Of a stretch of DNA of 34,891 nt, positions 1 to 34,891 are shown piece by piece. Made by a program: the position numbers and the translations under genes. Source of the DNA: Myxococcales bacterium. Its GTDB lineage: Bacteria; Myxococcota; Myxococcia; Myxococcales; Myxococcaceae. The stretch spans positions 1 to 34,891 of the forward strand of contig JADLDB010000146.1 in assembly GCA_020846875.1 (NCBI GenBank), written 5' to 3'. The notes under the pieces were generated by a model, which saw nothing but the letters and a program-made list of their open reading frames with translations, ran no database searches and was not told the DNA's origin. Each line of letters begins with the position of its first letter. Position 1 is the first letter of the stretch.

Positions 1-1
1 G

Positions 2-1919
2 ACGCGCGTCTCCATCGGGGGCATGGCCGAGCTCTTCCTCGCCTTCCTCCCCGGGCCGGGCGGTTTCCGGAAGTTCGTCGCGCTCAAGCAGATCCTCCCC
101 GACGTCCGCCGGGACGAGGACTTCGTGAAGATGTTCCTCGACGAGGCGCGCATCACCGCCTCGTTGAACCACCCCCACATCGGCCAGGTCTTCGACCTCG
201 GGCGCGACGAGGCGTCCGGCGAGCTCTACCTGGCCATGGAGTTCATCGCCGGGCAGAACCTCGCGGCCGTGATGCGCCAGGCGTCGCGGCTGGGCGTGCC
301 CGTCCCGGTCCCGGTGACGGCCCGCATCGTGCGGGACATGTGCCTCGCGCTCCACGCCGCGCACACCTTCGTCGACCCGGCCGATGCCCGTCATCCACCG
401 CGACGTGTCGCCGAAGAACGTCATGGTGTCCTACGCCGGGCACGTGAAGGTGATCGACTTCGGCATCGCCAAGGCCCGGGGCCGGCTGGTCCGCACCCAG
501 ACGGGCGTGGTGCGCGGCACCGTCTCCTACATGGCGCCGGAGCAGCTCGGAGAAGGGAAGGTAGACGCCCGCACCGACCTCTACGCCGTCGCCATCGTGC
601 TGTACGAGCTGCTCACCGGAGAGCGCCTGTTCAAGCGCGAAGGCGCGTTGACGCGCACCCGCCTCGCGCCGCCCCGTCCGGAGAATCCGCGGAAGCTGAA
701 CCCCGACGTCTCACCCGCCCTCGGTGCGGCGGTGCTGAAGGCGCTCGAGACCGAGCCGAAGAACCGCTTCGAGAGCGGCAAGGCCTTCGCGCGGGCCATC
801 GAGGAAGCCTGCCCGAACCTCGCCGACGAGGAGGCCGTCGCGGCCTTCATGCGCACGCTGTTCGAGAGCCAGCTCCAGTCCACGCAGGCGCTGTTCGACG
901 CCGCCCAGCAGGACGCCGAGCCCGAGCAACTCTCAGGGCTGGTGCAGGGGCTCGTCGCGGCTCCGGAGAAGGCCACGCCGGCGCCTGCGCCGAAGCGCGC
1001 AGACCGGGTGGCGACCCGCAAGGTGCCTGGCGCGGTGGCAAAGGAAGGGCCCAACCGGGCGCGGTGGCTCGCTGGCGCCGGTGCAGTCGCGGCGCTGGGC
1101 CTGGCGGTGGCCATTGCCTGGAGGGTGGACGCCGAGCCCGCCGCAGCCATCGAGCCCCCCGCCCCGATCGACCTCAAGGGCAAGGCGCCGCCCCCACCCG
1201 ACGTCTCGCTGGCGCTCCGCCGTGCGGACGCGGCCCTCGGCAGCGCGAGCTACGCGCGGGCGCTCGAGGGGTATGAGGAGGTGTTGGCGGCCGCGCCCAG
1301 CGACTGGTCGGCGCGCCTCGGCGCCGGGATCGCCGCGCGCAAGCTGCGTCAGTACGAAAAGGCCCGCGCGCACCTCTGGCAGGCCCTCGCGATCAAGAAG
1401 CCGGCGAGCCCGGCAGGGCGGAGCACGGCTCACTTCGAGCTCGGCTGCGTGATGGCGCACGAGGGGCAGCCCTCTGCTGCGCTGGCCGCACTGGAAAAGG
1501 CGATGAACCTGGTTCCCGACGCCGCCGGGCGCAGCTCGCTCCTGGGGGCTCTCACGTACGATCCCGATCTCACCACGCTGCGGGGAGACGTCCGCTTCCA
1601 GGAGCTGACCCGCAAGCTGGGCGAGCCGGCGGCGTCACCCCAGGCCGAGCAACTCTGCGACGAGGCGACCAAGCTCAGCAGGGCGAGGAACTACGAAGCC
1701 GCTGTGACGAAGCTCGAGCGCTGCGTGAAGATCGCGCCCCGCCACCCCGCCTGCCACCGGATCCTCGGCTCGACGTGGGCGCGCCTCGCCGCGCGCGATT
1801 CCGACGCACGGGCGATGGACAAGGCCAAGAAGGCCTACGAGCGCTACCTCGAGGTGGCGCCGCCCGACGACGAGTACGTGCCGAAGGTGAAGCTGATCCT
1901 CGAGCAGGCGCCGAAGTAG
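2..1919 (+). CDS. Ser/Thr protein kinase with C-terminal TPRs; frameshifted, 5' end outside window
   Basis: Membrane-anchored Hanks-type Ser/Thr kinase of the myxobacterial Pkn kind. Reading from base 2 gives the end of the glycine-rich loop (IGGMAE), the VALK lysine and the FLDEAR glutamate of the N-lobe. The frame then changes near 380-384. From the ATG at 384 a second frame gives HRDVSPKN, the DFG motif, YMAPEQ and the rest of the C-lobe. After the kinase domain come an Ala/Pro-rich linker, one membrane segment (about residues 228-245 counted from 384) and two groups of tetratricopeptide-like repeats ending at the TAG at 1917-1919. All catalytic residues are present, but they are spread over two frames joined by a net +1 shift (one extra base or two missing), with no homopolymer at the junction. 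Either this is a real pseudogene or an assembly indel; programmed shifting is unlikely. The true start lies upstream of the window. Confidence 0.85.
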
Positions 1920-1946
1920 CAGGTCGTCCGAGCGCCTCTGCCCGGC

Positions 1947-2345
1947 CTATTCCAGCTGCAGCCCGCAGTCCGCGCACGCGCCGTCCTTCAACGGCGCGGC
2001 GAAGCCACAGGCGGGGCACGGCGGCTCCTCACCCTCCGCGGCGGCTTTGAGAGGCGCCAGCGACGCCTCCGTCATCGTCCCCTCGCGGCGCAGCGCCTCC
2101 AGCCACTCGGCCTGCATCAACTGCCCTACCTTCGGCACATCCTCCTCGCGCAGCAGCAGCTGCAGCTTTGAGCCGCACCCGCACCCGCCCGCGCAGCACG
2201 CCTTCGCCGGCGGCTTCGCCAACAGCACGGGAATGTCGGCCGCGAGCAGTTGGCGCTCCAGCTCCTTCGCCTGCACCACCGAGCCCTCGAGGACAGGGAC
2301 CAGCTCGTGGTCCTTCAAAAGCTCATCCGCGGCGCTTCGTTCCAT
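1947..2345 (-). CDS. DUF2007-like protein with C-terminal zinc ribbon
   Basis: Small cytoplasmic protein of about 132 residues. The N-terminal part (ELVPVLEGSVVQAKELERQLLAADIPVLL) has the look of the DUF2007 'putative signal-transducing' fold. It is followed by a Cys cluster (ACCAGGCGCGS) and, at the end, a rubredoxin-like ribbon with two CxxC pairs (CPACG and CADCG). The Cys content implies metal binding, probably zinc; no enzymatic motif is visible. I chose the ATG at 2345, which has GGAGAG upstream, over an in-frame GTG six codons earlier. It is the last gene of a minus-strand run beginning with orn, 52 bases after the phosphatase gene. Function is unknown; the ribbon suggests a binding or adaptor role. 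Confidence 0.75.
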   Translation of the reverse strand: MERSAADELLKDHELVPVLEGSVVQAKELERQLLAADIPVLLAKPPAKACCAGGCGCGSKLQLLLREEDVPKVGQLMQAEWLEALRREGTMTEASLAPLKAAAEGEEPPCPACGFAAPLKDGACADCGLQLE

Positions 2346-2397
2346 GGCGGCGCACTCTCCCACACCTGCCGCCCCGGCGGAAAGCGGCGGCAGGCCG

Positions 2398-3063
2398 TCA
2401 GTGCGCGGGTGCCTTCCCCGGCGCCGAGTACACGCGCCGGGCCTTCACCCACACCAGCTCGTCTTCCCCCAGCCACACGCCAGTGAGGCGCTTGCCGTAC
2501 ACACACCCGGTGTCCAGGCCCAGCGCGTGCGGCCACCGCTGCAGGCCCGTCAGCGCGTCGTGTCCGAACAGCGCCCGCCGGGGCCCTTTCCACAAGGACG
2601 CCCAGGGCACGCCCCCGTCCACCCGCGCGCTCGGCTCGCCCTTCGCGTCGATGGAGCGCAGGTTGAGCAGCACCCACCTGGGCTGCTCCCGGAGCCGCAC
2701 CCCCGGCAGGAGCCCGCCGTGCACCACCAGCGCGCTCCACTCGGGCAAGGCCAGCCAGAGGGGCAGCGCCTCCAGCCACGCCCAGTCCTTCCTCCCCAGC
2801 TCGTCGGCAGCGCGCGCGTGCGTGCCCTTCAGCTTCTTCTTGCCCGCCCGGCCGTCCAGCAGGTGCGCGTCGTGGTTGCCCAGCACCGCCCTCGCGCCGC
2901 GCTCCCGCGCCAGCTGCACCACCCCCTGCGAGTCGGGGCCCTTCGCCACCAGGTCGCCCACGAAGACCAGCGCGTCCTGCTTCCCCACGCCGGCCTTCTT
3001 GAGGAGCGCCTCGAGCTCCCCGAGGCAGCCGTGCACGTCGCCGACGACGAAGACGTCACCCAC
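2398..3063 (-). CDS. Symmetrical ApaH/PrpA-like metallophosphoesterase
   Basis: Calcineurin-like phosphoesterase of 221 residues, closest by motifs to diadenosine tetraphosphatase (ApaH) and the PrpA-type protein phosphatases. Metal-binding motifs appear in the right order: GDVHG (residues 8-12), GDLVAKGPDS (36-45), GNHD (62-65), VVHGG and FGHDA. Members hydrolyse Ap4A-type dinucleotides, remove Np4 caps from RNA, or dephosphorylate proteins; which applies here cannot be read from the sequence. It starts at a GTG six bases after the stop of the TPR gene and probably is co-transcribed with orn. At 221 residues it is shorter than E. coli ApaH (about 280), so it may be a divergent member. Confidence 0.85.
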   Translation of the reverse strand: MGDVFVVGDVHGCLGELEALLKKAGVGKQDALVFVGDLVAKGPDSQGVVQLARERGARAVLGNHDAHLLDGRAGKKKLKGTHARAADELGRKDWAWLEALPLWLALPEWSALVVHGGLLPGVRLREQPRWVLLNLRSIDAKGEPSARVDGGVPWASLWKGPRRALFGHDALTGLQRWPHALGLDTGCVYGKRLTGVWLGEDELVWVKARRVYSAPGKAPAH

Positions 3064-3069
3064 GGCCAG

Positions 3070-3429
3070 TCACTTGAGCTGCGCCAGCATGGCCTTGGCC
3101 TGCGCGCGGATGGAGGCGTCGTCGCTCTTCGACAACTGGGTGGCGCGCCGCTTCGCGTCCCCGGTGTCGCCGTGGGCCAGCGCCGCCACCGCCGCCAGCC
3201 ACTCCGAGGCCGGGCCGGGCCGCACGCGGAGGAGCTCCTTCGCCGCGTCCACCGCCGTCTGGGTGCTGCCCATCCTCAGCGTGAGGGGAATGAGCTGCTC
3301 GTACAGCTTCGGCTCCTTGGGCGCGAGCTCGATGGCCTCGATGAGCAGGTGGGCCGCCTTCTCCACGTCCCCCTGCTGCTGGAGGCGCGTCGCTTCCATC
3401 TGAAGGGTGGTCCAGGCGCGGGGGTCCAC
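3070..3429 (-). CDS. Small TPR protein
   Basis: A 119-residue all-helical protein with tetratricopeptide character. One clear repeat (ATRLQQQGDVEKAAHLLIEA, then IELAPKEPKLYEQL) and a second, weaker one around AVDAAKELLRVRPGPASEWL are visible. No signal peptide or membrane segment, so cytoplasmic. The start is a GTG preceded by GAGGTG. It lies 18 bases after orn and 6 bases before the phosphatase gene in the same direction, so it probably shares their transcript. TPRs mediate protein-protein contact, and an adaptor role for one of the neighbours is possible but only inferred. Confidence 0.75.
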   Translation of the reverse strand: MDPRAWTTLQMEATRLQQQGDVEKAAHLLIEAIELAPKEPKLYEQLIPLTLRMGSTQTAVDAAKELLRVRPGPASEWLAAVAALAHGDTGDAKRRATQLSKSDDASIRAQAKAMLAQLK

Positions 3430-3447
3430 GTCACCTCGGGCTTCGGC

Positions 3448-3996
3448 TCAAACGTCCTTCGGGCTCTTGAAGAAGGTCTGCTGGTAATACGCGAGCTCGC
3501 CGATGGACGCCCGCAGGTCGGACAGCACGGTGTGGGCCGCGTCCACCTTGGAGCGGCCGGGCGCCCTCGGGTACCACGCGCGGGTGAGGACCTTCAGGCT
3601 GGACACGTCCACCATCCGGTAGTGCAGCGCGCGGTCGAAGCCCGGCATGTAGCGGACGAGGAAGGCGCGATCCATGTGGATGGAGTTCCCCGAGAGGATG
3701 CCTTCCCCGTAGTCGCAGTGCTGCAGCACCAGGCGGGTGGCTTCCTTCTCCGCGGTGCGCAGCGAGAGGTCGGACTTGCGGACGCGCTCCAGAAGTCCGT
3801 TCTTGGTGTGCATGTCCTTGACGAAGGGCTCCATGCGCGCCAGCGCGTCCTCCGGCTGCCAGATGGCCGCCTCGTACTCGGCGATGGGCTTCAGGTCGGG
3901 CCCGGTGATGATCAGCCCCAGCTCGATGATCACGTTGGTGTGCGGATCCAGGCCGGTCATCTCCAGGTCACACCAGACGAAGCGCGTCTCACTCAT
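3448..3996 (-). CDS. orn: Oligoribonuclease
   Basis: DEDDh 3'-5' exoribonuclease that degrades RNA dinucleotides, the last step of RNA decay, and clears pGpG made from cyclic di-GMP. The 182-residue length is normal for the family. The catalytic set is complete: D10 and E12 in WCDLEMTGLD, D109 in GNSIHMDRAFL, H155 and D160 in AAHTVLSDLRASI. The usual HRALDD is replaced by HTVLSD, but the catalytic His and Asp stay. The start ATG has AGAAGG upstream. It heads a minus-strand group with a TPR protein, an ApaH-like phosphatase and a zinc-ribbon protein, and is divergent from the gene at 4057 with 60 bases between. Acts in the cytoplasm, as a dimer in known members. Confidence 0.96.
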   Translation of the reverse strand: MSETRFVWCDLEMTGLDPHTNVIIELGLIITGPDLKPIAEYEAAIWQPEDALARMEPFVKDMHTKNGLLERVRKSDLSLRTAEKEATRLVLQHCDYGEGILSGNSIHMDRAFLVRYMPGFDRALHYRMVDVSSLKVLTRAWYPRAPGRSKVDAAHTVLSDLRASIGELAYYQQTFFKSPKDV

Positions 3997-4056
3997 GCCG
4001 CCTTCTCTTAAGACACCTGCGCGCCTTCTGCGCGGGCTTTTGCTAGGGCGTCAGGC

Positions 4057-5037
4057 GTGGACGCGACGACGTTGAAGACGAAGCTGCTCCTGCACGGCCC
4101 CGACGCGCCGCTGGCGAAGCTGGCCGCGCTCTCGGTGGACGCGCTGCTGGACACGCCCCTCTCTGCGCTGTCGAAGCAGGGCGAGGCGGTGTCGGCGACG
4201 CGCAGGCTGCTGGAGGCCTGGCTGGCCTCCGACGAGGCGGGGAAGACGCTGGGCAAAGTGGTGGACCTCGCGGTGGCGCGGCTCCAGGCCCGGCGCAGCG
4301 CGCTCAAGGAAGTCACCCCCGCCGAGGTGCAGCGCACGGTGCGGGAGCTGGTGGGCCGGCCCTTCTCTCCCGAGAAGCGCCTGGTGCTGACCATCATCGA
4401 CCGGCCGCCGATGCGCGAGCTGGTGCGGCAGTTGCTGCTGGACGTGGTGCTGGACTTCGGGCGCCGGGCGAGCGCTCCGGTGGCCGGCGTGGCCAAGGGC
4501 CTGGGGGCGCTGGCGCGGATGGCGGGCGAGACGGTGAAGGCGAAGTCGGGCGGGCTGGGCAGCCTGGTGGGCGCGGTGTCGGGTGAGGTGGAGCGGCAGG
4601 TGGAGAAGCGGGCCATCGACTTCGTGGACGCGGCGCTGGCGGGCGTCTTCGGACAGTTGGCCGACGCGGTGTCGGATCCAAAGCGCGCGGAGGAGGCGGC
4701 CGAGCTGCGCATGGCCTTCTTCGACGGGGTGCTGGAGCTGACCCTGCCCCAGTTGGCCCGCGAGGTGATGAACGCCGACGTGCCGGGCGGCGCGGAGGTG
4801 CTGCGCGCGGGGCTCAAGTCATGGCTCGCGTCCGAGGCGAGCCACCAGGGCTTGCAGCAGGTGGCGCAGGCGGTGCTGGAGCGCGACGGCGCGCGCACGG
4901 TGCGCATGCTGCTGGCCGACTGGGGGCTGGCGGAAGAGGCCCGGGCGCTGGCGGTGGAACAGCTCGCGGCGCGCCTGCGGGCCATCGTCCAGACGGACGG
5001 CTTCAGCCAGTGGCTGGCGGCGCTCATGTCGCCCTGA
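4057..5037 (+). CDS. Conserved hypothetical helical protein
   Basis: A 326-residue protein I do not recognise. It is almost entirely predicted helix, Ala/Leu/Val-rich, with no Cys, no signal peptide and no clear membrane segment. A central Gly/Ala-rich stretch (about residues 130-175, with VAGVAKGLGALARMAG) is amphipathic and could contact membrane. The start is a GTG with AGGG eight bases upstream; no better start is in frame. It is divergent from orn and convergent with the membrane protein gene at 5062-5625. Codon use is like the neighbours, so it is very likely a real gene. No function is proposed. Confidence 0.75.
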   Translation: MDATTLKTKLLLHGPDAPLAKLAALSVDALLDTPLSALSKQGEAVSATRRLLEAWLASDEAGKTLGKVVDLAVARLQARRSALKEVTPAEVQRTVRELVGRPFSPEKRLVLTIIDRPPMRELVRQLLLDVVLDFGRRASAPVAGVAKGLGALARMAGETVKAKSGGLGSLVGAVSGEVERQVEKRAIDFVDAALAGVFGQLADAVSDPKRAEEAAELRMAFFDGVLELTLPQLAREVMNADVPGGAEVLRAGLKSWLASEASHQGLQQVAQAVLERDGARTVRMLLADWGLAEEARALAVEQLAARLRAIVQTDGFSQWLAALMSP

Positions 5038-5042
5038 GCGGC

Positions 5043-5056
5043 GGCCTGAAAGGGCC
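5043..5056. terminator. Possible weak hairpin between convergent genes
   Basis: The 24-base gap between two convergent stop codons holds GGCCT-GAAA-GGGCC, a five-pair stem with a GNRA-type loop and one G-U pair. There is no U-tract on either strand. It may help end transcription from both sides, but the stem is short and could be chance in GC-rich DNA. Confidence 0.25.
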
Positions 5057-5061
5057 ACTCT

Positions 5062-5625
5062 TCAGAAAGCGCCCAGCGCCACCGTCGCCTCGGGCCCACC
5101 CGCGCTCACCTGGGGAACGGCGCCCGGCGGAGCAGCCAACAACCCGTGGTTGTACTGCTCGACGGCGAGCAGCAGCCCCCGCGTGGCGTTCTGCGCGAAG
5201 ACGGCGGCCACCAGCGTCAGGGTGACGGTGGCGAGGAAGAAGACGCCCGAGGAGATGGCGAGCGCGATGATGGCCGTCTGGGTGGCGGCGAGCAGCGCGC
5301 CCGCCAGGAGCCCCCCCGCGGCGAGCAGACAGCCGATGCCCGCCAGCGCGGTGAAGGACGCCACCCGCAGGCTGCGCTGGGCCCCCTGGAAGGTGATGGC
5401 CGCCTCGGGGAACTCGGACAGCACCGCCTCCAGCTCGTCACTGAAGCTGATGAGCCCCCCCACCTCGATGCGCTTCTCCTTCGAGCGCACCACCGGCATC
5501 GGCTCCAGCACGAAGGACAACAACTTCCTGTCCACGCGCGTGGCCCACTGTGCGGCGGACGGCGGCGCGGGCGCGGGCGTGGGCACTTGCGACAGCGCGA
5601 GGCACGTCAGGAGGGCGAGCGTCAT
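5062..5625 (-). CDS. Hypothetical membrane protein with signal peptide
   Basis: 187 residues. The N-terminus (MTLALLTCLALSQVPTPAPAPP) looks like a short signal sequence followed by a Pro/Ala linker. Two strong hydrophobic segments lie in the middle (about residues 91-113 and 117-143), separated by a short polar turn, as in a helical hairpin. The segment between signal and hairpin is soluble and mixed. There are no catalytic motifs. The ATG at 5625 lies 13 bases after the stop of the ygfZ-like gene in the same direction, so the two are probably co-transcribed. I do not recognise a family; it is probably in the inner membrane. Confidence 0.7.
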   Translation of the reverse strand: MTLALLTCLALSQVPTPAPAPPSAAQWATRVDRKLLSFVLEPMPVVRSKEKRIEVGGLISFSDELEAVLSEFPEAAITFQGAQRSLRVASFTALAGIGCLLAAGGLLAGALLAATQTAIIALAISSGVFFLATVTLTLVAAVFAQNATRGLLLAVEQYNHGLLAAPPGAVPQVSAGGPEATVALGAF

Positions 5626-5637
5626 GGCCAGACGATG

Positions 5638-6543
5638 TTACAGCGGAAGGCTGGCCACCACCGCTTTACCGCCCGTCGCCACGTCCAGCTCCGTCCCGGG
5701 CGCGAGGAAGTCGCGGTGCACGTAGCCCAGCGCGGCCGTCTGGCCCTTCGCCTCGCTGCGCACCACCGTGGTGAGCCACCCCACCTTGCGCTCACCCTGC
5801 CGCAGCTCCGCGCCGGGCGCCGGGGACGCGTCGCCCAGCAGCAGCCCCATCAGCTTCTTGTTCATCTGCCCGCGGTAGGTGGCCCGGGCGATGACCTCCT
5901 GGCCGATGTAGCAGCCCTTCTGGAAGTGCAGCGCGCGCTCCAGGTTGGCCTCCAGGGGAATGGTGGACTCCGTCATGTCCACGCCGAAGACGGGCACGCC
6001 CGCCTCCACCCGCAGCACCTCCACCGTCTGCGCCGACAACCTGGGCACGTCGGGCGCCGCCGCGAGCAGCTCGGCCACCCGCGCCTTCGGCACCAGCACG
6101 TCCACTCCGGACAGGAGCGAGACGAGGCGACCCAGCACGGCGTCCTTCGGGAGGCGGGCCACCACCTCCTCGGCCCTCGGGCCCACCACCGCCAGCGCGG
6201 CCAGCTCCGGCGCGTCGTGGACCTCCGCGTCTTCGCTGATGAGGTACTTGTTCAAGAAGTCCTTCACCGCGGGGCCGCGGCCCGCGCCGGTGTCCAGCAC
6301 CAGGTCCGCCTCGCGCCGCAGGAGGCGCAGGTCGCCCACCATCGCGCCTTTGGCCGTCAGCATCGCCGCGTAGCAGCTGGCGCCGGGGGCCAGGCCTTCC
6401 ACGTCGTTGGTCACCATGCCGTGGAGGAAGCTGACCCGGTCGTCCCCCGTCACCCGCAGCGCGTCCCGGGCCGACGTGTCCCACAGCGCCGCCCCTTCGC
6501 GGGCCGCCCGGTACTCCACGCTTTGTGCAGCAGGTGCCGCCAT
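5638..6543 (-). CDS. ygfZ: YgfZ/GcvT-like folate-binding protein
   Basis: 301-residue member of the YgfZ (IbaG-linked, COG0354) family, tetrahydrofolate-binding proteins that support maturation or repair of some iron-sulfur clusters. The diagnostic motif KGCYIGQE is present, including its key Cys, followed by the basic YRGQMNKKLMGL segment. The N-terminal half (VTGDDRVSFLHGMVTNDVEGL) is the GcvT-type folate fold. The ATG at 6543 fits the family start. Reading continues upstream without a stop, but that part lies antisense to the VKOR gene and is not coding. It is divergent from that gene with only 24 bases between start codons, and is followed 12 bases later by a small membrane protein gene. 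Confidence 0.93.
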   Translation of the reverse strand: MAAPAAQSVEYRAAREGAALWDTSARDALRVTGDDRVSFLHGMVTNDVEGLAPGASCYAAMLTAKGAMVGDLRLLRREADLVLDTGAGRGPAVKDFLNKYLISEDAEVHDAPELAALAVVGPRAEEVVARLPKDAVLGRLVSLLSGVDVLVPKARVAELLAAAPDVPRLSAQTVEVLRVEAGVPVFGVDMTESTIPLEANLERALHFQKGCYIGQEVIARATYRGQMNKKLMGLLLGDASPAPGAELRQGERKVGWLTTVVRSEAKGQTAALGYVHRDFLAPGTELDVATGGKAVVASLPL

Positions 6544-6567
6544 GGGAAACGTATATAAGGCGCCGCC
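6544..6567. promoter_or_regulatory. Divergent 24-bp promoter region with palindromic TATATA
   Basis: The whole gap between the ygfZ-like ATG (6543, minus) and the VKOR-DsbA GTG (6568, plus) is 24 bases. Its centre is TATATA at 6552-6557, a rare AT island here and identical on both strands, so it could act as the -10 element in both directions. Starts about seven bases beyond it would fall at roughly 6564 (+) and 6545 (-), giving leaders of only two to four bases. No Shine-Dalgarno sequence fits between. The -35 regions would lie inside the opposite coding sequences. Start sites are inferred, not seen. Confidence 0.45.
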
Positions 6568-7869
6568 GTGTCCACGCCATCCACGCCCGCGCGCCCTTCG
6601 CCGGCCGCCCTCCTCACCCTGCTGGGCACCTCGCTGGGCCTCTCCGCGCTGGCCGTCTACCAGTGGAGCGAGCTGTTGGTGGTGCGCGCGGGCGGGACGC
6701 CGGCCTGCGCCGTCAACGAGAGCTTTGACTGCGCCGCCGTGTGGAACTCCGCCTTCGCCGGCCGGGTGCACGACGCGCTGGGGATGCCGGTGGCGGCGCT
6801 GGGGTTGCTGTGGGGCCTCACCGCGCTGGTGCTGCCGGCGGTGATGGCGGTGCAGGCGCGCGCGGGGAAAGACGTGTCTGCCTTCCTCACCGGGGTGAAG
6901 CTGTGGGCCGGCGCCGGGCTGCTGGCCTGCGTCACCTTCATCGCCGCGTCGCTGCAGGCGGGCGCGGTGTGCCTCACCTGCCTGGGGACCTACGCGCTCA
7001 CCCTGGGCTACGCGGTGGGCGCCTTCGCGCTGTTGCCCAGGCCCATCTGGCCGGACACGCGCTTCCTGGTGCCGGGCGGGGCCTGGGCGTTGATCATCTC
7101 CGCGCCGCTCTTCCTGGTGCTGCTCTACCCCGGCGGCCAGACGCCGAAGACGGTGACGAAGCCGGACGTGAAGGTGGGCGGCCAGGCCACGCCCGAGCAG
7201 CTGGCCCAGTGGGTGGCGTCGCTGTCGCAGCAGGAGAAGCTGCAGGCCGCCTACGCGCGCGACGTCTTCCTCAAGTCCACCCCGAAGGACGTGTCCGCCT
7301 TCCCGGTGCGGCTGCGGGTGGGCCCGGCCGACGCGCCCATCAAGGTGGTGGAGTTCACCGACATCCTCTGCGGCCACTGCCGGATGTTCGAGAGCCTGCT
7401 CGCCCAGTTGATGGCGATGGACCCGAAGGTCGTCTCCGTCGAGCCGCGGTACTACCCGCTGGATGGTGAGTGCAACCCCGACGTCGAGCACTCCCCGAAG
7501 GACGGCGTGCGCTGCTTCGGCGCGAAGGCGCAGCTGTGCCTGGAGCAGCACCCGCGCTTTCTGGAGCTGCGGCACGAGCTCTTCGAGCACCAGGCGGGCC
7601 TGACGAAGGACTTCATCGTCCAGGTGGCGGGCAAGGCGGGCCTGGGCAAGGACGCGCTGGAGGCGTGCGTCAACTCGCCCGAGACGGGCAAGCGCCTGGC
7701 CGAGGACATCGCCTACGCGAAGCTGTACGGGATTCAGGGCACCCCGCTGGTGCTGGTGAACGGGAAGGAGGCGCCGCCCGCCACCGCCTTCCTGGTGGGG
7801 CTGGTGCTGGCGAAGGGAGACGCCAACGCGCCGCTCTTCCAGTCGTTGCCTGCGCCTCCTGCGCCATGA
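6568..7869 (+). CDS. VKOR-DsbA fusion (vitamin K epoxide reductase/thiol oxidoreductase)
   Basis: 433-residue membrane protein that joins a VKOR domain to a DsbA-like thioredoxin domain. It would form disulfides in periplasmic proteins and pass electrons to quinone. The VKOR part has four to five membrane helices, a loop Cys pair (C47, C55, in ACAVNESFDC), the conserved Ser after WN, and the active-site CLTC (C135, C138). After another helix (about 171-187) comes a linker and then the periplasmic thioredoxin fold with CGHC (268-271) and the cis-Pro loop GTPLVLVNG. All redox Cys expected for both partners are present. Two extra Cys (near GECNPDVE and GVRCFGAKAQLC) sit in the insertion. The GTG at 6568 is the only sensible start, and no SD is visible. 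Its stop overlaps the next start (ATGA). Confidence 0.93.
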   Translation: MSTPSTPARPSPAALLTLLGTSLGLSALAVYQWSELLVVRAGGTPACAVNESFDCAAVWNSAFAGRVHDALGMPVAALGLLWGLTALVLPAVMAVQARAGKDVSAFLTGVKLWAGAGLLACVTFIAASLQAGAVCLTCLGTYALTLGYAVGAFALLPRPIWPDTRFLVPGGAWALIISAPLFLVLLYPGGQTPKTVTKPDVKVGGQATPEQLAQWVASLSQQEKLQAAYARDVFLKSTPKDVSAFPVRLRVGPADAPIKVVEFTDILCGHCRMFESLLAQLMAMDPKVVSVEPRYYPLDGECNPDVEHSPKDGVRCFGAKAQLCLEQHPRFLELRHELFEHQAGLTKDFIVQVAGKAGLGKDALEACVNSPETGKRLAEDIAYAKLYGIQGTPLVLVNGKEAPPATAFLVGLVLAKGDANAPLFQSLPAPPAP

Positions 7870-8210
7870 CGGACGAGAAGAAGCCCTTCCACAACCCCTT
7901 TGGGGCGCTGGCCGGCCTCAAGGACGGGCTGCCGAAGGGGCCGGAGCCGAAGCCCGGCAACCCGAAGGGCCCTGCCCGCGCGGTGGTGCGGCTGGAGCGC
8001 GCCGGGCGGAAGGGGAAAGAGGTCACCGTCATCGAGCACCTCGAGCTGTCCCTGCGCGAGAAGGAGAAGTGGCTCACCGCGCTCAAAGGGGCGCTGGGCT
8101 GCGGCGGCGGGCTGGAAGGTGACGCGCTGGTGCTGCAGGGCGATCACCGGCAGCGCGCGGCGAAGTGGCTGGAGGCGAAGGGCGTGCAGAAGGTGACGCT
8201 GGGCTCGTGA
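7866..8210 (+). CDS. SUI1/eIF1-like translation factor (YciH family)
   Basis: 114-residue protein. Residues about 40-114 form the SUI1 fold seen in eIF1 and bacterial YciH: AVVRLERAGRKGKEVTVIE, then LKGALGCGGGLEGDALVLQGDH and KWLEAKGVQKVTLGS. The glycine turn GCGGG is the family hallmark. The N-terminus is a basic, Pro/Gly-rich tail. The start ATG overlaps the TGA of the upstream gene as ATGA, so translation is probably coupled to the VKOR-DsbA gene. Bacterial members bind the small ribosomal subunit and influence start selection. No reason for the pairing with a disulfide enzyme is visible. Confidence 0.88.
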   Translation: MTDEKKPFHNPFGALAGLKDGLPKGPEPKPGNPKGPARAVVRLERAGRKGKEVTVIEHLELSLREKEKWLTALKGALGCGGGLEGDALVLQGDHRQRAAKWLEAKGVQKVTLGS

Positions 8211-8213
8211 GCC

Positions 8214-8348
8214 TCAGAGCGGGTCGCGCCAGCGCAGGCCGGGAAAGCGGCCGAAGTCGGAGTCGTTGGAGTGGAGCTCGCCCTGGTGCTCGATGGCCAG
8301 CGCGGCCAGGTGCGCATCGGTGGTGAGGTGACCCGCTTGATGCCCCAT
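8214..8348 (-). pseudogene. Remnant of a VapC-type PIN-domain toxin
   Basis: Reading back from the TGA at 8214-8216 gives the C-terminal third of a PIN-domain ribonuclease: TTDAHLAALAIEH, then LHSNDSDFGRFPGLRWRDPL, including the third and fourth acidic positions of the active site. Upstream of the ATG at 8346-8348 the frame loses any PIN character, so the first two acidic residues and most of the fold are missing. No VapB-like antitoxin gene is next to it. It is a decayed toxin-antitoxin remnant between the SUI1 gene and a convergent lipoprotein gene. Confidence 0.75.
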
Positions 8349-8399
8349 GGAAGAAGCGTCAAGCTGCGTCCTGGCGGTCGCAGGAATCTCCCTTCCGCC

Positions 8400-9863
8400 C
8401 TACTGGCAGTAGCCCGTCATCGCGTTGCACGTCAGATTCGGGCCGCACGCCGCCAGCGCACCGTTTTCACAGCGCGGCCGGCACCAGCCGACGAGGGGCG
8501 GCAGCCCGGTGTTGCCCGAGGCGCAGACGTAGCCCGGCCGGCAGGTGTCTTGCCCCTGGCCCACGCCGAAGCAGAAGGCCTTGCAGGTGGACAGGGTGAC
8601 GCCGAAGACGTCCTCGGTGACGCAGACGCCGGTGGTGCAGGGGTTGTTGGGGCCGCACGTGGCCGTGCAGTACCCGCCGGGGTAGCCCGTCTGCATGGAC
8701 GGGGGAATGCACAGCTGGTTCTGCGGAGGCTGGCACTGTTGATCGCTCGCGCAGGGCGAGCCCGCTTGCACGTTCATCACGCCACCACCGCCGCCGAAAC
8801 CGCCGCCGGCCCCTCCTCCGAAGCCGCCGTCGAAGACGGGGAGACACAAGCCCGACTGGCAGACGGTGCCGCCGCCGCAGCCGAAGCACTGTTGCCCGAA
8901 GACGCCGCACGCCATGTTGCTGGTGCCCGGCTGGCACGTGCCATTCCAGCAGCACCCCATGCACGTCTGTGGGCCACAGCCCTGGCACTGCCCGTTGACG
9001 CACTGCGAGCCGCGGGGACACGGGAAGCACTGCTGGCCGCTGGTGCCGCACTGGCTGGAGGTGGGCATGACGCACTGGCCGTTGGCGCAGCAGCCAAAGG
9101 GGCACGTCATCGCGTCGCAGGCGGAGGCGCACGCCCCGTTGATGCACGAGAGCCCGGGCGGACAGGTGCTGCAGGTGGAGCCGAGGCGGCCGCAGTTGAG
9201 GGCGCTCTGGTTCTGCGGAGGCAGGCAGAGGTTGGACGGGAGGCAGCAGCCGGGACACGTCGAGGGGCCACACGCGCCGGGTACGCACCGGCCAAAGGCG
9301 CACGTCTCACCCGCCGCGCACCTCGTACACGCGAGGCCCCCAGCGCCGCACTGGACGGGCGAGGTGCCCGGCTGACACTGGCCCATCGCGTCCCAGCAGC
9401 CTTGACACGTGCCGCCGCCGCCGCCGATGCCGCCGCCCGGCCCGCCGCCCATGACGCCGCCGCCGATGCCGCCGCCAGCTCCACCTCCGATGAGGCCACC
9501 GCCGCCGACGCCGCCGCCGGGTCCACCTCCGATGAGGCCACCGCCGCCGACGCCGCCGCCGGGTCCACCTCCGATGAGGCCACCGCCGCCGACGCCGCCG
9601 CCGGGTCCACCTCCGATGAGGCCACCGCCGCCGACGCCGCCGCCGCCACCCGTCGCGCCCCCGCCACCGCCGACACCCCCTCCTCGGCCGCCGCCCGTGA
9701 CGCCGCCCCCGCCGCCCCCGGGAGGGAAGCACTGGCGGTCGACGCACCGCCACCCGCTGCCGCAGTCCTGATCCTTCTCGCACTGGACTTCCACCACCGG
9801 GTTCCAGCACGCGGCCGCCAGCGCGCCCAGGGCTCCCGCTGCCAGCCAGAGACGGAAGTTCAT
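8400..9863 (-). CDS. Cys-rich lipoprotein with glycine-repeat linker
   Basis: 487 residues, start ATG with GAGG nine bases upstream. A signal peptide ends in the lipobox LAAAC (Cys about 19), so it is a secreted lipoprotein. A short Cys module (CEKDQDCGSGWRCVDRQCFPP) is followed by about 100 residues of almost pure glycine with Val/Leu/Ile, including four copies of a 14-residue unit (GGGLIGGGPGGGVG). Then come about four Cys-rich repeats of the kind CxGCC..G.C..GTS...CG..GQxCxxC..G..C..G.C, a second Gly-rich spacer, and two larger Cys modules (SPCASDQQCQ, DTCRPGYVC). All Cys probably form disulfides at the cell surface. This style is common in myxobacteria; its ligand is unknown. It is convergent with the PIN remnant and SUI1 gene. 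Confidence 0.85.
   Translation of the reverse strand: MNFRLWLAAGALGALAAACWNPVVEVQCEKDQDCGSGWRCVDRQCFPPGGGGGGVTGGGRGGGVGGGGGATGGGGGVGGGGLIGGGPGGGVGGGGLIGGGPGGGVGGGGLIGGGPGGGVGGGGLIGGGAGGGIGGGVMGGGPGGGIGGGGGTCQGCWDAMGQCQPGTSPVQCGAGGLACTRCAAGETCAFGRCVPGACGPSTCPGCCLPSNLCLPPQNQSALNCGRLGSTCSTCPPGLSCINGACASACDAMTCPFGCCANGQCVMPTSSQCGTSGQQCFPCPRGSQCVNGQCQGCGPQTCMGCCWNGTCQPGTSNMACGVFGQQCFGCGGGTVCQSGLCLPVFDGGFGGGAGGGFGGGGGVMNVQAGSPCASDQQCQPPQNQLCIPPSMQTGYPGGYCTATCGPNNPCTTGVCVTEDVFGVTLSTCKAFCFGVGQGQDTCRPGYVCASGNTGLPPLVGWCRPRCENGALAACGPNLTCNAMTGYCQ
9489..9645. repeat. 42-bp tandem repeat, 3.7 copies, inside a lipoprotein gene
   Basis: Copies begin with GATGAGGCCACCGCC at 9489, 9531, 9573 and 9615. The first three are identical over 42 bases and the fourth matches for about 31. 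The period is a multiple of three and encodes the 14-residue glycine unit of the lipoprotein linker, so copy-number change would alter linker length without breaking the frame. Confidence 0.95.
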
Positions 9864-9939
9864 GTGTGGTCCTCGGGGGCCTGCGCACCGGCCTGGGGCC
9901 TGTCGATCAACCCGCGGCGACGGGAAAAGCGCAAGTCAC

Positions 9940-11244
9940 TCACTCCAGGCGCTCCAGGATGAGGGGCCGCGCCGCCGGGGCCGCGTCGCCGATGCGCCAG
10001 GCCTTCGTCACCCGCGCCTTCACCTCGTCCAGCCGGGAGGCGTCGTTGTAGTGCACCGTCACCAGCGCCTCGCCGGCCTGCACCCGGGCGCCCATCTTCT
10101 TCTCCAGCACGAAGCCCACCGCGGGGTCGATGGCGTCCGTCGTCTTCGCCCGGCCCGCACCCAGGGCCATGGCCGCCAGGCCCACCGCCTCGCTGTCGAT
10201 GCCGGTGACGAAGCCCGCGCGGGGCGCCGGCACGGTGGTGGTGTGCCTGGCCCGGGGCAGCTTCGAGAGCTCTCGAATGGCGGAAGGGTCTCCCCCCTGC
10301 GCCTTGACGATGTCGCACAGCTTCGCCTCCGCGGACCCGTCGGCGATCACCTTCGCCAACTGTACGCGCGCCTCGGCCGGCGTCTTCGCCTTGCCGCCCT
10401 GGACGAGCATCTCGGCGGTGAGCGCCAGCGTCACCTCGGTGTAGTCGGCGCTCGCCTTGCCGCGGAGCATCTCCACCGCCTCGATGACCTCCAGCGCGTT
10501 GCCCACGGTGTTGCCCAGCGGTTGATCCATGTCGGTCAGCACCGCCACCACCTTCTTGTTCATCTCCCGGCCGATGCCGATCATCGTGCGGCCCAGGGTG
10601 CGGGCGTCCTCCACCGTCTTCATGAAGGCGCCGCTGCCCACCTTCACGTCCAGCACCAGCGCGTCGATGCCCTCGGCCAGCTTCTTGGACATGATGGACG
10701 AGGCGATCAGCGGAATGCAGTCCACCGTCGCGGTCACGTCGCGCAGCGCGTACAGCTTCTTGTCCGCAGGGGCGAGGGTGGCCGTCTGGCCGATGAGGCA
10801 CGCGCCCACGTCCTTCACCAGCCGCCGGTAGGTGGGCACGTCGAGGTCCACGCGGAAGCCGGGGATGGACTCCAGCTTGTCCAGCGTGCCGCCGGTGTGG
10901 CCCAGGCCGCGCCCGGAAATCATCGGCACCGGCACCCCGCACGCCGCCGCCAGGGGCGCGAGGGACAGCGACACCTTGTCTCCCACGCCGCCGGTGGAAT
11001 GCTTGTCTACCTTGAGGCCCTTCGTCTCGGAGAGATCGAGCACCTCACCGCTCTCCAGCATGGCGCGCGTCCAGGCGGCGAGCTCCACGTCGGACAGGCC
11101 GCGGAAGAAGACGGCCATGCACATCGCGGACATCTGGTAGTCGGTGACGTCGCCCTGGGTGTAGCCGTCGAGGAAGGCGCGGATGTCGGCGGGCGGCAGC
11201 GGCTGGCCGTCGCGCTTGGCCTTGATGAGCTCGTAGGGACGCAT
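9940..11244 (-). CDS. deoA: Thymidine/pyrimidine-nucleoside phosphorylase
   Basis: 434-residue phosphorylase that splits thymidine (and in the pyrimidine-nucleoside type also uridine) into base and (deoxy)ribose-1-phosphate for salvage. Phosphate- and substrate-binding motifs are complete: KVDKHSTGGVGDKVSLSLAP (K81, S83), ISGRGLGHTGGTLDKLESIPG (S110, family signature), and KVGSGAFMKT. The C-terminal domain has the usual AGFVTGIDSEAVGLAAMALGAGR. The ATG at 11244 has GAGGGGG just upstream; an ATG 48 codons earlier lies in non-homologous sequence. Length and motifs do not tell DeoA from Pdp securely. The nucleoside-type ABC importer at 17.9-21.4 kb is a plausible partner. Confidence 0.94.
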   Translation of the reverse strand: MRPYELIKAKRDGQPLPPADIRAFLDGYTQGDVTDYQMSAMCMAVFFRGLSDVELAAWTRAMLESGEVLDLSETKGLKVDKHSTGGVGDKVSLSLAPLAAACGVPVPMISGRGLGHTGGTLDKLESIPGFRVDLDVPTYRRLVKDVGACLIGQTATLAPADKKLYALRDVTATVDCIPLIASSIMSKKLAEGIDALVLDVKVGSGAFMKTVEDARTLGRTMIGIGREMNKKVVAVLTDMDQPLGNTVGNALEVIEAVEMLRGKASADYTEVTLALTAEMLVQGGKAKTPAEARVQLAKVIADGSAEAKLCDIVKAQGGDPSAIRELSKLPRARHTTTVPAPRAGFVTGIDSEAVGLAAMALGAGRAKTTDAIDPAVGFVLEKKMGARVQAGEALVTVHYNDASRLDEVKARVTKAWRIGDAAPAARPLILERLE

Positions 11245-11408
11245 CGCCCCCTCACGGTACGGGCCGCGAGGGCGGTCCGCCACTTCTTGAGCCGCGCAAG
11301 AGGCGCCCACCTGGACTGATGACCGGCAGAAGGGCCCCTGCAGCTTCCGCGTCTGCCGAAGGTGGCGTGACGAGGCCATGACAGCCACCGCCGCATGGTG
11401 TTGCCTGC

Positions 11409-12050
11409 ATGACGACCGCCGTGAATGAACTCGAGAAGCCGCGCCTGCGAGGCGTGTCGCACCTGGTGTCCTTCTTCGTCGCGCTGGCCGCCGGGGCGGT
11501 GTTGATCGCCCTCGTCCCCGCCCAGGTCCGCGCGGGGTTGGCCATCTACACCGCCAGCCTGTGCACGATGTTCGGGGTGAGCGCGGCGTACCACCGCCCC
11601 ACCTGGAGCCCCGGCGCCCGCCGGTGGATGCGCCGCCTCGACCACGCCGCCATCTTCGTGCTCATCGCCGGCACCGGGACGCCCTTCGCGCTGCTGCTGC
11701 CCGAGAGGGACGGGAAGAAGATGCTGGCGCTGCTGTGGATCGGCGCCGCGGTGGGCGTGGTGCGCGCGGTGGTGTGGATTGGCGCGCCGAAGGTGCTGGT
11801 GGCGCTGCTCGCGCTGGCCATGGCCTGGGCCTCGGTGCCCTTCTTCTCCACCCTGGTGGCGCACCTGGGCGCGGGCACCTTCGGGTGGATCGCCGCGGGA
11901 GGCGTCCTCTACACCCTGGGCGCGCTGGCCTACGCGACGAAGCGGCCCAACCCCTGGCCCCGCACCTTCGGCTACCACGAGGTCTTCCACGCGCTGGTGG
12001 TGGCGGGGGCCGTCTGTCACTTCGTGGCGGTGACACGCGCGGTGGCGTGA
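11409..12050 (+). CDS. Hemolysin III / TrhA family membrane protein
   Basis: 213-residue protein with about seven membrane helices, a member of the bacterial Hly-III (TrhA) branch of the PAQR superfamily. The zinc-binding His pattern is visible: SAAYHRP after the second helix, LDHAAIFVLIAGTGTPF in the third, and GYHEVFHALVVAGAVCHFVAV in the last. Despite the name, members act in membrane-fluidity or lipid homeostasis, and hemolysis is doubtful. It is divergent from deoA with 164 bases between. The SD is weak. The AI-2E-type transporter gene follows 71 bases later on the same strand. Confidence 0.9.
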   Translation: MTTAVNELEKPRLRGVSHLVSFFVALAAGAVLIALVPAQVRAGLAIYTASLCTMFGVSAAYHRPTWSPGARRWMRRLDHAAIFVLIAGTGTPFALLLPERDGKKMLALLWIGAAVGVVRAVVWIGAPKVLVALLALAMAWASVPFFSTLVAHLGAGTFGWIAAGGVLYTLGALAYATKRPNPWPRTFGYHEVFHALVVAGAVCHFVAVTRAVA

Positions 12051-12121
12051 GCAATTCCCGGGGGGCGCGCCGGCCGCGCCGTGCTAATCGTGGCGGCGAA
12101 GCCTGCGTGAAAGGAGCCTCC

Positions 12122-13261
12122 GTGGCAGCCGACTCTTCTGCCGTCCCCTCCCCCGATGAAGGCAGAGACCGGAAGCGAATGGACTTCCTCATCCGCCTGG
12201 CGGCCGTGGCGGGCCTCGTCATCCTCTGCGCGCGGCTGGTGCTGCCCTTCATCGAGCCGATCGCCTGGGGCATCGTGCTGGCGGCGGGGTTGAGCCCCGT
12301 CTACGAGAAGCTGGTGCTGCGCCTCAAGGGGCGGCGGAAGACGGCGTCGGCGCTGGTGGCGGTGGCGCTGCTCGCCGTCATCACCGTCCCCGTGCTGCTG
12401 CTGGGCGACTCGCTGGTGGAAGGCGTGCAGGACCTGGCAAAGGGGCTGCGCGAGGGCACGCTGACGATTCCTCCGCCCTCGGAGAAGGTGAGGGGCCTGC
12501 CCCTCATCGGCGCGAAGGTGGCCGGGCTGTGGCAGCTGGCGTCCGACAACCTGACCGCCTTCCTCGAGGCCGAGGCGGTGCACTTGAAGGACCTGGGCAC
12601 GAAGGCCCTGGGGCTGGTGACGGGCGCGGCGCTGGCGCTGGCGCAGTTCGTCCTGTCCGTCATCATCTCGGTGGTGCTGCTGACGAAGGCCGAGCCGGCC
12701 GCGAAGCTGGCGCACGCGGTCGCCAACCGGCTGGCGGGCGGCGGCGGCAACGAGCTGGTGGCGCTGGCGGCTCAGACGGTCCGCAGCGTGGCGGTGGGCG
12801 TGCTGGGCGTGGCGGTGCTGCAGGCGCTGCTGGCGGGCACGGGCCTGCTGGTGGCCGGAGTCCCCGCGGCGGGCCTGCTGTCGATGGTGGTGCTGGTGCT
12901 GTGCGTGGTGCAGCTGGGGCCCGGCCTGGTGCTGTTCCCGGTGGCCATCTGGCTGTTCAGCACGGGGGACACGGTGCGCGCCTCGCTGTTCCTGGTGTGG
13001 GCCATCATCCTGATGCCGCTGGACAACATCTTGAAGCCCATCCTCCTGGGGCGCGGGGTGAAGTCGCCGATGTTGATCGTCTTCCTGGGCTCGCTGGGCG
13101 GCTTCCTGCGCAGCGGTATCATCGGGCTGTTCACCGGCGCGGTGGTGCTGGTGCTGGGCTACGAGCTGTTCCAGGCGTGGCTGCGGCAGCGCGCGGCGGC
13201 CGCCAGCGGAGGAGGCCAGGCACCTCCCACGGCAGACGCCGCGCCTGCCCCGGTGAGCTGA
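12122..13261 (+). CDS. AI-2E family transporter (PerM/YdiK-like)
   Basis: 379-residue inner-membrane protein of the AI-2 exporter superfamily. Helices occupy about residues 20-85, a soluble, charged stretch follows (about 100-160), and the second half carries at least five helices. The family C-terminal signature is present: LVLWAIILMPLDNILKPILLGRG-like sequence around 13000-13060, then SLGGFLRSGIIGLFTGAVVL. The start is GTG at 12122 with AAGGAG at 12111-12116, an ideal SD. The open frame continues upstream but overlaps the Hly-III gene in another frame. Substrate is unknown; proven members export AI-2 or are Na+/H+ antiporters. The tail is Ala/Pro-rich. Confidence 0.9.
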   Translation: MAADSSAVPSPDEGRDRKRMDFLIRLAAVAGLVILCARLVLPFIEPIAWGIVLAAGLSPVYEKLVLRLKGRRKTASALVAVALLAVITVPVLLLGDSLVEGVQDLAKGLREGTLTIPPPSEKVRGLPLIGAKVAGLWQLASDNLTAFLEAEAVHLKDLGTKALGLVTGAALALAQFVLSVIISVVLLTKAEPAAKLAHAVANRLAGGGGNELVALAAQTVRSVAVGVLGVAVLQALLAGTGLLVAGVPAAGLLSMVVLVLCVVQLGPGLVLFPVAIWLFSTGDTVRASLFLVWAIILMPLDNILKPILLGRGVKSPMLIVFLGSLGGFLRSGIIGLFTGAVVLVLGYELFQAWLRQRAAAASGGGQAPPTADAAPAPVS

Positions 13262-13298
13262 CGCGGCGCCACCGGGAGTGACTCGCCCTGCCCGCCGG

Positions 13299-13481
13299 GA
13301 GACGACAGCCGGCGGCCGACTCCAACAGCCTCAGCACCTCGTCGAACCTCGAACGGAGGTCGACGAGCACATGGTCGGCATCCAGGCTGCGTCGATGTTC
13401 CGCGCGCAGTGCCGCCGCGGTTCCTCCGCTTCCAGCCCGGGCGCTTCGGGGGCGCGAGCAGAGCTCGTTGGCCAGCACCAC
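13299..13481 (-). pseudogene. Possible decayed gene fragment
   Basis: The 237 bases between the transporter stop and the phosphoglycerol transferase stop hold no intact gene. One minus-strand frame gives a protein-like stretch (AEHRRSLDADHVLVDL, then RSRFDEVLRLLESAAG) with normal codon use, but no good start, no SD, and an end that runs into the transporter gene. It may be what remains of a small cytoplasmic protein gene. I cannot name the family. Confidence 0.25.
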
Positions 13482-13498
13482 GCCAGCCCAGGGCGGCC

Positions 13499-15295
13499 TC
13501 AGCCCTCTTCGCGCTGAACGAGCTCGTCACCGAAGAGCTGGTCGTACTCCAGCGTCCACCACGCCTCCTCGAGCGCCCGGAGCGACGCGGGCGGCTCGTC
13601 CGAGAAGACCCCCTCGGCGTCCGACACCAGCCCCGGCACCATCACCGGCAGCGCGCGGCGCACGTCGCCCAGGAAGTCCGTGTACCGGGAGCCGGGCGTG
13701 CCCGTCAGCTCGAGCAGCACCGGCCCCAGGAACGACGCGCTCAGCCCCCCCAGCGGCCGCGGCGCCGTGCGGGTGTTGGTCCAGATCAGCAGCGGCACCT
13801 GGTGGAGGAACTCGAGCTGCCGAAGGTCGGGCCGCTCCAGCGAAGAGATCACCCCCGTCTGCTCAAACACCCGAGGCAGGCTGGGCAGGTGGTCGCCGAA
13901 GAAGACGATGAACACCGGGCTGTTCACCTTCGAGAAGTAGCTGACCAGCGCGCCCAGCTCGCGGTCGGCGTGGTTGGCCGCCTCCAGGTAGGCCTCGAGC
14001 TGTTGCCGCGCCTCGTCGTCGAGCTCGCTCTCGAAGCGGACCGTCTGCTGCTGGTAGCGACCCGCCTCGTACGGCCCGTGCGCCTCCATGCTGACCCCGA
14101 AGAGGAACAGCGGCCCGCGGCGCGCCTCGAACTGCGCGATGATCTGCGCGGTGAGCATCGCGTCCGACGGCCAGGGCCCGTCGAGGACCGCCGCGGGCAT
14201 GTCCTCGAGGCCCACGAAGCGGTGAAAGCCGAGGTGCTGGTAGACGCGCTCCCGCTCCCAGAACCAACGATGGAAGGTGTGCACCGCCACCGTCTCGTAC
14301 CCCTGCGCCGCGTAGAGCTTCGCCAGCGAAGGGTGCGCGCGGTGCAGGTACTGCTGGTAGGGCACCGAGCCGGCCGGCAGGAACCGCATCGAGTGGCCAG
14401 TCAGCACCTCGAACTCGGTGTTGGCCGTGCCCCCTCCGAAGACCGGCGGGAAGAGCGTTCCCGACAGCTGCTCCCGCTGCAGCCGGTGCAGGGTAGGGAG
14501 CGGATCGTCGAGGAACCGCACCCGGGGCAGCCGCAAAGGATCGAACAGCGACTCGCTCATCACCAGGAGCACGGTGGGGCGCTCCCCGGTGAGCCGGGCG
14601 ACGGCGGGGCGGCGGGCCCCCAGCGCGGCGCTCACCGACCTCGAGTCGTAGCCGACCGGCGCCTGCACCAGCGCGCTGTTGGCGTTGAGCGCCAGGCCCA
14701 GCAGCAGCCCGTTGGCGCGGTAGTTGTCCACCTGCTGCCAGAAGATGTTGCGGATGCCGATGGGCACGACAGCCCGGTCGACCCGCGGGAAGAGCGCCCA
14801 GCAGCTCGACACCACCACGGCGCCCAGCGCCACGCGCGCGCCCCAGCCCAGCGTCGGCGAGGCCCGGCGGGCGACGACGGCGAGCGTGGCCAGCCCCGCC
14901 GCGCCCAGGCCCAGCCACCCCCAGGCGCTGCCCGTCAGCCTGGGCAGCAACGCCAGCGCCTCGCGGTACTGGAGCACCACGTCCCAGGGGAACAGCGGCT
15001 TGCCGAGAATCGACACCTTCATTGCGTGCGCCGCGCCCACCAGCGCGAGGAGCCCCACCGAGGCCAGCAGCGAGACGACGGCGCGGCCGGTCAGCGCGAG
15101 CAGGCACCACCCCAGCAGCACCGCCAGCAGCGCGTTGCAGGTCGCGGCGAGGGGCGCCTGGGCCAGCCACTCGAGCGTGGCGCCTACCGTCGGCCGATTG
15201 AAGCGCTCGATGACGACGCTCGAGAGGCCGGCCAGCGCGCCGACCCACGCCACGCGGGCCAACGAAGAGCGTCCGGCGGTGGCGACGTGGCGCAA
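13499..15295 (-). CDS. LtaS/MdoB-like phosphoglycerol transferase (sulfatase fold)
   Basis: 598 residues: about five N-terminal membrane helices, then a periplasmic alkaline-phosphatase/sulfatase-type domain as in LtaS and OpgB. Catalytic elements are all there: VMSESLFD (E248 metal ligand), GGGTANTEFEVLTG (T290 nucleophile), SMEAHGPY (H406-407 region) and FFGDHLP (D468, H469 metal ligands). In a Gram-negative this family transfers phosphoglycerol or phosphoethanolamine from phospholipid to periplasmic glucans or surface sugars; the acceptor is unknown. The start is uncertain: TTG at 15295 is used, and GTG at 15253 is the alternative. It lies last in the minus-strand group after the DnrO-like and radical SAM genes, 94 bases downstream. 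Confidence 0.87.
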   Translation of the reverse strand: MRHVATAGRSSLARVAWVGALAGLSSVVIERFNRPTVGATLEWLAQAPLAATCNALLAVLLGWCLLALTGRAVVSLLASVGLLALVGAAHAMKVSILGKPLFPWDVVLQYREALALLPRLTGSAWGWLGLGAAGLATLAVVARRASPTLGWGARVALGAVVVSSCWALFPRVDRAVVPIGIRNIFWQQVDNYRANGLLLGLALNANSALVQAPVGYDSRSVSAALGARRPAVARLTGERPTVLLVMSESLFDPLRLPRVRFLDDPLPTLHRLQREQLSGTLFPPVFGGGTANTEFEVLTGHSMRFLPAGSVPYQQYLHRAHPSLAKLYAAQGYETVAVHTFHRWFWERERVYQHLGFHRFVGLEDMPAAVLDGPWPSDAMLTAQIIAQFEARRGPLFLFGVSMEAHGPYEAGRYQQQTVRFESELDDEARQQLEAYLEAANHADRELGALVSYFSKVNSPVFIVFFGDHLPSLPRVFEQTGVISSLERPDLRQLEFLHQVPLLIWTNTRTAPRPLGGLSASFLGPVLLELTGTPGSRYTDFLGDVRRALPVMVPGLVSDAEGVFSDEPPASLRALEEAWWTLEYDQLFGDELVQREEG

Positions 15296-15389
15296 GGGGA
15301 CCTGGCGTGCAGGAGAAGCTCGTGAGCGCCGCAGACAAGCACACCCGCCGGTGCTCCGCTCGCCCCTGAGTTGGCCGAGCGGCGGCCGC

Positions 15390-15845
15390 TCAGTGCTTGA
15401 TGGGCTTCCAGCCCGGGTGCTCGAAGAACTTCGGGTACGCGAGCAGGGCCTCGATGGCCAGCACCACGCCCCTCTTCCGGTCCCCGTCCTTCTTCATGGC
15501 GTCCGCGCCGGCGACCAGGTCGGCCAGCACCAGGTGGAGCTGCGCGTCAGCCGCGGGCGCCAGCTTGCACTTCGAGATGACGGTGCCGATCTGCTTCTCG
15601 AGGCGTGCGGCCAGCGCCTCGTAGTCCTTCGCCTGGAACTTCCCGGCGTGGATGGGCTCGATGGCGGCCTGCACGTCGTCGCGGATGGTGGCCATCCCCT
15701 TACGGAGCTGCTCGTCCGTCTGCCACTTCTTGCTGCCGTCGAGGGTCAGCTTCGAGAGCGCGCTGCCTCCTTCGTGGTGGTGCTCGTGGTCCTGCGCATA
15801 CGCGCCCGCAGAGACGAGCGCCGCCATCAAGCAAATCATCCGCAT
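15390..15845 (-). CDS. Secreted DnrO-like protein with His-rich N-terminus
   Basis: 151 residues from the ATG at 15845 (GGAG nine bases upstream; an earlier in-frame ATG adds six residues). A signal peptide (MRMICLMAALVSAGAYAQ) precedes DHEHHHEGG, a likely metal-binding His cluster. The mature helical domain has the conserved pattern LTLDGSKKWQTDEQLRKGM, a single Cys in ISKCKLAPAADAQLHLVLADLVAGADAM, and the ending HPGWKPIKH. I recall this pattern from small periplasmic proteins labelled 'DnrO' in databases; none has a proven function that I know. There is no haem motif. It lies between the radical SAM gene (90 bases upstream) and the phosphoglycerol transferase, same strand. Confidence 0.75.
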   Translation of the reverse strand: MRMICLMAALVSAGAYAQDHEHHHEGGSALSKLTLDGSKKWQTDEQLRKGMATIRDDVQAAIEPIHAGKFQAKDYEALAARLEKQIGTVISKCKLAPAADAQLHLVLADLVAGADAMKKDGDRKRGVVLAIEALLAYPKFFEHPGWKPIKH

Positions 15846-15935
15846 GCCTGGAATCTCCGACACCGAGGTGAGGCGCTGCTTTGAGCACGCCCGCGCGTTG
15901 GTGGCACCCGCCGAATGGACGGCCCTTGTCCGGGC

Positions 15936-17678
15936 TCAAGCCGGCTCGAGGAAGCGGCCTCGGGCGAGGTGGGCGATCAACTCCCGCGCGTCGTCGGGGG
16001 CCACGCGGGCGGTGGCCTTGAGCTGCGAGAGCGCCGCGTCGATGGTGGTGGGCCGGCGGAAGGCTTCGAGCGCCGAGAGGATCAGTGCGCCTTCCTCGCC
16101 GACCTGGAGGTGCGGGTGCCGGAGCCGGCGCGGATCCACCAGAGGCGCGCAGGTCAGCCCGTTTCCGTCCACGCTGCGCACCACCGTCGCCGGCGTCTGC
16201 TGCAGCTTCGCGGGCACCTGCCAGGCGCCCAGCCACTCGCCCAGCCGCACCGCCTTCGTCTCGGGCGCGGTGTTCCTGAGCCGCGTGCGCCCGGTGAGAG
16301 GCGCGGTGGACTTCTCGTCGCGCCGCGCGGCCGCCAGGGCCTCCAGCTCCAGCGCGGTGCGCGCCACTGCCGCCTCCAGCTTCGCGTCCGAAAAGCGCAC
16401 CATCGGTACGCGGCCGTCGCCCGGCGCCTGCCGCTCGAAGTAGTCGAGGAAGTCCTCGAAGGTGCGCGCCTCCGTCACCATGCCGAAGCGCGCCGGGTGC
16501 TCGGTGACGAGCGCGCCTGGCTGGGCCTCCAGCCGCTGGTAGCCCACCACGCAGCCCGCCTCCAGCACCCGGTCCACGTGGCGGCGCTCCTCGTCCAGGG
16601 TGGCCGGGCTGGCGAAGGGCAGGCCGGCGATGCCGGACACCTCCAGCGCGAGGTTGCCGTGCCGGCGGCACTCGTCGATGACGGTGGCCAACTGCGCGTC
16701 GGTGGGGCAGGGCTTGAGCAGCCCCTGCTTCAGTTGCTCGAGCCGCTGCGTCTGCGAGAAGCAGCCGATGTCCAGCACCAGGAAGACGCGCGCGAAGGTG
16801 CGGGCCAGCGTCTCGATGAGGCCCGGCGGGGGGACGCCCCAGAGGAACCAGGTGCAGGCGTGGCGCGAGAGGTCGACGCCCTGCCAGGTGCGCTCGATGA
16901 ACGCCGCGCTCGAGCCCTGGAAGTCGTAGCGGAGCTGCCAGGTGCGGGGCGCCACCTCGCGGTGGTCTCTCTGCACGCTTCCTTCCGCGCGCAAGAAGGC
17001 GGTAGGCCGGCCGAAGGACGCCATCTGCACGCCGCGCGTCCCGCCGCAGTACAGGCAGTTCTCGCTGCAGCCCTTGCCGGGGGCGATCCACCCGGAGAAG
17101 GAGTGCGCGTCGAGGCCGGAGAGGAAGAGTTGGTCGAAGTGCGAGTAATACGAGTCGGCGCTCTTCGGGCCCTGCACGTAGCGAAGTGGCGCACGAGTCG
17201 GGGTGCCGCCCCTGCGCGCGGTGACGACGTTGGGCGGGCCCTTCACCTGGCGGCACAGCGCCAGCAGCGGCGCCTCCCCGTCGCCCAGCACCAGGTGGTC
17301 GACGCAGCCCCAGGAAGACAGCTCCTCCCACCACCACGCCGCGGAGTTGCCGCCCAGCACCACCTGGACGTCCGGGTCGATGGCCTTGAGCGTCCTCGCG
17401 AGGAGGCGCGCCCGGGCCACGTGGTGGAACCACTTGAGGCTCACCCCCACCAGCCGCGGCTTCACGTGCGCCAGGAGGCGGGACAGGCCGTCGCGGAGCG
17501 CCGCGGGGGTGACGGCGTCGTCGAAGAGGCGCACCGAGGCCTCCACCCCGTGCCGGCGCAGGTAGCTGGCCAGGTAGAGGATGCCGCACGACGCCTCGCC
17601 GGCGCCGGCGCCCAGCAGCAGCACCGGGGCGAGGACCTCTGGAGGGCGGCGCGAGCCGCTGGGGCGAGGGCGGCTCAT
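15936..17678 (-). CDS. B12-binding-type radical SAM protein with PqqD/RRE-like C-terminus
   Basis: 580 residues from the ATG at 17678. Residues about 18-145 form a Rossmann-like cobalamin-binding-type domain (VLLLGAGAGEASCGILYLAS, LVGVSLKWFHH, VVLGGNSAAW, LGDGEAPLL). The radical SAM motif is CSENCLYC (C204, C208, C211), followed by a TIM-barrel half up to about 440. The last 66 residues (about 515-580; LQVGEEGALILSALEAF, then RPTTIDAALSQL and ARELIAHLARGRFLEP) read like a PqqD-type winged helix, the RiPP-recognition element fold. Such enzymes methylate or rearrange unactivated carbons; the tail would suit a peptide substrate. The substrate is unknown. No strong SD; an in-frame ATG at 17819 would put a hairpin palindrome inside the gene and is less likely. 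Confidence 0.85.
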   Translation of the reverse strand: MSRPRPSGSRRPPEVLAPVLLLGAGAGEASCGILYLASYLRRHGVEASVRLFDDAVTPAALRDGLSRLLAHVKPRLVGVSLKWFHHVARARLLARTLKAIDPDVQVVLGGNSAAWWWEELSSWGCVDHLVLGDGEAPLLALCRQVKGPPNVVTARRGGTPTRAPLRYVQGPKSADSYYSHFDQLFLSGLDAHSFSGWIAPGKGCSENCLYCGGTRGVQMASFGRPTAFLRAEGSVQRDHREVAPRTWQLRYDFQGSSAAFIERTWQGVDLSRHACTWFLWGVPPPGLIETLARTFARVFLVLDIGCFSQTQRLEQLKQGLLKPCPTDAQLATVIDECRRHGNLALEVSGIAGLPFASPATLDEERRHVDRVLEAGCVVGYQRLEAQPGALVTEHPARFGMVTEARTFEDFLDYFERQAPGDGRVPMVRFSDAKLEAAVARTALELEALAAARRDEKSTAPLTGRTRLRNTAPETKAVRLGEWLGAWQVPAKLQQTPATVVRSVDGNGLTCAPLVDPRRLRHPHLQVGEEGALILSALEAFRRPTTIDAALSQLKATARVAPDDARELIAHLARGRFLEPA

Positions 17679-17721
17679 GTCACGCGAGGCGCCGGGAGCA
17701 CCCGCTGCCCTTCGCTTCTCA

Positions 17722-17756
17722 TTGTCGAAGGAGGCATTCCGTGCCTCTTTCGACAA
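17722..17756. repeat. 35-bp near-perfect inverted repeat (hairpin)
   Basis: TTGTCGAAGGAGGCA, a five-base loop TTCCG, then TGCCTCTTTCGACAA: fifteen pairs with a single G-U in the plus-strand RNA (an A-C mismatch in minus-strand RNA). It sits in the 211-base gap between the ABC permease stop (17890) and the radical SAM start (17678), both on minus. No U-tract follows on either strand, so it is not a classical intrinsic terminator. Candidates are a Rho-independent-like end of the ABC operon, an RNA-stabilising hairpin, or a long operator. Confidence 0.85.
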
Positions 17757-17889
17757 AACGGACGCGCTGCCCAACGTGACAGTGCCGACACCACCCGTCC
17801 TCCGTTCCGCCGGGAGCATGCCCAGGACTTGCGAGCGGCCGGAAACGTAGCGGGAGCCCCGGAGGGTGCGCCACCTCTTCGCGCGGGCC

Positions 17890-18780
17890 TCAGCGCAGCT
17901 CTGGATCGTACGGCGTGCCCAGGGCGGCGGGCGCGGCGCTCTTCTTTCCGGACAGCGCCAGCACCAGGAGCGTCAGCGCGTAGGGAAGGGCCAGCAGCGC
18001 CCCCTGCGGGACGACGGTGAGCAGCCCCGGCGCGCTCGAGGCCAGGCCGATACGCAGCGCGTTGCCGAAGGCGAAGAAGGCGGCGGCCCCGGCGGCGCCC
18101 AGCGGTGTCCAGCGGCCGAACACCATCGCCGCCACCGCCATGAAGCCCAGCCCCGACGGCATGTGGTGCTCGAAGCGGTCGAGGGTGGCGGTGGACAGCG
18201 CCGCCCCACCCAGTCCGGCGAAGGCTCCGGACAGGGCGACGGCCCCCAGCCGCAGCCGCGCCACGCGCACCCCCATCACCGCCACCGCCTGCGGCTTCTC
18301 GCCCACCGCCCGCAGCCGCAGGCCCCAGGCCGTCCTCATCACCGCGAGGTGCACCGCGAAGGGCACCACGAAGGCCAGCCAGGTGAGCGGCGAGTGCCCC
18401 AGCCACTTGGGCAATTGGGAGATGGACGGCGTGGAGTTGGGCGAGTCGAAGACGGCCTCGAGGAGGAAGGTGCCCAGCGCCAGCATCACCAGGTTGAGCG
18501 CCATGCCCGACACCACCTGGTCGCTGCGCCAGCGCACGCACAGCCAGCCGTGCACGAAGCCCACCGCCGCGCCCGCCGCCATGCCTGCCAGCACGCCCAG
18601 CGGGGTGGGCATCACCAGCGCGGCCACCGCGGCCACGAAGGCGCCGGCCCGCATCATCCCTTCCACGCCCACGTTCACCACGCCCGCGCGCTCGGACAGG
18701 GTGGCGCCCACGGCGGCGAAGACCAGCGGCGGCGCCGCGTCCAGCACCGAGGAGAAGAGGGCGGCGAGGAGCTCAAGCAC
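17890..18780 (-). CDS. ABC importer permease, nucleoside/simple-sugar type (NupQ/RnsD-like)
   Basis: 296-residue inner-membrane permease with eight to ten helices, of the BPD_transp_2 family that serves BmpA-type nucleoside and simple-sugar importers. Family features: PLVFAAVGATLSERAGVVNVGVEGMM near the start, RSDQVVSGMALNLV, then the cytoplasmic coupling loop LRAVGEKPQAVAVMGVRVARLRLGAVALSGAFAGLGGA. Its ATG lies inside the end of the first permease gene (eight-base overlap), so translation is coupled. Third and last gene of the ABC operon. The loop glycine-glutamate (GEK) is typical for EAA-type contact with the ATPase. Confidence 0.92.
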   Translation of the reverse strand: MLELLAALFSSVLDAAPPLVFAAVGATLSERAGVVNVGVEGMMRAGAFVAAVAALVMPTPLGVLAGMAAGAAVGFVHGWLCVRWRSDQVVSGMALNLVMLALGTFLLEAVFDSPNSTPSISQLPKWLGHSPLTWLAFVVPFAVHLAVMRTAWGLRLRAVGEKPQAVAVMGVRVARLRLGAVALSGAFAGLGGAALSTATLDRFEHHMPSGLGFMAVAAMVFGRWTPLGAAGAAAFFAFGNALRIGLASSAPGLLTVVPQGALLALPYALTLLVLALSGKKSAAPAALGTPYDPELR

Positions 18781-19885
18781 GGGCGGCCTCCTCGGGAGGC
18801 TTCTTCTTCGCCAGCCGCGCCAGCAGCCGGTCCCACACCAGGCGCGCGGCGACCAGGAGGAGCGCGAGGCCCTGGATCAACTCCGGGAAGGACTTGTGCA
18901 CGCCGAACAACTGCATCCGCGTGCCGCCCGCGCGCAGGCCGCCGAAGAGGAGCGCCGCCGCGGTGACGCCCAGCGGGTGCCCGCTGCCGATGAGGGCCAT
19001 GGCGATGCCGTCGAAGCCGTAGGGGGCGCCGAGCGACGCCGGGTACTTGAGCTCCGTGCCCTGCACCAGCACCGCGCCCGCCAGCCCGGCGAAGGCGCCC
19101 GCCAGGGCCATGGCGTGGACCAGCCCCTTTCCCACGTCGATGCCGCCGGCCCGCGCGGCCTCGGCGTTGAGGCCGATGGCGCGCCACTCGTAGCCCTTCG
19201 AGAAGCGGGAGAGGAACAGCCAGGTGCCCGCCGCCGCGAGGAGCGCGAGGAGGAAGCCCAGGTTGAGGCGCGAGGACTCCCCGAGGAGGCGCGGCAATTC
19301 GGCGGAGGCGTGGAGCTGCGCAGTGCCGGGGATGGAGTTGTCCCCCGACGCGGTGGCGCGCAGCGGGCCCACCACCAGCCAGTTCTCCACCAGGCTGACG
19401 GCGATCCAGTTGAGCATGATGGTGCTGATGACCTCGTGCACCCCGCGGTGCACCTTGAGCAGCGCCGGGCCCAGGGCGTAGAGCGCGCCCGCCACCGCCG
19501 CGGCGAGGAGGCAGGCCGTCACGTGCACCAGCGGAGGGAGCTGCACCTGCGCCCCCACCACCGCCGCCGCCAGCGCGCCCACCATCAACTGTCCCTGGGC
19601 GCCGATGTTGAAGAGGCCCACCCGGAAGGCCACCGCCACGGACAGCCCGGTGAAGGTGAGCAGCGCCGCCTTGGTGCCCGCCTCCCCCAGCGGCCGCAGC
19701 ACCGCCCCCGCGTTGCCCGTCTCCACGTAGCGCGGCCAGTCCCCGAAGGCGCCCCACAGCATGGCGGTGAAGGCGTCCACCGCGCTCCCGAAGCCGCGCG
19801 TCAGCCCCACCGCCAGGAAGCAGGCGACCAGCGAGGTGGCGACGGCCAGCACCGAGGGCAGGGCGCGGGACAGCGACTTACGCAT
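18773..19885 (-). CDS. ABC importer permease, nucleoside/simple-sugar type (NupP/RnsC-like)
   Basis: 370-residue permease, the larger partner of the pair. The N-terminus has one helix and a periplasmic stretch (FTAMLWGAFGD), then the family block AALLTFTGLSVAVAFRVGLFNIGAQGQLMVGAL and LLKVHRGVHEVISTIMLNWIA. The coupling loop is WRAIGLNAEAARAGGIDVGKG, followed by AFAGLAGAVLVQGTELKYP. It overlaps both neighbours by eight bases, a strong sign of one operon. The C-terminus is basic (RLAKKKPPEE). It would form the membrane channel with the smaller permease. Confidence 0.92.
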   Translation of the reverse strand: MRKSLSRALPSVLAVATSLVACFLAVGLTRGFGSAVDAFTAMLWGAFGDWPRYVETGNAGAVLRPLGEAGTKAALLTFTGLSVAVAFRVGLFNIGAQGQLMVGALAAAVVGAQVQLPPLVHVTACLLAAAVAGALYALGPALLKVHRGVHEVISTIMLNWIAVSLVENWLVVGPLRATASGDNSIPGTAQLHASAELPRLLGESSRLNLGFLLALLAAAGTWLFLSRFSKGYEWRAIGLNAEAARAGGIDVGKGLVHAMALAGAFAGLAGAVLVQGTELKYPASLGAPYGFDGIAMALIGSGHPLGVTAAALLFGGLRAGGTRMQLFGVHKSFPELIQGLALLLVAARLVWDRLLARLAKKKPPEEAARA

Positions 19886-21362
19886 CCGCCACCCCCAGCA
19901 TCCGCCGGCCGATGAGGCGCTCGTCGAGGTGCGCGCGGTCGAGCTCGGCGGTGACGCGCCCCTCGAAGAAGACGAGCACCCGGTCGGACAGCGCCAGCAC
20001 CTCGTCGAGGTCGAGCGAGACGAGCAACACCGCGCAGCCGCGCCGGCGCTCCTCGTCGAGGCGACGCCGCACCTGGGCCACCGCGGCGATGTCCAGCCCG
20101 CGCGTGGGCTGCACCACCACCAGCACCTTCGGCTGGCCGTCCAATTCGCGGCCCACCACCAGCTTCTGCTGGTTGCCCCCGGACAGGGCGCCGACTCGCA
20201 GCGTTCCGTCGCGCGGGCGCACGTCGTTGGCCTCCAGCAGCGCTGCGGTGCGCTGGCGGCGGCCGGCGAAGTCGATGAGCGGGCCTTTGGCGAAGGGCGG
20301 GGCGGCGTGGCGGCCCAGGGCGACGTTCTCCTCCACCGTCAGGTCCGCCACCACCGCGCGGTGCAGCCGGTCCTCGGGGATGTGGGCGACGCCCTGTGCG
20401 CGCGCCTGGCCGGGGGTGAGGTACGGGAAGCGGCGGCCGAAGAGCTCCAGGGTGCCGGTGTAGTCGCGCAGGCCGGTGAGGACCAACGCCAGCTCCCGCT
20501 GGCCGTTGCCGTCCACGCCGGCGATGCCGAGGATTTCTCCGGCGTGCAGGGAGAAGGACACGTCGTGAAGCTTGTCCGTGCGCAGGTGCTCGACGCGCAG
20601 CGCGGCCTCCCCTCTCCCCGCGAGGAGCGGGCCAGGGGGAAGGGAGACCGCCTTCTCGCCCACCATCAACTCCGCCAGCGCGTCGGCGCTCGTCTCCGCG
20701 GGCCTCACCTCGGCCACCTTCTTCCCGCGGCGCATCACGGCGACGCGGGTGGCGAAGGCCAGCACCTCCTTGAGCTTGTGGGAGATGAGCACCACCGCCA
20801 GGCCCGACTCAGACAGCGCGCGGGTGACGGCGAACAGCTCGTCGGCCTCCTGGGGGGTGAGCACCGCGGTGGGCTCGTCGAGGATGAGCGTGCCCACGCC
20901 GCGGTGGAGCGCCTTGACGATTTCCACCTTCTGCTGGCTGCCGACGGTCAGCGTGTCCACCCGCGCGCGCGCGTCCACCGAGAAGCCGAAGCGCCGGCAG
21001 CTGGCCTGCACCTGGGCGATGGCGGCGTCGAGGTCCAGCAGTCCTCCTCGCCGGGGCTCCGCGCCCAGCACCACGTTCTCCGCGACCGTCAGGGTGGGCA
21101 CCAGGGTGAAGTGCTGGTGCACCATGCCCACGCCGCGCGCGAGCGCCTCGGCCGGCGTCTTCACCTTCACCGGCGTCCCGTCGAAGCGCACCTCGCCCGC
21201 GTCCGGGTGGTACAGGCCGTACAGCACGTTCATCAACGAGGACTTGCCGGCGCCGTTCTCACCCACCACGGCCAGCCGCTCGCCCGGCGCGATGGACAGG
21301 GACACGTCGTCCAGCGCGAGGACGGAACCGAAGCGCTTCGTGATGTGCGTCAGCTCAATCAC
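19878..21362 (-). CDS. ABC importer ATPase, two-domain (NupO/RnsB/MglA-like)
   Basis: 494 residues, two fused ATPase domains as in nucleoside, ribose and galactose importers. Domain 1: Walker A GENGAGKSS (34-42), Q-loop VHQHF, signature LTVGSQQ, Walker B LILDEPTAVL, H-loop SHK. Domain 2 (from about 260) is degenerate in the usual way: GVDGNGQRE in place of Walker A, intact signature LSGGNQQKLVVGREL, and VVVQPTRGLD, with Gln for the catalytic Glu. So ATP hydrolysis would rest on domain 1. Domain 2 signature IAGVDGNGQ and TRGLD match the purine/nucleoside subgroup. First gene of the operon. No BmpA-like binding-protein gene is next to it on either side, which is unusual for this importer type. 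Confidence 0.93.
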   Translation of the reverse strand: MIELTHITKRFGSVLALDDVSLSIAPGERLAVVGENGAGKSSLMNVLYGLYHPDAGEVRFDGTPVKVKTPAEALARGVGMVHQHFTLVPTLTVAENVVLGAEPRRGGLLDLDAAIAQVQASCRRFGFSVDARARVDTLTVGSQQKVEIVKALHRGVGTLILDEPTAVLTPQEADELFAVTRALSESGLAVVLISHKLKEVLAFATRVAVMRRGKKVAEVRPAETSADALAELMVGEKAVSLPPGPLLAGRGEAALRVEHLRTDKLHDVSFSLHAGEILGIAGVDGNGQRELALVLTGLRDYTGTLELFGRRFPYLTPGQARAQGVAHIPEDRLHRAVVADLTVEENVALGRHAAPPFAKGPLIDFAGRRQRTAALLEANDVRPRDGTLRVGALSGGNQQKLVVGRELDGQPKVLVVVQPTRGLDIAAVAQVRRRLDEERRRGCAVLLVSLDLDEVLALSDRVLVFFEGRVTAELDRAHLDERLIGRRMLGVADA

Positions 21363-21412
21363 CGCGAGGAGGCCGCCAGCTTACGCACATCGCGCGCCCT
21401 GTCGGCCGGCTT

Positions 21413-21629
21413 TCACGAGTAGCGCCGCGGCCCGTCGTACACCACGCCCACCTTCGCGCCCACCCGCGCAACCTGCAGGGTGCGGAAGGCGCCTTTCAGG
21501 CTGACGCCGTCGCGGGCGAGGCGCTCGCGGCTGGGCACGCACGAAGACGACGCTGGGCATTCCCAGCAGCCGCTCGATGCGCACGTCCCCGGTGCCGGGC
21601 ACGCGAAAAGGTGTGGGCCTTTCCTGCAT
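21413..21629 (-). pseudogene. Small frameshifted gene
   Basis: The 434 bases from 21363 to 21796 hold no intact gene. On minus, an ATG at 21629 starts MQERPTPFRVPGTGDVRIER and LLGMPSVVFVRA in one frame. About 100 bases on, the neighbouring frame gives SRERLARDGVSLKGAFRTLQ and VARVGAKVGVVYDGPRRYS up to the TGA at 21413. Third-position GC is strong in the first frame before, and the second frame after, the switch. Together they read as one protein of about 72 residues with a single indel near 21520-21540. I do not know the family. The remaining 21630-21796 shows nothing beyond the leader of the next gene. Confidence 0.45.
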
Positions 21630-21796
21630 GTAGGCGTGCCCACGGGAGTGCACACCACTCTGGCGCGCGCGTGTCTCAGGCGCCACGCACCCACAGCGGC
21701 CAGAGCCCCGGGATCGCGGGGGAAGTGTCGCGCCTCGTGGCTGGCCCGGCCCATGCTTCGCGGAAGGAAACACCCGTCGACCGTGGGGAACGAGCC

Positions 21797-22291
21797 ATGC
21801 GCAGCGCGCTCATCGTGACTGGCCTGTTGCTGGCTGTGGCTGCCTTCGTCGGGTGCCAGCGGGCCCAGGCGAAGGACGCGCCGGTGACGGCGGTGGCGCC
21901 GGTGTGCCCGGCCCTGGTGGTGCCGCTCCATCAGCCCGCGCCGGACGGCTGCGCCCGCATCTCGCTGGACGACGTGGGCCGGCTGCCGCTGGAGCTAAAC
22001 GTGGGGGGCCGCACGGTGAAGCTGGCGGAGTGGACGGCCACCGACGAGACGCAAGCGGAGCTGGTGGGCTTCGCCGCGCAGTTGCCGTCCGACGTCATCT
22101 ACACGGTGCGGGCGGGCGCAGACGTCTTCGTGGGGGGGGAGCCCCGGTGGCTCAACCCCAACGGCCTGGTGGGGCCGAAGGTGCACGGCATCGACCAGGT
22201 CACCTTCTGCCGGCTGCCGCCGCGACCGCGCGAGTGCCTGGGCAGCGGCGTCATCATCGACGAGTCGCTGCCCGCGCTGGCCGCCCGCTGA
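21797..22291 (+). CDS. Hypothetical lipoprotein
   Basis: 164 residues. The signal peptide MRSALIVTGLLLAVAAFVGC ends with a lipobox-like FVGC, so it is probably lipid-anchored. The mature part holds four further Cys (VCPALV, DGCARI, TFCRLP, RECLG), which may form two disulfides. It has a mixed beta pattern with a W-containing segment (KLAEWTATDETQ) and GGEPRWLNPNGLVGPK near the end. The ATG at 21797 was chosen because the signal peptide begins there; GGGGAA lies upstream. I do not recognise the family. It stands alone, with 107 bases before the next gene. Confidence 0.72.
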   Translation: MRSALIVTGLLLAVAAFVGCQRAQAKDAPVTAVAPVCPALVVPLHQPAPDGCARISLDDVGRLPLELNVGGRTVKLAEWTATDETQAELVGFAAQLPSDVIYTVRAGADVFVGGEPRWLNPNGLVGPKVHGIDQVTFCRLPPRPRECLGSGVIIDESLPALAAR

Positions 22292-22398
22292 CCGGGCGCC
22301 TGGCTTTGACGGGAGCTGGGAAGGGAACCCCGCCCGCTTTGCAACGCGCCCTGACATTACGCGCGCGGCGAAGCTGTGGCTCGCGGCGATAACCACGC

Positions 22399-23094
22399 AT
22401 GCGCATTCCCAGTTTCCGCAGCTCGCCGAGGCGGACGCCTCACGGTGCCAGGCACCGGCCGAAGGGACGCGAGCAGAGCTTCACCGTCGCCACCATCAAC
22501 GACGACTTCGGGACGCCGAGGCGTTCGAACTTCAGTTGGGTCAACGCCGACGTGATGCTCGGCCAGGAGACCAAGTTCGCGCCGCTGCGCAGGCTGAAGG
22601 CCGAGACGGCCTTCGGGGTGCACCAGAACTTCAAGAATCGCGCGAAGGCCGGCAGCTCGATCGTCTGGAAGAAGGGCGACCGCATCAAGGCCAAGGACCG
22701 CGGCTACGTGCTGGGCGTCCGTTCGCGCGGCGCGAAGATGCTCTCGCGCTACCTCAACTGGACCGACCTGAAGATCGACGGCAGGGACATTCGCATGGTG
22801 TCGGTGCACCGCCCGCCCTGGCGCTTCAGGCGGCTGTGGCCGCAGTTCGACCGAGCGCTCGCCCACTTCGTGAAGAGCAGGAAGGGGCCGATCATCGTCG
22901 GCCTCGACGCGAACCAGCACCACCCGCGGCGGCTGGCTCGCGTGACGGGCCTGCGGTGGCACGCCGTCGGCGGGTCGATCGACGGCTTTCTCGCCTCGCG
23001 CGACGTGAAGTTCGACACCATCAGGAAGCTCAAGAAGGGCTCGAGCAACCACCACCCGGTGCTCGCGCGCGTCCACCTCGCCCGCCAGGCGTGA
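22399..23094 (+). CDS. Endonuclease/exonuclease/phosphatase-fold protein with altered SDH motif
   Basis: 231 residues, EEP (DNase I-like) fold. Motifs in order: VATINDD (29-35), LGQETK (catalytic-type E57), SSIVWKKG, SVHRPP (H137), IIVGLDANQHH (D170, N172), GSIDGFLAS, and SNHHPV at 216-221, where the family norm is SDHxPV. The Asp that normally orients the catalytic His is therefore Asn. The N-terminal 25 residues are very basic (about ten Arg/Lys/His), which would suit nucleic acid binding or a membrane-proximal tail. It may be a nuclease, a phosphodiesterase or an impaired relative. It stands alone, with 123 bases before the next gene. Confidence 0.78.
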   Translation: MRIPSFRSSPRRTPHGARHRPKGREQSFTVATINDDFGTPRRSNFSWVNADVMLGQETKFAPLRRLKAETAFGVHQNFKNRAKAGSSIVWKKGDRIKAKDRGYVLGVRSRGAKMLSRYLNWTDLKIDGRDIRMVSVHRPPWRFRRLWPQFDRALAHFVKSRKGPIIVGLDANQHHPRRLARVTGLRWHAVGGSIDGFLASRDVKFDTIRKLKKGSSNHHPVLARVHLARQA

Positions 23095-23217
23095 AGGCGT
23101 CCCGAGAGCCGAAGCCCCCCGAGCACAGCGGTAGCGTCGAATCAAGGCGTGAGGCGCGCTCGGTCGTGCGAGGCTGGCGCTCTCTTCGGCAGCCTGCGCT
23201 GCGAGAGGGAGAGGGAC

Positions 23218-24954
23218 ATGGCGATCGACCGAGGTGCTGACGGCTACTTCCACCCCCGCAGCGCCGCCGAGGTGGCGGAGCTGCTCGCGACGACGGGGGA
23301 CGTGCCCGTGAGGGTGTGCGGCGCGCGCATGTCGCACCCACCGGCCATCCACGGCGACGGCTTCCTCGGCGCGGGTGCCCCGCCTCCCGGCCTGGTGGAG
23401 GTGGTGCTGGATCGCCTCGCGGACGTGGAGTGGGTGGAAGAGAGGCCGGACTCGGCGGTGCTGTGGGTGGGCGCGGGCTGCCTGTTGGGCCCGGCCTACG
23501 ACGACCCCACCGGCGAGAGCTGGAAGACGAGCCTCACCTTTCAGCTGCAGCAGAAGGGCTACGCGCTGGATCAGATGTCGGGCGTCAGCCACCAGGCGCT
23601 GGGCGGCTTCCTGATGACGGGCTCGGCGGGTGGCTCCGTGCGGCACGCGCTGCACGACGACATCCTCGCGCTGGAGCTGGTGGACGGCACGGGCCGGGTG
23701 CGGCTGCTGGAGCGCGACTCGGCCGACTCCGAAGCCCGGGAGCTCTTCTTCGCGGCGGGCGTCTCCATGGGGCTGTTGGGCGTGCTCACCCGCGTCAAGC
23801 TCAAGGTGGGCCGCACCTTCAACGTGGTGGGCGCCGAGGACACCACCCCCTTCGAGGACACGGCCTTCGACCTGGAGGGGCCGGGCCGGGGCGGCAAGCC
23901 CACGCTGGCCGAGTACTTCACCGACGCGGACTACGCGCGCATCCTCTGGTGGCCCCAGCACCGCTTCGACAGGGTGCAGCTCTGGCACGCGCGGCGGCAG
24001 GCGCCTTCGCCCGGCTTCGTCCGCCAGCCCTTCGAGGTGCTCAGCCGCTTCGAGGCGCTGTTCGGCTCGTACATCTACACCGTCCTCGGCAACCTGAAGG
24101 ACATGGACGCGCTGCCCGGGAAGCTCGAGGGCTGGTACGCCGAGCTGGAGCGCGCGCTCGACCCCTCTGCGTCGAAGAACAGCCCCTGCGCGCCGCCCGA
24201 CCACCCCACCAGCGGCGTGGCTCGCCTGCGGGAGGCGGTGCAGCAGGCGGTGGGCCTGGGCGTGAGCCGCGACGCGGGGCCGCTGACGCGCTGGCTGTAC
24301 CGGCAGGCGGTGCGTGGGTTGAGCCCGGTGCTCAACGAGCTGTGGGACGGCCGGAGCGGGGCGCTCATCGCCGCGGCGCTCCGGCGCGCGCTGCCGCAGA
24401 GCATCGGGAAGCTGTTGGGCCTCTTCATCCGGGACGGGTCGCGCCCCTTCGCCGACAGCTGGATGTGCGGGTTGCCCATGGACAACGGCATGTCACCCAC
24501 CCTGTGGCACACCGAGTTCACCGAGCTCTGGGTGCCGCTGGAGGACGGCGCTCGCGCCGTGCAGTTGCTGCACGACTATTTCACCCACTCCGACGCGGCC
24601 GAGGCCTACCGCCGCACCGGTGCCTACGCGGTGGAGCTCTACGCCGGCCCTCCCAGCGACTTCTGGTTGAGCCCCGGCTACGGGACGGCGTGCCTGCGCG
24701 TCAACGTCTTCTGGTTCGCCGCCTCGGCCGGCTCCCCGCGCGACGCGCTGTACCCGCCCCTGTGGGAGCGGCTGCGCGCGCTGGGCCTGCGCCTGCACTG
24801 GGGCAAGCACCTGCCCGACGCCTCCGACACCTGGCGGGCCCACTACCGCCACGTCCACCCGCAGCTGGAGCGCTTCCTGGCCCTGCGCGCTGCCCTCGAC
24901 CCTCGCCGGCGCTTCGTCAGCCGCTACTGGCGGGAGCAGTTGGGCATCGACTGA
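23218..24954 (+). CDS. FAD-binding oxidoreductase, aldonolactone oxidase-like
   Basis: 578 residues, VAO/PCMH-type flavoenzyme whose tail matches D-arabinono-1,4-lactone oxidases. The FAD domain has HPRSAAEVAELLATTGDVPV, CGARMSHPP (H40 at the place where relatives bind FAD covalently), and the GVSHQALGGFLMTGSAGGSV segment that resembles IxxQTxAGAxxTGTHG. The C-terminus carries HWGKHLPD, then LERFLALRAALDPRRRFVSRYWREQLG, the ALO-type signature. The ATG at 23218 has GAGAGGGA upstream. The substrate is not deducible: related enzymes use sugar lactones or alditols. No partner genes are adjacent; the stop is six bases from the convergent lipoprotein gene's stop. Confidence 0.85.
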   Translation: MAIDRGADGYFHPRSAAEVAELLATTGDVPVRVCGARMSHPPAIHGDGFLGAGAPPPGLVEVVLDRLADVEWVEERPDSAVLWVGAGCLLGPAYDDPTGESWKTSLTFQLQQKGYALDQMSGVSHQALGGFLMTGSAGGSVRHALHDDILALELVDGTGRVRLLERDSADSEARELFFAAGVSMGLLGVLTRVKLKVGRTFNVVGAEDTTPFEDTAFDLEGPGRGGKPTLAEYFTDADYARILWWPQHRFDRVQLWHARRQAPSPGFVRQPFEVLSRFEALFGSYIYTVLGNLKDMDALPGKLEGWYAELERALDPSASKNSPCAPPDHPTSGVARLREAVQQAVGLGVSRDAGPLTRWLYRQAVRGLSPVLNELWDGRSGALIAAALRRALPQSIGKLLGLFIRDGSRPFADSWMCGLPMDNGMSPTLWHTEFTELWVPLEDGARAVQLLHDYFTHSDAAEAYRRTGAYAVELYAGPPSDFWLSPGYGTACLRVNVFWFAASAGSPRDALYPPLWERLRALGLRLHWGKHLPDASDTWRAHYRHVHPQLERFLALRAALDPRRRFVSRYWREQLGID

Positions 24955-24960
24955 GCGCCC

Positions 24961-27546
24961 TCACCTCGGCTCCTCGGCGCCGATGGCGCTGAAGAAGCCG
25001 CTCGCGGAGGTGTCCGGAGACTGCTGGCTGTTGAACTCGGTGAGGATCCACCCCGCCGTGCGTGCGCTGCTCGAGACGCGCACCTCGTCCAGCGCCGCAT
25101 CAGCGTAGCTGAAGCCGGGGAGCTGCCCGAGCAACAGCGGCGACGTCCGCGGGTCGATCGGCCCGGTCATTTGCGCGTAGGTGTTCTTCACCACGCCGTC
25201 CTGGTACGCGACTGCGTTGGTGCCGTCGTAGGTCAGCGCCAGGTGGACCCACTGACCCAGGGAAGGGGTCCAGGCGCCGTTGTGCATTCCACCTTCGTCC
25301 ACCTCGAAGGCCACCGCGCTGCCCCAGGTCCAGAGCCAGTATTGCCGGGTGCTGCTCCCCCCCTTCGCGAGCACGCCTCCGTTAGGCTGCCAGGCGTTCA
25401 TCCGAAGCCACAGGCTGACGGTGAGGTAGCTGACGTTGAGGCTGGTGTCGTCGCCGAGGTTCGCGACGTCGTCCGTTCCGTCGAAGTCCTGCGCGCCGGC
25501 GATGTGTCCAGCGACGGCGTTGGGCTCCGCGGCGGTCAGCTTGGCCCCGTCGTTCCCGTTCGAGGTCGAGTCACGCACCGTCGTCCCCGTGGCCTCGTTG
25601 AGGTGCCAGACCCCGACGTGGCCGTTGCTCCACACGTTCGCGGCGTCCTGCTGGTCGCTCGAGACCGAGGGGTTGCCGTAGTAGAGGTAGAAGCTCGTCG
25701 GCGCCGAGGGGGAAACGCTGGGCAGCTTCACCCACGCGGCCAGCTTGCCGGTGGCGTTGTCGAAGCTCTCCCGCTCGTGCGACAGCTTCGTCGTGCCGTC
25801 GGCCGCGGTGAAGACCAGGTCCCACCCCTGGGCGTGCACCCGGCTCCCGCTCAGGTCCGCGTCACCCGCGCAGGGCGCCGTGCCCGGCCGGGTGCAGCTC
25901 ACCAGCACCGGAAAGTCATTCACGCCGCCCGCGCCCACCCGGGCGGGATTGATCGTCAGCAGCTTCCGGTAGGCCCAGGTGCCGCCGGTGGCGTACCAGG
26001 CGGGAGTGATGGAGTAACCCTGCGTCGCGCTGGTCAGGCCCGGGGCGGCCGCGGTGACGGCGACGGCGCCCACGGAGGTCCCCCGGAAGGAGAAGCTGAC
26101 TTGACTGGTGCCCGCCGCCATCAGCACCGAGGAGGCGGCCGTGGCGCACGAAGGGCCCGAGAAGAAGGTGAAGCCAGCGTCTGGCGCGGCGGTGAGCGTC
26201 ACGTCGATGCTGGCGCCAGGTGGTGCTGCGTCCCCGGACCCGTCCTGCGCCTGCACGGTGACGACCGGCGAGCACGCCCCGGCCGGCACCGCCGTCGGCG
26301 CGGTGAGGAACGCGAGGAGGCTCGGTGGGACGGGCGTGACGGTGGCCTGCTGCGTCGCGTCGGTGAGGCCGGCGGCCGACGCCGTCAGGTCGAAGACGCC
26401 GGCCTTCGTGCCGCGGAAATAGAGGTTGGCGGAGTGGCTGCCCCTGGACACCTCCACCGACGTCACCGGCCTCTGGCAGGTGTCGTCCGAGTAGAAGGCG
26501 AAGTCCACGGCTGGTGACGCGGCCAAGGCCACGGTGGTGTCGGCGGACACGTCCAGGGGACTTCCGAGCGCGTCGCGCGTCTCGAGCGCCACCACCGGGC
26601 TGCAGGCGCCCGCCGCCACCGAGCGCGACGGCGTGGTGAAAGCCAGCTGCGGCGCCGCGGAAGGCACCACCGTCGCCGACTGGCTGGCCGGCGCCAGCGG
26701 AGGAGCGGCGGCGGTCAACAGCGGCGCGCCTGGTTGAGCGGCCTTGAAGTACGCGCGGACGGAGGACCGCCCGGCTGGCAGGGTGACCTGGGTGACGGCG
26801 GGGCTCGCGCAGGTGGCCCCGATGTGGAAGGTGACGCCCGAGAGGGACGCGCCAAGCATCACCGCGGTGTCCCCGGCTACGGACACGGCGCCCAAGGCAC
26901 CCTGGGCCTCGACTGTCAGCTCTGCGCTGCAGGCGCCGACGGCGACGGTGCGGGGCGGGTTGGTGAAGGTGAGCCGCGTGGCCGAGTTCTGACACATGGC
27001 CTGCTGGGCGCAGGCGACGTCAGCGCAGCCCACCTGGCCGTTGCAGTCGGTGTCCTTCGTGGAGCCGCAGGCCTGCTCCAGGCCGGGGTGCACGCCGGGG
27101 TCAGCGTCGTCGCAGTCCGAGCCCCCCTTCGCCACGTCCAGGTAGCCGTCGCCGTCGGCGTCCAGCGTCGCGTCCGGGGCGTCGAGGGCCAGCGCGATCT
27201 CGACGACGCCCGAGGCGGGGAAGGCGGCCGCCACGGGCGACGACGTGCCGTTGAGCTGCAGCCCGGCGCGGTCGTCACAGGAGGCGCCGATGAGGGCCAC
27301 CGCGCGGTAGGTGATGCTGGAGGGCAGCTCGCCGCGCAGCACGCCCACGGTGTAGGTGCTGCGAGCTGGTTCGCGCGGCAACACCAGCGAGCTCAGCGCG
27401 GAGCCGTCGGCCCTCGCCAGCTGCAGCTCGAGGCAGGTGGCCACCAGCCTCGCGTCGACGGTGATGATGACGCGGTGCGCGCCACCCTCGAGCTCCGAGC
27501 TACAGCCGCACCCCATGAGGGCCGCCAGGAAGAGGAGCCGCTTCAC
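24961..27546 (-). CDS. Mosaic lipoprotein: MopE motif, three Cys-paired repeats, DUF2341, LamG
   Basis: 861 residues from a GTG at 27546, where a signal peptide ([15 protein letters not shown]) with a lipobox-like end begins; the open frame further upstream has none. Domains: a beta domain (about 25-120); a MopE-type metal-binding motif ([37 protein letters not shown], 129-170); three repeats of about 110 residues starting at 192, 301 and 411, each opening like [19 protein letters not shown] and holding a paired Cys; a DUF2341 domain (about 526-640, [12 protein letters not shown]); and a LamG/concanavalin-like domain (about 655-850, [44 protein letters not shown]). DUF2341 plus LamG is a common carbohydrate- or surface-binding tail. 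It would sit on the outer surface. Divergent from hypC. Confidence 0.87.
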
Positions 27547-27720
27547 GCCCTGCCAGCCTACAGAAGCCTCTGGGTCTCCGGTAGTGGCCGACGGCGCAAG
27601 GAGCCGGGGAATCCTGCGCCAGGACGCAAGCAATGCGCCACACCCGAGGCCTGGCGACGGGCGGAGAGCGCGAAACGCCGGGACGTGCGTTGGTGCGTCC
27701 GATGCAGGTCTACCGCCTGC

Positions 27721-27945
27721 ATGTGCCTGGCCATCCCCGTGCGAGTCGTGGCGCTGCTGGAGTCCGCCCGGGCGAAGGTGGACCTGGGCGGCGTGCAGAA
27801 GGACATCTCCCTGGCGCTGGTGGAGGACGTCGCGGTGGGGGACTACGTCATCCTCCACGTCGGCTATGCCTTGCAGAAGCTCGACCGGGACGAAGCGGAG
27901 AAGACGCTGGCGTTGATCGCCGCGTCGGGGGTCCAGCCCGCATGA
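27721..27945 (+). CDS. hypC: Hydrogenase maturation chaperone HypC
   Basis: 74-residue HypC/HybG protein, the chaperone that carries the Fe(CN)2CO unit between HypD and the hydrogenase large subunit. The essential N-terminal MCLAIP (Cys2) is intact, as are [15 protein letters not shown] and the [10 protein letters not shown] segment with its conserved His (H46). It lacks the acidic tail of E. coli HypC and so is on the short side. Its stop overlaps the hypD start as ATGA. The SD is weak (AGGT 13 bases upstream). The 174-base gap to the divergent lipoprotein must carry the operon promoter; I see no clear -10/-35, FNR box or sigma-54 site in it. Confidence 0.94.
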
Positions 27946-29087
27946 AGTACCTCGACGAATTTCGCGACGGGAAGGCCGCGCGCGCGCTGGCGCAGACCAT
28001 CGCTCGCGAAGTCGACCCTTCGCGCCGGTACCACGTGATGGAGTTCTGCGGCGGCCACACCCACGCCATCTCCCGCTACGGCATCGCCGACCTGTTGCCG
28101 CCCAACATCCGCCTCATCCACGGGCCGGGCTGCCCGGTGTGCGTGCTGCCCATCGGCCGCATCGACGACGCCATCGGGCTGGCGCTGGAGCAGCAGGTCA
28201 TCCTCGCCACCTACGCCGACTGCCTGCGCGTGCCGGCCTCGAAGGGCCTGTCGCTGCTCAAAGCCAAGGCGAAGGGCGCCGACGTGCGCATGGTGTACTC
28301 CAGCGCGGACGCCTTGAAGATGGCTGGAGACAACCCGGGCCGGCAGGTCGTCTTCTTCGCCATCGGCTTCGAGACCACCACCCCGCCCACCGCGGTGGCG
28401 GTGCTGGAGGCGCAGCGCCTGGGCCTCACCAACTTCACCGTCTTCTGCAACCACGTGCTGACGCCCGCGGCCATCACCCACATCCTCGAGTCGCCCGAGG
28501 TGCGGCAGCACGGCACCGTGCCGCTGGACGCCTTCATCGGCCCGGCCCACGTCTCCACCGTCATCGGCAGCCGGCCCTACGAGCACTTCGCGCACGAGTA
28601 CGCCAAGCCGGTGGTGATCGCCGGCTTCGAGCCGCTGGACGTGATGCAGGCGCTGCTCATGCTCGTCCGCCAGTTGAACGAGGGCCGCGCGGAGGTGGAA
28701 AACGAATTCACCCGCGCCGTCACCCGCGACGGAAACCTGAAGGCCCAGGCGCTGGTGGCCGAGGTCTTCGAGCTGCGCAAGTCCTTCGAGTGGCGGGGCC
28801 TGCGCGAGGTGCCCTACAGCGCGCTCAAGCTGAAGGAGAAGTACCGCGCCTTCGACGCCGAGGTGCGCTTCGAGGTGAAGACGAAGCCGGTGGCCGACCA
28901 CAAGCACTGCGAGTGCGGCGCCATCCTGCGGGGGCTCAAGCGGCCGTGGGACTGCCAGCTCTTCGGCGCCGTGTGCACGCCGGAGAACCCGATGGGCAGC
29001 TGCATGGTGTCTTCCGAAGGCGCCTGCGCCGCGCACTACACCTACGGTCGCTTCCGCGACCCCCACTCGCCCGCCCACGCCCCATGA
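27942..29087 (+). CDS. hypD: Hydrogenase maturation protein HypD
   Basis: 381-residue [4Fe-4S] scaffold protein on which, with HypC, the Fe(CN)2CO moiety of [NiFe] hydrogenases is built. Key Cys are all there: C36 in [11 protein letters not shown], and C64 and C67 in [10 protein letters not shown], matching the redox and iron-binding Cys of E. coli HypD. The C-terminal cluster Cys lie in [33 protein letters not shown] and [12 protein letters not shown]. Length is normal for the family. The start overlaps hypC and the stop overlaps hypE, both as ATGA, so translation is coupled along the operon. Confidence 0.97.
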
Positions 29088-30136
29088 AGACCGTCCGCAC
29101 CGGCTACGTCCGGCCCATCGACTTCCGCACCGGCCACGTCGACATGACGCACGGCTCGGGAGGCCGCGCCATGGCCCAGCTCATCGACGAGCTGTTCCTC
29201 GCCGCCTTCGACAACGAGTACCTGCGCGCGCAGAACGACCAGGCCTGCTTCCCGGTGCCGCCGGGCCGCCTGGTGATGGCCACCGACGCGCACGTCGTCT
29301 CGCCCCTCTTCTTCCCCGGCGGCGACATCGGCTGCCTGTCGGTGCACGGCACCATCAATGACGTGGCCATGGCCGGCGCGCGGCCGCTGCACCTCTCCGC
29401 CAGCTTCATCCTCGAGGAGGGCTTTCCGCTGGCGGACTTGAGGCGCATCGTGGAGTCGATGGCCAGGGCCTCGCGCGAGGCGGGCGTGCCCATCGTCACC
29501 GGGGACACCAAGGTGGTGGAGAAGGGCAGCGCCGACGGCGTCTTCATCACCACCACCGGCGTGGGCGTGGTGCCCGACGGCGTGGCGCTGTCCGGCGATC
29601 GCCTGCGGCCGGGCGACGCGCTGCTCCTCTCCGGCACGCTGGGCGACCACGGGGTGGCGATCATGGCCCAGCGCGAGAGCCTGGGCTTCTCCACCACCAT
29701 CGAGTCGGACACGGCGGCGCTGCACGGGCTGGTGGCGACGATGGTGGAGGTGGCGCCGAAGTCCCTGCGCGCGCTGCGCGACCCGACGCGAGGCGGCCTG
29801 GGCACCACCTTGAACGAGTGGGCGCGGCAGTCGCGGGTGGGCCTGTTGGTGGACGAGGCGGCGCTGCCGGTGCGGCCGGAGGTGGCGGCGGCCTGCGAGT
29901 TCCTCGGGCTCGACCCGCTGTACGTGGCCAACGAAGGCAAGCTGGTGTGCGCGTGCGCGCCCGACGCCGCGCCCAAGCTGCTGGAGGCGATGCGCGCTCA
30001 TCCCCTCGGCCGCGCCGCCGCCCTCATCGGGACGGTGCAGGAGGACGAGCACCACTTCGTGCAGCTGGACACCTCCTTCGGAGGCCGGCGCATCGTCGAC
30101 TGGCTGACCGGAGAGCAACTGCCGAGGATTTGCTGA
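29084..30136 (+). CDS. hypE: Hydrogenase maturation protein HypE (carbamoyl dehydratase)
   Basis: 350-residue ATP-dependent enzyme that dehydrates the carbamoyl group placed on its C-terminal Cys by HypF, making the thiocyanate that is handed to HypCD as cyanide ligand. The family ending PRIC with its terminal Cys is intact. N-terminal GHVDMTHGSGGRAM and AQNDQACF lie where PurM-type proteins bind ATP, and TDAHVVSPLFFPGGDIGCLS, VHGTINDVAMAGARP and DPTRGGLGTTLNEWA are all family hallmarks. HypF, which must act before it, is not in the window. The stop TGA overlaps the hypX ATG as TGATG. Confidence 0.97.
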   Translation: MKTVRTGYVRPIDFRTGHVDMTHGSGGRAMAQLIDELFLAAFDNEYLRAQNDQACFPVPPGRLVMATDAHVVSPLFFPGGDIGCLSVHGTINDVAMAGARPLHLSASFILEEGFPLADLRRIVESMARASREAGVPIVTGDTKVVEKGSADGVFITTTGVGVVPDGVALSGDRLRPGDALLLSGTLGDHGVAIMAQRESLGFSTTIESDTAALHGLVATMVEVAPKSLRALRDPTRGGLGTTLNEWARQSRVGLLVDEAALPVRPEVAAACEFLGLDPLYVANEGKLVCACAPDAAPKLLEAMRAHPLGRAAALIGTVQEDEHHFVQLDTSFGGRRIVDWLTGEQLPRIC

Positions 30137-31848
30137 TGCGCGTCCTGCTCCTCGCTCATGCGTTCAACAGCCTCACCCAGCGGCTGTGGGTGGCGCTGAC
30201 GGCGCGTGGGCACGAGGTGTCGCTGGAGCTGGACATCGCCGACGCCGTCTCGCTGGAGGCGGTGCAGCTCTTCCGCCCCGACGTGGTGGTGGCGTCATTC
30301 CTCAAGCGCGCCCTCCCCGAGGCGCTGTGGGCCTGCGTGCCCTGCCTGGTGGTGCACCCCGGGCCGCCGGGCGATCGCGGGCCCTCCTCCCTGGACTGGG
30401 CGATCCTCGACGGGAAGCAGGAGTGGGGCGTCACCGTGCTGCAGGCCAACGCGGTGATGGACGGCGGGCCGGTGTGGGCTTTTCGCTCCTTCCCGATGCG
30501 CGCGGCGCGGAAGAGCAGCCTGTACCGCAACGAGGTGACGGAGGCGGCCACCGGGGCGGTGCTGGAGGCGCTGGAGAAGCTCGCGGCGGGCGCGAGGCCG
30601 GAAGCGCAGCGCGAGGCCACCGCGCGGCCCCGGCCGCTGATGAAGCAGGAGCACCGGCGCATCGACTGGACGAAGGACGACACCGAGACGGTGCTGCGTA
30701 AGGTGCGCGCGTCGGACTCGGTGCCCGGCGTGCTGGACTCGCTCGGCGGGCAGGAGGTGTACCTCTACAACGCCTTCCTCGATGCCACGCGGCGGGGCGC
30801 GCCGGGCACCTTGCTGGGCCGGAAGAGCGGCGCCGTGCTGCGGGCCACCGTCGATGGCGCGGTGTGGCTGACGCACTTGAAGCGTGCGGCGCGTACGGGA
30901 GAGTCGGAGGCGGAGGCGCCCTTCAAGCTGCCGGCGGTGGAGGTGCTGGGTGAAGCGGGCCGGGCGCTGCCGGAGTTGGCGGAGGGCTGGGCGCCGATTG
31001 GCTACCAGCGCGCGGGAGACGTGGGGCTGCTCTCCTTCGACTTCTACAACGGGGCGATGTCCACCTCGGACTGCCTGGCGCTGCGCGACGCCTTCCTCGA
31101 AGCGGCGCGGCGACCCACCAAGGTGCTGGTGCTGCTGGGCGGGCCGGACTTCTGGTCCAACGGCATTCACCTCAACACCATCGAAGTCGCCTCCAGCCCG
31201 GCCGACGAGTCGCTGCGCAACATCGAGGCGATGGACGAGCTCTGCCGGGCGATCATCGAGTGCACCTCGCAGCTCACCGTGGCGGCGCTGCAGGGCAACG
31301 CGGGCGCGGGCGGCTGCTTCCTCGCGCTGGCGGCCGACGTGGTGCTGGCGCGCGACGGCGTGGTGCAGAACCCGCACTACAAGAACATGGGGAACCTGTA
31401 CGGCTCGGAGTACTGGACGTACCTGCTCCCGCGGCGGGTGGGCGCGAAGCAGGCCGAGGCCATCACCCAGAACCGGATGCCGCTGGGTGCACAGGAGGCG
31501 AAGCGCGCGGGCCTGGTGGACGAGTGCTTCCCCGGGTCGCCGGGAGAGTTCGTCTCGCGGGTGAAGGCGCGCGCGCAAGGACTGGCCAGCGCCGCCGACT
31601 TCGAGCGCCGGCTTTCCGACAAGCGCGCCCGCCGGGCCACCGACGAGGCGACGCGTCCCCTGTCGAAGTACCGCGAGGAGGAGCTGGCGAAGATGCGGCT
31701 CAACTTCTACGGCTTCGACCCCAGCTACCACGTGGCGCGCTTCCACTTCGTGCACCGCCTGCCGCACGCGTGGACACCGCTGCACCTGGCGCGGCACCGG
31801 GCGCAGGCCTGGAAGAAGCAGGCCGCGCTGACGACGCGCGTCACCTGA
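30136..31848 (+). CDS. hypX: HypX/HoxX: CO-ligand synthase for [NiFe]-hydrogenase
   Basis: 570-residue fusion of a formyltransferase-type domain (about 1-230) and an enoyl-CoA hydratase-type domain (about 290-510). Known HypX proteins turn the formyl group of formyl-tetrahydrofolate into CO for the hydrogenase iron when oxygen is present, by way of formyl-CoA. The first domain keeps HPGPPGDRGPSSLDWA (H74) and GVTVLQANAVMDGGPVW (D109), matching the catalytic His and Asp of Met-tRNA formyltransferase. The second has FWSNGIHLN and ALQGNAGAGGCFLALAADVV, with the crotonase oxyanion-hole glycines, then VQNPHYKNMGNLYGSEYWTY, typical for HypX. Its start overlaps the hypE stop. Its last eight bases overlap the end of the convergent lipoprotein gene. 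Confidence 0.95.
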   Translation: MRVLLLAHAFNSLTQRLWVALTARGHEVSLELDIADAVSLEAVQLFRPDVVVASFLKRALPEALWACVPCLVVHPGPPGDRGPSSLDWAILDGKQEWGVTVLQANAVMDGGPVWAFRSFPMRAARKSSLYRNEVTEAATGAVLEALEKLAAGARPEAQREATARPRPLMKQEHRRIDWTKDDTETVLRKVRASDSVPGVLDSLGGQEVYLYNAFLDATRRGAPGTLLGRKSGAVLRATVDGAVWLTHLKRAARTGESEAEAPFKLPAVEVLGEAGRALPELAEGWAPIGYQRAGDVGLLSFDFYNGAMSTSDCLALRDAFLEAARRPTKVLVLLGGPDFWSNGIHLNTIEVASSPADESLRNIEAMDELCRAIIECTSQLTVAALQGNAGAGGCFLALAADVVLARDGVVQNPHYKNMGNLYGSEYWTYLLPRRVGAKQAEAITQNRMPLGAQEAKRAGLVDECFPGSPGEFVSRVKARAQGLASAADFERRLSDKRARRATDEATRPLSKYREEELAKMRLNFYGFDPSYHVARFHFVHRLPHAWTPLHLARHRAQAWKKQAALTTRVT

Positions 31849-32983
31849 AGGAGACGCGCAGGATGCGGCCGTCGGACCAGGAGGCGCTCTGGGTCCCGGC
31901 GCAGAGCACGTACACCACCCCCTCGTGCACCGTCAGCGCCACCGGGTAGGGGAGCGCCGTGGCCACCTCCTCGGCCAGGGTGGACTCGTGCGCCACGCGC
32001 ATCAGCACCCCGCTGGAGAGGTCCGGGTCTCCCGGCTCGACCCACCAGGCGTGAGTGCCGTCGAGGGCGAAGTCCTTCACGCCCTGCGCGTTGTTGGCCA
32101 CCTGCTCCAGGCGCGCGTTGCTGAGCGTCTGCCGGAACACCAACGAGGGGAAGTCGCGGGCGTAGTACAGGTAGGCGGCATCGCCGCGCATCGTCTGGAA
32201 GCCACCGCTGAAGCTCGAGTCGGCGCGCGCTCCGCTCCCGTCCGTGCGCATCGACTGCAGCCCGCCCTGCAGCCCGGAGATGTCCACGCCCACCCAGTGC
32301 ACGCGCGGACCCGCTACCGTCATCACCCAGGGAGTGCCGTTGGAGTTGATGGGCGTGGAGGTGACGCCGCCGAAGGGAGTGCGGTTGATCGGGGCGCTCT
32401 GCGTCGTCCAGAAGGCCGCGGTGCCGTCGGTGGCCAGGGTGACCAGCTCCGAGGCGCCGGTGGCGACGTTCTGCGCCCCCCCGTCGAGGGAGTACCGCCG
32501 GAGCGCGGTGACGTCGGCGACCAGCACCTCGGTTGCCGTCGCGGCGAAGGCGCTGGGGCGCGTCAGCGTCGCCACGCGCTCGACGCAGGCGCCGCCGTCG
32601 CAGCCGGAGAGAGGGGCACGGTACAGGCCGGAAGCCGTACCGCTCTCCACCCAGGTGAGCGCGCCGCCCACCACGGCCACGCCACCCCGCCAGGGCCTGA
32701 ACCCGCTGGCGGAGCGCGCACCCAGGCGGCTGCGGCCTTCGTAGAGCGGCTCGACGGTGACGGTGCCGGTCAACCCGCCGTCGCTCGGCGAGCCGCCTCC
32801 CGAGCCGCCGCCGACGCCGCCGCCTCCTCCCGAGCCGCCACCGATGCCGCCGCCTCCTCCCGAGCCGCCGCCGGTGCCGTCGTCACCGCCACCGCCCCCG
32901 GTGCCGCCGTCCGTGCCCGGGGGCCTCAGCGCCCCGCAGGTGGACAGAGCCAGGACGAGAACAACAACGCCGAGGGAGCGCAT
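31841..32983 (-). CDS. Lipoprotein with Gly/Ser linker and propeller-like domain
   Basis: 380 residues. The signal peptide MRSLGVVVLVLALSTC ends at lipobox LSTC (Cys 16). A linker of about 45 residues is nearly all Gly with a few Ser/Asp (ten-residue period). The rest is beta-rich with repeated short units such as GGALTWVESGTASGLYRAPL, TDGTAAFWTTQSAPINRTPF and GDAAYLYYARDFPSLVFRQTL, the look of a six- to eight-bladed beta-propeller often seen in myxobacterial surface proteins. One Cys pair is near SGCDGGACVERVATL. The stop lies inside the end of hypX (convergent overlap of eight bases). Function unknown; probably binds something at the outer surface. Confidence 0.82.
   Translation of the reverse strand: MRSLGVVVLVLALSTCGALRPPGTDGGTGGGGGDDGTGGGSGGGGGIGGGSGGGGGVGGGSGGGSPSDGGLTGTVTVEPLYEGRSRLGARSASGFRPWRGGVAVVGGALTWVESGTASGLYRAPLSGCDGGACVERVATLTRPSAFAATATEVLVADVTALRRYSLDGGAQNVATGASELVTLATDGTAAFWTTQSAPINRTPFGGVTSTPINSNGTPWVMTVAGPRVHWVGVDISGLQGGLQSMRTDGSGARADSSFSGGFQTMRGDAAYLYYARDFPSLVFRQTLSNARLEQVANNAQGVKDFALDGTHAWWVEPGDPDLSSGVLMRVAHESTLAEEVATALPYPVALTVHEGVVYVLCAGTQSASWSDGRILRVSFR
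32794..32880. repeat. 30-bp imperfect tandem repeat in lipoprotein linker
   Basis: Units begin CGAGCCGCC at 32801, 32831 and 32861, with a partial one before; they differ at a few bases. The period encodes ten residues of the Gly/Ser linker. As in the other lipoprotein, the period keeps the frame whatever the copy number. Confidence 0.85.
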
Positions 32984-33038
32984 GGCGAGGCTGCGTAGCA
33001 GCTTCCTGCGAGGCTGCTCAAGACGTCGTCGTGCGGCG

Positions 33039-33440
33039 TCACGTCCCCAGCGAGTGCAGCCAGTCCATCACGTCGTCCTGCACCTGCTTCTCCGGGCGCG
33101 CGGGAGGAGGCGGCTGGCCGGCCTGGACCCTCACCGGCTGGCCGCCGTTGAGCGCGGTGAGCTCGCCGTCGTCGAGGAAGACGCCGCTGCACTGGGTGCA
33201 GAACTCGACGCGCAGGCCGCCGCACTCCGCGGGCCGCATGGGGACGGCGCAGCGCGGGCAGCGGCGGGAGCTCTCCTGCTCGGCGGTCAGCTTCGCGGCC
33301 GGCCGCTTCCCCAGGGTGCCCTCGAGCTCCCCGCCGTCGAACCACAGGCCGCGGCAGAAGGCGCAGCGGTCGAGCGTCAGCTTGCCGGCCTGGAAGGCGC
33401 GCATCTGGCCGGTGCAGCCGGGGCAGGTGAGTTGGCTCAT
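33039..33440 (-). CDS. Double zf-TFIIB zinc-ribbon protein
   Basis: 133 residues from the ATG at 33440. Two copies of the zf-TFIIB (PF13453-like) ribbon: LTCPGC with CAFCRGLWFDGGEL, and RRCPRC with CTQCSGVFLDDGEL. Both CxxC pairs are complete in each. The C-terminus is Pro-rich and ends in a short acidic helix (VQDDVMDWLHSL). Members are small cytoplasmic proteins of uncertain role. An upstream in-frame GTG at 33488 would add 16 very basic residues encoded by group II intron sequence and is rejected as the native start. No SD lies just before the ATG. The intron end next to it may have removed it from its promoter. Confidence 0.82.
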   Translation of the reverse strand: MSQLTCPGCTGQMRAFQAGKLTLDRCAFCRGLWFDGGELEGTLGKRPAAKLTAEQESSRRCPRCAVPMRPAECGGLRVEFCTQCSGVFLDDGELTALNGGQPVRVQAGQPPPPARPEKQVQDDVMDWLHSLGT

Positions 33441-33465
33441 TGGTGGATGGGGGTGCCGTTTCCGC

Positions 33466-34891
33466 TTACGCGGCGCGGTCTCCCCCACCTCCTTTCAAAC
33501 CGTGCGTGCGGGTTTCCCGCACACGGCTTACGGGTGGGACTTCACGATGCAGCATGCACGGCTTCGGGTACCGCACGGTGCCGCGTAGTCGGTACAGGCC
33601 CCGAGCTTCGTAGTCCTCGCGCGTCCAGCGGATGCGATGACCCGGCTTCGCGTGTCGTCGATGGCGTCGCCACCGAAACATGTTCAGCCGCCGCACGACG
33701 TACTTGTCGAGCGAGAGAAACTTCCGGGCTGCATTTCCGGTCGAGAAGTGTCGGCCCCAGCCTTCGAGCACCGGGTTCAGGTCGCGGATGAGCACGTCCA
33801 CGTCCTTCACGCCGTCGCGTCGTGAGTCGGTCAGCTCCTTCACCTTCGACCGCACCTTCTTCATGTTTCGCGTCGAGGGCCACCGCTGGAGGTAGTAGCG
33901 ACGAATCCGCTTCTCCTCCCACAGCTCCCCCGACATTCGCATGTGCAGGTGACAGCCGAGGAAGTCGAAGCCTTCCTTCCCCTCGGTCAGGTCTACTCTT
34001 CTCGTCTTCTCGGGATGCAGCGACAGCTTCAGCCGCTCGAAGATGATGCGCACTCTTCGTTCAGCTTCTTCCACGGCTTCGCGGCTTCTGCAGAGCACCA
34101 CGAAGTCGTCCGCGTACCGCACCAGCGTGCCGACTTCGGCGCACTGGCGCTGCCACACGGTGTCGAGGAAGTGCAGGTAGATGTTCGACAGCAGCGGGGA
34201 AATGACGCCTCCCTGCGGCGTACCTGAGACCGTCTCTGAGTACGTGCCCTCGTCCACCACGCCTGCCTGAAGCCAACCACGCAGCAGTTTGAGGACTCGT
34301 CTGTCTGAGACACGCCTCGACACGCGCTCCATCAACACCATCTGGTCGATGGTGCCGAAGTAGTCGCGGATGTCGGCGTCCAGCACGTGGCGACTTCCCG
34401 CGTTCACCTTCTCGCGAATCGTCTCCAGTGCCTGCAACGTGCTTCTGCGCGGCCGGAAGCCGAAGGACGAGGGCAGAAAGTCCGCCTCGAAAATCGGCTC
34501 CAACACCAACTTCGCCGCCATCTGCACGACGCGATCTCTCACCGTCGGAATCCCCAGCGGCCGCTGCTTGCCATCGGCCTTCGGGATGTACCGCCTCAGC
34601 ACGGGAGGTGCTCGGTACGTTCCTGCGAGGAGCTTGTCTCGAAGCTCATTCAGCAGCTTCTCGACTCCGTACTGCTCCACTGCCTCGAGCGTGACTCCAT
34701 CCACGCCTCCGGCTCCCTTCTTGCGCTTCACCCGCTCCCACGCCTCGTGCAGGACGTCACTCCGGCACAATCGGTCGTACAGCGCGTGGAATCGGCGTTC
34801 CTTCTGCTGCTTGGCTGCAACGTAGAGCTTCCGCTGGAGTCGTCGGACTTTCTCGTCAGGCTCGTGCCTGCCGGGGTTGTTGGACGCGCTC
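33466..34891 (-). CDS. ltrA: Group II intron reverse transcriptase/maturase, 5' end outside window
   Basis: Intron-encoded protein that helps splicing and copies the intron into new sites. The frame stays open to the window edge; the first residues seen include RRLQRKLYVAAKQQKERRFH, so the true start is beyond 34891 and the TTG at 34770 is internal. RT blocks: GAGGVDG, PLGIPTVRDRVVQMA, SSFGFRPRRS, SGTPQGGVISPLLSNIYLH, the YADD catalytic motif in VRYADDFVVLC, and FDFLGC. The maturase (domain X) part is LNPVLEGWGRHFSTGNA. There is no HNH endonuclease domain, so it would use replication forks or other nicks as primers. The last 30 codons (PPVSRVRETRTHGLKGGGG) run through intron domain V, a feature of compact bacterial introns. 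Appears intact as far as seen. Confidence 0.93.
   Translation of the reverse strand, partial: SASNNPGRHEPDEKVRRLQRKLYVAAKQQKERRFHALYDRLCRSDVLHEAWERVKRKKGAGGVDGVTLEAVEQYGVEKLLNELRDKLLAGTYRAPPVLRRYIPKADGKQRPLGIPTVRDRVVQMAAKLVLEPIFEADFLPSSFGFRPRRSTLQALETIREKVNAGSRHVLDADIRDYFGTIDQMVLMERVSRRVSDRRVLKLLRGWLQAGVVDEGTYSETVSGTPQGGVISPLLSNIYLHFLDTVWQRQCAEVGTLVRYADDFVVLCRSREAVEEAERRVRIIFERLKLSLHPEKTRRVDLTEGKEGFDFLGCHLHMRMSGELWEEKRIRRYYLQRWPSTRNMKKVRSKVKELTDSRRDGVKDVDVLIRDLNPVLEGWGRHFSTGNAARKFLSLDKYVVRRLNMFRWRRHRRHAKPGHRIRWTREDYEARGLYRLRGTVRYPKPCMLHREVPPVSRVRETRTHGLKGGGGDRAA
33496..33529 (-). ncRNA. Group II intron domain V
   Basis: 34-nucleotide catalytic hairpin read on minus. The lower stem AGCCGUG pairs with CACGGUU, including the AGC catalytic triad and its G-U pair. 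A two-base bulge (CG) follows, then the upper stem UGCGG(G)/(C)CCGCA with a GAAA-type loop. It matches the D5 consensus in length, bulge position and triad, so the intron's catalytic core looks functional. It overlaps the last codons of the reverse transcriptase. Confidence 0.9.

Follow-up and report, generated by a model that had tools for sequence, protein, structure and literature searches.

RREs are an accepted marker of RiPP gene clusters, and enzymes that combine an RRE with B12-dependent radical chemistry have been described. ApyD (NF050148), described in 2023-24, is an RRE-containing B12-radical-SAM Tyr C-beta methylase of the apy RiPP cluster, and it resembles the 580-aa protein reported here in carrying B12-binding, radical-SAM and RRE domains in one chain (PMC10635010). 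Its own gene cluster includes the precursor peptide and other enzymes, whereas the gene for the 580-aa enzyme was found without a linked partner. The ApyD profile gave weak matches in 12 of the 34 orthologs (best E 1.8e-4). A solitary RiPP-type enzyme also has a precedent in E. coli YcaO, whose target is the ribosomal housekeeping protein uL16, but YcaO has no RRE. What is new at this locus is thus the orphan, family-wide form of the enzyme. The original prediction of a peptide or protein methylase/epimerase of a new kind is retained as regards a B12 radical-SAM enzyme with a predicted RRE-fold tail, while its newness is weakened by ApyD.

Catalytic domains and their relatives

The window (the whole stretch of 34,891 nucleotides analysed) carried the gene at the boundaries originally predicted, the stop codon being included, and on the minus strand (Table 1). 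The B12-binding domain scored 45.6 bits with PF02310, above the cut-off of 32.1. The cluster motif reads GCSENCLYC, and its three cysteines, as well as many core residues, were invariant in the 34 aligned orthologs. The radical-SAM Pfam model gave no match in the 580-aa protein and matched weakly in 10 of the 34 orthologs. The protein thus displayed the B12-binding domain and the radical-SAM barrel with CX3CX2C by which cobalamin radical-SAM enzymes are recognised. An AlphaFold2 model of the whole protein, for which eight sequences were used, had a mean pLDDT of 72.6 and was weak near the cluster loop. It superposed on the solved cobalamin radical-SAM enzymes CysS (Z 16.4), MgmA (15.9), TsrM (15.9), and OxsB (15.7); the overall fold is alike, but these enzymes are only 10-18% identical to the 580-aa protein and their substrates differ. 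CysS, MgmA, and TsrM are methylases and OxsB is not, and the target of MgmA is a protein residue. Taken together, PF02310, the invariant motif and the modelled fold support the B12-type radical-SAM enzyme of the original prediction; the fold matches leave its reaction unfixed, and methylation is suggested because it is the commonest reaction of the cobalamin radical-SAM group.

Table 1. Positions of the enzyme gene, its domains and other features in the window
Feature	Position	Strand	Basis
B12-binding/radical-SAM protein	15936..17678	-	580 aa plus stop; translation; orthologs 51-64% identical
B12-binding domain, residues 31-141	17256..17588	-	PF02310 E 7e-12; fold matches to B12 domains
Radical-SAM barrel, about residues 196-430	16389..17093	-	TIGR04190 match 31-411; CysS, TsrM, MgmA, OxsB fold matches
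CX3CX2C cluster motif C204-C208-C211	17046..17069	-	invariant, 34 orthologs
C-terminal RRE-like domain, residues 496-580 (b-b-b-a-a-a-b)	15939..16193	-	predicted models; PDB matches mostly RREs
35-nt palindrome (hairpin), between upstream ABC-transporter operon and B12/radical-SAM gene	17722..17756	-	
Hydrogenase-maturation hypC, hypD, hypE, then fusion gene	27721..31848	+	by reading
Group II intron	33442..33531	-	Rfam RF00029, 42 bits
Reverse transcriptase/maturase ORF	33466..34890	-	RVT_1, GIIM

The 580-aa protein scored above the cut-off of no curated family; TIGR04190 was the nearest, followed by HpnR, TIGR03975, and PhpK, all far below their cut-offs. Over the catalytic part no profile came closer than TIGR04190 (B12_SAM_Ta0216; E 5e-19 to 8e-24), but the protein reached only 68.4 bits vs. 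a family cut-off of 500, which places it outside that family, and the TIGR04190-like proteins compared by pairwise alignment had no counterpart of the C-terminal tail. TIGR03975, the RiPP maturation radical SAM C-methyltransferases, is likewise of the B12 radical-SAM type; it matched residues 67-146 only, with 25.1 bits vs. a cut-off of 281.85, and differs further in that no precursor gene lies near the gene of the 580-aa enzyme. Among the proteins related to it in catalytic-domain sequence are enzymes that act on small molecules and lipids, such as the hopanoid methylase HpnR.

Predicted fold of the C-terminal tail

The tail was present and conserved in full-length orthologs. When residues 458-580 were folded alone, the best of five models reached a pLDDT of 88.7 and a pTM of 0.81 and was the only confident one (pLDDT 53-72 for the others). 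In this predicted model, strands 496-501, 508-511, and 524-526 are followed by helices 527-539, 546-555, and 561-573, and the same elements appeared in the full-length model. A strict bbb-aaa order of the winged helix defines the RRE (PMC12710340), and the modelled tail follows that order. The 66 residues highlighted in the original prediction (515-580) take in strand 3 and all three helices; the complete module starts at about residue 496.

The top solved matches of the tail model by VIA-align were peptide-modifying enzymes that contain RREs, namely MccB (Z 9.0 over 80 residues, 2.7 A), MibB (8.6), TigE (8.3), TbtB (7.3), and ThcOx (7.0), and the next were McbB, BmdC, TbiB1, PbtF, and TruD (Z 5.4-6.2). 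The matched regions of MibB, TbtB, ThcOx, TigE, and BmdC are presumably their RRE or RRE-like domains. Classical DNA-binding repressors reached Z ≤ 4.7 in the same search, and a few non-RRE folds were interspersed among the matches (3dee, 6.8; Pol III winged helix, 5.8; PKMT, 5.8). The tail model therefore matched solved RREs above other winged helices. The E-values obtained with Foldseek were weak (best 0.018).

A profile comparison between the tail and 20 sequences of the PqqD family was not significant (hhalign E 0.05-0.11, probability about 1%), the profile search from the tail reached no PDB sequence, and Pfam returned insignificant winged-helix matches only; by profile, no sequence-level link to PqqD or to any PDB chain was thus obtained. 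Profile similarity fails to detect many true RREs (PMC7470986). The likeness of the tail to RRE domains (MccB, MibB, TigE, TbiB1, PqqD) lies in the bbb-aaa fold order and the top PDB matches, with no significant sequence relationship found, and since sequence profiles give no link to PqqD the RRE assignment rests on the predicted model. The PqqD/RRE-like winged helix originally read in the tail was accordingly reproduced as a predicted fold closest to RREs, but not as a sequence relationship to PqqD. Conservation within the tail was highest in the first hairpin (TVxRSxxG...CAP), roughly at the level of the catalytic core. Variation greater than in the core was seen in strand 3 and the helices, and RREs bind their peptides next to strand 3 and helix 3; peptide binding in the usual groove is therefore putative.

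Distribution, history and neighbourhood of the gene

The gene occurred in single copy in 84 of the 96 genomes of the family Myxococcaceae and was almost absent outside it: among 195 phylum genomes there was one other full-length homolog (G155, same order, 53%) and one relative of the catalytic part (G101, 32%, residues 23-412). It was also found in Archangium and other Myxococcaceae metagenome bins, and one genome (G091) presented an in-frame stop near residue 231. The location of the ortholog differed between most genomes. In same-genus pairs from 20 genomes, the shared stretch around deoA had a median length of 16 kb, vs. 1.7 kb, that is, the gene itself, around the B12/radical-SAM gene. Ortholog loci of genera g3, g7, g8, and g9 (L041, L047) displayed gene-sized scrambling: genes that are neighbours in one species were each found alone at other sites in related species, with the deoA region remaining syntenic. 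Mobility peculiar to the B12/radical-SAM gene, which the loss of synteny relative to deoA had suggested, was discarded: the neighbours in the two loci examined were scattered singly likewise, so that the surrounding region appears rearranged as a whole. A dispersed repeat of 75-85 bp, with many copies in several g3 and g7 genomes, lies around 11600-11710 of L047. Transfer of the gene within the family, with the copy number staying at one, is likely, because GTDB genera are broken up in the gene tree on well-supported branches (at least four changes for g19, three for g6) and because one genome (G079), which the deoA tree places with its own genus, grouped with other genera in the gene tree.

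No gene family was recurrent beside the gene in 41 ortholog-bearing loci, the commonest neighbour cluster, a common oxidoreductase type, occurring in eight of them. A six-frame search of all ORFs ≥ 25 residues, up to about 9 kb from the gene at 35 loci, revealed no recurrent small peptide, and the precursor peptide gene near the enzyme that characterises a RiPP cluster was thus lacking in these loci. No NRPS/PKS or carrier gene was recurrent near orthologs. Sequence conservation ended at the stop codon and, upstream, covered only ~70 bases in related species, in which a promoter-like TATACT stretch ahead of the start was recognised by eye. Both places where the original prediction had advised looking for a partner proved unproductive: tblastn around 47 ortholog loci revealed no homolog of the DnrO-like protein (best E 0.70), and the segment 17679-17889 contained no conserved ORF but a dispersed 35-nt palindrome. 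This palindrome is not a precursor gene, since the genome contains related copies elsewhere, at four places distributed over contigs C104, C101 (opposite strands of one place), C4, and C140. An outcome that the original prediction had itself named as refuting, orthologs lacking any conserved small peptide or protein partner, was thus observed within about 9 kb of the gene. The RiPP-pathway reading falls in its cluster form, which leaves room for a substrate in trans.

An operon with the ABC-transporter genes was rejected in view of the 211-bp gap containing the hairpin and of the lack of a conserved neighbour at other loci. No Rfam match for a cobalamin riboswitch was found upstream of the gene, and PADLOC gave no match to a defence-system family. 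A weak paralog (L002) is encoded about 850 bases away from the palindrome copy on contig C104.

Candidate substrates and other features of the window

The domain make-up indicates a polypeptide substrate held by the tail and, as no gene is linked, the substrate, if any, would be supplied in trans. With confidence just short of even, we favour a stand-alone cobalamin radical-SAM enzyme, likeliest a C-methylase, whose predicted RRE tail would hold a ribosomally made polypeptide provided in trans. The polypeptide held by this C-terminal domain would be modified in the B12/[4Fe-4S]-SAM active site, most likely by C-methylation and alternatively by other B12 radical chemistry; the substrate could be an ordinary cellular protein or the product of a precursor gene located at another site in the genome. 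A stronger version, which we regard as unlikely, is a family-wide precursor-less system in which the RRE-guided enzyme would alter a housekeeping protein, a C-methylated or radically altered residue then being normal in Myxococcaceae cells. A solitary single-copy RRE enzyme in most genomes of a family would imply one of two things: RiPP precursors may be encoded at a distance from the enzyme, or RREs serve also in the modification of ordinary proteins.

Since the nearest catalytic relatives include HpnR, the main rival is a C-methylase of small molecules or lipids of the HpnR/TIGR04190 type, its RRE-like tail being a structural or regulatory add-on that binds no peptide. The best sequence matches of the catalytic part (TIGR04190 and the hopanoid methylase), a solitary, single-copy and family-wide gene as expected for a lipid or cofactor enzyme, and a putative peptide groove conserved less than the core are all consistent with this explanation. 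It appears somewhat unlikely, though, as the absence of a tail counterpart from the TIGR04190-like proteins compared argues for a reason behind the gain or retention of the tail, and the best tail folds are domains of peptide-modifying enzymes.

It is distinctly improbable that the enzyme acts on a carrier-tethered (PCP/ACP) substrate and uses its tail to dock to the carrier or to the corresponding synthetase: such genes were not recurrent near orthologs, and near-universal presence in the family speaks against a single natural-product pathway, even though CysS was the top whole-fold match and BmdC was among the tail matches. Counted in favour of a carrier were the pantetheinyl substrates of CysS and TokK, the position of the BmdC RRE-like domain on an NRPS, and the abundance of carrier-protein (NRPS/PKS-type) pathways in myxobacteria. 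Finally, the tail might be an ordinary winged helix for nucleic-acid binding or dimerisation, its resemblance to RREs reflecting a shared fold. RREs and DNA-binding winged helices do have a common fold and are often confused (PMC7470986, PMC12710340), and the Pfam matches of the tail, insignificant as they are, were to winged helices; RREs nevertheless occupied most top ranks in the search where classical repressors stayed at or below 4.7, and the chain of the tail begins with the beta strands, as does that of RREs, which makes this explanation very improbable. The favoured reading remains that of a polypeptide-modifying enzyme with its substrate in trans.

Elsewhere in the window, the hydrogenase-maturation genes are followed by a formyltransferase/enoyl-CoA-hydratase fusion resembling HoxX, and the group II intron is accompanied by the reverse transcriptase/maturase ORF, which runs past the window end.

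Follow-up and report, generated by a model that had tools for sequence, protein, structure and literature searches.

We describe a lineage of IIC-like group II introns for which leaderless genes, at their start codons, are very probably the homing target. The zinc-ribbon gene of the window, by which we mean the whole 34,891-nucleotide stretch of Myxococcales bacterium DNA that was analysed, is one host of this start-codon-targeting lineage.

The intron of the window and its host gene

The window is the entire contig C146 of its genome, and the contig breaks within a group II intron on the minus strand (Table 1). A preliminary description of this DNA had recognized the intron, and Rfam confirms it (RF00029, Intron_gpII, match at 33442-33531, minus strand, 42 bits against a gathering cut-off of 40), as do matches of the encoded reverse transcriptase (RT) to RVT_1 and GIIM in Pfam and to TIGR04416. 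The description was also right that the RT reads through domain V (DV), the frame being uninterrupted from the contig edge to 33466. Pfam finds RVT_1 and GIIM only in the window RT, with no match to an endonuclease domain; the nearest chain of solved structure is the GsI-IIC RT. Since the frame is open through DV in only 10 of 46 copies, this feature is neither general nor unique to the window, and we rejected the idea of a translational coupling device.

Table 1. Intron and host gene features in the window.
Feature	Position	Strand	Basis
Intron, 3' part (5' part past the contig edge)	33438..34891	-	Rfam match; 98% identical 3' end on contig C67; end set by relatives' empty sites
Intron-encoded reverse transcriptase/maturase, frame open at the contig edge	33466..34890	-	ORF and family matches
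Domain V	33497..33529	-	Rfam match
Stem of domain VI; its bulged A at 33444, 7th base from the intron end, is a candidate branch point	33442..33492	-	Fold
AAAGGAGGTG, DV-DVI linker and 5' strand of DVI, no ribosome site	33486..33495	-	Fold
Putative terminal start codon ATG of the intron, in frame with the zinc-ribbon gene	33438..33440	-	Empty sites, family
Zinc-ribbon gene, codon 2 to stop	33039..33437	-	Zn_ribbon_TFIIB match

The downstream gene is indeed of the proposed zf-TFIIB type, as indicated by its Zn_ribbon_TFIIB match. Its ATG had been placed up to about 27 bases from the intron end; it does abut the intron, but the distance is zero, and the ATG would be the intron's own last three bases. 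This assignment is taken from other sites of the family, DNA-level empty sites being available there and not at the window intron's own locus. Codon 2 is AGC, and its A is the IBS3-like base discussed below. The gene was correctly said to have no Shine-Dalgarno (SD) sequence, but the insertion did not remove one: in all three close intronless orthologues (three relatives, 56-58% identical), an SD is absent and a TANNNT box stands 7-8 nt before the ATG (TATACT-N7, TAGGCT-N8, and TATCCT-N7), and the gene therefore lost no SD. Similarly, AAAGGAGGTG lies just after DV as reported, but it is largely paired in domain VI (DVI), and we rejected a role as ribosome site.

At window positions 27633-32983, the zinc ribbon is adjoined by a Gly-rich, lipoprotein-like ORF without a Pfam match, past which lie ORFs that by eye resemble hydrogenase maturation genes (HypD/HypE-like).

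A clade of introns ending in a start codon

A contig scan for relatives of the RT gave at least 571 confirmed loci, and we read the best 80 in detail. One Nannocystis poenicansa record holds ten copies with an RT. The clade label was given to 43 of these best 80 of at least 571, first sorted by eye on their 3' ends and hence not blind. Within this set, the 3' end CCxNTG was found at 41 of 43 clade loci and at none of the 37 others, the exceptions being L065, which ends in ACG, and L074, a variant spelling. The loop of EBS1 reads CAY in 42 of the 43 clade loci versus 1 of 37, again among the best 80 of at least 571. In an IQ-TREE analysis of 71 distinct RTs, from which ten loci with identical RTs were excluded and which held no reference set of intron classes, 40 clade members including the window intron fall on one side of a single branch with a support of 100/99. 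The hosts belong to Myxococcota, Actinomycetota, Acidobacteriota, Planctomycetota, Pseudomonadota, Spirochaetota, and others, many of the genomes being MAGs in which binning errors are possible. Several of the non-clade introns, mostly from Bacillota, begin with GCGTGCCCAG after T-runs that by eye resemble terminators.

A plasmid search with the window RT returned 105 records, three of which were inspected for motifs. The best one, an Embleya plasmid with 57% identity, provides an out-of-sample copy that reads TACGGT-GCGTCC-ATG^GTGCGTCC, with EBS1 CAUG and CTACCAATG before an ORF; in the Streptomyces and Leptospira records (49% and 53%), clade motifs were not found by the same patterns. A pattern search across the phylum hit 3 places, all in a single genome of 195, a result that is uninformative on frequency, the pattern being too narrow and missing even the introns of the window's genome.

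Two other observations were made during the survey. In L086, a stretch downstream of DV, near position 4802, resembles the 5' region of a second group II intron (GGGTGAGAGTCCCG); it follows directly on the end of a class C-like intron and may represent a tandem or nested insertion. In Brevibacillus panacihumi, six near-identical introns (L092-L097) share a similar flank ending in AGCGGCCA, perhaps a repeated target.

Most target sites carry a -10 box before the start codon

Both junctions were sought at 54 clade loci (the 43 and 11 further copies), and 50 gave both ends, nine of them via hand-set patterns; L041, L043, L069, and L180 were dropped from the junction analysis. A TANNNT hexamer ends 5-10 nt before the junction codon at 44 of the 48 loci with at least 25 nt upstream, compared to 1.8 by shuffling and to 27 of 388 other ORF starts of the same loci. 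The spacing is 6 nt in 26 and 7 nt in 15 of these 48 loci, and the exceptions are L055, L056, L063, and L178. By pattern, the upstream flanks are those of a -10 box and start codon (44/48) and not, it appears, the intrinsic terminators or attC sites after or at which class C introns insert. SD-like motifs are present at only 3 of the 48 sites. Judged from these sequences, the targets appear to have the layout of leaderless genes.

Ten downstream ORFs were hand-picked from the 50, and all of them match Pfam, the hosts including DNA polymerase I, MTHFR, a protein kinase, TetR, and an amino-acid permease. Not every site is a good gene, as the frames downstream of L044, L056, L061, L062, and L066 are short. 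L061 has GCG in place of the expected start codon.

EBS1 and an EBS3-like position covary with the target

EBS1 is the loop CAUX of a hairpin, GCCGAG..GGCGAAGGC, and complements the start codon together with the base preceding it. Among 47 copies, Watson-Crick pairs are formed at position -1 in 47, at -2 in 46, and at -3 in 43, with G-U pairs in the remaining 4; because the search pattern demanded CAY, these three counts are partly given by construction and have to be read with the contrast to the non-clade introns (42/43 versus 1/37). At position -4, we counted 34 Watson-Crick and 9 G-U pairs, with mispairs at L058, L077, L078, and L187. In 5,000 permutations, which ignore kinship, the number of pairs averaged 25.8 and never exceeded 36, against the 43 observed. 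A CACU subfamily sits at GTG starts in 6 of 6 cases and itself ends in GTG, but because this subfamily is one lineage, its covariation counts as one event.

The first base of codon 2 finds its complement in one column of a CGGGGUA-N-GGG stretch in 21 of 27 subfamilies, the next best column reaching 15. At the 93% identity cut-off that defines the subfamilies, 18 Nannocystis copies that differ in specificity fall into a single one. Found by pattern in 31 of 50 copies, this position forms 27 Watson-Crick pairs and 1 G-U pair and is mispaired in L051, L054, and L072, while permutation gives a mean of 11.6 and a maximum of 21. Going by its covariation, we call this position EBS3-like, a putative EBS3. 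Class C introns as a rule have an EBS1 of about 4 nt and a single-base EBS3, and the covariation points to the same short arrangement here.

These pairings bear on the possibility that there is no targeting at all, and that insertion is wide with survivors only right behind the start codons of promoter-bearing genes. Insertion between start codon and codon 2 does indeed burden the host only mildly, about five base pairs by themselves represent a weak specificity, and L178 inserted elsewhere. However, EBS1 covaries with the start codon and with position -4, the EBS3-like base covaries with codon 2, and related non-clade introns do not occupy this position. We consider selection alone quite unlikely to account for the clade; it can hold for the -10 box, less so for the codon.

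The intron inserts after the start codon and ends in its own

Comparison with empty sites had been proposed as a way to place the junction, and we carried it out at other filled sites of the family. Flanks were joined, first for 13 Nannocystis copies and then for 9, and used as queries against three Nannocystis genomes. In the final comparison, 15 of 21 distinct copies align across the junction in another genome (L044, L045, L048, L049, L051-L054, L062, L178, L179, L181, L182, L183, and L185), with low identities at L183 (77%) and L185 (68-74%) and with one of two L179 matches gapped beside the codon. An empty site with the native ATG had been named as the finding that would refute the preliminary reading, and the outcome was unexpected: the empty sites of relatives hold one native start codon each, save at L178, but this codon corresponds to the one upstream of the intron, and the downstream ATG is intron-borne. 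In filled copies, one start codon stands ahead of GTGCG and a second one follows CTACCA. At L044 and L181, the orthologues begin with GTG, and the filled copies have GTG upstream and ATG downstream; at L178, the relatives read GCG or CTT, neither a start codon, and the filled copy still has ATG downstream. L182, with ATG on both sides and GTG in the orthologues, is ambiguous. Because of L044 and L181, the downstream ATG is no copy of the native GTG, and the pattern at these two sites and L178 therefore assigns the downstream codon to the element and places the insertion between start codon and codon 2. The inserted unit is GTGCG...CCA[A/G]TG, the sliding ambiguity left by the shared TG being resolved solely by base pairing and the family's GTGCG 5' end.

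In most of 27 folds, the DVI stem ends in CU-A-CC with a bulged A and leaves AAUG unpaired. The window intron folds like the clade DVI, plus a second small bulge, and 6 of 7 non-clade introns that were folded have the pattern A-CUC-UAC. Given a clade end after AUG, the bulged A is the 7th base from the end in the clade and in the others alike, and AUG therefore occupies the position of UAC. The spacing from this predicted branch point thus counts for an intron end after AUG, and after the folds we dropped the idea of a terminal codon that extends past a normal 3' end. Group II introns by rule end in AY, a rule from which the clade departs: members with a placed end finish in AUG or GUG.

Target-site duplication would make the downstream ATG a 3-bp copy of the native codon and would end the intron at CTACCA. 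This is consistent with the same codon on both sides of most filled sites and a single one in empty sites. It is nevertheless very unlikely, as the codons differ at L044 and L181, where the native GTG is found upstream and ATG downstream, as only an end after AUG makes the bulged A the 7th base from it, and as group II retrohoming is not known to create a target duplication.

Alternatively, the mobile RNA could retain a 3-nt 5' exon, AUG, and insert before the native codon, the upstream ATG then being the donor's. Transcription from a native AUG would leave just such a 5' exon, and the DNA layout would be identical. However, the native codon should then lie downstream and the donor's upstream, the opposite of L044 and L181, and both EBS1 and the EBS3-like base match an insertion after AUG, which makes this explanation extremely unlikely. 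Finally, the preliminary description's view of an ordinary intron that landed near the gene by chance and took over or removed its ribosome site has virtually no chance of being right: although AAAGGAGGTG is present and the gene lacks an SD, the orthologues lack one too, the motif is largely paired in DVI, and the arrangement is clade-wide, with a terminal start codon at 41 of 43 clade loci versus 0 of 37 others.

In 7 of 27 subfamilies, the last intron bases themselves read TANNNT-N6/7-ATG (for example, L044, L057, L062, L112, and L042), and such introns might carry an outward leaderless promoter at their own 3' end. A general portable -10 box at this end (TAGGAT-CTACCA-ATG) was rejected, as it would be limited to these 7 subfamilies.

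A proposed mechanism

In the farthest-reaching model, one that we consider possible rather than probable, insertion after the start codon would reflect a ribozyme whose EBS1 CAU reads leaderless start codons melted in the open complex and whose terminal codon preserves the frame, spliced or not, a fourth target specificity. EBS1 has the same letters as the anticodon of initiator tRNA, CAU. As to how the lineage probably works, about five base pairs are too few, so that the promoter would supply the remaining specificity, perhaps as the single strand of the open RNA-polymerase complex. The intron would then reverse splice into the sense strand after AUG, with this strand melted by RNA polymerase. 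Transcription would start at or beside the native AUG, giving a 5' exon of 3-4 nt, and excision from AUG| to AUG| would restore the AUG-codon 2 junction exactly. On unspliced or truncated RNA, the terminal AUG would offer the host gene an in-frame start. Either splicing or a working terminal AUG would suffice to keep the cost to the host small, consistent with a copy before polA. By analogy, integrative elements rebuild the end of a tRNA gene and so carry a replacement for the host-gene piece at their insertion point; they differ from the clade in that a DNA integrase acts at tRNA genes, where the clade has a ribozyme and start codons.

If true, this would represent a retroelement lineage with a generic, sequence-poor target, the leaderless start codon, available in many genes per genome, and a host-sparing device at the 3' end of a bacterial retroelement. 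It would testably tie transcription initiation to retrohoming, provide natural markers of leaderless genes across many phyla, and suggest a programmable intron for gene-start insertion. Annotation would also have to be corrected, the called start codon being intron sequence and the native one lying about 2 kb upstream.

Relation to known group II introns

The three target specificities given in a 2015 review are homing sites, terminators, and attC (PMC4424553), and start codons would be a fourth target of group II introns. In the literature searched, mainly open-access, we found group II introns reported neither at start codons nor at leaderless genes, and an earlier description is possible. 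With group IIC, the clade shares a short EBS1 and EBS3-type recognition, a GUGYG-like 5' end, a bulged A 7th from the end, RT kinship (GsI-IIC RT), and the lack of an endonuclease domain. In contrast, group IIC targets terminators or attC and ends in UAC, whereas the clade targets a start codon behind a -10 box with EBS1 CAU/CAC and has AUG or GUG as its last three bases (PMC4424553).

C.te.I1 of Clostridium tetani likewise has the start codons of downstream ORFs within D5/6. Unlike the clade, it is of class B without an RT, its alternative splicing fuses an upstream ORF, its 5' splice site lies 8 nt upstream of GUGCG, and no start-codon target is described there (PMC3919590). The introns of the Bacillus cereus group are also mobile with an unusual 3' end, but their extension of 53-70 nt lies past DVI, while the clade ends at normal spacing from the bulged A (PMC3261151).

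Copies in the genome of the window

The genome of the window has five RF00029 matches and five intron 3' ends, all of which stop at ...CCACCAATGA or ...CTACCAATGA, with an ORF beginning at that ATG. These ORFs are the zinc ribbon, a lipoprotein-like ORF (C67), ORFs on C64 and C170, and a cysS-like ORF (C171), those other than the zinc ribbon being named by eye and not by family search. There are also five 5' halves (C109, C129, C160, C9, and C115). In four of them, ATG (C109, C129, and C160) or GTG (C9) immediately precedes GTGCGTCGTG, and TANNNT is found upstream of three of these four, C129 being the exception; the half on C115 is without the 5' end.

By sequence type, the window intron could continue into either C109 or C115. 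Synteny did not identify the partner, as no protein of the five 5' flanks had a match in the neighbourhoods of the zinc ribbon in three relatives. EBS1 of C109 is CCTG, and given this sequence, that copy may be decayed. If C115 were the partner, the window intron could not splice normally, and its terminal ATG would be the gene's sole start.

The C115 copy itself (L226, C115:12531-12930) lacks its 5' end and is fused to unrelated coding-like sequence, a structure that would prevent normal splicing. A sister copy of the window intron (L233, C67:1-651) has lost most of its RT through deletion in several pieces; it retains DV, DVI, and the terminal ATG, immediately before the lipoprotein-like ORF.
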